Virus record (IMG/VR): IMGVR_UViG_3300035703_000155
Coordinates: 1-45,467 of that record
Source of the DNA: a virus
Reading direction: 5' to 3' (one strand)
DNA length: 45,467 bases
The position numbers were made by a program, and so were the translations under genes. A model generated the notes under the pieces. It did not search any database. It saw only the letters and a list, made by a program, of their open reading frames with translations, and had not been told where the DNA came from. Positions 1 through 45,467 of the stretch are shown piece after piece (position 1 is the stretch's first letter; each line of letters starts with the position of its first letter).

Positions 1-13
1 GCTGCGAAATACC
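1..13. repeat. 13-bp terminal direct repeat, left copy (putative cos overhang)
   Basis: The sequence GCTGCGAAATACC opens the window and also closes it at 45455-45467. Known: filling in the 5' overhangs of a cos phage during library preparation duplicates the overhang at both ends. The repeat lies about 130-145 bp upstream of the small terminase start, close to where lambda cosN lies relative to Nu1. I infer a 13-nt cohesive end. A short assembler overlap of a circular contig is the alternative. Confidence 0.6.
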
Positions 14-56
14 CCCGATCTCTGGGGCAGGAGGGACCCGTGCCCCTCGGCCCAAA

Positions 57-83
57 CCCCTTGCGGCGCAAGGGATCTCAGCG
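57..83. repeat. REP-like palindrome, copy 1
   Basis: Positions 57-74 read CCCCTTGCGGCGCAAGGG, an almost perfect palindrome with 8-bp arms CCCTTGCG/CGCAAGGG around one G. It is followed by ATCTCAGCG. The half CGCAAGGGATCTCAGCG recurs exactly at 151-167, and variants occur near 992 and 1163. It lies in the non-coding stretch between the cos end and the 242-aa gene. The role is unknown; mRNA 3'-end stabilisation or a protein-binding site are possible. Confidence 0.6.
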
Positions 84-117
84 ATGGGGGTGCATGACGA
101 TACAACGATGCCGTGAT

Positions 118-139
118 CTCAACATGGGTTGCAGTTGAG
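118..139. other. Hairpin downstream of the gpZ-like gene
   Basis: CTCAAC (118-123) and GTTGAG (134-139) form a 6-bp stem with a 10-nt loop, just downstream of the leftward 242-aa gene. There is no T-tract on either strand, so it is at most a weak terminator or a processing site. Confidence 0.3.
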
Positions 140-150
140 AACGACTGCGC

Positions 151-167
151 CGCAAGGGATCTCAGCG
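151..167. repeat. REP-like repeat, copy 2 (half element)
   Basis: CGCAAGGGATCTCAGCG repeats positions 67-83 exactly. It overlaps the stop codon (162-164) of the leftward 242-aa gene, so the last codons of that gene are made of repeat sequence. The other palindromic arm is degenerate here. Confidence 0.55.
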
Positions 168-890
168 CCTGCCCAGCTTGCGCTCCACCTCGGCCTCGTA
201 GGCCTTGCGCACCTCGGCTGGCCATGCCTGCCCGAAGGCCTTGGTGAGGATCTCGCGCACGGGGAACTGCGGGCGCCGCTGCTTGGGGTTGGGGTCGATG
301 GTGAACACGCGCCGGGTGCTGCGCTCCAGCGTGGAGGTGCGGCTGATGAAGCCCTCCTTGCGCTCGAACACGGCCTTGATCGAGCTGCCCGGCTTGACCG
401 GCCCGACGAAGTACTGGCCACCGCCTTGGCGTGCCTGGCCGAGGATCGTGGCGTACTTGCTCAGCGAGACGTTGCCTGCTGCGTTGGTGAGGCCTGAGCC
501 CTTGGCTGGCACCAGCACAGCGCCGGGCGCCTCGCGAGCGATCTTGCTGGCCGCGAGGTCGGCGCCCTTCAGCTTCGGCGTGGTGCCCTTGACGATCGGC
601 TGCAAGTAGCGGCCTGCGGCATTGCCGCGGCTTTGGGGGTCGGAGCGGAAGCCCACCTCGGTTTCGAGGGTGTCCGGCCGTGCGAAGCGCACGTATGTGC
701 CATTGAGCGTCCAGCGGGTGGGCTGATCGATGTAGCGGGGGGTCTGCTGCTTGAGCTCAGCCTGTGCAGCGCGAGCGGTGGCTGTGAGCGCCCTGGAGGT
801 GGCAAAGCGGAGGTTCTGGTCCGTGAGCAGCGCCACGCGGCTCGAAAGCCGTTGCAGGTCGCTCTGGAGGTCGATGCGGACGGAGGCCAT
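162..890 (-). CDS. Putative virion morphogenesis / minor tail protein, gpZ-like
   Basis: 242 aa. The N-terminal half carries a helical segment (about residues 20-55) with the pattern ATSRALTATARAAQAELKQQTP followed by a basic, glycine-rich body and a C-terminal helix (FPVREILTKAFGQAW). This architecture is common in phage proteins compared with lambda gpZ, which acts at the head-tail connector region; the match is by overall pattern only. It is the last minus-strand gene before the right cos end, whereas lambda Z lies between FII and U. On circular DNA it would be read into the terminase genes, so it may be the first gene of the late transcript. No Shine-Dalgarno sequence is obvious before ATG 890. 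It is separated from the primase gene by the iteron region. Function is inferred with moderate confidence at best. Confidence 0.5.
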   Translation of the reverse strand: MASVRIDLQSDLQRLSSRVALLTDQNLRFATSRALTATARAAQAELKQQTPRYIDQPTRWTLNGTYVRFARPDTLETEVGFRSDPQSRGNAAGRYLQPIVKGTTPKLKGADLAASKIAREAPGAVLVPAKGSGLTNAAGNVSLSKYATILGQARQGGGQYFVGPVKPGSSIKAVFERKEGFISRTSTLERSTRRVFTIDPNPKQRRPQFPVREILTKAFGQAWPAEVRKAYEAEVERKLGRR

Positions 891-1100
891 GGATCAAGGG
901 TAGGGGCGGCAGCTTGGCCAGGCGAGTGGGAAGCGGTGAGATCGGCTGTCACAGGCGTAACGCCGGCGTAACAGGGGCTGTTACATCAAGACCCCTTGCG
1001 GTGCAGGGGCTTAAGGGGCTGCGTAACCATGTAACCACTATTTTTATGAATAGATTTATTTTATTGTGTGTGTTTAGAGGGGGGTCTTCACACACACCTC

Positions 1101-1106
1101 TTTATA
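1101..1106 (-). promoter_or_regulatory. Possible leftward -10 element
   Basis: The minus strand reads TATAAA here, just downstream of a CT-rich tract. A TTGGCC at 1132-1127 is 20 bp upstream, which is too far for a good -35 element. It could start the transcript of the 242-aa gene or a priming transcript in the origin. Weak support. Confidence 0.25.
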
Positions 1107-1178
1107 CGAGAGAGAGAGAGAGTCTCGGCCAAAAACCGTTACACCGTTACGCTTTTGGCTAACCCGTTGCAGCGCAAG

Positions 1179-1230
1179 GGATTTCGGCCGTAACAGACCC
1201 CGTTTCAAGCCCGTTGCAAAGCCGAAATCC
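1179..1230. repeat. Perfect 10-bp inverted repeat at the end of the primase gene
   Basis: GGATTTCGGC (1179-1188) and GCCGAAATCC (1221-1230) are exact reverse complements separated by 32 nt. Each is followed on the plus strand by a GTAAC iteron. The primase stop codon (1205-1207) lies between the arms. This could be a transcription terminator-like hairpin or part of the iteron array. Confidence 0.5.
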
Positions 1231-3715
1231 GTAACGCAATCGCCCTGGAGATGGCACCTGCGCCCCTGAAACGGGTGGCGCCTGCTTTGCTCGCACCAGA
1301 CAGCCGACCGAGCACCGTTGCCCAGCTGTGCGACCAAGGCGTGTCACGCAGGATGCTGGCCAAGGCCTCTGCGGTGTTGCTCACCAGCAGCTGATCTGCT
1401 TCCGCATCGACCCGTAGGCCGTGGCGTCCGAGGCTCTCCTGAGCGTGGCGGCTGGACACGTCGTGATCGTTGAGGTGATGGCAGGCGATTTCGACCAGCT
1501 CGCCGAGGGTGCGGGTGACGGTCTTCTCATCAGTCTCAACTCGGACTTGGTGCTGCAGGATGCGCTGAATGCAGCGCTGTTCGTCCGGCACTTCGGTGGT
1601 CTGGCTGTAGGGCTCCCAGTCGTTCTGATCGATCAGCTGCTTGGCCTGCTGTGGTGTGGGCACCTCGCTGGACATGAGCGACCATGCACCGGCGAGGAGG
1701 GTGCCGTATTGATCGCCCAGGCGCTGTGAGTCGAAGTGCTCGGCCGCGGCCTTGGTGAAGACGCGAACGCTGGCTCTGATCATCGGGATCAGCGAGACGG
1801 TGCGTGCGATGAGGCGCTGTGCGGTCTGGTGGGTGATGTGGCGATCGAGGTCACGATCGAGAGCTTCCCAGTGCTTGATGCGTTCGGCCTTGGGCAGTTC
1901 GTTGGGTGAGCGCAGGGTGAGCTGAGCGAAGCGTGAACGGTCGGCGCCTTGCTTGAGAGCTGTGGCGATGGACGACATGAGGAACATCGAGCGGATGTTG
2001 AATCGGGTCACGTCACCGCCAGGGCTGCCCTTGAGCATGGTTGCGTGAGACTCGCTGGACGCAACACGAGCCAAGGCGAGGATGTTCTGCATCCGCACCT
2101 GGTCAGCCTTTTCGTTGGACTCGGCCTCATCGAAAACGACGGGCAGAGCATCGCAGCGGAGGGTTTGGCGCAGGCCTGCTTCGGTGGTGTTGCCTGCCAC
2201 GATCAGCCCCATGTCACCGAGAAGCACGGCGACATAGCGATCAAGGATGGCGGACTTGCCGGAGCCTGCTGCTGCGGTGAGCCATGCGTGCGGGCGCCAT
2301 GGCAGCGCACCGCAGATCGGAGCGAGCGTGACCCAGCCAGCGAGGAGAAGGCCTGAGGCTGGCACCTCCCAGTGGAAACGCTCGGCCAGCTCGCAGATGG
2401 TGATGGCTTCTGCGTCCGAGAGGGGTGTGGCGTTGCCGGAACCTTCCAGCTCCGACATGCGCTGGTAGAGGTATTTCGAGTCGAAGGGGCGCAGCACTGG
2501 ATGGCGCTTGCCGTCCACCACCAGCTCATCACCGAGGTGGAGGATGGTGCGCTTTTCGTCCCACCATGCGCCGCGGCCGCGGATGCGATCGGGGTTGTAG
2601 AAACCGCGCTCTGCGCTGATGGCGAAAAGGGTGGCTGCTGCCTGCGTCCAATCCACGGCGGATCGTTGTCCGGGGCAGAGCTGCTCCCAGTAGGCGAGCG
2701 GAGCGAGTGAGACAAGGTTGGTTGAGGTGTGTGATGCGCGAGTGAGGCGAACGACTTGGCCGGTGTTGTGCGGGCGGTAGTAGTAGGCATCGCCATCGAA
2801 ACCAAGGCAGGTGAAATGACCGTTCGCGTCGAGATCGGGCAGATCGGGCTCAGGGTCTGGTTCAGGTTCAGGTTCGGGTGCGATCAGCTCATCGAGCTCG
2901 AGGGGTTGCGACAGGTTCGCCTTCAGGTGCTCGAGCGCTTCGGCTTCGCTCCATGTGGCATCAGCGAGATCCCAACCTTCTGGCAATTCCGGATAGTTGG
3001 CGACTATTTGCACCCGATCGACGGGCAGGCGCAGCAGCAGCTGCGCGAGGCGATCCATGGCCTGCTGGCCTACGGCATCAGCATCAGGCCAGAGGATGAC
3101 GCGCCGGCCGGTGAGAGGCGACCAGTCGGCCTTGTCGATCGCCTTGCAGCCTGACGGCCAGGTGGTGACGACAGCTTTGGGGTAGAGCTTGGCTGCGGCA
3201 TCAGCAGCCTTCTCACCTTCGACCACTAGGACGGTGCCAGTGCGTGAGCGCAGCTGGCTGAGGTTGAGCAGCGGGCGCGGTGCTGGCGGCGCCTTCCACT
3301 CCCAGCGGCTGCCGGTCCAGTGCAGGGGTCTGATCTTCTTGCCGGGGAAGCGGCAGACCAGAAAGGTGTCGCTGTAGTGCCAGACGGACTCGGCGCCCTT
3401 GGTGGGTGGCTCTGGGCGCTGTGGCGTGATGCCGAGGTGCTGCTCGATGCGCTGGGCGGCCTCCTTGAAGGTCCAGCCGGTGCGGCGCAGCAGGAGCTCC
3501 ATGCCATTGCCGGCACCACCAGCCTGCTGCGGTCCGCCGCACTGATTGCAGAACCACGAGCCGGAACCGTTCTGATCATCGAAGCGGTAGCGATCGCGGC
3601 CACCACAGAGCGGACATGGCTGATGCTTGTCGGTGAGCTGCTCGGCGGTGAGGCCTGCCAAGGCGCCAAGGATCGACGGCCAGTGGCCGTTGGCGAGGTC
3701 AGTGATCTTGGTCAT
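1205..3715 (-). CDS. Primase-helicase (zinc ribbon + Toprim + SF3/D5-like ATPase)
   Basis: 836 aa replication protein expected to synthesise primers and unwind the phage origin. Residues about 34-61 carry a CPLCGG...CNQCGG zinc ribbon of P4-alpha primase type. A Toprim-like segment follows (VLVVEGEKAAD near 160 and ILWPDADAVG near 210). A proline/glutamate linker (PEPEPEPDPEPD) separates the C-terminal ATPase, with Walker A AAAGSGKS near residue 483 and Walker B VVFDEAES near 528. The start overlaps the upstream ORF stop as ATGA. It is the last gene of the leftward early operon and abuts the iteron-rich segment at 957-1235, a likely binding target. The extreme C-terminus is encoded inside the repeat/iteron sequence, so the last 30 residues may not be conserved. 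Confidence 0.88.
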   Translation of the reverse strand: MTKITDLANGHWPSILGALAGLTAEQLTDKHQPCPLCGGRDRYRFDDQNGSGSWFCNQCGGPQQAGGAGNGMELLLRRTGWTFKEAAQRIEQHLGITPQRPEPPTKGAESVWHYSDTFLVCRFPGKKIRPLHWTGSRWEWKAPPAPRPLLNLSQLRSRTGTVLVVEGEKAADAAAKLYPKAVVTTWPSGCKAIDKADWSPLTGRRVILWPDADAVGQQAMDRLAQLLLRLPVDRVQIVANYPELPEGWDLADATWSEAEALEHLKANLSQPLELDELIAPEPEPEPDPEPDLPDLDANGHFTCLGFDGDAYYYRPHNTGQVVRLTRASHTSTNLVSLAPLAYWEQLCPGQRSAVDWTQAAATLFAISAERGFYNPDRIRGRGAWWDEKRTILHLGDELVVDGKRHPVLRPFDSKYLYQRMSELEGSGNATPLSDAEAITICELAERFHWEVPASGLLLAGWVTLAPICGALPWRPHAWLTAAAGSGKSAILDRYVAVLLGDMGLIVAGNTTEAGLRQTLRCDALPVVFDEAESNEKADQVRMQNILALARVASSESHATMLKGSPGGDVTRFNIRSMFLMSSIATALKQGADRSRFAQLTLRSPNELPKAERIKHWEALDRDLDRHITHQTAQRLIARTVSLIPMIRASVRVFTKAAAEHFDSQRLGDQYGTLLAGAWSLMSSEVPTPQQAKQLIDQNDWEPYSQTTEVPDEQRCIQRILQHQVRVETDEKTVTRTLGELVEIACHHLNDHDVSSRHAQESLGRHGLRVDAEADQLLVSNTAEALASILRDTPWSHSWATVLGRLSGASKAGATRFRGAGAISRAIALRISALQRA

Positions 3716-3984
3716 GGCTTGATGCCGAGAACGAACTGTTGAACTGCTTGCTTGGACTGCTGGCGCTCAGCGCGGCGTTGTTCGGCGATGCGCTGCAGTC
3801 GTGCAGGCCATTCGCGCTCGGCTTTGTTCAGCAGCGGCTCAAGGAGCGACGGCTCGAGCTTGGCAATGTGAGCGAGGCGGTACGGATCGTCTTCGCCGGT
3901 GAAGCAGTGATAGAGAAGGTCTGGCGTGAGCCACGCATCAAGCTCAGCGAGGAAGCGCTCGGCGATGCGATTGGGGCGGCTCAT
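3712..3984 (-). CDS. Hypothetical protein, 90 aa, between RHH protein and primase
   Basis: Basic, arginine-rich alpha-helical protein without a family I recognise. The C-terminal half (EREWPARLQRIAEQRRAERQ) looks like a charged helix. I chose ATG 3984 because it shares its A with the TGA of the upstream ribbon-helix-helix gene (TGATG), the coupling arrangement used throughout this operon; a GTG one codon earlier (3987) is possible. The stop overlaps the primase start (ATGA). Position suggests a replication accessory role such as helicase loading, but nothing in the sequence proves this. Confidence 0.7.
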   Translation of the reverse strand: MSRPNRIAERFLAELDAWLTPDLLYHCFTGEDDPYRLAHIAKLEPSLLEPLLNKAEREWPARLQRIAEQRRAERQQSKQAVQQFVLGIKP

Positions 3985-4133
3985 CACTGCGCCTTCTGCT
4001 GCATGGCAGCGGCGATGAGCTGACGGACGAAGGCAGAGCGTGACATCAGCCCTGCGGCCTGCTGGTCAAGCCAAGCGATCTGATCGGGCGTGAGATCGAG
4101 GGTGATGGTGCGCCGTGGCGCTGGGGTCTTCAT
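3984..4133 (-). CDS. Small ribbon-helix-helix (CopG/Arc-like) DNA-binding protein, 49 aa
   Basis: Translation from ATG 4133 gives a basic start MKTPAPRR, a beta strand TITLDL and two helices (TPDQIAWLDQQA; SRSAFVRQLIAAAM). This is the ribbon-helix-helix order, in which the strand pairs between two subunits and enters the DNA major groove. The start overlaps the VRR-NUC stop (ATGA), and the stop overlaps the next gene (TGATG), so it is translationally coupled in the early operon. Known family members are transcriptional repressors, often autoregulatory. It is one of few candidate regulators here. Targets could be the inverted repeat upstream of the operon (6512-6545), which is speculation. Confidence 0.75.
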   Translation of the reverse strand: MKTPAPRRTITLDLTPDQIAWLDQQAAGLMSRSAFVRQLIAAAMQQKAQ

Positions 4134-4522
4134 GGGATAGCGCTGGGGTTTCGCTGGGGAAAGCCTAGCGGGGTTTCAATGATGCGCAACGCGTCGCCCA
4201 CCGACCGCGCCACGCCAGCGATGCCACCGGCCTGGTGGACGGCTTGGAGCCAATGGCGCTGCGCGGGTGCGAGGCGACCGGTTGGGGTCTTGATCTCAAG
4301 GGAGGTGAAGACAGCGATCCGCTGGCCGACCATCTCGGGCGTGATCACGACGGTGCGCCAGCCGATGAGATCTGCTGAGCCGCGTGCGAGGCCGAACTGC
4401 ACCATGCGGCCAGTGCGTGGATCTGGGAGGCTGCCGACCTGATTGCGGAAGATGCGGAGCTCTGGGTGCGTGCCAAGCGCGAGGCGGATGCGCTGCTGGA
4501 GGTCGGTTTCGAGGTTCGGCAT
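4130..4522 (-). CDS. VRR-NUC domain nuclease
   Basis: 130 aa. It matches the small phage VRR-NUC nucleases of the PD-(D/E)XK superfamily: an early helix with glutamate (LETDLQQRI), the acidic residue in GSADLIGW, the catalytic-type SLEIKTPTGRLAPAQRHW (E-x-K), and the terminal GGIAGVARS strand/helix. Known members act on branched DNA or assist recombination and replication. ATG 4522 is preferred over GTG 4525 because it shares its A with the TGA of the methyltransferase-like frame (TGATG). The stop overlaps the RHH gene start. It lies between a methyltransferase-like gene and replication genes. Confidence 0.85.
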   Translation of the reverse strand: MPNLETDLQQRIRLALGTHPELRIFRNQVGSLPDPRTGRMVQFGLARGSADLIGWRTVVITPEMVGQRIAVFTSLEIKTPTGRLAPAQRHWLQAVHQAGGIAGVARSVGDALRIIETPLGFPQRNPSAIP

Positions 4523-5111
4523 CACAGGAGAGCCAGCTGCCGCATGATTGCAGGCAGCTCACGGGTGCCCCACTGATCGCCCATCGCATCGGCGATGCCC
4601 TCGAACGTGCGGCTGCGCTCCTTCCAGCGGTTTGGGCCGGGGGCATCAGGTGGACGCGCTGTTTGCGGCCCTCAACCACATCGGTGGGTCTGAGCCGCGG
4701 CAGGTTGTGGAGCCAGAGGCAGGTGGCCTTGGTTTCCCCGTGCCCGAACTGCCACGGCTGGATGATCTGATCCGGTGGCCGGATGGCGGAGCTGATCACG
4801 CTCACCGGATTTTCGATGCACCAGCGTGGGATCGGTGCATCCATCAGCAGGCGCACAAAATCGAGCGCTTCGGCTTGCTCCTGCTGCTTTCGATGGAAGT
4901 GGCGCGATCCGCTGACGGCGAGGTGAGTGCATGGCGGGTGGGCGATCATCAGATCCCAGCCGATGTCGAGCACCTCCTCGATGGGCTGCTGCAGGTGGTA
5001 GCGCGGATCAGCCTCACACTCGAGCAGATCACAACTCCATGCGTCATGGCCGCGGCGCCTGAAGGCATCCCGCACTCGACCGCTGTATTCGCAGGCGACC
5101 AGCACCCTCAT
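4522..5111 (-). CDS. DNA cytosine methyltransferase-like protein, frameshifted near 4637
   Basis: The N-terminal frame begins MRVLVACEYSGRVRDAF and has the PPC motif in AHPPCTHLAVSG near residue 58, typical of small phage proteins related to C5-cytosine methyltransferases. The frame loses sense after HLMPP (about 4640). One base behind, the sequence continues as GPNRWKERSRTFEGIADAMG, then DQWGTRELP, and stops at 4522-4524 exactly where the VRR-NUC start overlaps (TGATG). One G seems missing in the minus-strand run CCCCCGGCCC (4634-4643). Restored, the protein is 196 aa. The uninterrupted frame to 4296 is an artefact that overlaps the nuclease gene. Causes: sequencing error, recent mutation, or -1 slippage on CCC-CCG, which would give exactly PPGPN. 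The stop overlap argues that the restored frame is the real one. Role would be DNA modification against host restriction. Confidence 0.7.
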
Positions 5112-6505
5112 CCGTGACTCCGCTGCTGCCGTGCGAAGAAGACATGCTTCGCCCAGGCTACGGGGTTCTTCATGCCACGGGCTTGGCCGATGTGGATCAG
5201 TTCGGTGATGGTGCGCGCCTTCCCCTGCTGCCGCTTCCGCTCCGCCACACGCTGCCGGACAGCTTCGCGCTTGAGCTCCTGCAGCTCACCGGCCACCTGC
5301 TTGACCTGCCGCGCTGGTGCTGGCGCACAGGCTGCACCGCAGACCGGGCACTGCGGCTGCGGGGAGAACGCAGCGAAGCACTGCTCACACGTGCGCACCG
5401 ATGGCGCTGCCGGGCCGGCTGAGCGGCTGCGCTTCAACCGATCATCAAGCGACCAGTCGTGGATGTCGTCGGGGAAGCCATGGCGGTGGACGTTGCCGAC
5501 GTGATCGAGGATCACGGCGTGCGGCTTGCCGGGTGCAGGCCTGAGCACGCGGCCCACCTGCTGGAGGTAGAGCCCCAAGCTGGCGGTGGGGCGCAGGAGG
5601 ATCGCGGCTTCAGCTGCTGGGCAGTCGAATCCTTCGCTCACCACGTCCACTGTGACGAGAACGTGAATGTCACCTGCGGCAAACTGTCGCACCAGCTGGT
5701 CGCGCTGCTCGGTTGGGGTCTCGCCAAGCAAGGTGGCGGCCGGGACTCCCTGCTGGTTGAAGGCTGCAGTAACTGATGCCGCGTGCTTGGTAGAACAGCA
5801 GAAGGCGATGGCACGCTTGTGGTTGCAGAGACGCTGATAGTGAGCGATCGCGTCACCGGTCACAGTGGGCCGGTCTAGCCGCTCGACAGCCTCCTCGACG
5901 CGATAATCACCACCGCGAATATGGAGTCCTGTCAGATCTGCCACCGGTGGCGGGGCATATATCCGGGCACCGCATAAATATCCGTGATTCATCAGACTTG
6001 CGACCGATGGGCCGTTGACGAGATGATCGAACATCGAGCACAGCCCGCGGCCATCCTTCCGAACTGGGGTGGCAGTGACGCCCAACCGGTAAGCGTCTGG
6101 CCAGTGCTTGAGGATGGTTTGCCACGTGCCTGCTACCGCGTGGTGCGCCTCATCAATGACGATGAGGTTGGGCTGCCAGTCGATCGCTGACAGCCGCCGG
6201 GCAAGCGTCTGAACAGACGCAACCTGCACCGGGTGAGCGGCTCCCGTGACGCCAGCCGCAATCACGCCATGGGGCACTCCTGCGCTGGTCAGCTTGTCAC
6301 TGGCCTGACGGATGAGCTCGCGCCTGTGCACCAGGATCAACACCTGGCGGCCACGATTTACGGCGCCAGCGGTGATCGCTGCCAGAACAATTGTTTTGCC
6401 GCCACCGGTGGCCATCACGAACAGTGGAGCGCGCGCACCTTGGCGGTACGCGCAGCGGAGATCGTGTATTGCGCGTGACTGGTAGTCGCGGAGCGTGAGA
6501 CTCAT
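5108..6505 (-). CDS. DEAH-box superfamily II helicase
   Basis: 465 aa. Two RecA-like domains: Walker A ATGGGKT (about residues 32-38), DEAH-box IDEAHH near 116, motif III VTATP near 140, then the helicase C domain with VSEGFDCPAAEA and QQVGRVLRPA near 315-325. The C-terminus has a zinc-binding cluster (CEQC...CPVCGAAC) and a basic tail. Family: UvrB/SSL2/type III restriction-like helicases common in phage replication modules; it may take the place of a DnaB-type helicase or act in recombination-dependent replication. It is the first gene of the leftward early operon; its stop overlaps the methyltransferase-like start (ATGA). The start (ATG 6505) faces the rightward recombination operon across a 95-bp control region. 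Confidence 0.88.
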   Translation of the reverse strand: MSLTLRDYQSRAIHDLRCAYRQGARAPLFVMATGGGKTIVLAAITAGAVNRGRQVLILVHRRELIRQASDKLTSAGVPHGVIAAGVTGAAHPVQVASVQTLARRLSAIDWQPNLIVIDEAHHAVAGTWQTILKHWPDAYRLGVTATPVRKDGRGLCSMFDHLVNGPSVASLMNHGYLCGARIYAPPPVADLTGLHIRGGDYRVEEAVERLDRPTVTGDAIAHYQRLCNHKRAIAFCCSTKHAASVTAAFNQQGVPAATLLGETPTEQRDQLVRQFAAGDIHVLVTVDVVSEGFDCPAAEAAILLRPTASLGLYLQQVGRVLRPAPGKPHAVILDHVGNVHRHGFPDDIHDWSLDDRLKRSRSAGPAAPSVRTCEQCFAAFSPQPQCPVCGAACAPAPARQVKQVAGELQELKREAVRQRVAERKRQQGKARTITELIHIGQARGMKNPVAWAKHVFFARQQRSHG

Positions 6506-6511
6506 GGGACT

Positions 6512-6545
6512 TGACCTTGGACTGCGGGAAGGAATACCAAGGTCA
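6512..6545. promoter_or_regulatory. Inverted repeat in the divergent control region
   Basis: TGACCTTGG (6512-6520) and CCAAGGTCA (6537-6545) are perfect 9-bp arms separated by 16 nt, immediately upstream of the leftward helicase start and within the 95-bp gap between the two divergent early operons. A second small palindrome GCCGG/CCGGC lies at about 6548-6564. This is a good candidate operator governing both operons; no clear -35/-10 pair is visible. Confidence 0.5.
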
Positions 6546-6600
6546 GCGGCCGGATGCTAGCCGGCAGGAAGGGAAATACTTAGAACATCTGGGAGGCAGC

Positions 6601-7500
6601 ATGACAAGCGGAGAACAGGTGGTAAGTTGCGTGAGCTTCCGATACGGCCTGCCTATGGACAACGCCGCATACCACCGTCACGCGGCGGTATCGAAATCCC
6701 ACCTCGACCTGGTGGCGCGCAGCCCGCTGCACTACTGGGCGCGCTATGTGGACCCGAACCGCGTGGAGCCCGAGCCGACACCGGCGATGCTGCTGGGCAC
6801 GGCGCTCCACACCCACGTGCTCGAGCTCGAGTCTTGGGATGAGCGCTACATCACGGCGCCCGATGGCGTGGATCGCCGCACCAAGGCCGGCAAGGAACTG
6901 TGGGCAGCGTTCGAGGCGGAGGCCGAAGGCCGTGCCGTGATCAGCCGCGCCGATTGCGAGCTGGTACAGGCGATGAGCCGTGCGGTGTACCGGCACCCGG
7001 CTGCTGCGCTGCTGCTGGGCATGGAAGGCAAGGCCGAGAGCACGCACCTGTGGGTGGATGAAGCGACCGGGCTTGAGTGCAAGTGCCGGCCCGATTGGCT
7101 GACGGCGGATGGCTCGATCGTGGTGGACGTGAAGACCACAGAGGATGCAAGCCCGGCCGGGTTCAGGAAATCGATCAGCAGCTGGCGGTATCACGTGCAG
7201 GCGGCCTGGTATCTGCACGGGCTCGAGCAGGCCACCGGCACCCGGCCGGAGCAGTTCATCTTCGTGTGCGTGGAGAAGAAGGCACCGCACGCGGTGGCGG
7301 TCTACGCCGCCGATGGCGAGATGGTCGGTGCCGGTGGTGAGCAGGCGCTCGAGGATCTGCTGACGCTGGCCGAGTGCAAAGCTGCCAACCGGTGGCCGAG
7401 CTACAGCGAGCAGATCGAAACGATCACCCTGCCTGGATGGATGCGGCCGCGGCCTGATGGATCGCTGCCGGCTGCTGCACCCGAGATCGAGCTGTACTGA
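6601..7500 (+). CDS. RecE-like exonuclease (PD-(D/E)XK, DUF3799 type)
   Basis: 299 aa. Features of the RecE C-terminal nuclease/DUF3799 family: YHRHAAVSKSHLDLVARSPLHYW near the start, LGTALHTHVLE (conserved GxxxH) around residue 65, and the active site ECKCRPDWL...VVDVKTTED (D-x12-DxK). Together with the downstream RecT it forms a two-component recombinase: the nuclease resects double-strand ends and RecT anneals the single strands. I place the start at ATG 6601, which has GGGAGG 5 nt upstream; earlier in-frame codons have no ribosome site. It is the first gene of the rightward recombination operon. It ends in an acidic-hydrophobic tip (PEIELY). Confidence 0.88.
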   Translation: MTSGEQVVSCVSFRYGLPMDNAAYHRHAAVSKSHLDLVARSPLHYWARYVDPNRVEPEPTPAMLLGTALHTHVLELESWDERYITAPDGVDRRTKAGKELWAAFEAEAEGRAVISRADCELVQAMSRAVYRHPAAALLLGMEGKAESTHLWVDEATGLECKCRPDWLTADGSIVVDVKTTEDASPAGFRKSISSWRYHVQAAWYLHGLEQATGTRPEQFIFVCVEKKAPHAVAVYAADGEMVGAGGEQALEDLLTLAECKAANRWPSYSEQIETITLPGWMRPRPDGSLPAAAPEIELY

Positions 7501-7643
7501 TGCGGCTGCCCTACTCAGCCATCAGGGCACCAGCGGCTGCGCTGGGTGGCGCATGGTTCGTGAGCGAGCTGTGGCCGATCGAATTCTGGCCGGCGGTGGC
7601 CGGCTGCCTGTTCTTCTATCTCACCCTCAGAGTCCAACCATGA
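7500..7643 (+). CDS. Small hydrophobic protein, 47 aa
   Basis: Reads MRLPYSAIRAPAAALGG and then tryptophan-rich segments ending FFYLTLRVQP. Its ATG shares its A with the nuclease stop (TGATG) and its TGA overlaps the RecT start (ATGA), so it fills the gap between exo and recT without spare bases. One probable membrane segment (about residues 25-43) with several Trp residues. Function unknown; coupling with the recombination genes may be purely translational. Confidence 0.6.
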   Translation: MRLPYSAIRAPAAALGGAWFVSELWPIEFWPAVAGCLFFYLTLRVQP

Positions 7644-8320
7644 GCGAGTCCACAGCACTGACCACTACCGGAGGCAGCGTGTTCTCCGGCATCCAGGCCT
7701 TCGAGGATGCACAGCGCATCGCGAAGGCACTGGCCTCGAGCACGCTGATCCCGCCGCAGTTCCAAGGGCAGCAGGGTTTTGCGAACTGCTTGGTGGCGCT
7801 TGAGATCGCCGGCCGGATGCGGATGAGCCCGTTCCAGGTGATGCAAAACCTGCACATCATCCACGGGCGCCCGAGCTGGAGCAGCCAGTTCATCATCGGC
7901 CTGATCAACGGCTGCGGCCGCTTCAGCCCGCTGAAGTACGAGGTGAGCGGCACCGGCGACGCGATGGCCTGCTTCTGCACGGCCACCGAGCTGGTGAGCG
8001 GTGCCGAGCTGAAAGGCCCGACCGTGACCATGGCGATGGCCAAGAAGGAAGGCTGGGCAACGAAGGCCGGCAGCAAGTGGCAGACCATGCCCGAGCTGAT
8101 GATCCGGTATCGCGCCGCTGCGTTCTGGGGTCGGTTGTTCATCCCCGAGCTGCTGGTCGGCATCCACACCGAGGAAGAGGTGGTGGATGTGGAGCCCGTG
8201 CGCGTGAGCGTGCCTGAGCCTGCACCGGCGAAGGTGCGGCTGGAAGACCTGAACGCCAAGCTGCGCGAGCCTGCGCCGGTGGTGATCACCAAGGAGGTGC
8301 CCGACGATGAAATCTTTTGA
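7640..8320 (+). CDS. recT: RecT-family single-strand annealing protein
   Basis: 226 aa. The conserved RecT core is present: ALEIAGRMRMSPFQVMQNLHI, IIHGRPSWSSQFIIGLIN, and MPELMIRYRAAAFWGRL with FIPELLVGI. These motifs shape the annealase fold that binds ssDNA and promotes strand annealing and exchange. ATG 7640 is chosen because the preceding small ORF ends on it (ATGA); the open frame further upstream is out of register with the RecT family. The C-terminal 45 residues are a proline/glutamate-rich linker ending VPDDEIF, resembling an SSB-type acidic tip. The adjacent RecE-like nuclease supports the assignment. Confidence 0.93.
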   Translation: MSESTALTTTGGSVFSGIQAFEDAQRIAKALASSTLIPPQFQGQQGFANCLVALEIAGRMRMSPFQVMQNLHIIHGRPSWSSQFIIGLINGCGRFSPLKYEVSGTGDAMACFCTATELVSGAELKGPTVTMAMAKKEGWATKAGSKWQTMPELMIRYRAAAFWGRLFIPELLVGIHTEEEVVDVEPVRVSVPEPAPAKVRLEDLNAKLREPAPVVITKEVPDDEIF

Positions 8321-8534
8321 TCAACCGGGCTACCTGCAGCCCCGTGAGCTTGCAGCCAGGTGGCGCGGTGTCGTCACGCTGAGCACGCTCGACAACTGGC
8401 GCAGCCAGAACCGCGGCCCGAGGTTCGTGAAGATCGGAGGCCGTGTCCTGTATCCCGTCGCTGAGGTGGAGGCCTATGAAGCCCGAAACCTGCGCGGGAT
8501 GCCCAACCACCCACCTACTCAAACGAGACCATGA
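8307..8534 (+). CDS. Excisionase-like helix-turn-helix protein, 75 aa
   Basis: Single winged-HTH of the excisionase/AlpA (HTH_17) type: YLQPRELAARW, STLDNWRSQNRGPRFVKIGGRVLYPVAEVEAYE. The WRxxxRGPxxxKxGxRVxYxxxxVE pattern is diagnostic. Known members direct integrase toward excision or act as small regulators. It has a strong ribosome site (AAGGAGGT, 9 nt before ATG 8307) and overlaps the recT end by 14 nt. It is 6 kb from the integrase gene, so it could be Xis or a regulator of the recombination operon; the sequence cannot decide. Confidence 0.8.
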   Translation: MKSFDQPGYLQPRELAARWRGVVTLSTLDNWRSQNRGPRFVKIGGRVLYPVAEVEAYEARNLRGMPNHPPTQTRP

Positions 8535-8857
8535 CCTTCAAGCTGAACCTGTCGATCTTCAAGTCCACCAAGCCCGAGAGCAAAGTGGACTTCAGCGGAA
8601 TGCTGAACGTGAAGGTCGAGGAGCTCGACGCCTTCTGCGCGTTCGTGATGAGCCAGACGCCGGATCAATACGGCAGCGTGCAGGTGCCGATCAGCGGCTG
8701 GAAGAAGACCAGCCAGAAAGGGCTGGCGTATGTGAGCGCAGTGGCGCAGCCGCCACGTGACTGGGTGCCTCCTGTGACTGCGCAGGCTGCTGCCCAGAGC
8801 TTGGCGGCCGCCACTGATGGCGTGGTGACCGAGATCGTCGAGGCCGATCTGTTCTAG
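8531..8857 (+). CDS. Putative ssDNA-binding-like protein, 108 aa
   Basis: Starts MTFKLNLSIFKSTKPESKVDFSG, a beta-rich N-terminal domain, followed by an alanine-rich linker and the terminal tip EIVEADLF. Position at the end of an exo-recT operon and the acidic-hydrophobic terminus resemble single-stranded DNA-binding proteins, whose tip recruits partners. I do not see a recognisable OB-fold signature, so the assignment is by context. The start overlaps the HTH gene stop (ATGA). It converges tail to tail with the next leftward gene, both stops sharing the sequence CTAG at 8854-8857. Confidence 0.5.
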   Translation: MTFKLNLSIFKSTKPESKVDFSGMLNVKVEELDAFCAFVMSQTPDQYGSVQVPISGWKKTSQKGLAYVSAVAQPPRDWVPPVTAQAAAQSLAAATDGVVTEIVEADLF

Positions 8858-9057
8858 GTCTGCATCAGCTCGAGCTCTAGGCGCGCAATCTCGTGGACTG
8901 CGGCCTGGAGCATCTCCTGCTGGTGGTAGCACTGCTTGAGGAGCTTTGCCGCGATGGTGCCGGCCTGCGGGTGCTGCTCCAGCGCGCGGCACTGCTTCTC
9001 GATCTCGAACTGTTTCTCCGGTGGTATTTCAGCCACCATCCACTCACCGAAGTTCAT
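8854..9057 (-). CDS. Small helical protein, 67 aa, conserved-looking
   Basis: From ATG 9057 the product reads MNFGEWMVAEIPPEKQFEIE and then two long helices (CRALEQHPQAGTIAAKLLKQ; HQQEMLQAAVHEIARLELEL). The shape is an amphipathic helical hairpin that could dimerise. I have an impression of similar short proteins in picocyanobacteria and their phages but cannot name the family. It superficially recalls NblA in size and helicity, without its sequence motifs. It is the only leftward gene in this stretch and starts 21 bp from the divergent zinc-ribbon gene. Confidence 0.6.
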   Translation of the reverse strand: MNFGEWMVAEIPPEKQFEIEKQCRALEQHPQAGTIAAKLLKQCYHQQEMLQAAVHEIARLELELMQT

Positions 9058-9063
9058 CTGTCT

Positions 9064-9078
9064 GGGGCGTATTGCCCC
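9064..9078. promoter_or_regulatory. Small palindrome in the 21-bp divergent gap
   Basis: GGGGC (9064-9068) and GCCCC (9074-9078) form a 5-bp palindrome filling the 21-bp gap between two divergent start codons (9057 minus, 9079 plus). Promoters for both genes must therefore overlap the opposite coding sequence; the palindrome could be an operator. Confidence 0.35.
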
Positions 9079-9351
9079 ATGTTGCCCATGGAATGCCCTA
9101 AGTGCTCGAGCACAACGCTGCGTGTGCCGATCACGAACAATCGGCTGGCTGATCAGGTTGTGCGCCGCCGGCTGTGCGCTGAGTGCGGCCACAAGTGGTT
9201 CACGGTGGAGCTGGCGGTGCCGGACTACGCGGTCGGCTGGAGCGTGGCGCACCTGCATAAGCCGGTGCTGCGCGTGCCGCTGGAGCTGAGCACCGGGCAC
9301 ACCAAGCTGCGGGTGGAGGCGGTGGAGGAACGCGACCGGTGGCGCCGGTGA
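9079..9351 (+). CDS. Zinc-ribbon protein with NrdR-like N-terminus, 90 aa
   Basis: MECPKCSSTTLRVPITNN then RRLCAECGHKWFTVEL: two CxxC pairs 27 residues apart with the same spacing style as the NrdR/transcription-factor zinc ribbon. The ATP-cone domain of NrdR is absent; the remaining 45 residues are unassigned. Two starts are possible, ATG 9079 and ATG 9088; the latter gives the family-like MECPKC. It may be a small phage transcription or nucleic-acid-binding factor. It opens the rightward accessory block. Confidence 0.7.
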   Translation: MLPMECPKCSSTTLRVPITNNRLADQVVRRRLCAECGHKWFTVELAVPDYAVGWSVAHLHKPVLRVPLELSTGHTKLRVEAVEERDRWRR

Positions 9352-9355
9352 AGAA

Positions 9356-9377
9356 TGCACCGCCGATGGTGTACGCT
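9356..9377 (+). promoter_or_regulatory. Phage promoter-like element P1 (TGCACCGCC-N7-TACGCT)
   Basis: TGCACCGCC at 9356-9364, a 7-nt spacer GATGGTG, and TACGCT at 9372-9377. The same composite occurs at 9669-9690, at 13324-13303 on the minus strand and, degenerate, at 14003-14024, each time upstream of a small gene. The right half can be read as an extended -10 (TGGTG-TACGCT). It lies 44 bp upstream of ATG 9422. Confidence 0.5.
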
Positions 9378-9421
9378 GTGTGAGCACCGGCGGCATTGCC
9401 GCCCCCATCAAGGAGGTCTAG

Positions 9422-9595
9422 ATGGCTCACGTCATCACCACTGAGATCAACGGCCAGCCCGCAATGGTTGCTGCTGATCTGGTCGCCACGCGCCGCCCAT
9501 GCGGCCTGTGGCACGTCCAGCTGGCCGACTGCGGCGCAACGCTGACAGTCGATGCGACTGAGGAGCAGGCGCACCGGATTCTGTCCGAGGCCTGA
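9422..9595 (+). CDS. Hypothetical small protein, 57 aa
   Basis: MAHVITTEINGQPAMVAADLV followed by GLWHVQLADCGATLTVDATEEQAHRILSEA. Compact alpha/beta protein with two cysteines; no family recognised. The ribosome site AAGGAGGT, 5 nt before the ATG, is one of the strongest in the window, and promoter-like element P1 lies just upstream, so it is probably highly expressed as a single-gene unit. A GC-rich hairpin (9603-9620) follows the stop directly. Confidence 0.65.
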   Translation: MAHVITTEINGQPAMVAADLVATRRPCGLWHVQLADCGATLTVDATEEQAHRILSEA

Positions 9596-9602
9596 CATCC
9601 AC

Positions 9603-9620
9603 GCGGCCCATCCGGGCCGC
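9603..9620 (+). terminator. GC hairpin after the 57-aa gene
   Basis: GCGGCCC (9603-9609), loop ATCC, GGGCCGC (9614-9620): a 7-bp perfect stem 7 nt after the stop codon. There is only a short CACCCATTT tail, so it is a terminator-like hairpin without a proper T-tract. Confidence 0.45.
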
Positions 9621-9668
9621 CACCCATTTCGACAGCAGTGTGAAGGAATATGAACTGCGTCGAGAGCG

Positions 9669-9690
9669 TGCACCGCTGATGGTGTAGGAT
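9669..9690 (+). promoter_or_regulatory. Phage promoter-like element P2 (TGCACCGCT-N7-TAGGAT)
   Basis: TGCACCGCT at 9669-9677, spacer GATGGTG, TAGGAT at 9685-9690. It is nearly identical to P1, including the spacer. It would start the long operon of small genes beginning at 9833, leaving a leader of about 135 nt. Confidence 0.5.
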
Positions 9691-9832
9691 GACGTAACGA
9701 GGGAAGGGGAGCGGCACCTCGCTAAAAACGCGGCCAGGGGGAACAGAGCACACGACCCCGCAATCGAGCTCAACAGGGCCTGACTAAGCCCGCACCGCCG
9801 GTTGGCCCGGCACACCTATCCCTCACAGGCTC
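9691..9832 (+). other. Structured ~140-nt leader upstream of the small-gene operon
   Basis: Between P2 and ATG 9833 there is no convincing gene, but several potential stems: CGAGG 9698-9702 with CCTCG 9717-9721; GGGG 9737-9740 with CCCC 9756-9759; GGGC 9776-9779 with GCCC 9788-9791; GCCGG 9797-9801 with CCGGC 9807-9811. I compared it by eye with glutamine, cobalamin and SAM riboswitches and saw no match. It may be a regulatory leader or a small RNA. Confidence 0.35.
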
Positions 9833-10027
9833 ATGCTCACCGCCACTCTCCTGGTGATCTGGAAGCTGCTCCTGCCGCTGCTGCTGGTAGTCGCCGTGAT
9901 CGACTGGCTGACCGCCAGCGACGATCGCCGCGTCCGCGTTCTGCACAGCACCGGTCTGAGCCAGCGTCAGATCGCCGACCGCCTCAATATCACCCGCTAC
10001 CGCGTCCGCCGGGCGCTCGCATCATGA
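9833..10027 (+). CDS. Membrane-anchored helix-turn-helix protein, 64 aa
   Basis: Residues 2-24 form one hydrophobic transmembrane helix (TATLLVIWKLLLPLLLVVAVI); residues about 38-63 form a helix-turn-helix (STGLSQRQIADRLNITRYRV followed by RRALAS). A juxtamembrane DDRR segment joins them. This is a one-pass membrane protein with a DNA-binding-type domain on the cytoplasmic side, unusual for its size. It could tether DNA to the membrane or sense envelope state; no evidence separates these. It is the first gene of the coupled small-gene operon; its TGA overlaps the next ATG. Confidence 0.7.
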   Translation: MLTATLLVIWKLLLPLLLVVAVIDWLTASDDRRVRVLHSTGLSQRQIADRLNITRYRVRRALAS

Positions 10028-10155
10028 TCAACCACATCAACAACGCCATCTGCTGCCTGATCGCTGCGAGTGTGTTCGCCATGATCGGCATCGAATCCGG
10101 CGCGCATCACAGCCCCACCCACAGCGGCACGCAGCAGGTGGTGCGGCATGACTGA
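10024..10155 (+). CDS. Small membrane protein, 43 aa
   Basis: MINHINNAICCLIAASVFAM has one predicted membrane segment (about residues 8-24) containing a CC pair, followed by a short histidine/serine/threonine-rich tail ending VVRHD. ATGA overlap with the membrane-HTH gene and an 8-nt overlap with the following gene place it firmly in the operon. No family recognised. Confidence 0.5.
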   Translation: MINHINNAICCLIAASVFAMIGIESGAHHSPTHSGTQQVVRHD

Positions 10156-10312
10156 CACCCAGCGCTTCTATTTCCAGATCAAGGCTGCCAACGTGCTGGA
10201 GTGCGTCACGGCCTCCAGCCTCACCGAAGCCAAGCTGATCGCCGCCGACACGTGGCTCGAGTGGTGGTCGCAAATCGAATGGATCACACCTGCACCAGAG
10301 ACCGATGCCTGA
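10148..10312 (+). CDS. Hypothetical protein, 54 aa
   Basis: MTDTQRFYFQIKAANVLECV then SSLTEAKLIAADTWLEWWSQIEW. Short beta-alpha protein of the kind that handles 'FxFxIxA...A..EAKxxA' sequence patterns in phage early regions; aromatic-rich C-terminus. Overlaps both neighbours by 8 nt, which is strong evidence that it is translated. Function unknown. Confidence 0.55.
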   Translation: MTDTQRFYFQIKAANVLECVTASSLTEAKLIAADTWLEWWSQIEWITPAPETDA

Positions 10313-10538
10313 GATCACAGGCGCCATGCTGCCGTGGCAGTGGCGCGAGGAATCGACCAGCCAGCACGGTGACGGCATCAGCCGGCCGCGGCCCAAGACT
10401 CGCACCAAGGAGTTTCGGCTGATCATCTACCCGCAGGGTGCCCGGCCGATGACGTGGATCACGCGCGCGGAATCGAAGCGCCACGCGATCCGCTATGCGC
10501 AGGCGCGCTGGCCGGGCGCCGCGGTGGAGGTGGCGTGA
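10305..10538 (+). CDS. Hypothetical protein, 77 aa
   Basis: A basic N-terminal half (ISRPRPKTRTKEFRLIIYPQ) leads into an alpha-helical C-terminal part (ITRAESKRHAIRYAQARWPG) ending in AAVEVA. No family recognised. The C-terminal helix followed by a strand matches small phage proteins that modify residue arrays in host enzymes only loosely, so I assign nothing. Overlaps the preceding gene by 8 nt; its TGA overlaps the GTG start of the secreted protein (GTGA). Confidence 0.55.
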   Translation: MPEITGAMLPWQWREESTSQHGDGISRPRPKTRTKEFRLIIYPQGARPMTWITRAESKRHAIRYAQARWPGAAVEVA

Positions 10539-10858
10539 TCCGCGCTGCCTTGACCGCTGCGGCCCTGCTGCTGGCCAGCCCGGTGCAGGCTCGGCAGGTG
10601 ACTGCCACTGTGTACCACGGCTGGTATCACGGCCGCACCACCTACTGCGGTGGCACCTACCAGCACTGGGGCATCAGCGCCGCGCATCCATGGCTGCCAT
10701 GCGGCACGCCGGTGCGCGTCAGCCACCGCGGCCGCACGCTCACGGTGCGTGTCACCGATCGGTGTGACTGCGGCTCGATCGATCTCAGCGCCGGTGCTGC
10801 TCACCGCCTTGGTGTGCCGCTCGATGGCATTGCAACTGTTCGCATAAGCCACCCATGA
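10535..10858 (+). CDS. Secreted RlpA-like double-psi beta-barrel protein
   Basis: 107 aa from GTG 10535. Residues 1-20 (IRAALTAAALLLASPVQA) form a signal peptide with an AxA-type cleavage site; there is no lipobox cysteine. The mature part (about 87 aa) follows the RlpA/barwin-like barrel: VTATVYHG, GISAAHPWLPCGTPVRV, LTVRVTDRCDCGSIDLS, HRLGVPLDG. Known members bind or cleave peptidoglycan glycan strands, and RlpA acts at the septum. Four cysteines could form two disulphides in the periplasm. It sits in the early-type operon, 6 kb from the endolysin and oppositely oriented, so lysis is not its obvious role; changing the host wall or excluding other phages is possible. Confidence 0.75.
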   Translation: MIRAALTAAALLLASPVQARQVTATVYHGWYHGRTTYCGGTYQHWGISAAHPWLPCGTPVRVSHRGRTLTVRVTDRCDCGSIDLSAGAAHRLGVPLDGIATVRISHP

Positions 10859-10947
10859 AGACTGAACACCCGATCACTCCGCCGCCGGAGCTGGTGCATG
10901 TTGTGCGCTTTGGAACGACTAGGCCCTTCGCTTCCTACAACAAATGA
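10855..10947 (+). CDS. Very short protein, 30 aa, HPITPPPELV motif
   Basis: MKTEHPITPPPELVHVVRFG and ten further residues. The start TEHPITPPPELV recalls the N-terminus of small hypothetical proteins I associate with cyanophages, which continue longer; this copy may be truncated. It has ATGA overlaps with both the preceding and following genes, which is the main support that it is translated. Confidence 0.45.
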   Translation: MKTEHPITPPPELVHVVRFGTTRPFASYNK

Positions 10948-11309
10948 CTGACTTCCGCGCCTTGTGCGTTGAGCTGACTGACTGCCTTGAGAAAGCCGAC
11001 TGGCCGCACCGCTACAAAGTTGTATTTCAGCGGTGGATGGACATTGCTCGCGCAGCCTTGGCTGAGCCAGATGGACCGGCTGTGTCTGATGACAGGGAGC
11101 CGGCCTCTGTCAATGATCAGCTTAAGCGCCAGCTTCTTAGCAAAGCCAAAGCCAATCTGATCCGCGAGGTAATCAACCAAGCCCTGAAAGACACCGCATC
11201 AGTCCACTGGCGTGTAACGGACACCGGCGAGCAGATCGTTCGGGTCGGTGACCTTCTGAGGTGGGCGGACCAGTCCACAGCGCAGATGGAGGCGCTGCCC
11301 GATGTCTGA
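10944..11309 (+). CDS. Hypothetical protein, 121 aa
   Basis: The N-terminal third is helical with aromatic positions (FRALCVELTDCLEKADWPHRY), then an acidic linker (EPDGPAVSDDREPASVND), then a lysine-rich helix and a C-terminal helix ending LLRWADQST. The start overlaps the previous stop by ATGA and the end overlaps the next gene by 8 nt. No family identified; the domain layout (helical head, linker, helical tail) suggests a protein-protein interaction role. Confidence 0.6.
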   Translation: MTDFRALCVELTDCLEKADWPHRYKVVFQRWMDIARAALAEPDGPAVSDDREPASVNDQLKRQLLSKAKANLIREVINQALKDTASVHWRVTDTGEQIVRVGDLLRWADQSTAQMEALPDV

Positions 11310-11499
11310 CATCCGCCACCGCATCGAGCAGCTGCTGAGCGACACGAGCGCCTTCACGGCTGGTCAGACTGAGGAGCGCCAGCGGATCCGCCAACTGATC
11401 GACATCAGGATCGACCAGCTGTGCGGCACCGTTGGGCTCCGCAACCGCCAGCAGCTCTGCGCCGAGCTGCTCCGCATCCGCCAACACCTCGAACCATGA
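11302..11499 (+). CDS. Hypothetical helical protein, 65 aa
   Basis: Almost entirely helical (IRHRIEQLLSDT; ERQRIRQLIDIRIDQLCG; NRQQLCAELLRIRQHLEP), with heptad-like leucine/isoleucine spacing that suggests coiled-coil assembly. Overlaps its neighbours by 8 and 4 nt. No function can be assigned. Confidence 0.55.
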   Translation: MSDIRHRIEQLLSDTSAFTAGQTEERQRIRQLIDIRIDQLCGTVGLRNRQQLCAELLRIRQHLEP

Positions 11500-11765
11500 C
11501 ATCAGCCACGTTTCTGGATCAGCAGCGCGCCGACATGATGGACGCGCTGTACGAACGCAGTGGCCGCACCAACGGTCTCTATACCGGGCTTTGGGAGGAG
11601 TTTTGCCGCGACATGGCTGCCAACTTCCGCGACACGTCATACCCCGAGCTGCTGGCCCGCGTGGTGCGCGCCATGGATGCCACCGAGTCGGTGATGACGC
11701 AGAAGCAGGCGCAGCAGGCGATCGAGGTCTGCCGCCAGCAGCTGCTCGGGGATAAGTGGCGATGA
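11496..11765 (+). CDS. Hypothetical helical protein, 89 aa
   Basis: MTSATFLDQQRADMMDALYE then LYTGLWEEFCRDMAANFRDT and two further helices. ATG 11496 is preferred because it overlaps the previous stop (ATGA); the open frame extends upstream but overlaps another gene. Several small amphipathic helices with conserved-looking aromatics; no family recognised. Confidence 0.55.
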   Translation: MTSATFLDQQRADMMDALYERSGRTNGLYTGLWEEFCRDMAANFRDTSYPELLARVVRAMDATESVMTQKQAQQAIEVCRQQLLGDKWR

Positions 11766-11947
11766 GTCGGCCGTTTAAGCGCGGTGAGGAAAACTTCGCC
11801 GTGATCCTCAGCGAGGACCTGGTGCGCGAGTTGCGCCAGCTTCGCGCTGCCGGGCTCAGCTACCAGCAGCTGGCCGATCGGTATGAGATCGACAAGAAAC
11901 ACGCATGGCGCATCTGCAAGGGCATCGCATGGGGATGGCTGCAATGA
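11762..11947 (+). CDS. Helix-turn-helix protein related to homing-endonuclease HTH modules, 61 aa
   Basis: From ATG 11762 (ATGA overlap; GTG 11756 is an alternative) the product has a leading helix (LSEDLVRELRQLRAAG) and the HTH (GLSYQQLADRYEIDKKHAWR) ending ICKGIAWGWLQ. The last 30 residues resemble the C-terminal HTH of the HNH endonuclease at 16040-16543, which ends ISHIASGHSWGWLT, so this looks like a free-standing copy of an endonuclease DNA-binding module. It may act as a repressor or a remnant of an endonuclease gene. Confidence 0.7.
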   Translation: MSRPFKRGEENFAVILSEDLVRELRQLRAAGLSYQQLADRYEIDKKHAWRICKGIAWGWLQ

Positions 11948-12156
11948 ACGATCAGATCAACCCAGACCACTACCGGCAGGGTGGCATCGAGTGCATTGAT
12001 GCGATCGAGGCTGCCCTGACGCCGGAGGAGTTTCGCGGCTACTGCAAGGGCAACGTGATCAAGTACACCTGGCGCGAGCGCCACAAGGGTGAGGCGGTAT
12101 CGCTGGCCAAGGCGCAGTGGTATCTCCGGCGACTGCTCGGCAAACTGGAGGGATGA
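11944..12156 (+). CDS. DUF3310 family protein, 70 aa
   Basis: MNDQINPDHYRQGGIECIDA, then FRGYCKGNVIKYTWRERHKG and a C-terminal WYLRRLLGKLE. This is the signature of the SaV-like DUF3310 family (NPxHY, G.xxECID, FxxGNxxKYxxRxxxK), common in phage early regions, sometimes fused to nucleotide kinases. Biochemical role unknown. Start overlaps the HTH stop (ATGA). Confidence 0.88.
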   Translation: MNDQINPDHYRQGGIECIDAIEAALTPEEFRGYCKGNVIKYTWRERHKGEAVSLAKAQWYLRRLLGKLEG

Positions 12157-12383
12157 TGCACCTGCCCGGTTTGAACCTGCTGGAGCGCGCAGCGCTGTGG
12201 GTTCTGGTGCGCAGCCCGCGCACCAGTCTGGTGGTGGTAAAGGAGCGGCTCTGGCCGACCGTGTTCACCGCTGCGGATCCAAGCGATCCGGTGGCTGCCT
12301 ATGTCACCAACAACGACACCGAGCCGCCATCGATGCAGCTCGAGCGGATCTTTCATCAGCCGGCCTACGGCGAGGAAGAATGA
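12153..12383 (+). CDS. Hypothetical protein, 76 aa
   Basis: A helical hydrophobic N-terminus (LNLLERAALWVLVRSPRTSL) is followed by a VVVKERLWPTVF strand and a polar C-terminal half ending AYGEEE. No family recognised. ATG 12153 overlaps the previous stop; ATG 12156 is an alternative. Its stop overlaps the next ATG (ATGA). Confidence 0.55.
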   Translation: MMHLPGLNLLERAALWVLVRSPRTSLVVVKERLWPTVFTAADPSDPVAAYVTNNDTEPPSMQLERIFHQPAYGEEE

Positions 12384-12727
12384 TCAGACTGCACGCCGGC
12401 CGCCTGCTGCTGGTGTGCAGCCGCTCCGATCGGAACTGGCACGCACGGGTCATTCTCGGACCAAAGCCCGAGCACCAGCTGGAGGCTGACACCGGCACCA
12501 TGCACCTGCAGGAGGCGTTCCTGCGCGCGCAGAAGATCTACGAGGCGGCGCTGGTGAAGCTGCGCCCCGCTGGCGGCCAGCGGATGTGTTGGGACTGTCT
12601 GCATTGGTGCACCCACCGGCAGCGCTGCGAGCTGGCGTTGCCAGAATCGAAGCAGAGCGGCGGCCGCTATGCGGCGAAGTGCGAGATCTATGAGCCAGCC
12701 GAAGGTGATCAGCCGCACGGATCGTGA
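12380..12727 (+). CDS. Cysteine-rich small protein, possible zinc binding, 115 aa
   Basis: The C-terminal half carries CWDCLHWCTHRQRCELALPE then GGRYAAKCEIYEP: five cysteines and two histidines in about 40 residues, compatible with a metal site (CxxC...C...C). The N-terminal half is basic, with a long helix (MHLQEAFLRAQKIYEAALVK). It overlaps both neighbours (ATGA before, and the next start at 12690 lies 38 nt inside it). Function unknown. Confidence 0.6.
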   Translation: MIRLHAGRLLLVCSRSDRNWHARVILGPKPEHQLEADTGTMHLQEAFLRAQKIYEAALVKLRPAGGQRMCWDCLHWCTHRQRCELALPESKQSGGRYAAKCEIYEPAEGDQPHGS

Positions 12728-12863
12728 CGGCGGATGGATCGAGACGCTGGAGCCTGATGGTCGCGGTGAGCTGTATTACCGCAGCTGCGTCGGTGGGATC
12801 TGCCGCTATTCGAGCGACCTGTGGCAGGCCGAGCTGTATCTCGACCACCTGCTGGCACGCTGA
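12690..12863 (+). CDS. Hypothetical protein, 57 aa
   Basis: MSQPKVISRTDRDGGWIETL then a beta-rich GRGELYYRSCVGGICRYSS and an alpha-helical end. Starts inside the preceding gene in another frame. The compact beta-sheet plus C-terminal helix pattern and two cysteines are all that can be said. It ends in TGATG with the next small ORF. Confidence 0.5.
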   Translation: MSQPKVISRTDRDGGWIETLEPDGRGELYYRSCVGGICRYSSDLWQAELYLDHLLAR

Positions 12864-12949
12864 TGCTGCGCGACGTGCTGGTGCTGGTTCTGGAGTATTG
12901 GGCGACGTGCCTGATCGCGCTGTGGGTGTGCAGCAGGATCCTGCCGTGA
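12863..12949 (+). CDS. 28-aa hydrophobic peptide, last of the small-gene operon
   Basis: MLRDVLVLVLEYWATCLIAL then WVCSRILP: a single probable membrane helix with no polar residues. Its ATG shares its A with the previous TGA (TGATG). Such peptides can be toxins, regulators of membrane proteins, or noise; the coupling argues for translation. A weak hairpin follows (12977-12999). Confidence 0.4.
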   Translation: MLRDVLVLVLEYWATCLIALWVCSRILP

Positions 12950-12976
12950 TGTGAAGCGGCCTCCGATACGGTTTCA

Positions 12977-12999
12977 GCTGCAGCCACCGCGACTGCAGC
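12977..12999 (+). terminator. Weak hairpin after the small-gene operon
   Basis: GCTGCAG (12977-12983) and CTGCAGC (12993-12999) form a 7-bp stem with a 9-nt loop downstream of the last rightward gene. No T-tract follows. The interval 12950-13037 otherwise holds nothing I recognise. Confidence 0.3.
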
Positions 13000-13037
13000 A
13001 CCGCGCGCGTCCTTACGGATAGCGCCGACCGCTAGGC

Positions 13038-13064
13038 AAAAAAAAAGGCCCGCCGAAGCGGGCC
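13038..13064 (-). terminator. Intrinsic terminator of the leftward 62-aa gene
   Basis: On the minus strand, GGCCCGC-TTCG-GCGGGCC (13064-13047) is followed by nine Ts (13046-13038). A classic rho-independent terminator with a stable UUCG-type loop, 7 nt after the stop of the leftward gene at 13071. Confidence 0.85.
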
Positions 13065-13070
13065 GGTCCA

Positions 13071-13259
13071 TCAGCGCTCGAGGTGGTGCTCCAGATCAGT
13101 GCAGGCACTCAGCAGAGCATCTAGCAGCGGATCGCTGCAGAGCTCCTCCCACCGATCTTCGGTGGTGGTGTCCCGCAAGGTCTGGAAGAGGATGACAACT
13201 GCTTCCGCAGAGCGGAGCGTGTCAGCCAGTGCCTCGAGGCCGGCAGAGAGGGTATTCAT
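13071..13259 (-). CDS. Small hypothetical protein under P3, 62 aa
   Basis: MNTLSAGLEALADTLRSAEA then VVILFQTLRDTTTEDRWEEL and a C-terminal helical end. Acidic, all-helical. I place the start at ATG 13259 because promoter-like element P3 lies 44 bp upstream and the upstream in-frame part lies across that promoter. Expressed alone, leftward, between two rightward blocks, with its own terminator: the pattern of a lysogenically expressed moron or regulator. Function unknown. Confidence 0.6.
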   Translation of the reverse strand: MNTLSAGLEALADTLRSAEAVVILFQTLRDTTTEDRWEELCSDPLLDALLSACTDLEHHLER

Positions 13260-13302
13260 TTTTCTAGGTGCGGTGGACGCCGGGATCGCTCCCGACTCAT
13301 TC

Positions 13303-13324
13303 AATATAGTCGATAGGCGGTGCA
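13303..13324 (-). promoter_or_regulatory. Phage promoter-like element P3 (TGCACCGCC-N7-TATATT)
   Basis: Minus strand: TGCACCGCC at 13324-13316, spacer TATCGAC, TATATT at 13308-13303. The spacer differs from P1/P2 while both boxes are kept, which argues that both boxes are functional. It precedes the 62-aa gene by 43 bp. Confidence 0.55.
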
Positions 13325-13440
13325 TCCGCGACCGCTGCAACATCTCTTAATAATGTGGCCGGTGGTGGGTCCTCACGCGGTGTCCACCTGGTGCCCGCAG
13401 CCGGCCGCTACGGGAACGCCCAGACTCTCCAGAAGAAGGT

Positions 13441-13758
13441 CTAGGCGCCAACGTTACCCTCTCCCGCAACCCAGCGCGCGATCGCCCACTCGCCCAGTGG
13501 TGTCCAGAAGTGCTGCGCGCGATACCAGCTGACCCACTCCTTCTGTCCCTTCTGGCTGTTGCACATCAGGCAGCAGCTGATCAGGTTCTCGCGCACGGTG
13601 AGTCCGCCGTGCACCTTGGGCACCACGTGATCGAGCGTCGGGCTGCGGCCGAGCGGATCGCCGCAGTAGGCGCAGCGGTAGTTCCATGCGAGGTGAATCT
13701 GATCGCGCGCGGAGCGGCGTGTGACCAGGCGGGTCTCATCAATGTGGTGTCGATCCAC
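13441..13758 (-). CDS. HNH endonuclease, 105 aa
   Basis: CAYCG...LDHVVPKVHGG...ENLISCCLMCNSQKG is the complete HNH core with two zinc-binding CxxC pairs and the catalytic histidine in LDHVVP. Known phage HNH enzymes serve as homing nickases, as packaging helpers beside terminase, or as defence-like nucleases. This one stands alone, with GTG 13758 as start, overlapping the upstream 61-aa gene by 20 nt. It is far from the terminase, so a homing role is more likely. The gap 13344-13440 holds no feature I can name. Confidence 0.88.
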   Translation of the reverse strand: MDRHHIDETRLVTRRSARDQIHLAWNYRCAYCGDPLGRSPTLDHVVPKVHGGLTVRENLISCCLMCNSQKGQKEWVSWYRAQHFWTPLGEWAIARWVAGEGNVGA

Positions 13759-13924
13759 AGAGGTCCGGCGGCAGGGGGATGGCGTGCACCTCGATGTCGA
13801 GGATGTCGTCGTCGCTGGGGATGAACTCAGCCAGCTGGCTGTAGATGTCCGCTGGCAGGTCGTCGGGGTCCGTGTCTGACCGGATGATGAGCTTGGCGGA
13901 GATCTCTAGGTAGAACGCCCGCAT
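13739..13924 (-). CDS. Hypothetical acidic protein, 61 aa
   Basis: MRAFYLEISAKLIIRSDTDP then acidic stretches (DDLPADIYSQLAEFIPSDDD). The beta-alpha pattern FYLEISAKLII followed by DADDLP resembles short phage proteins with unknown roles. It precedes the HNH gene with a 20-nt overlap and would be co-expressed with it. Confidence 0.5.
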   Translation of the reverse strand: MRAFYLEISAKLIIRSDTDPDDLPADIYSQLAEFIPSDDDILDIEVHAIPLPPDLCGSTPH

Positions 13925-14002
13925 GGGCTGGCCGCCGCTGGGCCAACGGTAGCGGGGAGAACCGAAACGGGAAGTGTGAAGGATTGTGACCGGCGCGCAG
14001 GG

Positions 14003-14024
14003 TGCGCCGTATGCGGCGTAATCT
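14003..14024 (+). promoter_or_regulatory. Phage promoter-like element P4 (TGCGCCGTA-N7-TAATCT)
   Basis: TGCGCCGTA at 14003-14011, spacer TGCGGCG, TAATCT at 14019-14024. It matches P1-P3 at TGC, CCG and TANNNT with identical spacing. The next ATG is at 14032, seven bases past the -10-like box, so the transcript may begin at or next to the start codon (leaderless). Confidence 0.45.
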
Positions 14025-14031
14025 TCACCCC

Positions 14032-14223
14032 ATGACCTACATCCTCCGCATCGGCCCGTGGCACGTCGGGCCGTTCACCACCCACCAAGGCGCGCAGCAC
14101 TGGGCAGAGCGCCACGGCTGTGACGACTACACGATGATCCCGCTCGATGATCCGGCCGAAGCGCCGATCAAGATCCACCGGCTGCGCATGGCGCCGCTGG
14201 CTCATCCGATGCGGCAGCCTTAA
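14032..14223 (+). CDS. Hypothetical protein, 63 aa
   Basis: MTYILRIGPWHVGPFTTHQG then AQHWAERHGCDDYTMIPLDD. A beta hairpin followed by a helix and strand: a compact alpha/beta protein. No family recognised. The start lacks any ribosome site but lies 8 nt after P4's -10-like box, consistent with leaderless initiation. It precedes the HNH gene by 24 bp and may be co-transcribed with it. Confidence 0.55.
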   Translation: MTYILRIGPWHVGPFTTHQGAQHWAERHGCDDYTMIPLDDPAEAPIKIHRLRMAPLAHPMRQP

Positions 14224-14247
14224 AATCAGGGCTGCCGATGTTCAGAA

Positions 14248-14637
14248 GTGGGTCGCAACAGTCCCGAGTACGCACGCGCTTACTACGAGCGAAACAAGGA
14301 GCGCGTGAAAGCCAAAGCTGCAGAAGGCAATCGGAACCAGAGGCGGCGGCACCGCATCAGGATCGTTGAGTATCTGCTTGAGCATCCGTGCGTTGACTGC
14401 GGCGAACGGGATCCTCTGGTGCTCGAGTTTGACCACCGCGACCCAGCGCAGAAGTTGTTCTCGATCTCGGAAGGCGCAAACCGCACCTGGCGATGGGAGC
14501 GCATCGCCGCCGAGATAGAGAAGTGCGACGTTCGCTGTGCCAACTGCCATCGGCGCCGAACCAAGGCGCAGCATCTTGAGTGGTACGAAGGTGCGCGAAT
14601 AGTGCGCGAACGGCTCAATCGAGGCATCCAACCGTGA
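14248..14637 (+). CDS. HNH endonuclease, 129 aa
   Basis: A basic N-terminal helix (YARAYYERNKERVKAKAAEG) precedes the HNH core: HPCVDCGERDPLVLEFDHRD, then KCDVRCANCHRRRT, the paired CxxC zinc site around the catalytic H in FDHRD. This subtype is widespread in phages and cyanobacteria. The start is GTG 14248 with weak ribosome-site support. The last 16 codons contain two integrase arm-type repeats (14592-14611), and the gene ends at the terminator next to attP, so its 3' end is shared with recombination machinery. Confidence 0.85.
   Translation: MGRNSPEYARAYYERNKERVKAKAAEGNRNQRRRHRIRIVEYLLEHPCVDCGERDPLVLEFDHRDPAQKLFSISEGANRTWRWERIAAEIEKCDVRCANCHRRRTKAQHLEWYEGARIVRERLNRGIQP
14592..14611. repeat. 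attP arm-type repeats, left arm
   Basis: TGCGCGAAT (14592-14600) and TGCGCGAAC (14603-14611) are direct repeats 11 bp apart. The same element occurs three times on the other side of the core. Paired sites one helical turn apart are typical of integrase N-terminal arm-binding sites. They lie inside the HNH coding sequence. Confidence 0.6.
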
Positions 14638-14645
14638 AAAAAGAA

Positions 14646-14678
14646 GCCCGCTAAGTCATTGACCTAGCGGGCCTTTTT
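14646..14678 (+). terminator. Intrinsic terminator next to attP
   Basis: GCCCGCTA (14646-14653) and TAGCGGGC (14665-14672) make an 8-bp stem, followed by five Ts (14674-14678). It ends the HNH transcript 8 nt past the stop. An A-run upstream may allow termination in the other direction too. The T-run runs straight into the tRNA-derived core. Confidence 0.85.
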
Positions 14679-14725
14679 GGTTGCGGGGGCCAGATTTGAA
14701 CTGACGACCTTCAGGTTATGAGCCT
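14678..14725 (-). other. attP core: 3' half of an initiator tRNA-fMet gene
   Basis: On the minus strand this reads CTCATAA (anticodon loop with CAT), CCTGA, AGGTC, GTCAG-TTCAAAT-CTGGC (T arm), CCCCGCA (acceptor strand), A, CCA. It matches the 3' part of bacterial initiator tRNAs, e.g. E. coli fMet which ends CCGGCCCCCGCAACCA. The match stops within the 5' strand of the anticodon stem, so it is a half tRNA and not a gene. Known: phages that use tRNA genes carry the 3' part so the gene is restored after integration. GTTCACT direct repeats (14746 and 14756) follow. Confidence 0.85.
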
Positions 14726-14829
14726 CGCCTAGATCACTCACGGAAGTTCACTCCCGTTCACTAAACCTCTGATTCTTCGCTGCTTTCGCGGTTGACCTTC
14801 TCACGCTGATTCCCCATCTTCCACCCGCG

Positions 14830-14861
14830 TTCGCGCAATCTTGCGCGAATGGTGCGCGAAT
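14830..14861. repeat. attP arm-type repeats, right arm
   Basis: TTCGCGCAA (14830-14838, inverted), TGCGCGAAT (14842-14850) and TGCGCGAAT (14853-14861). The two direct copies are 11 bp apart, as in the left arm. The last lies just before the integrase start codon, so integrase binding could repress its own gene. Confidence 0.6.
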
Positions 14862-14871
14862 GGAGAGGGGC

Positions 14872-16002
14872 ATGGAAACCGAGAAGAAGGAGTGGAAGGC
14901 CGATCGGAAGGTGCCCGGCCTAGGGCTGATGGTGCTGCCGAGCGGCGTCAGCACCTACTACCTGCGCTATCGCGAACCAAGCGGAAAGCAGCAGCACCAC
15001 AAGATCGGCCGGGCCGGCGTGGTGACCCTCACGGCTGCCCGCGAGGAGGCGCACAAGATCCTCGCCGCCGTCGCCCGCGGTGAGGCGCCCACCAGCGCCA
15101 AGCAGAAGCAGCGCCAGGCGCCGACGATCGCCCTGCTGTTGGAGCGCATCAAGGTGGAGCACTGGCGCAAGCTGCGGCCGGGCACCGTCGTCAACAATGA
15201 GCTGATCTGGCGCCGTCACCTGCTGCCGGAGTTTGGCAGCGTCAAGGTCAACGAACTGCAGACGCGGCAGGTGGCAGCGTGGTTCCACCGCGCCAGCCTC
15301 GAGGCGCCAGTGCGCGCGAACCGCTGCCTCGAGGTGCTCAGCAAAGCGATGAACCTGGCAGAGCTGTGGGAGCTGCGGCCGCAGAACTCAAACCCGTGCG
15401 TGCGGATCGGTGCCAACACCGAACGCATGCGCCGCCGCTACCTGACACGCGAGGAGCTCACCCGGCTGCTGGCTGCGCTCGACACCTACGGCATCACCGG
15501 CGTGCGGTGGCGGTTCGCGCAGCTGATCCACCTGCTGCTGCTCACCGGCTGCCGCATCTCCGAGATCAAGGATGCGCGCTGGAGCTGGGTACAGGGCAGC
15601 GTGCTGGTGGTGCCGGCCGAGTGCCACAAGACCGGCGCAGATGGCACCGATCGCCGCGTGCAGCTGCCACCTGCTGCGCTCGACGTGCTGGCCGAGCTGC
15701 GCCGCCGATCGAACAGCGAGTGGATCATCGCTGGGGATGGTGATGGCCACCTGATCGGCTACTGGCGGATGTGGGCTGACCTGCTGGAGCAGGCCAAGAT
15801 CGAGAACCTGCGGGTGCATGACCTGCGCCACAGCTTTGCGAGCTACGCCATCAGCCAGGCCAAGCTGTCGCTGCCGGTGGTCGGTGGCCTGCTCGGCCAT
15901 GCCAGCCCGCAGACGACGCAGCGCTATGCGCACCTGATCGAGGAATCGGCCGCGGCTGCTGCTGCGCTGGTGGCCGCGCAAATAAAAGCCCCGGCTGACT
16001 AG
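14872..16002 (+). CDS. int: Tyrosine-recombinase integrase
   Basis: 376 aa site-specific recombinase that would insert the phage into the host initiator tRNA gene through the attP core at 14678-14725. The N-terminal part (to about residue 75) is an arm-binding domain of the P4/P2-integrase DUF4102-like kind; the core-binding region follows. The catalytic domain has LLLLTGCRISEIKDARW (Arg I), CHKTGADGTDRRVQLP, HDLRHSFASYAI (HxxR), GLLGHASPQTTQRYAHL (His and the Tyr nucleophile). ATG 14872 has GGAGAGG just upstream; ATG 14860 is in frame but would overlap the arm repeats. It is transcribed away from attP, as in lambda-type modules. Confidence 0.95.
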   Translation: METEKKEWKADRKVPGLGLMVLPSGVSTYYLRYREPSGKQQHHKIGRAGVVTLTAAREEAHKILAAVARGEAPTSAKQKQRQAPTIALLLERIKVEHWRKLRPGTVVNNELIWRRHLLPEFGSVKVNELQTRQVAAWFHRASLEAPVRANRCLEVLSKAMNLAELWELRPQNSNPCVRIGANTERMRRRYLTREELTRLLAALDTYGITGVRWRFAQLIHLLLLTGCRISEIKDARWSWVQGSVLVVPAECHKTGADGTDRRVQLPPAALDVLAELRRRSNSEWIIAGDGDGHLIGYWRMWADLLEQAKIENLRVHDLRHSFASYAISQAKLSLPVVGGLLGHASPQTTQRYAHLIEESAAAAAALVAAQIKAPAD

Positions 16003-16010
16003 GCCGGGGC
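15980..16010 (-). terminator. Terminator for the leftward late operon
   Basis: On the minus strand GCCCCGGC (16010-16003), loop, GCCGGGGC (15995-15988) is followed by TTTTATTT (15987-15980). The 8-bp GC stem plus T-rich tail makes a good intrinsic terminator. It overlaps the end of the integrase gene, which converges on it from the other side. Confidence 0.8.
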
Positions 16011-16039
16011 GCGCGCCCTCACAAGGAGTTTCTCCGGGG

Positions 16040-16543
16040 TCAGGTTAGCCAACCCCACGAGTGGCCGCTAGCAATGTGGCTGATTGCCGAAACGGACACG
16101 CCAAAACGAGATGCAATTTCCTTTCGGCTGACACCATCAGCGATCAGCTGCCGAATCGTTTTCACTTCTGCCGGCCTGAGTGCAGTCCTGGTGGTCAGCC
16201 CGTGCCGAACTGCGTGCTGCAGGTTCTGAGAATGTGTCGTCCATTCAAGGTTGCTGACGTGATTGTTGGACTTGTCTCCATCAAGATGATTCACCTCATT
16301 GGAGTCGACTGGCTTTCCGAGAAATGCTTCAGCGACTAGGCGGTGCAGATAGAACGTCCGCTTAACGCCTTGGTCTTTGCTGCTGATCGCAAGGTATCCA
16401 GCTCCGATACGCCGCGGCCGCAACTCCGCTTCCGGGAGGGTCAGCCAGCCGCTGCCTCTCCGCCGCGAGCTGGCCGGTCGAATAATCCTGCCCGTCTCGC
16501 TGACAAGCAGGGTCGGGGCGCTAGGCGGGACTGCCCACTTCAT
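16040..16543 (-). CDS. HNH homing endonuclease with C-terminal HTH
   Basis: 167 aa. N-terminal NUMOD4-like segment (GRIIRPASSRRRGSGWLTLP), the HNH core in FYLHRLVAEAFLGKPVDSNE then VNHLDGDKSNNHVSNLEWTT with SQNLQHAVRHGL, and a C-terminal HTH (GVSRKEIASRFGVSVSAISH). This is the classic free-standing HNH homing endonuclease layout. It lies between dcd and the terminator, overlapping dcd by ATGA, i.e. placed at the end of the late operon without disrupting a gene. Its C-terminal HTH resembles the small protein at 11762-11947. Confidence 0.9.
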   Translation of the reverse strand: MKWAVPPSAPTLLVSETGRIIRPASSRRRGSGWLTLPEAELRPRRIGAGYLAISSKDQGVKRTFYLHRLVAEAFLGKPVDSNEVNHLDGDKSNNHVSNLEWTTHSQNLQHAVRHGLTTRTALRPAEVKTIRQLIADGVSRKEIASRFGVSVSAISHIASGHSWGWLT

Positions 16544-17055
16544 CCCAGTGATGGCATGACTGTTTCATGTCCATTATAACGGCCAGTCACGGCATAGCTG
16601 CGGCCGGGGATGCCTTCCATCTTGTGGAACACCATCTGGCCGATCTTCATGCCGGGCCAGATCGCGACCGGGTGCATCTTGCGCGCGTTGCTGAGCTCCA
16701 GCGTGAGGCGGCTGCCATGCCAGCCTGGGTCACACCAGCCGGCCAGCAGGTGCTCGAGGCCTTCGCGTGCGCGGCTGGACTTCAGCACGAACTGCGCGGC
16801 GATGCAGTCCGGCAGGTTGAAGATCTCGCGCGTTTCCGCGAGGCAAAATTCACCCGGCTGCAGCCAGTACGGATCATCTGCGGTGTGGCCGGTGATGCCG
16901 TGGATCTGCAGCTCTCGGCTCTCGGCCACCTCGATCATGATCCGATCGCCGAGCACCACATCGAGGCTGGCCGGGTTCACCAGATCAGGATCGAACGGCA
17001 CCACCATCGCGTGGCGCTTGCAGAGATCGTGGATCTCGTAATCAGGAAGGGGCAC
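16540..17055 (-). CDS. dcd: dCTP deaminase / dUTPase-superfamily enzyme
   Basis: 171 aa. From GTG 17055 (VPLPDYEIHDLCKRHAMVVP) the sequence keeps the dCTP deaminase family core: RIMIEVAESRELQIHG, FCLAETREIFNLPDCIAA, the substrate-loop VLKSSRAREGL, and GWCDPGWHGSRLTLELSN with the catalytic glutamate region. The enzyme makes dUMP precursors from dCTP (dCTP to dUTP), or, in some phage relatives, removes dCTP or dUTP. Slightly shorter than the usual 188 aa at the N-terminus. It follows the endolysin by 7 bp and is the penultimate gene of the late operon. The in-frame region upstream (to 17262) overlaps the endolysin gene and is not used. Confidence 0.85.
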   Translation of the reverse strand: MPLPDYEIHDLCKRHAMVVPFDPDLVNPASLDVVLGDRIMIEVAESRELQIHGITGHTADDPYWLQPGEFCLAETREIFNLPDCIAAQFVLKSSRAREGLEHLLAGWCDPGWHGSRLTLELSNARKMHPVAIWPGMKIGQMVFHKMEGIPGRSYAVTGRYNGHETVMPSLG

Positions 17056-17062
17056 TAGGCGC

Positions 17063-18145
17063 TCAGTAATCCCACCGCACCCTAGGTGCGCCCTGGCGGA
17101 TGCCAAGGTGCACGAAACCGCGAGGTGCGCCGTACCCGAGCGAATACGGCCACTGCTTGTCGCAGAAGGCCTGCACTGCGTGGATATCGGCGCCATCGAT
17201 GTAGAAGTCCACCGCGCCCACACCCGGTGCGTCGTACAGATGCTCCGAGCTCGAGGCACCACCGATCAGCTTGTTGATCGCGGTGGGCCTGTAGCCCGAT
17301 GTGATCACCACCGGCTTGCCGCCGAACTGCGCGCGCGTCTTCTCGAGGAACTGCGCGATCCGCATCGCGGTGTCGCACTGATGCTGGTGATCGAAGCGCC
17401 GCGCCTCTTGGCCGAGCGCAAACTCGCCGTAGGTGATGTGGGGCGTGAGCTTGTGGCTGAAGGGCGACTCTGGTGTGAACATCGCGCTGATCGGCCCGGT
17501 GGTCTGCCGTTCACGGCCCCACAGGTCACCCTCCGCGATGCGGCGCCGCTTGAGGCCGGCCTCCACGTTGGTGCCTGGGTTGCGGTAGAGCAGCAGGGCA
17601 TCGGGCACACCGGCCCAGTTCTTTTCGCGCAGCCTGGCGCTGATCGTCTCGAATCCCTTGGTGCCGTAGAACCCGGCGCCCAGGTTGTAGGCGAAAGAGA
17701 TCAGCGCGCACTTCTGCTGATCCGTCATCTCCACCCAGAACGGGATGGTGGTGCGCAGCTTCGCGGCGATGCGATCCACCTCCTGCCGCAGGAGCATGTC
17801 AGCCTCGATCGCGTTGATCCTGTCGCCTTTGCTGACGGCGCGCCCGTCGCTGTAGCGCGTCGTTCCGTAGCCGATCGTCCACGGTGCGCCGCCGCTCAGC
17901 GGATCGGGATAGGCGTCGAGGTGACAGCCCTCGAAATCCTTGATCAGCTTCAGCGCTGCTGCCAGATCCGCCTGCTTGCCGTCTTGGCTCCACGTGTTGA
18001 ACCATGCCCGATCGCGGCACATCGCTGCCGCGTAACCGTTCACGGCGAGATCCTGCTCCAGCTGCGCGATCGCTGCGGCCTGATGCGGCTGGTTCCGGTA
18101 GTACCGAAACAGCTGCTCGAGGGTGATCGGTGCGGCGTTGGCCAT
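17063..18145 (-). CDS. Endolysin: GH24 lysozyme plus M15 peptidase domain
   Basis: 360 aa two-domain enzyme. Residues about 65-200 are a phage lysozyme: IKDFEGCHLDAYPDPLSGGA and WTIGYGTT provide the Glu, Asp and Thr of the GH24 site. Residues about 235-355 form an M15 carboxypeptidase-like domain: VITSGYRPTAINKLIGGASS, SEHLYDAPGVGAVDF (zinc-binding His and Asp) and FVHLGIR (His). So one protein would cut both glycan strands and peptide stems of the host wall. No signal peptide is visible, so it needs a holin; a probable one precedes it (18149-18298). Confidence 0.92.
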   Translation of the reverse strand: MANAAPITLEQLFRYYRNQPHQAAAIAQLEQDLAVNGYAAAMCRDRAWFNTWSQDGKQADLAAALKLIKDFEGCHLDAYPDPLSGGAPWTIGYGTTRYSDGRAVSKGDRINAIEADMLLRQEVDRIAAKLRTTIPFWVEMTDQQKCALISFAYNLGAGFYGTKGFETISARLREKNWAGVPDALLLYRNPGTNVEAGLKRRRIAEGDLWGRERQTTGPISAMFTPESPFSHKLTPHITYGEFALGQEARRFDHQHQCDTAMRIAQFLEKTRAQFGGKPVVITSGYRPTAINKLIGGASSSEHLYDAPGVGAVDFYIDGADIHAVQAFCDKQWPYSLGYGAPRGFVHLGIRQGAPRVRWDY

Positions 18146-18148
18146 GGC

Positions 18149-18298
18149 TCAGCGCTTTTTTGGGAACGCCATCCGTGCTGCGGTGAGCAGCAGTTGGATC
18201 CAGCTGTTGGACTTGAGCGGCGTCAGGGCGATGATCTCGCTACCTGCCGCGATGAGGATCGCGATGATCGCGATGTGCTCGGAGTTCATGGCATCCAT
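18149..18298 (-). CDS. Small membrane protein, holin candidate, 49 aa
   Basis: MDAMNSEHIAIIAILIAAGS carries one strong transmembrane segment (about residues 7-25), followed by TPLKSNSWIQLLLTAARMAF and a basic end PKKR. It ends 3 bp before the endolysin start. I recall closely similar short proteins in cyanophages (MNSExxAIIAFLIAA...NSxIQLxxxA). One membrane helix plus a re-entrant amphipathic helix and a basic tail fits a class III-like holin or pinholin. Two starts are possible, ATG 18298 and ATG 18289. Confidence 0.65.
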   Translation of the reverse strand: MDAMNSEHIAIIAILIAAGSEIIALTPLKSNSWIQLLLTAARMAFPKKR

Positions 18299-18313
18299 GG
18301 CGCTGCCCTCAAG

Positions 18314-18547
18314 TTAATCGCGCAATTCGAGAGCACGCACGCGCTTGTCGAGATCAGCCATCTCGGCGCGGGCGTCAGTCTTCAGCTCATCCACCGACTT
18401 GGCCATCTGCACGATGGTGGCCTCGATCCGTGCGGACTGCACCTGCATTGAGATGAGGAGCGCGCCGATGGCGACCATGCCGGCAGCGAGTGCAGCGGGG
18501 AGGGACGCCGCAAAGACGCCGCTAACGGTCTTGGTGTCCTCCGCCAT
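18314..18547 (-). CDS. Membrane/coiled-coil protein of the lysis cassette, 77 aa
   Basis: MAEDTKTVSGVFAASLPAAL, membrane segment LAAGMVAIGALLISMQVQSA (about residues 20-35), then a coiled-coil tail ending DLDKRVRALELRD. The layout, one N-terminal membrane anchor and a charged coiled coil, is that of a holin-associated or i-spanin-like protein. ATG 18547 is chosen over ATG 18571. It lies 15 bp upstream of the small holin-like gene, so the lysis cassette is 77 aa - 49 aa - endolysin. Confidence 0.55.
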   Translation of the reverse strand: MAEDTKTVSGVFAASLPAALAAGMVAIGALLISMQVQSARIEATIVQMAKSVDELKTDARAEMADLDKRVRALELRD

Positions 18548-18620
18548 CGACGCGCCTTGGCTCGGTTTCATGGTACCGATCAAAGGGATCAGGCCTGCCG
18601 GCGAGGATGGCAAGGCCGCG

Positions 18621-18758
18621 TTAGCGGCCCTGTCCCCGGAGCTTCTTCTTGCCTCTGCGCCGTGGCCGCGAATGTTGGCCAAACCCTTGGCGCGTGGTCT
18701 TCGGCGGCCCGGCCTGATGATCGAGCCGCGCGGTGCCGGTCTTGGATTTCACGGCCAT
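18621..18758 (-). CDS. Small basic cyanophage-type protein, 45 aa
   Basis: MAVKSKTGTARLDHQAGPPK then TTRQGFGQHSRPRRRGKKKL. Highly basic with a Gly/Arg/Lys-rich end. The MAVKSKTGTxRLxHQxGPPKxTRQG start is familiar to me as a cyanophage structural-region small protein of unknown function. The start overlaps the preceding gene's stop (TGATG). It is probably virion-associated or nucleic-acid binding. Confidence 0.65.
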   Translation of the reverse strand: MAVKSKTGTARLDHQAGPPKTTRQGFGQHSRPRRRGKKKLRGQGR

Positions 18759-19240
18759 CAGACTGCTGCCTCCGGCTCCTCAGCGGGCGGCTGTGGCGCG
18801 TAGGGATCAGCCGGCCACGCGGGGTAGTCGGCGCCGGTGATGTAGGCGGCCAGCTCTGCGGTGGTGGTGGTGGCCTCGATCGCTGCGATCTTGGTTTCGC
18901 AGTCGCTGCGGATGGCCTGGCGCCAATCCTTCATCTCGACGGGTGTGGGCGTGTTGTTGTCGAGCTCACGCACCACGTACCAGTCAGTGGGTGTGAGCAG
19001 CGTGCCCGCAGTGACGCGCGTCTGCTGCGTCCACTGCTCCACAAGCTGGGTGTGATCCTTGGGCAGGTCCGGTCCCCAGTAGAACCGCTGATCGTATGGA
19101 GCAGGATCAGGCTCCTCTGTGATGCCGATCGCGGCGCGCTCCTCGGGGCTGGCCAGCCGGAGCCAGTTGGCGGGGTAGCTGATGCCATCGTGCTCAAAGG
19201 GCACATCAGGACTCAGCGGGCGGCCGTCGAGGATAAACAT
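18758..19240 (-). CDS. Tail-fibre accessory/assembly-like protein, 160 aa
   Basis: MFILDGRPLSPDVPFEHDGI then YPANWLRLASPEERAAIGIT: the N-terminal motif found in tail-fibre assembly-like proteins of cyanophages and some other phages. The middle carries a WTQQTRV... helix and the C-terminus is proline-rich (PPAEEPEAAV). It directly follows the two large fibre genes, the place where fibre chaperones sit. ATG 19240 is chosen over upstream in-frame codons because of its position just after the fibre gene stop. Confidence 0.6.
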   Translation of the reverse strand: MFILDGRPLSPDVPFEHDGISYPANWLRLASPEERAAIGITEEPDPAPYDQRFYWGPDLPKDHTQLVEQWTQQTRVTAGTLLTPTDWYVVRELDNNTPTPVEMKDWRQAIRSDCETKIAAIEATTTTAELAAYITGADYPAWPADPYAPQPPAEEPEAAV

Positions 19241-19263
19241 GGCGATCAGGCTCCAAGTTGAGG

Positions 19264-21636
19264 TTAGCGGGCGCGGCTGTAGGCGAAAGGCGAAGATGCC
19301 CACGCCGCATAGACGTAGGTGCCGGCGCTGGTGTTGAAGGTGGCGTCTGTGGTGCGCACCTTGAAGCCGTTGCTGGTGATGTCGATCAGGTCTGTAGTGC
19401 CCTCAGCGTTGGCGAGGTTGGGATACAGCGGATCGTTATCTACGTTGTAGCCCTTGCGCTTGTCGTCCAGGATCGTCCAGTTGCCGGTGCTGCTGGACAT
19501 CTTGACCATCACAACAGCGGGGCGGAATCCAAGGTAAACAAACGGCGAAGGTGGATTATATGTGTCGCCACTGCCGGTGTAGCTGCCAAAAGAAGAGTAC
19601 CCGGCTACTGGGGCGAAGCAGTAGGCGACGTAGGTGTCAGCGTTGGCATTAACCAGTGCGTTGGTTCCCACGCTGAAGACAGAGGACGTAGGCGCTGTGT
19701 CATTCCAGACCGTATCTAGGTCAGCAGTGGCTGCCGTGGAGTTGAGTAGCAGGTAATCCGTTTCTGGTGCTGCGGTGTTGGCCGAGTGGTAAACGGGCCA
19801 GCCTTGGTCGGTGCTGGCAGTGGTCCGCGCCTTCACGATGATCATGCTGGGCGCTACGCCTAATCCATGCGCAATCGTTCTCGCTGACCCGTTGCCGGTG
19901 TAGGTCACAATGTCAAAGCCTGCCGACACACTTTCGTTCCAGCACCAAGCGGCGTAGGTGGCTGAGCTGGTGTTCGCCTGTGCCAAAGCACCCAACGCGA
20001 AGCCATCGCTGTTGAAGGCGGTCAGGCCGGTTGACTCAGTGGTTTCGTCGGTAGTGGTGTTGCACTCCAGTTGCTGCTGAACGCCTCTCACCGTGTCATA
20101 CAGCGCATGATCAGTAGCACCAGAGCGGCCCTTGATCCACACCAAATCCGGCGAGAAGTTTAGCCCACTAATCGTCTGGGTGCTGCCATTGCCGGTGTAA
20201 AGCTTGACATCCATTGCGTTTGCCCCGTTGGCGATCAGAGGCGTAGGCAGGTTGGCCGTTGTGAGCGCCTTGAAGCCGCTGGGGGCGGTGTAGGCGAAGG
20301 GGCGTTGGCCGAAGTTCCATACACATTCGTAAGCAGGTGAGTCTCCTCCAAGTGAGGCTGCAAATGCTTTCAGACCAGTTAACCCAGAATAAGCCTGTCC
20401 TTGGCTAACCCCATTCTTGTAAAAAGTGAGAGTGCCGCCATCAAGATCCATTGCAATGCCTATGACATCATTAAGTCCGTAAGAACTGCCATACGAAACT
20501 CCCGAAGCATTATTAAACTTTTGGCCATCGTATTTATACGAATAACTTGCAGCGTTGTTTCCAACATACTCACCAGCAGCAACTTTGAAATCTGGGCCTA
20601 CTATGCCAATAATGTGGCCCAAGCCGTCCGAAGAAAGTGTAACCGTACATTCCGCATACCACTTGCCAGTTGACTGAAAGATACTCCCAATCATTGTTTG
20701 TGGGGAAAAAGAATTTACTCGTCCGTCAAGGTTTCCATTGCTTAATACAGCGGCAGCAACTGATTGAAGTGGGTTTACAGTGCAGTAATTTCCCCGCACC
20801 TCCCCACCAGCGCCTGTATCGGTGCCGTAAGAAGTCGGCGTGTCCACGAGGGAATCGTTGCCTGTACCAGCGGTGACGCTCAGGTTGTTCGGCGTCCAGT
20901 TGTTGCTGCCCGCTCGATCCTTGCCAAGCGTGGTGGCAGTGGCGGCTGAGTTATCGCTGAAATCAAGCCTGAACCCGTTGGTGCCGTAGCTGCCGGTGTA
21001 CGCCTTGGGCACCCACTGGCCGGTGGTGGCGTTTGTTTCGGCGAAGCTCGATGGGGTTAGGGCTTGGCCGTCGATGAAGTGGATGTCGGCGAGGTAGCCG
21101 TTGAAGAACTGACTAAAAGATGGCCTCCCACCAATTCGATGTGTTGCGGCCTGATTGATAGCAAGATCAAAGTTTTGAGATGGGCTGACATTGACGTTGA
21201 ACGTCGTTACTTGTGATCCGTTTATGTAGAGACGCAGCCGATTAGATGCAGTAGCGGCGGTCGTATCGACCGAAATAACCAAGTGATACCACGCGGAAAA
21301 GTCACGCAACACCTGAGTCGTTGTAAGCCATGTGCTTGCTCCGCCGGTAAAGACTACAGTGCCGTCTGTATTGATGAGAAAATCAGTGATCCCATCATCA
21401 CCTGTGCCATTGCGGCAATGAAAGAGAGTTCCGCCGCCGCTTGAATTAGTTCCTGTTAACGCAGAAAGCTTCACCCACCCCGCCCAGGTCCACGTCTTCC
21501 TGTTGCCCGCTGATGCAGGCGTTCTGGACAAGTAGGCACTGTCACTACTGTTGAACCGCAGCGACCGGCTGATTTGATACCCAGCGCCTCCGCCAGCATC
21601 AGCGCCAAGCAGCAGGCTGTTGTTGAGGATGCTCAT
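19264..21636 (-). CDS. Tail fibre / receptor-binding protein with LamG-like and SPRY-like domains
   Basis: 790 aa. Residues about 20-200 form a concanavalin-like LamG domain (LRFNSSDSAYLSRTPAS; WTWAGWVKLSA; HRIGGRPSFSQFFNGYLADI). Residues about 290-440 resemble SPRY (DVIGIAMDLDGGTLTFYKNG). The C-terminal half has a repeated beta module (GNGSTQTISGLNFSPDLVWI and a second copy GNGSARTIAHGLGVAPSMII). Jelly-roll and lectin domains point to a fibre that binds host polysaccharide. DNA encoding the SPRY-like part (about 20340-20760) is clearly AT-richer than its surroundings. The start overlaps the stop of the upstream fibre gene by 4 nt. Confidence 0.78.
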   Translation of the reverse strand: MSILNNSLLLGADAGGGAGYQISRSLRFNSSDSAYLSRTPASAGNRKTWTWAGWVKLSALTGTNSSGGGTLFHCRNGTGDDGITDFLINTDGTVVFTGGASTWLTTTQVLRDFSAWYHLVISVDTTAATASNRLRLYINGSQVTTFNVNVSPSQNFDLAINQAATHRIGGRPSFSQFFNGYLADIHFIDGQALTPSSFAETNATTGQWVPKAYTGSYGTNGFRLDFSDNSAATATTLGKDRAGSNNWTPNNLSVTAGTGNDSLVDTPTSYGTDTGAGGEVRGNYCTVNPLQSVAAAVLSNGNLDGRVNSFSPQTMIGSIFQSTGKWYAECTVTLSSDGLGHIIGIVGPDFKVAAGEYVGNNAASYSYKYDGQKFNNASGVSYGSSYGLNDVIGIAMDLDGGTLTFYKNGVSQGQAYSGLTGLKAFAASLGGDSPAYECVWNFGQRPFAYTAPSGFKALTTANLPTPLIANGANAMDVKLYTGNGSTQTISGLNFSPDLVWIKGRSGATDHALYDTVRGVQQQLECNTTTDETTESTGLTAFNSDGFALGALAQANTSSATYAAWCWNESVSAGFDIVTYTGNGSARTIAHGLGVAPSMIIVKARTTASTDQGWPVYHSANTAAPETDYLLLNSTAATADLDTVWNDTAPTSSVFSVGTNALVNANADTYVAYCFAPVAGYSSFGSYTGSGDTYNPPSPFVYLGFRPAVVMVKMSSSTGNWTILDDKRKGYNVDNDPLYPNLANAEGTTDLIDITSNGFKVRTTDATFNTSAGTYVYAAWASSPFAYSRAR

Positions 21637-24600
21637 TTCACGTCCGAGATCAGGCGGGCGGTGATGCGGGTGGCGCTCTCGACGTAGTAGGCGATCACGT
21701 CCACAGCAGAGGCCGTTGTCGTGAGTGTAGGTGCGGTGCCACCGGGGAACTTCCAGTTGCTGCCGTAAGCCAGCGTGCGGCTGCCGGTGCCGTCCTGCGT
21801 GATCACGATCGTGCCGGCCTGGCCAGCGGTCAGGTTGCTGGGGTTGGCCAGTGTGCGGTTGCCGCCGAGCGTGACTGAGAAGTTGTTGCCCGCCGCGAAG
21901 TCCGGGGTGATCGTTGCGCCATCGGTGAGCGCCACCACGCTGCCGCGTTGTGCTGCGGTGAAGCTCTGTGCTGTCGCCAATGCCGCGTAGCCGGTGATCG
22001 TCTGCCCAGCCGCGAACGTGATCGCGCCGGTCATCGTGCCGCCGGTTCTCGGCAGCGCAGCGTTTGCCAGGTCGTATGCCGACTTCACCGCGTTCGGTGT
22101 CGCCGCGGTGCTGGTGCTGGTCGAGCTGGTCGAGTCCGTCAGCTGCACCACGCCCACCACGCTGGTGGTGCCTGCCACGATCTTGCTGCCAGCGATCGCA
22201 GCACCAGCCGCGATGTCGGCGTTGACGATCGTGCCGGAGAGCACCAGCGTGCCGTCTGCGTTCGGCAGATAGATCAGGCGATCGGCGGTCGGGTCTGCCG
22301 CCAGCAGCCGCGTTTCGTTCGCGTCGTCGGTGCTGCCCTCGAACACCATGCCGACGTTCGCGCCGAGCGTGATGTCACCGGTGAAGATGCCGCCGGCCTT
22401 GGGCATTGCCGCAGCAGCTAGGTCATATGCCGCCTTCACCGCGGTGGGCGTTGCCGCCAGCACCGAGCTGGTAGTGCCGGTGGAGTCGCTCAGCTGCACC
22501 ACGCCAGCCACGCTGGTCGATGCCGATGCCACGCTGATCGCCGGGGTGGTGGTCCCGTCAGTGACTGATATGGCGCCGGAGCCCGTCACGCTGGTGACGG
22601 TGCCCACGTAGTCGACGCCCCACTCAATGCCGGTGGCTGTGGCGCTGTTCGCGCGCAGCACCTGGCCGTTGGTGCCCACGCCCAGCTTGCTCAACGCGGT
22701 GCTGCTCGAGGCCGCCAGCAGGTCACCCTTGGTGTAGCTGGTGTTGCCGGTGCCGCCCTTGCTGGCCAGCAGCGTGCCGCTGGTGATGTTGTCGGCGTTG
22801 CGGCACTCGTTTGAGACTTCCTCAATCGCCGCCTGCACGTTGGTAGCCGAGACGCTGGCGCCTGGGGTGAAGCTGACGTTGTTGGCCGACTGCGCCACAA
22901 ACGTCGAGCTAACGTCGATCTCGGTCCAGATCGTGCCGTTGGACAGGATCAGGTCAGGCGGCGCCAGCAAAGTGGTCGGCGCTGGAGCGGTGCCGGTGCC
23001 GCCAATCGACACCACGACGTAATAGCCGTTGTTGCTCGAGCTGGCAGATGGCAGAGCGTTGCCGACCGTCAGACCGATCGATGAGCCCTCGGTCGTTACG
23101 GTTGCGATCTGGTTGGTGGTGGCGTTGTAGGTGCCGGCGAAGATCACCGAACCGGCCGAGATGCCCAACGGCTGCCAGACGTTGCCGTCCCACAGGAAAA
23201 AGGATTCGTCGAGCGGATTAAAGAAGATCTGACCGATGAAGTCGGCAGTGGGCAGTGCCTCGCCGAACTTGGCGGTGGAGTAGTTCGCCAGCTTGGCGCC
23301 GGTCACCGCATCGTCAGCGATCAATGCGGTGGCAAAGGTGCCGCTGGTGATCTTGCTTGCGGCCAGATCGGGGATGTCCGCTGCATCGAGCGTGGTGCCT
23401 GCGGTGACATGCCCCTGCGCATCCACGGTCACCTTGGGGTAGGTGCCGGCGGTGGCGCTGTTGGTGTGGTTCAGCGTGCCGCTGCTGACCGATAGACCAG
23501 TACCAGGTTGGATGATGCCCTTGGTGCTGGCGGTGGCGTCCGGCAGGTCACCGGGCACCAGCGCGCGGAAGGTGGGCGCCGCGTCGGCGCCGGTGGCCGG
23601 GCCGGCAAACACACGTGCCGCGCTCTGCGTGTCGAGCGTGGTGGTGATCGTGGCGCTGTAGTTGTCGGGATACGCAACCGAGAACGCGAGCGGGCTCGAG
23701 TCGCTGAAGCTGATCGTGCTCAGCGATGCCTGGCGCACCCATGTGCTGCCGTCCCATGTGTATTCGATGCCGGTGTTGGTGTTGATCCACTGCTGGCCGA
23801 TGAAGGCGCCAGAACCGGACGGCGTGGATGCAGCCACCACGGCGGCCGATTGATCGGCGAGCTTGGCGCCGGTGATCGCATCATCAGCCACCTTGCCGGT
23901 GGTGACTGCCAGGCTTGCCAGCTTGGCCTCGACCACAGCGCCTGATGCGATCGTCGCGGCGAAGGAGCCGGTGCCAGAGCCCGTGACATCACCGGTCAGG
24001 GTGATCGTCTGGTCGCCTGTATTGGTGCCGGATGTGGTGCCGCTGTGGGTGCCGGAGAAGGTGCCCGACTGCGTGGCCAGTGTGCCGAGCCCCAGCGTGT
24101 CGCGCTGTGCTGCGGCGTCTGCGTCATCGAGCAGCGCACGGCCTGCTGCGGTGCAGCTGATCTCCTCCACATCGCCAGCGCCTGCTGTTGCGCGGCCCAG
24201 TAGCACGTTGCTGCCGCTGGTGTCCTGCAGCTTGGCGTATGTCACGGCGCCATCAGCCAGCGCTGCGGTGCCAAGGTTGCTGGCCTTGGCCGTCGTCACA
24301 GCACCATCAGCCAGCTTGGCGGTGGTCACCGAGCCATCAGCCAGCGCAGGCGTCACCGCCGCGTAGGCGCCGGATCGGTAGACCTGCAGCTCGCCGGTGC
24401 TGCTGTTCAGCCAGCCGCGGCCTTCGTAGTTGTTGGTGGTCGGCGCTGTGGCGCTGATCGCCACCGAGCTGCTGTCAGCCAGCTTGGCTGCGGTGACCGC
24501 ATCATCGGCCAGCGCGGTGGTGCCGAGCTTGGTGGTGCTGGATTGGTCGAGCTTGTCGAGATCGATCGAGCTGGCGTCCACCAGATCGAGACCGGCATCC

Positions 24601-24725
24601 ACCAAGTCCTTGGCGGTGACCTTCTTGGTCTGAGATGCCGAAACATCTGCAATCGGCAGCACGTCGGTGGCAGCCACCGATGCCTTGGGTAGCGCTGTGA
24701 GCTGGGTTATCCGCTGGTCAGCCAA
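21633..24725 (-). CDS. Long repetitive tail fibre protein, 1030 aa
   Basis: N-terminal attachment-like domain (MADQRITQLTALPKASVAAT) then many repeats of the ADDAVTAAKLAD type, low-complexity Ser/Thr/Ala-rich, and two copies of the phage fibre repeat (VVQLSDSTGTTSSVLAATPT; VVQLTDSTSSTSTSTAATPN), each ending in AVKxAYDLAxAA. The repeats build a long shaft; the C-terminus (GQTITGY...TPDFAAGNN...SRTLAY) is a beta-rich knob domain. Located between the tail-tip genes and the second fibre, it is probably the side or central fibre that positions the receptor-binding protein. Confidence 0.85.
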   Translation of the reverse strand: MADQRITQLTALPKASVAATDVLPIADVSASQTKKVTAKDLVDAGLDLVDASSIDLDKLDQSSTTKLGTTALADDAVTAAKLADSSSVAISATAPTTNNYEGRGWLNSSTGELQVYRSGAYAAVTPALADGSVTTAKLADGAVTTAKASNLGTAALADGAVTYAKLQDTSGSNVLLGRATAGAGDVEEISCTAAGRALLDDADAAAQRDTLGLGTLATQSGTFSGTHSGTTSGTNTGDQTITLTGDVTGSGTGSFAATIASGAVVEAKLASLAVTTGKVADDAITGAKLADQSAAVVAASTPSGSGAFIGQQWINTNTGIEYTWDGSTWVRQASLSTISFSDSSPLAFSVAYPDNYSATITTTLDTQSAARVFAGPATGADAAPTFRALVPGDLPDATASTKGIIQPGTGLSVSSGTLNHTNSATAGTYPKVTVDAQGHVTAGTTLDAADIPDLAASKITSGTFATALIADDAVTGAKLANYSTAKFGEALPTADFIGQIFFNPLDESFFLWDGNVWQPLGISAGSVIFAGTYNATTNQIATVTTEGSSIGLTVGNALPSASSSNNGYYVVVSIGGTGTAPAPTTLLAPPDLILSNGTIWTEIDVSSTFVAQSANNVSFTPGASVSATNVQAAIEEVSNECRNADNITSGTLLASKGGTGNTSYTKGDLLAASSSTALSKLGVGTNGQVLRANSATATGIEWGVDYVGTVTSVTGSGAISVTDGTTTPAISVASASTSVAGVVQLSDSTGTTSSVLAATPTAVKAAYDLAAAAMPKAGGIFTGDITLGANVGMVFEGSTDDANETRLLAADPTADRLIYLPNADGTLVLSGTIVNADIAAGAAIAGSKIVAGTTSVVGVVQLTDSTSSTSTSTAATPNAVKSAYDLANAALPRTGGTMTGAITFAAGQTITGYAALATAQSFTAAQRGSVVALTDGATITPDFAAGNNFSVTLGGNRTLANPSNLTAGQAGTIVITQDGTGSRTLAYGSNWKFPGGTAPTLTTTASAVDVIAYYVESATRITARLISDVK

Positions 24726-24762
24726 GGCTCAGCCTCCAAGGGCACCACTGCTAGCACCCAGT

Positions 24763-25638
24763 TTAGTCCTCGGTTTCCTTCAGCAGGAAGTCGAGCGACT
24801 GCTCCACCGTGATCCGATCGTTGTCTTCCTTGAGGATGTAATCCTCGATGGAACCGATCAGCAGCCTGATCTCACCTGTGGTGACGAAATCGATCGTGCA
24901 ATTGATGATGTCGCCAGCACGTACTTCGACGCCGGCCTTGGCGACCATCGCATCGAATTGGTAAAAGACGTTGTTCACGCCAGCATCCACCGACTTATCG
25001 GTGAGGTAGAGCGCGCAATCGAAGGCGCTGCCGAGCTCAAGGCGCTGGATCAGCTGCAGCATCAGCAGCGGCGCCTCGGTGGTGCCGGCTGTCGTGTAGT
25101 CGAAGGCGCAGGTGATCGAGCCGCTGCCGCTCAGGATGCCGGCCGAATACATCTGCCGGAATTTGTCGCTGAGCGATGTGGTGTCGATGGCCTCGCGATC
25201 GGTGGCCAGCGTGTAGTCGACCACATTCCCGAGCACGCTGTAGGACACATCGCGCACGCGGCACTCGATCGGGATGGGCTCACCGGTGAAGGCATAAAGC
25301 GCCAGCTCGTTGGCGCGGGTGTTGTTCACCGCATCGGTGAAGGTCGGAAAGAAGCGCAGGCCGCCGGCTGCGTTCACGTTCACGTAGGCGGAGATGCTGG
25401 GCTCCACCGTGCCGCTGCTCCAGGCGGCGCCGGTGAAGCAGACCATGCCGCGGGCGTCGGTGGTTGAGATGTCCACCCGGTCACCGGTGAGAAGGTTCTC
25501 GCCAGCGCTGTCAAAGCTCAGCCGGTTGAGGCTGGTGTTCACGTCCGATGGATCGATCTGATCCTGCAGCGCGCTGATCAGTACCGATGTGGCGCGCCTC
25601 AGCCGGACGTTGCCCTTGGTGCCAAGGAAGAAGGTCAT
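24763..25638 (-). CDS. Structural tail protein, beta-rich, 291 aa
   Basis: MTFFLGTKGNVRLRRATSVL start, then beta-strand-rich sequence throughout, including GSITCAFDYTTAGTTEAPLL and LDFLLKETED at the end. The MTFFLGTKGxVRLRR opening and repeated strand pattern resemble the neighbouring 149-aa protein and the tail tube (35180-36115). It lies between the tail-tip (gpJ-like) gene and the fibres, so it may be a distal tail or fibre-attachment protein. Its start overlaps the 149-aa gene stop by 4 nt. Confidence 0.6.
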   Translation of the reverse strand: MTFFLGTKGNVRLRRATSVLISALQDQIDPSDVNTSLNRLSFDSAGENLLTGDRVDISTTDARGMVCFTGAAWSSGTVEPSISAYVNVNAAGGLRFFPTFTDAVNNTRANELALYAFTGEPIPIECRVRDVSYSVLGNVVDYTLATDREAIDTTSLSDKFRQMYSAGILSGSGSITCAFDYTTAGTTEAPLLMLQLIQRLELGSAFDCALYLTDKSVDAGVNNVFYQFDAMVAKAGVEVRAGDIINCTIDFVTTGEIRLLIGSIEDYILKEDNDRITVEQSLDFLLKETED

Positions 25639-26084
25639 GCAATCACGCCGCCAGCCACGAAGTCACCGTCGACGGTGAACTGGATCGGGACCACCACCAG
25701 TTCGCCGGTGCTGACGCCAACCTGCGCGGAGGTGACATAGGCGAAAAACTCGATGTCGTCGGCAGCGCTATCTGACACGCGCAGCTTGAGCTTGATGCGA
25801 TCGGTTTCGGTGACGGCGCCCACCTTCTGGATCTTGCCCAGCAGTGCTGTGAACTCGGTGAGCGTGGCCGACTCGCCGGCCTCAAGGCGGTAGTAGAGCA
25901 GCGTGGCGCTACCCGATGCCGACTTCATGCCGGGCGTGAAGGTGGCGGCCGTGCTGTCGATCGCGGTGGTGCTCAAGAGCTCCACGCTGGTCTCGAGCGA
26001 CCAGTCACGGATCTTGGCCACGGGCTTGTAGGCCGAGCCGTCCCAGAACTCCAGCTTGCCAGTACGGCCGGTGTAGAAGCCCAT
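25635..26084 (-). CDS. Tail tube-like structural protein, 149 aa
   Basis: MGFYTGRTGKLEFWDGSAYK then LETSVELLSTTAIDSTAATF, GSATLLYYRLE and a C-terminal VPIQFTVDGDFVAGG. The pattern (GKLEF..G..YKPVAKI, then strand repeats with SGSATLLYY) is that of tail-tube/tail-tip barrel proteins. It is too far from the tail assembly genes to be the main tube protein, which is the 311-aa gene; a second barrel at the tail tip is likely. Confidence 0.55.
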   Translation of the reverse strand: MGFYTGRTGKLEFWDGSAYKPVAKIRDWSLETSVELLSTTAIDSTAATFTPGMKSASGSATLLYYRLEAGESATLTEFTALLGKIQKVGAVTETDRIKLKLRVSDSAADDIEFFAYVTSAQVGVSTGELVVVPIQFTVDGDFVAGGVIA

Positions 26085-26110
26085 GAACGGCGGCCCAGTC
26101 TGAAGTCAGG

Positions 26111-29100
26111 CTAGCGAATGTTGAACCCACTATCCGCGAAGGATGCGATCAGGCTCAAGGTGCGGCCATCCGATTGAACACACGGATGCTCGATGGCGCT
26201 CACGCTTACTTGCCCTTCTTCATCCATCTGCACTTCAGTCACGCGGAATACCCGCTTGCGGGTGATCGTCTGGCCGAGCACGAACAGGCGGCCGGGGTAC
26301 GGCGCCAAGGCTGCCGCGGTGCCGTTGCTCACGGTCACGCTGTCCACCTGCACCACGGCGCTGCCGGACTGGTAGACCAGCGCCTTCAGGCCGCTGCCGT
26401 TCGGCACCTGGCCGATCGGCGTGTTCAGCACACCGCCGGCCTCGATCACGCCAGTGGTCACCTGATCCCATTGGTTCTCGCCGATCGCCACGTAGATGTA
26501 GCTGCCCGGCTCCAGCACGCTGTCGGTCGGGAAGGTCGAGAAGTCGATCGCGCGGCGGATGTGGCGCCGCTGATTGCAGAGCAGCTTGCCGAACAGGATC
26601 GCCTGGCTGCGGTTGGTTACGTACTGCGAGAGATCGAAGGTCTGCCGCACGGCGTTCGCTTCGGTCGCATCAGCACGGCTCACCTCCACGCTGCGGTTGC
26701 GCGGGAAGACGCCATCGATCTCGGTGTCGCGGTAGATCACTGACGCGATCAGGTCTTGCACGTTGCTGCCGAAGTCGATGAACTCCTCGCGGTAGCTGTC
26801 CTCGAGGATGTTGCCCTGGTTGAAGAGCGCGGTGATCATCACCTCGCGGGTGATGTTGCCGGCCTCGTCGCACGGCACGGCCGGCACCAGCGTTTCGCGG
26901 CCGCCGACACGGCCGAGCTCGAGCAGCGAGAACGGCGCCACCTCAGCCCAGAACTGACGCCATGGCGTCTTGTCTGCGATCACGCCATCCATGAACAGGC
27001 CGTTCTGGCGGCAGAAGCGCTTCGCCAGCGCCAGCGCCTCGAGATCCACGCCGCCGATCTTGGCGAAGCGGCCGATGCCATTCTGCGGATCAAGGATGGT
27101 GTCCAAGAAGATGTCCGGCGCGTAGCTGCTGGAGCCATCCGGCTGAGCGGGGTAGGTGCCGTCATCACGCAGCCGGCGCAGCTTCTTACCCTCAAGCGTG
27201 AACACCGACAGCGAGCGCAGGTCTTGGATGCCCTGGCCGCTGTAGGCGTTGAAGCCCATCAGCTGCAGGCCGTTGTACAGGTTGGGGTAGTTGCTGAAGC
27301 TCTCGGTGCGCTGCTCGGTCACGGCCGTGATCGCCAGCTCGGGTCCACCCTCAAAGCTGAAGCTGATCTGCGTGTCCGAGCGAACGGAGAACAGGCCCCA
27401 CTCATCCACTTCTGACGGGTTGACGTTCAGCGGTGGCCGGAGGCCCATGCGGGTGCGCACGGAGCCAAGGAACGTGAACTGCCCACCGGCCGGGCCGGGG
27501 ATGATCACGGTGTCGCCGCTGTTCTCGATGTAGGCGAAGTCAGCGAACCCGTGGGTGCGCATCTCGGCCGCGGTTTCGGCGATCGGGTCAAAGCGGAATT
27601 GCCAGTTGCCGATGTTGTCGCCTGCGATGAACTTCAGGGACACGAAGTTGTCGACATCAGCACCACGGCGCACGGCGAAGATGTAGGGCAGCCGCGCCCA
27701 ATCCTGTCCGGTGCGGCGGTAGCGCACCCAGAAGAAGGCGGAGCGCACCTTGGTGCCGTTGTCGCTGTCGCGGTAGTTCTTGACCTTCTCCTCGCCGTAC
27801 TTCTTGGCGCGGCCCTGCACGCGCTTGAACACCTTGGCCTTCAGCGCGAAGTCAACCACGCGGCACTCGGTGATCGTCTCGTAGCCGGCCTCCTCCATCT
27901 TCACCAGGCACTTGGTGTTAAAGAAATCGTTCCACGCTTCCGGCCTAGAGAGATAGTCATTCAGATAGGTGATGCGGTTCTGCTTGCTGCTGATCTCATT
28001 GCGCAGGTTGGCATCACGCGCGGCCATGGCAGCCAGATCGAGGTTGTTCGCGTCTTTGTAAAGGCTTGCGATTTCCTCTTGTAGCTTGGCTTGTCGCCGC
28101 AGAAGCGCCTTTCTATCCTCGCGAAGGGTTCCGCCCTTTGGTGTATTGAAGCCGTACTCACTGAATGCCCAGTCTAGCTTTGCCTGCTGATTGCGGAGGC
28201 GCTTGCTTAGGTTTTCAATCCGGCCTCTAGCTTCTCTGATCCACTGCTTTCTTCTGTCTATATAGTTTTGGCTCGTGTTGGTCTTCTTTCGCTCAGCGCT
28301 GATCTCCTCTTGCCATTCCTCGATATTGTTTCTCTCGTTGTCCCTGTCTCGGCGCGTGTTGAGAACTCGTTGAGCGAAGGGGTTGATCCGATCGTCAAAC
28401 ACGTCGCCATCGTCGTTAACGATGCTGTCCAGTTCGGCGGCGGTCCAGCGTTGATCGCGCAAATCTTCAATGCTGCCGATCAGCGCATTGATTTCATTTA
28501 GCTTCGCAGATACTCCACCGCCAACGCCTGCCTTGAGAATTGGCTCGTTGCGCAGCAGTTGCTCATTCAGCGTCGTGATCTGCTGCTGCAGCAGCACTAT
28601 CTCGCGGCTGGCTTCACTGCCGTTCTTTTTGAAGTCTTCTGTGCCGTAATCCTCAGTTGGGCACACACCAGATTCGATGCACTCCATCGCCACGCGCATG
28701 GAGCCGTCATCCAGCTCGACGTTCTTGATCGGTGCCGCTACACGGAACTTCGCGCTGCCCAGCTTGTAGGTGCTGGCCGCGTCGATGTAGCTCGAAAGTG
28801 TGCGGCGCAGCTCACGCGCAGCCCGTGCGGTGTCACTGTCGGTGGACAGGATGCGCCGGAAGATCAGCGTCATGCGCTGGCCCACGGGGACCACCGGCCG
28901 CTCATCGTTGAACACGTTGGTGGGCCAGTAGCTCTGTAGACCGTCGATCTCGATGCCGACTGGCGCATCGCGCTCGTCGCCGTCCTCATCGCGGTCGATG
29001 TAGTTGACGTTGATCGGGATCGGCGCGAACACGCCGAACCGGGTCATGGTGTTGGGCGAGAACGCCTGGCTGAAGCCATCGGTGTGCTGATCACCGATCA

Positions 29101-29737
29101 GCGTCGGCCGGTAGGCAGCGCTGGTCGCCGCCTCGCCGATGCGGGTGGGATCGCTTTCATCACCGCGGATCAGGTCGGCGAATTGCAGCGGCCGGTTGGC
29201 GCCCCAGTAGGCCCACGTCTTGCCGGCTGCCAGCTGGCGGATCGGTGTCTGGCCGAAGGCGATGCGGCCCGGTCCGATGCGCTGAATGTCCGATGCACCG
29301 ACAGCGACCAGCATTTGCATGAACTGGCTCGAGCCTTCGGAGTGCACCGCCGACCACACCAGCGAGGTGGCTACGCGCACGCCACCGGTCGGGTTGTCGT
29401 CGGTGTTGCAATAAACCAAGTTCACCGTGTCGCCGTACTTGGCGAGCTCCTGCTGCGAGTTGAAGCCGAACCGCGGCGCAAAGGTCTGATCACGGCGCTG
29501 GCGCTGGTTCTTCTGCTCCAGCTCCGGCTTCGGTGCGAGCAGGTAGCTGACCGCCTGCAGGATGATGCCGACCACCGCGAGGATGATCGACACGGGCTCT
29601 GCGCGTAGCTCCTGCAGCTTCTCCTCACGCGATCGCGTGAAGTCGTGCTGCACCGCGAGGAAGTCGAGATACTCCTCCTTGCTGATCTTCAGGATCTCGA
29701 TCAGCTCGTGCTCGTAGGGCAGCAGCTTCCGCGTCAT
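26111..29737 (-). CDS. Tail tip / central fibre protein, lambda gpJ-like
   Basis: 1208 aa baseplate hub protein that should sit at the tail tip and contact the host. The N-terminal part fits gpJ-type hub domains (SIILAVVGIILQAVSYLLAP hydrophobic segment, then RVATSLVWSAVHSEGSSQFM). The C-terminal part includes EQRTESFSNYPNLYNGLQLM, LDPQNGIGRFAK, and LCNQRRHIRRAIDFSTFPT motifs of the gpJ family. Residues about 370-595 form a highly charged coiled-coil insertion (NTRRDRDNERNNIEEWQEEI and more), encoded by AT-richer DNA at about 27950-28650. Gene order M-L-K-J to the left of the tape measure gene supports the call. Confidence 0.87.
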   Translation of the reverse strand: MTRKLLPYEHELIEILKISKEEYLDFLAVQHDFTRSREEKLQELRAEPVSIILAVVGIILQAVSYLLAPKPELEQKNQRQRRDQTFAPRFGFNSQQELAKYGDTVNLVYCNTDDNPTGGVRVATSLVWSAVHSEGSSQFMQMLVAVGASDIQRIGPGRIAFGQTPIRQLAAGKTWAYWGANRPLQFADLIRGDESDPTRIGEAATSAAYRPTLIGDQHTDGFSQAFSPNTMTRFGVFAPIPINVNYIDRDEDGDERDAPVGIEIDGLQSYWPTNVFNDERPVVPVGQRMTLIFRRILSTDSDTARAARELRRTLSSYIDAASTYKLGSAKFRVAAPIKNVELDDGSMRVAMECIESGVCPTEDYGTEDFKKNGSEASREIVLLQQQITTLNEQLLRNEPILKAGVGGGVSAKLNEINALIGSIEDLRDQRWTAAELDSIVNDDGDVFDDRINPFAQRVLNTRRDRDNERNNIEEWQEEISAERKKTNTSQNYIDRRKQWIREARGRIENLSKRLRNQQAKLDWAFSEYGFNTPKGGTLREDRKALLRRQAKLQEEIASLYKDANNLDLAAMAARDANLRNEISSKQNRITYLNDYLSRPEAWNDFFNTKCLVKMEEAGYETITECRVVDFALKAKVFKRVQGRAKKYGEEKVKNYRDSDNGTKVRSAFFWVRYRRTGQDWARLPYIFAVRRGADVDNFVSLKFIAGDNIGNWQFRFDPIAETAAEMRTHGFADFAYIENSGDTVIIPGPAGGQFTFLGSVRTRMGLRPPLNVNPSEVDEWGLFSVRSDTQISFSFEGGPELAITAVTEQRTESFSNYPNLYNGLQLMGFNAYSGQGIQDLRSLSVFTLEGKKLRRLRDDGTYPAQPDGSSSYAPDIFLDTILDPQNGIGRFAKIGGVDLEALALAKRFCRQNGLFMDGVIADKTPWRQFWAEVAPFSLLELGRVGGRETLVPAVPCDEAGNITREVMITALFNQGNILEDSYREEFIDFGSNVQDLIASVIYRDTEIDGVFPRNRSVEVSRADATEANAVRQTFDLSQYVTNRSQAILFGKLLCNQRRHIRRAIDFSTFPTDSVLEPGSYIYVAIGENQWDQVTTGVIEAGGVLNTPIGQVPNGSGLKALVYQSGSAVVQVDSVTVSNGTAAALAPYPGRLFVLGQTITRKRVFRVTEVQMDEEGQVSVSAIEHPCVQSDGRTLSLIASFADSGFNIR

Positions 29738-30111
29738 CGATCCATCCAGAAGAAGCGCGCCACACCATCAGGTAGCGGCGCCTGCACTACATTCTGCCCC
29801 GGTCCGATGAACAGCAGCGCCCGGCCGAGATAGGTGCCAAGGGCAGCGCCGGCTTCGGTCGGCAGCAGCGCGATCGCACCGCGACGCGGCTTCTGCAGCC
29901 TGCTGCCGTGCTCAAGGACCCAGCGCACGATCATCGATCGCGGGAAGGTGTCCTCCGTCCAGTCGCGGTAGACCCACGCGAAGCGCTCGCGGTAGTCGCT
30001 GAGCTGCAGCCGATCCCGCACCTCGCAGGCCAACTGGAAGCAGTCGGTGCAGCCGCTGCCATCGCCCGGCCGGTGTCCCCAGCCGTAGCGGAGGCCGACC
30101 AGATCGTTCAT
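29734..30111 (-). CDS. Degenerate NlpC/P60-like tail assembly protein (gpK-like)
   Basis: 125 aa. LRYGWGHRPGDGSGCTDCFQ is the conserved cysteine segment of phage NlpC/P60 tail-tip peptidases. The next conserved site normally holds a catalytic histidine (…HVGI or similar) but here reads AALGTYLGRALLF with no His, so the enzyme is likely inactive or uses another residue. Lambda gpK contains the same fold beside gpL and gpJ. Overlaps both neighbours by 4 nt. Confidence 0.75.
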   Translation of the reverse strand: MNDLVGLRYGWGHRPGDGSGCTDCFQLACEVRDRLQLSDYRERFAWVYRDWTEDTFPRSMIVRWVLEHGSRLQKPRRGAIALLPTEAGAALGTYLGRALLFIGPGQNVVQAPLPDGVARFFWMDR

Positions 30112-30572
30112 CGCAGGTAGAGCTCCGAGTTGAGCGGCAGCGGCCCCACCATGTCGCGGGTGAAGCTGCGCGCGGGAAACGATGAGCCCACGCTGTCGAT
30201 CGCGGAGCGGAAGCGCAACTCGATGGTGGTGTCGCTGAAGCTGGCGCCGAGCCCGATGTAGAAGTCGGTGGCGGTGTTGGTGATGCTGCCGCTGGCGTTC
30301 AGCCAGGCGGTGGTGAGCGTCAGCTCGCTGAGCCGGTTGCCGTCGCCGCGCTCCACCAGCACCAGCGCAAAGTCGACATGCGGGAACAGCACCTGCAGCT
30401 GCGAGTTCTCGCCGTTGAGCGTGGCCAGCGCACCCTCAGCGCGGAACGGCGCAAAGCTGTAGCTCTCGCTCAGCAGCGAAGCGTTCTGCCCGACGAAATA
30501 GTTCTGATAGCGGTGGGTCACGCCATCGGTGGTGAGCAGCTTGAAGAACTGGCAGATTCGCAGCTCAGCCAT
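30108..30572 (-). CDS. Minor tail protein, gpL-like (DUF1833 type)
   Basis: 154 aa. The beta-rich sequence (SYSFAPFRAEGALATLNGEN; LQVLFPHVDFALVLVERGDG; LNSELYLR end) fits the gpL/DUF1833 family that sits between gpM and gpK. Order and ATGA-type overlap support this. Acts in the tail tip complex. Confidence 0.7.
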   Translation of the reverse strand: MAELRICQFFKLLTTDGVTHRYQNYFVGQNASLLSESYSFAPFRAEGALATLNGENSQLQVLFPHVDFALVLVERGDGNRLSELTLTTAWLNASGSITNTATDFYIGLGASFSDTTIELRFRSAIDSVGSSFPARSFTRDMVGPLPLNSELYLR

Positions 30573-30961
30573 CAGTAGTCGAGCTCGCCGAGAAGGGTGA
30601 TCGAAACGCGGCTGCGGCCAGTGAAGACCGACTGCACCTCAGGCGGCCCGGCATACTCCCACCGGATGCTTGTCGGCGCCTGGATGTAGCCGCGCAGGCT
30701 GGTGGCCATGCCGACGAACAGATCAGCCGGCAGGGTGAAGCGATCGAACCCGCCGCTGGTGCTGTTGTAGTGATCGAGCAGCTGCTCGGTGGTGGCGTCC
30801 GGGATGTTGTCGAAACCGAGCTGCAGCTCGAAGCCGGTGGCGCGGTTGCCGAAGGCACGTTTGACCGTTGCACCCGAGAGCGCCCGGTAGACCTTCACCG
30901 GGAAGCTGCCGAGCTTGAACGCTCGCGTGGTGGGCTTGATGCCAGGAAACTGTTCAGCCAT
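30572..30961 (-). CDS. Minor tail protein, gpM-like
   Basis: 129 aa. MAEQFPGIKPTTRAFKLGSF opens with the KP..R.F..GxFPVKVYRALSG pattern of the phage minor tail (gpM) family, followed by GFELQLGFDNIPDATTEQLL, DHYNSTSGGFDRFTLPADL, and ends with a VSITLLGEL strand. It directly follows the tape measure gene as in lambda, and its start overlaps that gene's stop. Confidence 0.82.
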   Translation of the reverse strand: MAEQFPGIKPTTRAFKLGSFPVKVYRALSGATVKRAFGNRATGFELQLGFDNIPDATTEQLLDHYNSTSGGFDRFTLPADLFVGMATSLRGYIQAPTSIRWEYAGPPEVQSVFTGRSRVSITLLGELDY

Positions 30962-33900
30962 CAGCGCAGCCCCACACGGGTACGGGTGGATGGGCTCTGC
31001 TGCAGCTTATCGAGCGTCATCGTCATCCCACGCTTCGCGCCATCGCGGGATGCAGCGCGGCGGGTTTCGGCCATGGCAGCCTCCAGCTGCTCGCGGCTCA
31101 CGTACTCCACGCCGCCGATGTTGGTGGTCTGGAAGCTCATGTTCAGTACCGGGCTGGTGGCGCCCTGCGCCGGGCCGGCACCCATCACCTCGCGCATCTT
31201 GTCCTGCCCCTGCAGCGCCACCGGGATGCGGCGGCCATCAGGCAGCGGCACGTAGGCCTCAGGTTTGCTGCCCTCGCCGTAGAGCGCCAGCTGCGGCCGA
31301 TTGGCGATGCCGCCCTGGCTGTAGCGCTTGAGCGGTGCCGGGCCGCTGGAGGTCATCACGCCACCGTCAGCGAAGCCGCTGATCTTGGGCACAAAGTTGC
31401 CGGCCGCATCGGTGCCGCCGCTCAGGAAGCCCTTCAGTGCCTTGATTGCCGCCTCGATCACGTAGATCTGGAACAGCTGCTTGGCGATGTCCTTCAGCAC
31501 GCCGCTGGCGATCCCTTTGAGGCTCTCAGCCCAGTCGTCGGTGCCGGATGCGAGCAGATCGAACACCTGCCCCAAGCCGCTGCCGATGCTGTTTGCGATC
31601 GCGTCGATCGTGCGCTCTTGCCGCTCACGCTCATCGTTCGCCTTTCGCTCGGCCTCGGTGAGCGCCATCGTCTTATCGACCACCTGCCCTTGCAGGTTGA
31701 GCCGCTGCTCGATCACCTGCACCTGCTTCTCGAGCTCCTGCCGCAGCGCGCTCTCCACCGGCAGCGTGGCGATCTTCGCCTGCAGCTCCTGCTCCATTGC
31801 CAGCAGCTTCGTCTGCTCGATCGCAGCCGTCGCCTCGAGCTCCACTCGCTGCCGGGCCAGCTCAGGGGCAATGCCCTGCTTGAGCAGCTCGGCGTAGCGC
31901 AGCTCATCGCGCAGCTTGTTTGCGGCCACCTCTTGCTGGCTGCTGAGCGCCTCGGTAATGGCGCCGTACTTCTGCTCGAGCGCTGCCAGCGTCTGCTGTT
32001 CGTTGAGCAGCTGCTGCTGCCGCTTGCTCTCATTCAGCGCTGCGTCGAGCCGGGCTCCGGCCTGCTGTACACCGGCCGGCATTGAACCGGCGCCAGCAAC
32101 GCCCGGCAGCGTTGGTGCAGCGGGTGCAGCGGTGATTGTGGCGCCGCTGAAGAACCGGCGTTGAGCCTCGCGGCGATGCGGAGCCATCATGGCCACACCG
32201 CTCTGTGGGCTGGTGCCGAACGCATCGCGTGCGGTCAGGCTGGCCTTAGGGTTGCCGCCCAGCACGGTCCGGTAAAGCGTCAGCAGGTCGGCGCCCTTGG
32301 TTGACATCCCCACGCCGGCAAACCGGTCTTGGAAGTAGCGGACCACAGGGCCTTGCACCTGCTCCTCAAAGCTCTGGCCCTTGTAGGCGCCGTACTGCCG
32401 GCGCTCGTTCGGGCCGAACTGAATCAGCCCCATGTAGTTGCCGCCAGCGCCGCCGAATTTAGATGGGTTGTAAGTGCCGCCGGTCTCAAACCCGATGATC
32501 GTGGCAAGGTCGAGCGGTGACACGCCGAGCTTGTTGGCCGCGGCCACTAGCGCTTTGCCTTGGCTGCTCAGGTTGCCGCTGGTCACAAACCCACCGCCCA
32601 GAGCACCCGTTGCACCGCCGCCAGCGCCGCCGAGCGTGTCAGCCGCGTCCTGCGCGCCCTGGCGCATCTTCTCCGCGAGCTTCTCCCCTGCGTCCTGCAG
32701 GATGTTGCTCACCGTGCGCGCGTAGGCCTCTTGGATCTTGCCGATGCCTTCGGCCACGCTGAGCTTGTACTCCTCGAGGCGGCGCTGCAGGTCGGTCTGA
32801 GCGTCCACCGCATTGCGGTCGTTCTCGATCCGCTGCTGGTCGTAACGGCGGAAGATCTCCTTTACCTCGCGGGCCGTGTCGATGCCCTCGGTGGAGAGCC
32901 CAGCCGCGGCCAGCCGCTGGCGCTCAGCCTCGAGCGCGCGGTCTTCCAGCACCGCCTGCAGCTTGGTGCGCGTGTCGGCGATCTGCCGCTCGATCTTCAG
33001 CCGCTCATCGCCGAGATCACGCTCGAGCGCTGCGGCACGCTTTGCCGTCTCGCGCTGGAAGTCGGCCAGCTGCTCAGCATTGCGCTGCGCAGCATCCGCC
33101 AGCTTGTCCTCGGCATCCTTGCGGATCTTCAGCTCATCCTCGAGCGCTTCCTTGCGCGCACGCTGCCGGGCAGCCTCACGTTCGGCCGCGGCCGCCTCAC
33201 GGGCTTCGCGCTGGTCGGCGGTAAGGGCCTGCTGTTGGTCGCGCTTCTGATCGGCCGCCAGCAGCTCCTGATAGATCTCCTGCTGACGCTTCAGAAAGAA
33301 CTGGTTCTTGCCGCCAAGGTCGAAGCTGAACGCTCCAAAGCGTTCATCGGTTTCTCGGGCCGCCTTCTGTTGTGCTTCAACGCGGAGCTGAGCGCGGCGC
33401 CCGGCATCACCGTCGCCCGTGATCGAGCCCAGAATGTCCGTCGCATCGCGCAGCACGCCCGTGAAATTGCGCAGCAGGGCAACGGCTGTAGGGCCGAAGA
33501 TACGGGACAGGGTTTTGCCCAGCTCTTCGCTCGCAACCTGAAAGTCCTTGATCGCCTGCTGGCCAGTGTTGAACTGCTGGTTCAGCTTGCCGAGCTGTGT
33601 GTCCTGCAGCTTGCCAAGAGCCCGGAGCACCACGTCGGTGGTGACCTTGCCTTCGGCTGCAAGGTTCTTCAGTTCGCCGATCGAGACGCCCAGTTCCTTG
33701 GCAATCGCCTGCGCAGCCAGCGGCGCCTGCTCGCGGATCGAGCGCAGCTCCTCACCCTGCAGTACGCCGGATGCGAGGCCTTGTTTCAGCTGGATCAGCG
33801 CGTTGCTGGTTTCCTGCGCGGTGGCGCCGCTGTTGCGCGCAGCAGCCGAGAAGCCGATGAAGGCCTTCTCCAGCTCTTCCACCGTGATGCCGGTGGGCCG

Positions 33901-34497
33901 CAGGCTGGCGTAGAGCGAGGCAAAGCTGTCGGCCGCTTCGGTATTGCTCAGGCGCAGTGTGGTGGCGATGCGCGCCACCGATGCCTGAACCTGGTTGTAC
34001 TCGCCAAACTCGTTGGAGAGCGCTCTGATGCGCGCCTGAGCGGTTTCTGCGGCCAAGCCAACACTCGCAACGCCCGTTACGGCCTGCTGAGCGCTGCCGA
34101 GCGCGCTTGCCGCGATCGAGCCGGCTATGCCACCTGCGAAGCCCGCCAGCGCCGCTCCGCCACGGCTCAGGCCGCCGCCTTTCTGCGCGGTGTTTTGGAA
34201 CTTCTTGAGGCGCTGCTCGACAGACTCCAGATCCTTGCTCAGCAGCTTGAACTTTCGGCTGCCAAACTCCGCCTGATCCCTCAAGGCCCGCAGCGCCACC
34301 GCGGTCTTCTGCAGCCCCGCGATGGTGTTGCCTGAGCTGCTGCCCAGCGCCTTGGTGGCGGTGTACAGGTTGTCGAGCGAACGCTTGCTCACGTTGCTCT
34401 GCTGCGTCAGCCCTTGCAGGCTGCGCTTCAGCTGGTCGAGCCCCTGCCCTTCCAGCTTCGCCGTGAACTTGATCGCCGTGTCGAGGGACATCGCCAT
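30961..34497 (-). CDS. Tape measure protein with lysozyme-like domain
   Basis: 1178 aa scaffold that sets tail length and may reach into the host envelope on injection. Residues about 130-320 carry the tape-measure N-terminal domain (ARIRALSNEFGEYNQVQAS; LYASLRPTGITVEELEKAFI; EELRSIREQAPLAAQAIAKE). A long charged coiled coil follows (REAREAAAAEREAARQRARK). Residues about 645-730 match a transglycosylase-type fold: LGVSPLDLATIIGFETGGTY, NYMGLIQFGPNERRQYGAYK, with the Glu in GFETGG as catalytic candidate. A second helical region and a hydrophobic Gly/Ala-rich C-terminus complete it. The start is ATG 34497 or 34491. Confidence 0.95.
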   Translation of the reverse strand: MAMSLDTAIKFTAKLEGQGLDQLKRSLQGLTQQSNVSKRSLDNLYTATKALGSSSGNTIAGLQKTAVALRALRDQAEFGSRKFKLLSKDLESVEQRLKKFQNTAQKGGGLSRGGAALAGFAGGIAGSIAASALGSAQQAVTGVASVGLAAETAQARIRALSNEFGEYNQVQASVARIATTLRLSNTEAADSFASLYASLRPTGITVEELEKAFIGFSAAARNSGATAQETSNALIQLKQGLASGVLQGEELRSIREQAPLAAQAIAKELGVSIGELKNLAAEGKVTTDVVLRALGKLQDTQLGKLNQQFNTGQQAIKDFQVASEELGKTLSRIFGPTAVALLRNFTGVLRDATDILGSITGDGDAGRRAQLRVEAQQKAARETDERFGAFSFDLGGKNQFFLKRQQEIYQELLAADQKRDQQQALTADQREAREAAAAEREAARQRARKEALEDELKIRKDAEDKLADAAQRNAEQLADFQRETAKRAAALERDLGDERLKIERQIADTRTKLQAVLEDRALEAERQRLAAAGLSTEGIDTAREVKEIFRRYDQQRIENDRNAVDAQTDLQRRLEEYKLSVAEGIGKIQEAYARTVSNILQDAGEKLAEKMRQGAQDAADTLGGAGGGATGALGGGFVTSGNLSSQGKALVAAANKLGVSPLDLATIIGFETGGTYNPSKFGGAGGNYMGLIQFGPNERRQYGAYKGQSFEEQVQGPVVRYFQDRFAGVGMSTKGADLLTLYRTVLGGNPKASLTARDAFGTSPQSGVAMMAPHRREAQRRFFSGATITAAPAAPTLPGVAGAGSMPAGVQQAGARLDAALNESKRQQQLLNEQQTLAALEQKYGAITEALSSQQEVAANKLRDELRYAELLKQGIAPELARQRVELEATAAIEQTKLLAMEQELQAKIATLPVESALRQELEKQVQVIEQRLNLQGQVVDKTMALTEAERKANDERERQERTIDAIANSIGSGLGQVFDLLASGTDDWAESLKGIASGVLKDIAKQLFQIYVIEAAIKALKGFLSGGTDAAGNFVPKISGFADGGVMTSSGPAPLKRYSQGGIANRPQLALYGEGSKPEAYVPLPDGRRIPVALQGQDKMREVMGAGPAQGATSPVLNMSFQTTNIGGVEYVSREQLEAAMAETRRAASRDGAKRGMTMTLDKLQQSPSTRTRVGLR

Positions 34498-34501
34498 GGG
34501 C

Positions 34502-34858
34502 TCAGTCCTCCTTGGCCATCGCCGTCAGTGCCGCGCCTTCCATCACCTGCAGATCCTCCAGGAGGGAGCGCGGCTCCTTCACTTCGTACAGTCTAAAGAG
34601 CCATTCCAGAGCCCCGTAATCGAGGCCGATCGGCCCACCCATTGAGGTGCGCCACTGCGTCGAGATGCGCAGGAACATCACCACCGCATCCCAGTTCTCA
34701 GGCCACACCTCGAAATCGTCCGATGCAGGCTGCTCGGGCAGCTCAAGCCCGAACGCAGCCGCATCGTCACCCGACTGATCAACGACACCGCCGCCGGCCC
34801 AGTGCTCGGCGGCCTCGGTCAGTTTTTTCTTTTGCCCTTCGCGAGGCTTTCCAGCCAT
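34502..34858 (-). CDS. Tail assembly chaperone extension (gpT-like, DUF1799)
   Basis: This -1 frame product is reached by frameshifting at the slippery site 34822-34828 and probably has no independent start; the nominal ATG at 34858 is inside the upstream gene. The frame reads LTEAAEHWAGGGVVDQSGDD and the DUF1799-like segment GLDYGALEWLFRLYEVKEPR near the end. After fusion the total product is about 220 aa. Known: in lambda, gpGT links the tail tube and tape measure during assembly. Confidence 0.8.
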   Translation of the reverse strand: MAGKPREGQKKKLTEAAEHWAGGGVVDQSGDDAAAFGLELPEQPASDDFEVWPENWDAVVMFLRISTQWRTSMGGPIGLDYGALEWLFRLYEVKEPRSLLEDLQVMEGAALTAMAKED

Positions 34859-35163
34859 GCCGTCACCACGGCCGCGGCGACCAGCGGCACGTTCAGCAGA
34901 TCGGCTTTCGCCTTCTCGCTGAAGCGCACCTCCTCACCCTTGGCGTCCTGAATGCCTTTCCAGCCGGTCAGCACTTCGGCGCAGAGCTCATCGTCGTTGA
35001 GCTCGCCGGCCTGAATCAGATCCCAGATCTCGCGAATCCGGGTCTGAGGCAGGCGCTTGAACACTGCATCGAAGGATTGTTTCTCGAACCGGCCACCATC
35101 GATCGGGAATTCGACAGTGACCGGCCAGCTGTAGCTCTCAGTTTGAGCGAGAACAAAAGCCAT
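34819..35163 (-). CDS. Tail assembly chaperone (gpG-like)
   Basis: 114 aa. MAFVLAQTESYSWPVTVEFP then DAVFKRLPQTRIREIWDLIQ and ELCAEVLTGWKGIQDAKGEE. The position, just before the tape measure gene and after the tail tube, and the composition fit the G protein. It ends with AGA AAA AAC TGA, i.e. a canonical A-AAA-AAC heptamer directly before the stop, which lets a fraction of ribosomes continue in the -1 frame into the DUF1799-like gene. Both proteins are needed in a fixed ratio in lambda. Confidence 0.88.
   Translation of the reverse strand: MAFVLAQTESYSWPVTVEFPIDGGRFEKQSFDAVFKRLPQTRIREIWDLIQAGELNDDELCAEVLTGWKGIQDAKGEEVRFSEKAKADLLNVPLVAAAVVTAWLESLAKGKRKN
34822..34828 (-). other. -1 ribosomal frameshift slippery heptamer A-AAA-AAC
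   Basis: On the minus strand AAAAAAC lies immediately before the G-like stop codon (34821-34819), in the correct zero frame (AGA AAA AAC TGA). Slippage reads AAA AAA CTG ACC, matching the downstream LTEAAEHW frame. This is the standard lambda G/GT mechanism. Confidence 0.88.
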
Positions 35164-35179
35164 GCAGTAGCTCCGTGGA

Positions 35180-36115
35180 TCAGGTGTAGACCAGGCTCAG
35201 CTCATCGTTGCCGGCGCTGGTGGGCACCGCAACATAGGGCAGGTTCAGCATCTGAATGCCGTCCTGGTCAGAGTAGCTGGGGTTGGCAATGTCAGCCTGA
35301 GCAGTCGTGAAGGTCACGATGTTGCCGGCTGTTGCACCGTGCTGGAAGCTGATCGAGCCAGTGCTGGAGCCCGTTGCGATCGCAAAGAAGTCCTTCGTCG
35401 CGATGCTGGGCGCCTCGATCACCACATCACCGGCAGGCGCGCGGTTCACGATCAGCGATTCCTTGGTGCAGCCCACCAGCTCGCGGTAGACCACCTCATT
35501 GGCAATCTGGAAGCTCAGCGACTGCAGGCAGCCGGCATAACTGAAGATCGAGAAGTTGGACGTGTTGCCGTTCTTGAAGATGAGCGGTGCAGCCTGATTG
35601 GCGTAGGTGGGTGCCGGCAGGCTCTCATCGGTCGGGGCGTTGTAGATGCCCGTCATGGTGAAGCTGATGGTGGGGATCTGGCCCACCTCGGCCGACAGCT
35701 CGAAGGTGCCGCGGCAGCCGGTCACCTTGTGGCGGATGCCGTCGTTGTGGAAGTAGATCGTCACCGAGCTGAAGCTGGCGCTCACCGGTGCGTAGGTGAC
35801 GCTGGTGGTGGCCACCACGGTCTCGGACAGGCCGCAGGCCTTCAGCACCGGGCCGTAGGCCGGAGCAGTGCCAGCAGCGCCGGAGCCGGCCAGTTCCACC
35901 TCGAAGGTCACCTCAACGCGGGTCTGCGCCAGCAGCTGGTCGCTGTTGCCCAGATAGGGGCGGATCAGGTCACGGGTGACGGTATCGGCCTGCAGCGGAG
36001 TGATCTCGAGGTTGCGCACCAAGATCGCGTTGGCTGCCCCGGTCGGCGTCGGATCGGTCCCGTAGGTGGTTTCAGTCTTCGCCAGGATCAGGCGCTTGCG
36101 GCTCAGGAGCGGCAT
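35180..36115 (-). CDS. Major tail tube protein
   Basis: 311 aa. MPLLSRKRLILAKTETTYGT then ANAILVRNLEITPLQADTVT, a TVTRDLIRPYLGNSDQLLA segment, and beta-rich repeats (GCRGTFELSAEVGQIPTISF) resemble siphovirus tail tube proteins with an extra C-terminal domain (SIATKDFFAIATGSSTGSIS). It is the V-equivalent by order: terminator gene before, G/GT after. One tube ring is built from six copies in relatives. The 57-aa gene overlaps its start by 44 nt. Confidence 0.82.
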   Translation of the reverse strand: MPLLSRKRLILAKTETTYGTDPTPTGAANAILVRNLEITPLQADTVTRDLIRPYLGNSDQLLAQTRVEVTFEVELAGSGAAGTAPAYGPVLKACGLSETVVATTSVTYAPVSASFSSVTIYFHNDGIRHKVTGCRGTFELSAEVGQIPTISFTMTGIYNAPTDESLPAPTYANQAAPLIFKNGNTSNFSIFSYAGCLQSLSFQIANEVVYRELVGCTKESLIVNRAPAGDVVIEAPSIATKDFFAIATGSSTGSISFQHGATAGNIVTFTTAQADIANPSYSDQDGIQMLNLPYVAVPTSAGNDELSLVYT

Positions 36116-36245
36116 TGCTCTCTACCTCGTCAGGTTGGGAGGGTTGGGCCGGCTCCGTCCGCTCGATGAGCGTTCGCTTGCCGGTTTTGGGATCGGCCAG
36201 GTAAGTCCCGCCCTGACCCCAGTATTCGTCCACCATCGTAGCCAT
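36072..36245 (-). CDS. Small overlapping protein, 57 aa
   Basis: MATMVDEYWGQGGTYLADPK then proline/glutamate-rich PAQPSQPDEVESNAAPEPQ, ending PGED. It shares the TGATG overlap with the preceding gene's stop and runs 44 nt into the tail tube gene in another frame. The acidic, proline-rich tail suggests a flexible, possibly structural or connector-associated peptide. Not recognised. Confidence 0.55.
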   Translation of the reverse strand: MATMVDEYWGQGGTYLADPKTGKRTLIERTEPAQPSQPDEVESNAAPEPQAPDPGED

Positions 36246-36673
36246 CATGCACTCGCGAGGTTTGCGACCGCCGTGCGGTACAGAACACGATAGTCACACT
36301 GGATTTCACCAGCTGCGCCATCAGCTTCGGCGAAGTTGAAGGTGACGCTGATCGGCTGAATGTCGATCGCATAACCACCAAGCGTCAGATCAGCCATCAG
36401 CTTTGAGTGCAGGCTCTCGATGATCGGATCTGCGATCTGGTCGGGCACTGCACCGCGCACGATCACCGTCACGCGCACCGTCAGGCTCCAGTCGAGCGTC
36501 GGCAGCGCGGTGTTCTGCGCCGCGTTGTCGCTCAGCGGCTCCACCACGATCGCCGGGCTCTCAGCCCGCGAGATCGGCTCCACGCGCGAGCGGTAGATCC
36601 GCGTGCTCACGCCCGTGGTGCCGGTGAGTGCCGTGCGCACGGCGGCTAGGATCGTCTCGCGGCGGGTCGTCAT
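36245..36673 (-). CDS. Tail terminator protein, gpU-like
   Basis: 142 aa. MTTRRETILAAVRTALTGTT then SRVEPISRAESPAIVVEPLS, LTVRVTVIVRGAVPDQIADP, and a C-terminal strand CDYRVLYRT. This alpha/beta order with a VxVxVRG strand near the middle matches the gpU family that caps the tail tube. Location between connector and tube genes supports it. Overlaps the previous gene by 4 nt. Confidence 0.78.
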   Translation of the reverse strand: MTTRRETILAAVRTALTGTTGVSTRIYRSRVEPISRAESPAIVVEPLSDNAAQNTALPTLDWSLTVRVTVIVRGAVPDQIADPIIESLHSKLMADLTLGGYAIDIQPISVTFNFAEADGAAGEIQCDYRVLYRTAVANLASA

Positions 36674-36948
36674 ACCTTCTGCAGTCCGATCTCAACGAAG
36701 GCGCCATCGTCAATCAGGCGCGTCTCGCGCACGGTGTAGGCCACCGCCGCGACCGTAATGCTGTCGCCGTATTTCAGGCCGCCGAAGTCGGCAGCGCGTG
36801 CAGTCAGCGTGTAGTCGGTGCTCAGAACCATGTCGCCCGAGATGATCTGGCTCGGCATGTCGAGGATGCCGAGCGCAGAAATGGCGCCAGCCGTGCAGCT
36901 GACGCCAAAGTCCTCGAGGAACAGGTTCAGATCCTCGGTGATCGCCAT
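36670..36948 (-). CDS. Head-tail joining protein, gpFII-like
   Basis: 92 aa. MAITEDLNLFLEDFGVSCTA then GDMVLSTDYTLTARAADFGG, beta-rich, ending VRETRLIDDGAFVEIGLQKV. The DLNLFLEDFGVSC start and (R)xxxDGxFxxIxL end are typical of the FII-type connector family that joins head and tail. Located exactly where lambda FII lies. Abuts the 129-aa gene. Confidence 0.72.
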   Translation of the reverse strand: MAITEDLNLFLEDFGVSCTAGAISALGILDMPSQIISGDMVLSTDYTLTARAADFGGLKYGDSITVAAVAYTVRETRLIDDGAFVEIGLQKV

Positions 36949-37337
36949 CAGCCGTACTTTTTCAGGCCGTAGCCGTTCACGGAGTAGGTGGTGGTGCCGC
37001 TGGATGCGATGGTGCCGACAAAGCGCACGTAACGCTTCAGCTCATCGCGGTTGAGGGTGATCACCTGCTTGCTGGCGGCCTGTGCCACGGCGGTAAAGCC
37101 GCCGCCGGTGACATCAGAGAAGTCGCCGGAGGTGGTGGTGTCGCTGTGCTGGATCTTGCCGGTCATGGTGCCGGAACCGCCGGCAGCGCCAGCATCGAGG
37201 ATCACCTGGATGTCGCCGTCGAAATCCTTCAGGTCGGCGATGTTGGTGGTAGCGCCGGTGAAGGTCGCGGTTTCTTGTGCGACAGGGTGCAGCGGGAAGT
37301 GCTGCAGCTTGTCAAGCGTCTGCTGGAAGATCGCCAT
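36948..37337 (-). CDS. Head decoration or connector protein, 129 aa
   Basis: Beta-rich throughout: ETATFTGATTNIADLKDFDG, GKIQHSDTTTSGDFSDVTGG, VITLNRDELKRYVRFVGTIA and a C-terminal YSVNGYGLKK. The VxLDAGAAGGSGTMTGKIQHS type motif is seen in small capsid decoration/major tail-like proteins. It follows the capsid gene at the position of D or FI in lambda. Function inferred from place and fold. Confidence 0.55.
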   Translation of the reverse strand: MAIFQQTLDKLQHFPLHPVAQETATFTGATTNIADLKDFDGDIQVILDAGAAGGSGTMTGKIQHSDTTTSGDFSDVTGGGFTAVAQAASKQVITLNRDELKRYVRFVGTIASSGTTTYSVNGYGLKKYG

Positions 37338-37539
37338 CGGTGTTCACCTTGGTGCGAGGTTTGCGTTTGGGAGCCTCCACGGGCTCAGCTTCAGGCTCGA
37401 TCTCTGCCGCAACGGTAGCGGCGATGGCCTTGCCCATCCCGATCAGCAGGCGCGCATCAGCAGCTGTCGCCGCCAGCGTTGCACCAGCTCGGACAAGCTG
37501 GCCGCCCACCATCGTGGTCTTCAGTATCTCGATCTGCAT
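37312..37539 (-). CDS. Hypothetical protein after the capsid gene, 75 aa
   Basis: MQIEILKTTMVGGQLVRAGA then LAATAADARLLIGMGKAIAA and a basic, proline-rich C-terminus (PKRKPRTKVNTDGDLPADA). The 'I.IL+...GG..V.AG....+...A..L...GKA' pattern is common among small phage proteins next to capsids. It overlaps the 129-aa gene by 26 nt in another frame. Possible head-completion or scaffold helper. Confidence 0.55.
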   Translation of the reverse strand: MQIEILKTTMVGGQLVRAGATLAATAADARLLIGMGKAIAATVAAEIEPEAEPVEAPKRKPRTKVNTDGDLPADA

Positions 37540-37575
37540 GGCGTGAAGGGGCGGCCGTTAAGCCGCCCCACTCCA

Positions 37576-39372
37576 TCAGAGGGTGTTGTTACCGCGGCAG
37601 AAGCCCTCGGGATGACGGACGGCGAAGTCCACATCCTGCAGAGCCACCACGCGCACGGTGCCGCTGGTGCTGTGGGTGTAGGGATCCACGGTCAGATCAA
37701 GACCGGACCACATGCCCATGATCAGCTGGCTCCAGACGGCGAAGAACACGTCACCGGATGCCACCTGGTTGCTCACCACAGCGTTGTAGCCGTTGATGGT
37801 GCCGCCGGGCTCGAACACATAGGCGCCGGTGTCGGTGCCCTTGTCCTTGGTCTTCAGAGCGCCGCGCATGGAGGCGTTCAGCAGGTAGGCCATGGCGCCG
37901 ATGTCGGCGTTGTCGGCAGCGATCTGGCTCTCCATGTCCACCACCTCGGCGTAGGTGGGGGTGGCAGCGCCGAAGTCCACGGTGTTGATCCCGGTGGTCA
38001 GCTTGATGCCCAGAGGCTGGTTGCTGTTGCCCAGGCCGTAGAGGCCAACGCGGTCGATCTCGAGCGCCAGCACGGTGGCGAGATCCTGGCGGATCATCTG
38101 CTCGACATCGATGCTGGACTGCAGCATCAGACGGCGGCTGTAGTCGGTGAAGGCGCCCACGGTCTTGGGCGAGAGGTTCACCTGATCCACGGTCTGGTTG
38201 CTCTCGGTGGGAGAGCCAGACTCAGCCACCCAGTAGGCGGTTGCAGCGCCGGTCTGACGGGGGATCGCCACGTTGCCGGACAGGCCGGTCAGCGAGGTGA
38301 CGCCCAGGCCAGCAAGGGCGGAGCGGTTGCGCAGCAGCTCGATGAAGGAGCCGGGGCGGAAGTCGGTGCCGACCAGATCACCAGCAGCAGAGGCGCTGCC
38401 AACGGTCAGATCGCGGCGCAGCACTTCGTTGGGCACCATAATGCCCTGTGCGGTCTTGCCAGCCTTGGCAGCAGCGGCCTCGGAGCACTCACGCTCGAAG
38501 GCAGCGGCTTCCCACAGCTTGCGGTCTTGGGGATTGGCCAGAGCGTTGATCGCGCGCTGGAAGGAGAACTCGCGCACTTCCTTCGCAGTCATGCCAATGT
38601 CGGCAGACTTCTCGCCAACGGGCTCGACCTTGGCGCCGATCTTCTCGAGCACAGCAGCGCGAGCCTCGTCGAGGCTGCGGCCACCCTCGATCAGCTGGCG
38701 GCCGAGATCAGCCATGCCGTGCTTTTCGGTCAGAGCAGTGATGCCGGAGATGCGGGCGCGCTCAGCTTTGGCAGCCTCAGCAGCCGCTTCAGCCCGCACC
38801 GCCGAGATGTCGGGGGTGTTTTCCATCGGAACCTCAGGTTCTGTTTCGGGGGTTGGTGATGCGGCTGGGGCCGCAGGATCGGCCTCGAGAGACCGACCCA
38901 CACCCACAGTGGGGTCTGCAGGTATGCTAACCACGCTCACTTCATAGGGAGCCCAGCTGGTAGCGACGAAATCACCGCTGCCGCGTTGCTCCATGTCGTT
39001 GATCGCGTAGCCGAAGCTCACATTACGCAGCACGCCGTCGCGCACGTCTGCGAGTACTTCTTGCGCGAACGCATTGCGGCTGAACCGCACGTTCACATAG
39101 CCGCGCTTTTTCTTGCCATCGATCCACGCACGTTCAACCACGCCGATCACCTTGTTCGGGTCGTGGTTGAACAACAGCGGCGCAGAATCGTTCAGGCGTG
39201 ATAGATCAGCGCTGCGCTCATCGTGCTGCAGCACTTCATTGCCGAAGTAACGAGCGACAGGAAACTCGCTCGAAAACGGGAACTCGATCGAACGCTCGTC
39301 ATCGCTGACCGTGAAGTCAGCAACCTCCGAGCGTTTCAACAGTTGCCCTTCAAGGTCACGCGATAGATCCAT
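37576..39372 (-). CDS. Prohead protease fused to HK97-fold major capsid protein
   Basis: About 598 aa from ATG 39372 (607 aa from ATG 39399; the portal gene overlaps either). Residues about 1-170 are an S78-type prohead protease: LEGQLLKRSEVADFTVSDDE, His in LFNHDPNKVIG and Ser in LRNVSFGYAIN. A proline/glutamate linker (ASPTPETEPEVP) and a helical delta-like segment (AEAAAEAAKAERARISGITA) follow, then the HK97-type capsid protein: TAQGIMVPNEVLRRDLTVGS, VAIPRQTGAATAYWVAESGS, VGAFTDYSRRLMLQSSIDVE, ending GFCRGNNTL. The protease should free itself and the capsid subunit by self-cleavage near the linker. Separate genes are the norm; the fusion occurs in some phages. Confidence 0.88.
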   Translation of the reverse strand: MDLSRDLEGQLLKRSEVADFTVSDDERSIEFPFSSEFPVARYFGNEVLQHDERSADLSRLNDSAPLLFNHDPNKVIGVVERAWIDGKKKRGYVNVRFSRNAFAQEVLADVRDGVLRNVSFGYAINDMEQRGSGDFVATSWAPYEVSVVSIPADPTVGVGRSLEADPAAPAASPTPETEPEVPMENTPDISAVRAEAAAEAAKAERARISGITALTEKHGMADLGRQLIEGGRSLDEARAAVLEKIGAKVEPVGEKSADIGMTAKEVREFSFQRAINALANPQDRKLWEAAAFERECSEAAAAKAGKTAQGIMVPNEVLRRDLTVGSASAAGDLVGTDFRPGSFIELLRNRSALAGLGVTSLTGLSGNVAIPRQTGAATAYWVAESGSPTESNQTVDQVNLSPKTVGAFTDYSRRLMLQSSIDVEQMIRQDLATVLALEIDRVGLYGLGNSNQPLGIKLTTGINTVDFGAATPTYAEVVDMESQIAADNADIGAMAYLLNASMRGALKTKDKGTDTGAYVFEPGGTINGYNAVVSNQVASGDVFFAVWSQLIMGMWSGLDLTVDPYTHSTSGTVRVVALQDVDFAVRHPEGFCRGNNTL

Positions 39373-40894
39373 CGGTGGTGTCCGGGTTGTCTGCCCCATT
39401 ATCGGCGCCCTGCTGCTGACCAGCCGGCTGCACGTCCGAGCCGGGGTCCGTATCGAACTTCAGATCGAGCGCTTCGGCGTCATCCAGCTCCTGGCGGCGA
39501 GCACGCATCAGCTCCTCGACATCGCCGCCCTGCTCGGACACCACATCGCTCAGCGTCTTGAAGCCGTTGCGCACCGCCATCGCGTAGGCCTCGACTTCCT
39601 TCGCCGGATCCACCCACGCCCAACCGCGTGGCATCCACCGCACCGCCTTGTAGCGATCGGCCTGCAGCTCGTAGTTGGCCAGCGGCAGCGCACCGCTCAG
39701 CACGGCCATGTCGAGCCACACCTCGAACACCCGCTGGTGCAGGTTCTCGATCAGCCAGTTCTGGAGGATCCGCCAGTGGTCGCGATCCTCCAGCAGGCTC
39801 AGCCGGCTGCTCGAGTAGTTGGTCTGGCTGAAGTCGCGGCTCACCGTCTCGTAGCTGCAACCCACCCCGGCTGCCATCGCCCGCAGCATCGCCCGCAGGA
39901 ACGGCTCGAACTGCCCATCAGGCGCGTCGAGCTGCGGCACCGTCACGCTCTCGCCAGGCGCCAGATACTTGAAGACGCCGGGCTCGAACTGGCTCACCCG
40001 CTCGCCGTTCATCACGTCATCGCCGAGCAGCTCGCCTTCAGGGCTGGTGATGAAGCCCATCAGTGCGCTCGAGGCGCGTGCGCGCACCACTTCGGCCTGC
40101 TCGTAGCCCTGCAGGTGGTGCAGCCGCTGGATCGCCGACGCGAACCACGTCACGCCGCGCGTCTGCCCCGGCCGCTCCGTCCGATAAAGGTGCAGTACCT
40201 CCTCCGCTGGCACCCGCTTGTGCCGCTGCGTCGAGATCTGCTGGTTGCTGAACTGGTAGTCGCCGGGGTGGTACGCCAAGAAGTGGTACGCCACCGGCCG
40301 GCCCCAGGTGTCCACCTCCACACCCATGCGGATCTCGTTGCCCTGCTGGCTCCGGCCATTGAGCCCGTCATCCAGCTGATCCGCCTCGAGCACCTCGAGC
40401 GCCAGCGGCACCGCCGAACCACCGAACGGCTGCTTGACCAGCCGGATGAACACCTCACCCGACTCGGCCACGCTGCGCACCGCCAGCCGCTCGATGTCGT
40501 GGAATGTCAGCTTGCCGCCGGTGTGGCAGTAGCGCGCCTTCGTCCACCGCTTCCACAGCTGCTCGATCTGATCGTTCACCGTGCCATCGAGCCGGCCGCC
40601 GCCGCGCTGCATCCGCACCTGCCCCTGGAAGGGAATGCCCTGCCCGACGACGTTGCCCTCGATCGCGCGCAGCACCTGCCGCGCGTAGTCGTTGTCCCGG
40701 CACAGCTGGCGCGCACGATCGCGCAGCTTCTGCGCGCTCCCGTACACCTCGCTGTCGGCGCTGGTGTTGCCGGTCACCCAGTCCGCCGTCAGCCGGCTGA
40801 ACTTCGCGCCTTCATACATCCGCCGCCGCGGTGCCTTGACCGGTTCGGGGGTGCCGCGCTGCAGCCAGCCCAGAATCGCGCTGCGGACGCCCAT
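39356..40894 (-). CDS. Portal protein, lambda gpB-type
   Basis: 512 aa. Matches the lambda portal family: RLTADWVTGNTSADSEVYGS, LRDRARQLCRDNDYARQVLR, VGQGIPFQGQVR, VAESGEVFIRLVKQP, TRGVTWFASAIQRLHHLQGY, YSSSRLSLLEDRDHWR. Forms the dodecameric DNA gateway at the head vertex. It lies between gpW-like and the protease-capsid gene as expected. Stop overlaps the next gene's start region; C-terminal tail is Asp/Asn/Gly-rich. Confidence 0.94.
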   Translation of the reverse strand: MGVRSAILGWLQRGTPEPVKAPRRRMYEGAKFSRLTADWVTGNTSADSEVYGSAQKLRDRARQLCRDNDYARQVLRAIEGNVVGQGIPFQGQVRMQRGGGRLDGTVNDQIEQLWKRWTKARYCHTGGKLTFHDIERLAVRSVAESGEVFIRLVKQPFGGSAVPLALEVLEADQLDDGLNGRSQQGNEIRMGVEVDTWGRPVAYHFLAYHPGDYQFSNQQISTQRHKRVPAEEVLHLYRTERPGQTRGVTWFASAIQRLHHLQGYEQAEVVRARASSALMGFITSPEGELLGDDVMNGERVSQFEPGVFKYLAPGESVTVPQLDAPDGQFEPFLRAMLRAMAAGVGCSYETVSRDFSQTNYSSSRLSLLEDRDHWRILQNWLIENLHQRVFEVWLDMAVLSGALPLANYELQADRYKAVRWMPRGWAWVDPAKEVEAYAMAVRNGFKTLSDVVSEQGGDVEELMRARRQELDDAEALDLKFDTDPGSDVQPAGQQQGADNGADNPDTTDGSIA

Positions 40895-41484
40895 CAGAAC
40901 CTCACGAACAGGTTGTGTGGGCTACCCAGCCCATTTGCCACCATTGTGGCCGCCTGTTCGCGCTTCACTTCGGCCTTCAGCTTGCTCTCAAGCTGGATCA
41001 GATCGGCCATCTCCATCTTCTTCAGCCGCCGGTTGCCGATCGTGTACTCGGCGACGGCACCGCCGCTCACGATCGAACGCATCGCGGCCTGCACCGCGTC
41101 GAGATCCTGTTGCGCCTGGCTGCGGCCATCGAACGCGCTCGGCTGGCCGGTGTAATCCAGCCCCGGCAGCACCGTCAGCTGCCCGGCGCCGATCGTCGTC
41201 ACCGCACCGCCGACCGTGGCCGTGGCAACGGCCTGCCAGTACCACTGGCCAGCCACAAAGCCATCGGTGGTCGTCTTGGCGATCGTGAAGGTCCAACCGG
41301 TCCCGCTCGGGGTGCCGGCCACCGTCACGCCAGCGACGATCGCGCCCTGATGGTTGTGGTTCGTGCGCAGGTAGTAGGTCAGCCCGTGGTTCGATCCATC
41401 GATCGCACCGCCCAGGTTGTCCCGTGCAGCCTCATCCCGCCACGTCACCGTGTCGCCGGCTCTGATCTGGGCAGGGATGTTCAC
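40894..41484 (-). CDS. Head-tail connector with C-terminal gpW-like domain
   Basis: 196 aa. Residues about 1-115 form a beta-sandwich-like domain (MNIPAQIRAGDTVTWRDEAA; GWTFTIAKTTTDGFVAGQWY). Residues about 125-190 match lambda gpW: AQQDLDAVQAAMRSIVSGGA, EYTIGNRRLKKMEMADLIQL, ESKLKAEVKREQAA. In lambda gpW is only 68 aa and stands alone; here it carries an extra N-terminal domain. It sits between terL and portal, as W does. Starts just after the terL stop. Confidence 0.78.
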   Translation of the reverse strand: MNIPAQIRAGDTVTWRDEAARDNLGGAIDGSNHGLTYYLRTNHNHQGAIVAGVTVAGTPSGTGWTFTIAKTTTDGFVAGQWYWQAVATATVGGAVTTIGAGQLTVLPGLDYTGQPSAFDGRSQAQQDLDAVQAAMRSIVSGGAVAEYTIGNRRLKKMEMADLIQLESKLKAEVKREQAATMVANGLGSPHNLFVRF

Positions 41485-41488
41485 GGCC

Positions 41489-43363
41489 TCACCAGCTGGT
41501 AGCGAACGCAGGCGCTTTGCCCTTGCCCGATCTTAGCCGCGGCTTTGCTCCACCATCAGCCGCGTTCTGCAGCCTTGCTTCCAGCTGATCCCAGATTGTT
41601 CTGCGGTCATACCGCGAATAGAGCCGATTTAATCCTGCATACGCATACACAAGCGTGTCCAGCGCCTCATTACGTGCGCTTGGTTTCTTTACCCATTCCC
41701 TCACCGGGAATCCCTTCACGTAACGCAGCGCCTGCTTCTCTGCCGTCAGCTGCTCGAAATACTCCTCACCGGTCTGCGCGTGGAAGTGCAGGTAGCCGTC
41801 GCCGATGTCGTTGTGCTTCAGCCGTCCGAACAGCGTCGTCTTGATCGTGTCGCTGCCCACCGGCCACACCTGCGCGCCGCGCTTCAGCGTCTGCCCCTTG
41901 GCGTTGATGTCCACCTTGCCCGGCTTGCCGATCGGTGGCTTGCCCCGCTGGCTCTGACCCTTGATCGCGATTACGCCAACCGCCTGCCGTTCCCGCGCGT
42001 ACTGGTACACCTCCGCCGTCGCGTGGCCGCCCGAGTCCACCGCCACCACATCCGCGCGCAGCTTGCCGCCACCGGCGTGCTCCCATTCGTGCAGCACGAT
42101 CACGTCGAGCTGCTTCCACACCTCCGCCTTGCACGGGTCGCCAGCAATCTCTTGGTGGTCGATCAGCCAGCCCTCCTCGCCGCGGCCCCAGCCCCACACG
42201 CTGACAGCCAGGCGATCACCAGCTGAGCCGCCACCGCCCTGCACGTCCACGCCGATCGTCACCGCCAGCACGCCCTCCGGCAGCCTGCCCTGCGGATAGG
42301 CCTCGCATCGCTCCAGCAGCGCGCTCGCGCTCACCTTGCTCGCGAAGTCCTCCTCCCACGTCTCCGCCAGCCGCGTGTTCACGAACGACTTCAGCATCGG
42401 CGCGTCAGCCTTCGCCCGCAGGAAGTCGTCCACCATGTCGGCCCAGCTCAGCCAGCCGAGCGGCGAATAGAGCCCGCTCAGCTGGAAGCCCGCCGTCTTG
42501 CCATCGCTCGGTGCCGTTGCCCTCCACTCGCCCTTGCGCAGCATCGCCGGCTTGTGGATCTCGGCGAACCGCTCGCCGCACACCTCGCACTGGTAGACCG
42601 CGGTGCTCGGATCGTTGTTCTCCCACTTCAGCTGCGGCCACTTCATCCACTGCATCGCACCGCAGCACGGGCACGGCACGAAAAAACGCCGCTGATCGCT
42701 GCGCTCGTATTCCGCCTCGATCCGGCTGAAGTCCTTCACGGTCGGCGTGCTGGTCAGCAGGATCTTCCGCCGCGCGAACGTGGTCGCACGCTTCTCCGCC
42801 AGGCTCACCGGATCGCCTTCGCCGTCCACATCAGCCGGGAAGGCGTCGATCTCGTCCATGAAGATGTAGCGGCACGGTGTTGAGCGCAGACCCGTCGCGC
42901 TGTTTGCACCGGTCAGCAGCATCATCCCGCCGGGGAACTCCTTCGCGAACATCGTGTTCCCCGAGTCGCGTGCCCGTGCCGGCGCGATCTTCTCCGTCAG
43001 CACCGGTGTCTCGCTGATCAGCGACTCCAGTCGCTGCTTGCTCAGCCTCTTGGCCATCTCCACGGTCGGCTGCACCAGCAGCATCGGCCCCGGTGCGTGC
43101 GCGATCACATAGCCCAGCCAGTTACTGCCGCTCTCGGTCTTGCCCGTCTGCGCCGCGAACATCATCACCACCCGCTGCACCGTGCTGGTGGTGCTCAGGC
43201 AGTCCATTGGCTCGCGCAGGTACGGCGTCCGGTTGGTGCGCCACGGCCCAGGTTCCGCTGAGGCCTTGCTGCTCAGCCGTCGGTGCTTGTCCGCCCACAC
43301 GCTCACCGTCAGCGGCGGCTCCGGCCGCAGCCCGTCCATGAAGGCCGTGCGCCAGACGCTCAC
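41489..43363 (-). CDS. terL: Terminase large subunit, gpA-type
   Basis: 624 aa. ATPase: Walker A AAQTGKTE at residues 70-77, Walker B YIFMDEID at 166-173, coupling motif LLTSTPT near 203. A CPCCGAMQW...CEVCGE zinc-like segment follows near 230-265. Nuclease domain: VTIGVDVQGGGG near 375 and acidic residues to the C-terminus. The lambda gpA (GpA/TerL PF05876) family packages DNA into the head from cos. Its start overlaps the methyltransferase stop (ATGA). TerL of this family usually packages cos phages, supporting cohesive ends. Confidence 0.96.
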   Translation of the reverse strand: MSVWRTAFMDGLRPEPPLTVSVWADKHRRLSSKASAEPGPWRTNRTPYLREPMDCLSTTSTVQRVVMMFAAQTGKTESGSNWLGYVIAHAPGPMLLVQPTVEMAKRLSKQRLESLISETPVLTEKIAPARARDSGNTMFAKEFPGGMMLLTGANSATGLRSTPCRYIFMDEIDAFPADVDGEGDPVSLAEKRATTFARRKILLTSTPTVKDFSRIEAEYERSDQRRFFVPCPCCGAMQWMKWPQLKWENNDPSTAVYQCEVCGERFAEIHKPAMLRKGEWRATAPSDGKTAGFQLSGLYSPLGWLSWADMVDDFLRAKADAPMLKSFVNTRLAETWEEDFASKVSASALLERCEAYPQGRLPEGVLAVTIGVDVQGGGGSAGDRLAVSVWGWGRGEEGWLIDHQEIAGDPCKAEVWKQLDVIVLHEWEHAGGGKLRADVVAVDSGGHATAEVYQYARERQAVGVIAIKGQSQRGKPPIGKPGKVDINAKGQTLKRGAQVWPVGSDTIKTTLFGRLKHNDIGDGYLHFHAQTGEEYFEQLTAEKQALRYVKGFPVREWVKKPSARNEALDTLVYAYAGLNRLYSRYDRRTIWDQLEARLQNAADGGAKPRLRSGKGKAPAFATSW

Positions 43364-44793
43364 AACAGCGCCCCCTGCACGTCGCCCACCTGCACCCGCT
43401 GGCGTGCGATCTCTAGGTACTCAGCCTCGCGCTCAATGCCGATAAAGCGGAAGCCCTCTAGGGCCGCCGCCTTGCCCGTGCTGCCGCTGCCCATAAACGG
43501 ATCCAGCACCACACCGCCGGGTGGTGTCACCAGCCGGCACAGGTAGCGCATCAGCTCGGTCGGCTTGACCGTGGGATGCCCGTTGCCCTCGCCGCGGTCG
43601 GCCTTGCTGGCCTTCGCGCAGTAGAAGAATCGTGCGGCGCTGCCGGACTCGCCCGCATACCCCGCATTGCTTGGCTGCGACATGCCGGTGCCGCTCATGA
43701 TGTTGGTAGCGGAGCCCGCCTTGTGCGTGGGTGCGACGTTTGCGCCACCGTTGCGCTGATAGGGAAACAATCCCACCACCTCATCGCTGCCGTCGTGAAT
43801 CAGGTTCGCCGGCCAGCGGCCGCCTGGCTTGTACTTCGGTATCTCTTTGCCAAGGATGGCGCCGACAAAACCCTTACCCATTGCAATGCCAGTGCCTTCA
43901 GCCTGTTGCCTTTGCACATCCGTCAGGTCCACGTCGTCACCATGCTCCACCCGACAACCATCCACGTTGATCGCGCCGGTGCCGTGCTCCAGCACGTTCG
44001 CTGCCACCGTGCCTTTTAACGGTTTGCGCGCCACCGTGATCGGCTCCAGAGCAGGTTTCAGCGCCGTGCCCCAGCCGGCCCATTGCTGCGCGGCAGGGGT
44101 CGCGGGAACGGTGATGTCCCAGCTCTCGTAGACAGTGCTGCCGCCGACCGTGGGCAAGGCCGACTTGCCGGACGTGCTGCGCGCCTTCGTGTCTTGCCCC
44201 ACCACCTCGCGCCGCTTGAAATTCTCAGACTCCACGGTGCGGATCTGGCACTCGCGCTCCACCCACTCAGGCACCTCGCCAATCAAGTGCCGCACTGCGT
44301 CTAGGTGCTGCAGCGTCATGATCGCTGGCTGGCTGGCGGCCGTCGTGTAGTGGCCGCCCATGTTGGTGCCGGTGGCTTCGTCGATCTGCTTGGAAGTGAG
44401 TCCCGTGGACCGCACCCACTCGGTGAACCGATACCGCCGCGCCTGCTGCGCCTCCGATGCGTCGAGCTTGTCGATCGCCTTGCTCACGTCCAGCGACTTG
44501 GGAAACCCCGACCCATACACCCACGCGATCATGTCGCGGATTTCAAACCCCGCATCCTCGATCTGCACCGCCATCCGGTGCTGCGTCCTGGTGCCCGCGA
44601 ACGCCAGCAGGTGACCGCCGGGCTTCAGCACCCGCAGCACCTCGCGCCACACCTCCACGCCCGGCACGTCGTAGTCCCATGCCTTGCCCATGAAGCTCAG
44701 CCCATACGGCGGGTCCGTCACGCAGGCATCCACGCTGCAGTCGGGCAGCTCGCGGAGCCGGTCGAGGCAGTCGCCGTGCAGCAGCTCGATCAT
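43360..44793 (-). CDS. DNA N4-cytosine/N6-adenine methyltransferase (beta class)
   Basis: 477 aa. Motif IV TDPPYGLSF near residue 27-35 (DPPYG) and motif I near the C-terminus (VLDPFMGSGSTGKAA, with GFRFIGIERE) give the order IV...I of beta-class methyltransferases. Between them lies a 200-residue insertion containing an HTH-like segment (TEWVRSTGLTSKQIDEATGT then NMGGHYTTAASQPAIMTLQH), a possible target-recognition module. It sits between terS and terL with 4-nt overlaps on both sides. Known functions: protecting phage DNA from restriction; its place also suggests a link with packaging. ATG 44793 is the start. Confidence 0.92.
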   Translation of the reverse strand: MIELLHGDCLDRLRELPDCSVDACVTDPPYGLSFMGKAWDYDVPGVEVWREVLRVLKPGGHLLAFAGTRTQHRMAVQIEDAGFEIRDMIAWVYGSGFPKSLDVSKAIDKLDASEAQQARRYRFTEWVRSTGLTSKQIDEATGTNMGGHYTTAASQPAIMTLQHLDAVRHLIGEVPEWVERECQIRTVESENFKRREVVGQDTKARSTSGKSALPTVGGSTVYESWDITVPATPAAQQWAGWGTALKPALEPITVARKPLKGTVAANVLEHGTGAINVDGCRVEHGDDVDLTDVQRQQAEGTGIAMGKGFVGAILGKEIPKYKPGGRWPANLIHDGSDEVVGLFPYQRNGGANVAPTHKAGSATNIMSGTGMSQPSNAGYAGESGSAARFFYCAKASKADRGEGNGHPTVKPTELMRYLCRLVTPPGGVVLDPFMGSGSTGKAAALEGFRFIGIEREAEYLEIARQRVQVGDVQGALL

Positions 44794-45323
44794 CGTTCTG
44801 AGTCTGCCAGCGCCAGCAACGCATCGCGGTGCTCATCGCTCAGCAGCTGGTGGATCACCGCAGGGTCAGTCTCACCCGCCAGCTGGTGCGACAGCCGATC
44901 GGCCAAGTTGCTCAGCGCCTCTCTCACGCTGCGTCCAATCTGAAACGCCTGCTTCTTCACCTCATCAGCCGGCACCAGCTCCTTGCGCTGCTGCGCCACC
45001 TGCAGCTTCGCCAGCTCCGCCTGGTAGTGCTCCCTTCGCGCCCGGCTTTCGTTCAGCTCGGGGATCGCATCATCCGGCAGCCGATCGATTGCCTTGCGCA
45101 GCTCCACCGGCGTGCGCGGCTCCACCGGATCGGGCTGGCTCACCTTCGCGTTGTGCGTCGCCTTGGTGTTCCGGTTCCACAGCTCCAGCGCCATGTCGCG
45201 GTCTAGCCACCGCTTGCCGTCCTTCTCCACCACCGCAGCAGCAATGCGTGAGCGCACAGCTGCAGTCACAGCGGCCTTGCTGCAACCTTTCAGCGCGGCA
45301 AACTCAGAAAACGTGACCAGCAC
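44790..45323 (-). CDS. terS: Terminase small subunit, gpNu1-like
   Basis: 177 aa. N-terminal HTH (MLVTFSEFAALKGCSKAAVT; SRIAAAVVEKDGKRWLDRDM) recognises packaging sequences in the Nu1 family; a proline-rich linker follows, then the helical assembly domain (ELNESRARREHYQAELAKLQ; FQIGRSVREALSNLADRLSH). Start codon is GTG 45323. It is the first gene after the right end of the window, 132 bp from the terminal repeat, matching lambda's cos-Nu1 spacing. Upstream lie the GGTCTC repeats, probable binding sites. Confidence 0.9.
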   Translation of the reverse strand: MLVTFSEFAALKGCSKAAVTAAVRSRIAAAVVEKDGKRWLDRDMALELWNRNTKATHNAKVSQPDPVEPRTPVELRKAIDRLPDDAIPELNESRARREHYQAELAKLQVAQQRKELVPADEVKKQAFQIGRSVREALSNLADRLSHQLAGETDPAVIHQLLSDEHRDALLALADSER

Positions 45324-45326
45324 TCG

Positions 45327-45433
45327 GGTCTCGGATCTAGCGTTGAGTTAACTCAGCCTAGTTAACCCCTTAACGCACGGGGGATCTATACGCTTTGGTC
45401 TCACTCTGAGACCCATTAGGTACCGCTGAGACC
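45327..45433. repeat. GGTCTC / GAGACC repeats upstream of terS (putative cosB)
   Basis: GGTCTC occurs at 45327-45332 and 45397-45402, and its complement GAGACC at 45408-45413 and 45428-45433. The middle two form the palindrome GGTCTCACTCTGAGACC (45397-45413); heptamers TGAGACC/GGTCTCA are exact for three copies. Between them lie TGAGTTAACTCA (45344-45355, a perfect 12-bp palindrome) and GTTAA-CCCC-TTAA-C (45361-45374). In lambda, cosB R sites lie between cosN and Nu1 and bind terminase small subunit. A late-promoter operator is the alternative. No clear -35/-10 pair is visible here. Confidence 0.5.
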
Positions 45434-45454
45434 TGACGCTAGCCGAAGCGCGGG

Positions 45455-45467
45455 GCTGCGAAATACC
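45455..45467. repeat. 13-bp terminal direct repeat, right copy (putative cos overhang)
   Basis: GCTGCGAAATACC, identical to positions 1-13. See the left copy. If filled-in cohesive ends are the cause, the mature circular genome is 45454 bp. Confidence 0.6.

Follow-up and report, generated by a model that had tools for sequence, protein, structure and literature searches.

A putative composite promoter before two gene sets in genomes of uncultured cyanosiphoviruses

To our knowledge, the regulatory programmes of temperate viruses of freshwater picocyanobacteria are still poorly understood. In phage lambda, the activator CII acts at pRE and pI on a direct repeat with a 10-bp period and thereby switches the early regulatory operon and the integrase together, while Ogr of phage P2 and Delta of P4 are small zinc-binding phage activators whose site lies near -55 at promoters with a poor -35. 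The acr-aca operons have a constant promoter with an inverted repeat, followed by variable small genes and then by a fixed gene. In phage T4, the MotA box (a/t)(a/t)(a/t)TGCTTtA, centred at -30 and 12 ± 1 bp from the -10, is read by a monomer together with AsiA and replaces the -35 (PMC2988021). The bacterial regulator NrdR needs two 16-bp boxes with 14–17 or 24–27 bp between them, which corresponds to 30–33 or 40–43 bp from centre to centre (PMC12051234).

The stretch of DNA analysed here, which we call the window, is the whole 45,467-bp contig of an uncultured virus with genes for a tyrosine integrase, RecE/RecT-type recombination, terminase, portal and tail. The cultured cyanosiphoviruses S-CBS1 and S-CBS3 are its relatives, and it most likely represents a temperate phage whose host we infer to be a picocyanobacterium. 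A literature search found no description of the promoter discussed below, nor of any promoter or regulator for this phage group. The features of the window that bear on it are collected in Table 1.

Table 1. Features of the window around the promoter-like sites, in order of position.
Feature	Positions	Strand	Description
NrdR-like zinc-ribbon protein, 90 aa	9079–9351	+	ends just before site A; best candidate for reader of the dyad
Site 0	9356–9377	+	extra dyad and -10 TACGCT, without upstream repeat; before gene 9422
Site A upstream repeat	9640–9654	+	GTGAA-GGAAT-ATGAA, second half degenerate
Site A core	9669–9690	+	dyad TGCACCG-CTGA-TGGTGTA, -10 TAGGAT at 9685–9690; orthologous sites before the same operon in relatives
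Site A predicted transcribed leader	9691–9832	+	covariation-supported pseudoknot at about 9742–9817
64-aa protein	9833–10027	+	putative transmembrane segment and helix-turn-helix (HTH); first gene of early operon
Site C	13303–13324	-	extra copy, right dyad half degenerate, -10 TATATT; before gene 13071–13259
Site B upstream repeat	13976–13990	+	GTGAA-GGATT-GTGAC, short 27-nt register
Site B core	14003–14024	+	dyad TGCGCCG-TATG-CGGCGTA, -10 TAATCT at 14019–14024
Gene 14032	14032–14223	+	fixed gene behind site B, present in 16 of 16 genomes
Tyrosine integrase	14860–16002	+	closes the strand segment of site B; 9 of 15 large relatives have a homologue

Four matches in the window and a conserved core

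The pattern TGCRCCG-N9-TANNNT, originally predicted to be a promoter-like motif in front of four small genes, occurs at just the four places named in that prediction (the cores of sites 0, A, B and C), all of them between genes, and at no fifth. Dinucleotide shuffles of the window gave a mean of 0.14 matches and none of 100 shuffles reached four, a figure that is optimistic because the pattern was picked after the sites had been seen; read backwards, the pattern matched the window once. Since the choice was made post hoc, the real test is the comparison with relatives. The excess disappears when up to two mismatches are allowed (65 matches observed in the window versus 73 expected), so that only the tight pattern is informative. 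The measured gaps to the start codons of genes 9422, 9833, 13259 (minus strand) and 14032 are 44, 142, 43 and 7 bp, in line with the predicted 8–145 bp, and a standard -35 is absent as claimed, the best hexamer in the window at a spacing of 15–19 bp agreeing at 4 of 6 positions. The wording "fixed 7-nt spacing after the 9-mer" is unclear and conflicts with the N9 of the pattern itself.

For the comparison, 80 related loci were gathered with RecT as bait, and a main set of 18 phage genomes was formed from 16 motif-bearing genomes plus S-CBS1 and S-CBS3; genes were called with a custom codon-based script, which missed the zinc-ribbon gene in some genomes, the window included. A matrix built from the first sites found 93 matches of at least 14 bits in the 80 RecT loci, and none when reversed. 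In the 18 phage genomes, 27 of the 29 matches of at least 16 bits lie between genes, with none for the reversed matrix. As intergenic DNA makes up 7.9% of the bases in these genomes, the motif is not as frequent inside genes as before them. The element is kept across uncultured cyanosiphoviruses, from which 121 distinct sites were compared after near-duplicates had been dropped at about 85–90% identity; these sites are not independent of one another.

The core consensus is TGCNCYG-N4-YGGTGTATAGT. It comprises an 18-bp dyad, TGCNCCG-N4-CGGTGTA, of which the originally described TGCRCCG is the left half and whose last bases on the right also begin the -10. T16, A17 and T21 rank among the most informative core positions, in agreement with a sigma70-type TANNNT. 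The right half CGGTGTA is conserved like the left, with C4/G13 present in 120 and C2/G15 in 115 of the 121 sites, so the unit is the dyad and not a single TGCRCCG box. Transcription is predicted to start about 7 nt past the -10, where many relatives of site B have tcacATC or ttcATC; at site B itself the predicted start falls at about 14032, on or beside the A of the ATG, which would make the transcript leaderless or nearly so. The TANNNT, the placement between genes and the conservation in relatives together bear out the promoter-like character of the sites, and the motif is very probably the downstream half of a real and highly conserved composite promoter.

An upstream repeat and the genes behind the sites

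The upstream half of this putative promoter is a direct repeat, GTNAM-N5-GTNAM, which has a 10-bp period and lies 20–45 nt from the core in 89 of the 121 distinct sites, as against 7% of random stretches. In a composite search that allowed gaps of 24–40 nt, the strictest form, TGTGANNNATTGTGA, stood at 36 nt from the -10 block in 39 distinct phage copies, at 25 nt in 5 and at no other distance, a step of 11 bp or about one helical turn; the stretch separating repeat from core is otherwise variable. About a quarter of the distinct matches, some of which are false positives, have no clear repeat; site 0 and site C are among them, and these two copies lack the upstream element or half of the dyad. 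The composite pattern of repeat plus core was seen at 76 places among viral contigs. Its two matches in a scan of a genome collection, in unrelated bacteria, have spacings of 29 and 30 and no TGC half-dyad and were taken to be chance, so no prophage host was found in that collection. Matches of a looser core pattern in unrelated phages among the viral contigs (L161, L163, L168, L170, L173, L179 and L181) were likewise judged to be chance.

A TTGACA -35 at a spacing of 15–19 bp is not a general property of the sites, 76% of which agree with it at three positions or fewer; 9% agree at five or six (random, 1.6%), mostly as TTGGCA at the poor 19-bp spacing. S-CBS1 has a repeat, GTTACGAAATGTCAC, and a -10 TACTAT with no good -35, and lacks the TGCRCCG dyad, the zinc ribbon and the HTH protein. 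In the S-CBS3 clade, TTGAC is present at about 17–18 bp, the repeat is missing, and a different palindrome, GGTATGCCATACT, lies across the -10. In L180, a TTGACG was gained 16 bp from the -10 while the dyad was kept and the repeat lost, and in L093 the same TTGACG accompanies an alteration of one repeat half-site. From these contrasts, repeat and -35 seem able to stand in for each other, with the dyad apparently an element of its own. At sites A and B of the near-complete genome G010 (locus L205), both repeats have changed to GTTGAGAAA..AAC forms and the dyads are identical, GCACCGCCGGTGGTGC; loci L229–L232 have the same gene as G010 behind site A.

The genes around the sites follow a fixed order. 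Site A is preceded by RecE, RecT, an HTH_17 protein, gene 8531 and, last, the zinc-ribbon gene; between it and site B come, in most cases, the 64-aa membrane/HTH protein, then a series of small early genes and an HNH gene on the opposite strand. Behind site B lie a slot of zero to four small phage-specific genes and gene 14032, which the integrase follows in 9 of 15. Each genome thus has one site before an early operon (A) and one before a highly variable small-gene slot (B). The 73 copies of site B precede 58 different first genes, dozens of which encode unrelated small proteins; family searches left nearly all slot genes without a match, and no tested one clearly belongs to a known family. 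The slot may possibly include genes for counter-defence or host takeover. In the window it corresponds to 14024–14032; most relatives have variable genes between site B and gene 14032, as in G001, G003, G011, G015 and L087–L159. Gene 14032 occurs in none of the cultured phages of the collection. Within the early operon of the window, 10535–10858 encodes a small protein that by eye resembles RlpA-type cell-wall proteins. Gene 9422, behind site 0, is present in just 1 of 15 large relatives, and gene 13071–13259, behind site C, has a homologue in G008 and L016 that immediately follows a complete site B; sites 0 and C look like promoter copies that moved with an accessory gene.

Further supporting site A as a real start point, the leader predicted downstream of it contains a conserved pseudoknot of 15 pairs, seven of them changed on both sides, in which 99% of cells are paired. 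The alignment has 28 cells changed on both sides versus 7.8 in shuffles, and at most 45% are paired if it is slid by one column. The leader is conserved in S-CBS1 (26090–26167, minus strand), in S-CBS3 (28794–28904, minus strand) and in part of the group. An Rfam search of the site A region and leader gave no family, and the leader is a candidate for a new cis-regulatory or small RNA of cyanosiphoviruses. A glutamine riboswitch, considered as the identity of the L027 leader, found no support in the Rfam search. A second conserved leader element, GGCCACAAGCCGGATAGCGCGCCCCGGATTCTCCGC..GTGGACAAGAGA, lies upstream of the HTH gene in L186, L236, L245, L314, L316 and L319 and also in the S-CBS1 leader (L005, about 4095–4160), sometimes beside the pseudoknot leader. 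Elsewhere, positions 10845–10882 of L049 match the abiF RNA family barely over the gathering score (39.9 versus 37 bits), and a tRNA-Cys called by ARAGORN at 32067–32162 (minus strand), inside the large ORF 30961–34491, is probably a false positive.

Candidate readers of the dyad and the repeat

Within one genome the dyads of sites A and B show greater similarity than permuted pairs do (p = 0.0002, with shared ancestry incompletely corrected), which argues for a genome-specific and hence phage-coded reader. The zinc ribbon is present in all 16 motif-bearing genomes and absent from S-CBS1 and S-CBS3; among cultured phages, the nearest zinc ribbons are in unrelated cyanophages or in an unannotated record. 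It matches the N-terminal zinc ribbon of NrdR (Pfam PF22811, E 1.7e-8, above the cut-off), as do all 33 aligned homologues, and four cysteines are invariant across them. The C-terminal ATP-cone of NrdR was not matched in the 90-residue protein. The twelve best PDB fold matches to its structure model (mean pLDDT 79) are all NrdR, with modest E-values.

Distances between zinc ribbons follow distances between dyads at site A (r 0.40, n 85; partial r 0.43), where the co-variation could be plain linkage, and also at the distant site B (r 0.40, n 61), where the partial r after other genes is 0.29; Mantel permutations remove phylogeny incompletely. For RecT and the HTH_17 protein r is about 0–0.07, and the latter (gene 8307), although universal in the group, was rejected as dyad reader as its divergence does not track the dyads. 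Site B dyads are tracked as well by gene 8531 (0.32) and by the neighbouring gene 14032 (r 0.41), so that the co-variation of the zinc ribbon is support and not proof. G010 has both the most diverged zinc ribbon and, at both sites, the most diverged repeats and dyads. Taken with the likeness of the A and B dyads, this tracking makes a phage-coded dimeric regulator likely, and the zinc ribbon is the best, if tentative, candidate for it. Of the original proposal of a phage-coded activator or sigma-like factor, the phage-coded regulator is likely; nothing sigma-like was found among the window proteins searched and the -10 is an ordinary TANNNT.

The reading we prefer, at roughly even confidence, is that of a composite phage promoter defining a small regulon, with an activator at the repeat, a phage dimer at the dyad, and sites A and B switched together. 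Host RNA polymerase with its housekeeping sigma would read the TANNNT. An activator bound to GTNAM-N5-GTNAM at about -67 to -42 would recruit it in place of a -35, as suggested by the position of the repeat, its helical phasing and its loss where a -35 was gained. A dimeric phage regulator, for which the best candidate is the NrdR-like zinc ribbon encoded directly upstream of site A, would bind the dyad, whose centre lies at about -19.5 and which overlaps the -10, and would switch the early operon (A) together with the accessory-gene and integrase segment (B); the dyad would most likely serve as an operator for repression or feedback. A bolder form, in which the stand-alone NrdR-type zinc ribbon without ATP-cone is a phage master regulator that binds both repeat and dyad as two boxes in helical phase, looping or bending the promoter so that early operon and accessory and integrase genes are switched jointly, strikes us as doubtful.

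The dyad could instead be the operator of the 64-aa membrane-anchored HTH protein, which would autoregulate site A and also control site B. This protein has an HTH and in most genomes is encoded by the gene that comes first after site A, and the S-CBS3 clade pairs a divergent homologue of it (33% identity) with a different palindrome at the -10. We nevertheless consider this unlikely, since 23 of 102 site-A loci lack the gene within 2.5 kb downstream and yet mostly keep dyad and repeat, and since G010, a near-complete genome, keeps the dyad without it. The protein thus appears dispensable and a weaker candidate than the zinc ribbon. It is very conserved, and a membrane-anchored DNA-binding protein would be unusual.

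The repeat, for its part, could be a site of the host redox and light response regulator RpaB, so that phage early genes would follow the light status of the host, with the dyad as a distinct operator belonging to the phage. RpaB reads HLR1, KTTACAWW-N2-KTTACAWW, and activates from -66 to -45 (PMC13421787), and the repeat shares the 10-bp period and the position window of activating HLR1 (PMC13421787). Its opposite strand fits HLR1 with the third base freed (2 genic and 20 intergenic matches in the 18 genomes), and S-CBS1 has such a repeat though it lacks both zinc ribbon and HTH protein. Strict HLR1, however, has no match in these 18 genomes, as the third base of the half-site is C, G or A and seldom T, and the joint change of the repeats at A and B of G010 suggests a phage-specific reader; the RpaB reading seems rather improbable.

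Still less credible is the version of the original prediction in which TGCRCCG would be a complete box by itself, recognised by a phage activator or sigma-like protein as MotA recognises its box at -30. The missing -35 and a TGC that is nearly invariant at about -28 would suit it, but the right half-dyad is equally conserved, and a second conserved element stands upstream. The likeness to T4 MotA boxes that had been drawn does not hold, TGCRCCG being one arm of a symmetric dyad that runs into the -10, with the substitute for the -35 further upstream. The window proteins that were searched yielded no sigma factor; the one partial match, of HTH protein 9833 to sigma region 4, stayed below threshold. 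S-CBS3 (GU936715.1) carries an annotated group 2 sigma factor gene at 21858–22757, and no sigma gene was recognised in the window.

That repeat and dyad act as RNA, as a hairpin attenuator or terminator rather than a promoter, might account for the GC-rich inverted repeat that some sites have shortly before the start codon but is extremely improbable: the dyad is conserved symmetrically with no base covariation or compensatory changes among the 121 sites (286 paired cells observed versus 304 expected by shuffling), as befits a DNA site and not an RNA stem, the TANNNT and the 11-bp step make sense on DNA only, and the sites lie upstream of the leader. Chance or functionless sharing by descent, to which the membership of all these phages in one broad group would point, is just as improbable, as flanks and the repeat–core stretch diverged while spacing and half-sites held, sites A and B of one genome precede unrelated genes, and the reversed control gave none.

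Relation to known systems

The strict signature of the composite promoter lets regulon genes of such phages be found in any metagenome, and the analysis yields a regulator gene that can be tested and draws attention to a hypervariable small-gene slot behind site B. Like T4 middle promoters, these sites combine a host-type -10 with a phage-specific element upstream of it and have no -35. The MotA box, however, is asymmetric, whereas here a dyad abuts the -10 and a separate repeat lies upstream, and the sites do not conform to a MotA box; among the about 30 window proteins searched, a subset of the ORFs, none matched a MotA- or AsiA-like family. CII-type promoters of lambda resemble the proposed circuit in the 10-bp-period repeat and in the joint switching of early operon and integrase, but the CII site straddles the -35, whereas the repeat here occupies about -67 to -42, and nothing CII-like was recognised among the proteins. 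Ogr and Delta offer the parallel of a small zinc-binding phage protein, an upstream site and a poor -35. They differ in that the present zinc ribbon fits NrdR far better (4 of 33 homologues match Ogr_Delta, best E 0.013, and the window protein does not) and precedes early rather than late genes.

NrdR itself has a homologous zinc-ribbon domain, and the distances between the centres of repeat and dyad, 28.5–32.5 or 39.5 bp, are suggestively close to the windows of the NrdR boxes. Here, however, the ATP-cone, the nucleotide sensor of NrdR, is lacking, the targets are not ribonucleotide reductase genes, and the two elements are unlike in sequence. At site B, the succession of dyad promoter, variable slot and fixed gene 14032 recalls acr-aca operons, with the difference that gene 14032 has no DNA-binding domain match. 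The circuit is apparently new and yet of a broadly familiar type, in which one shared regulator would govern at least two key gene sets per genome.
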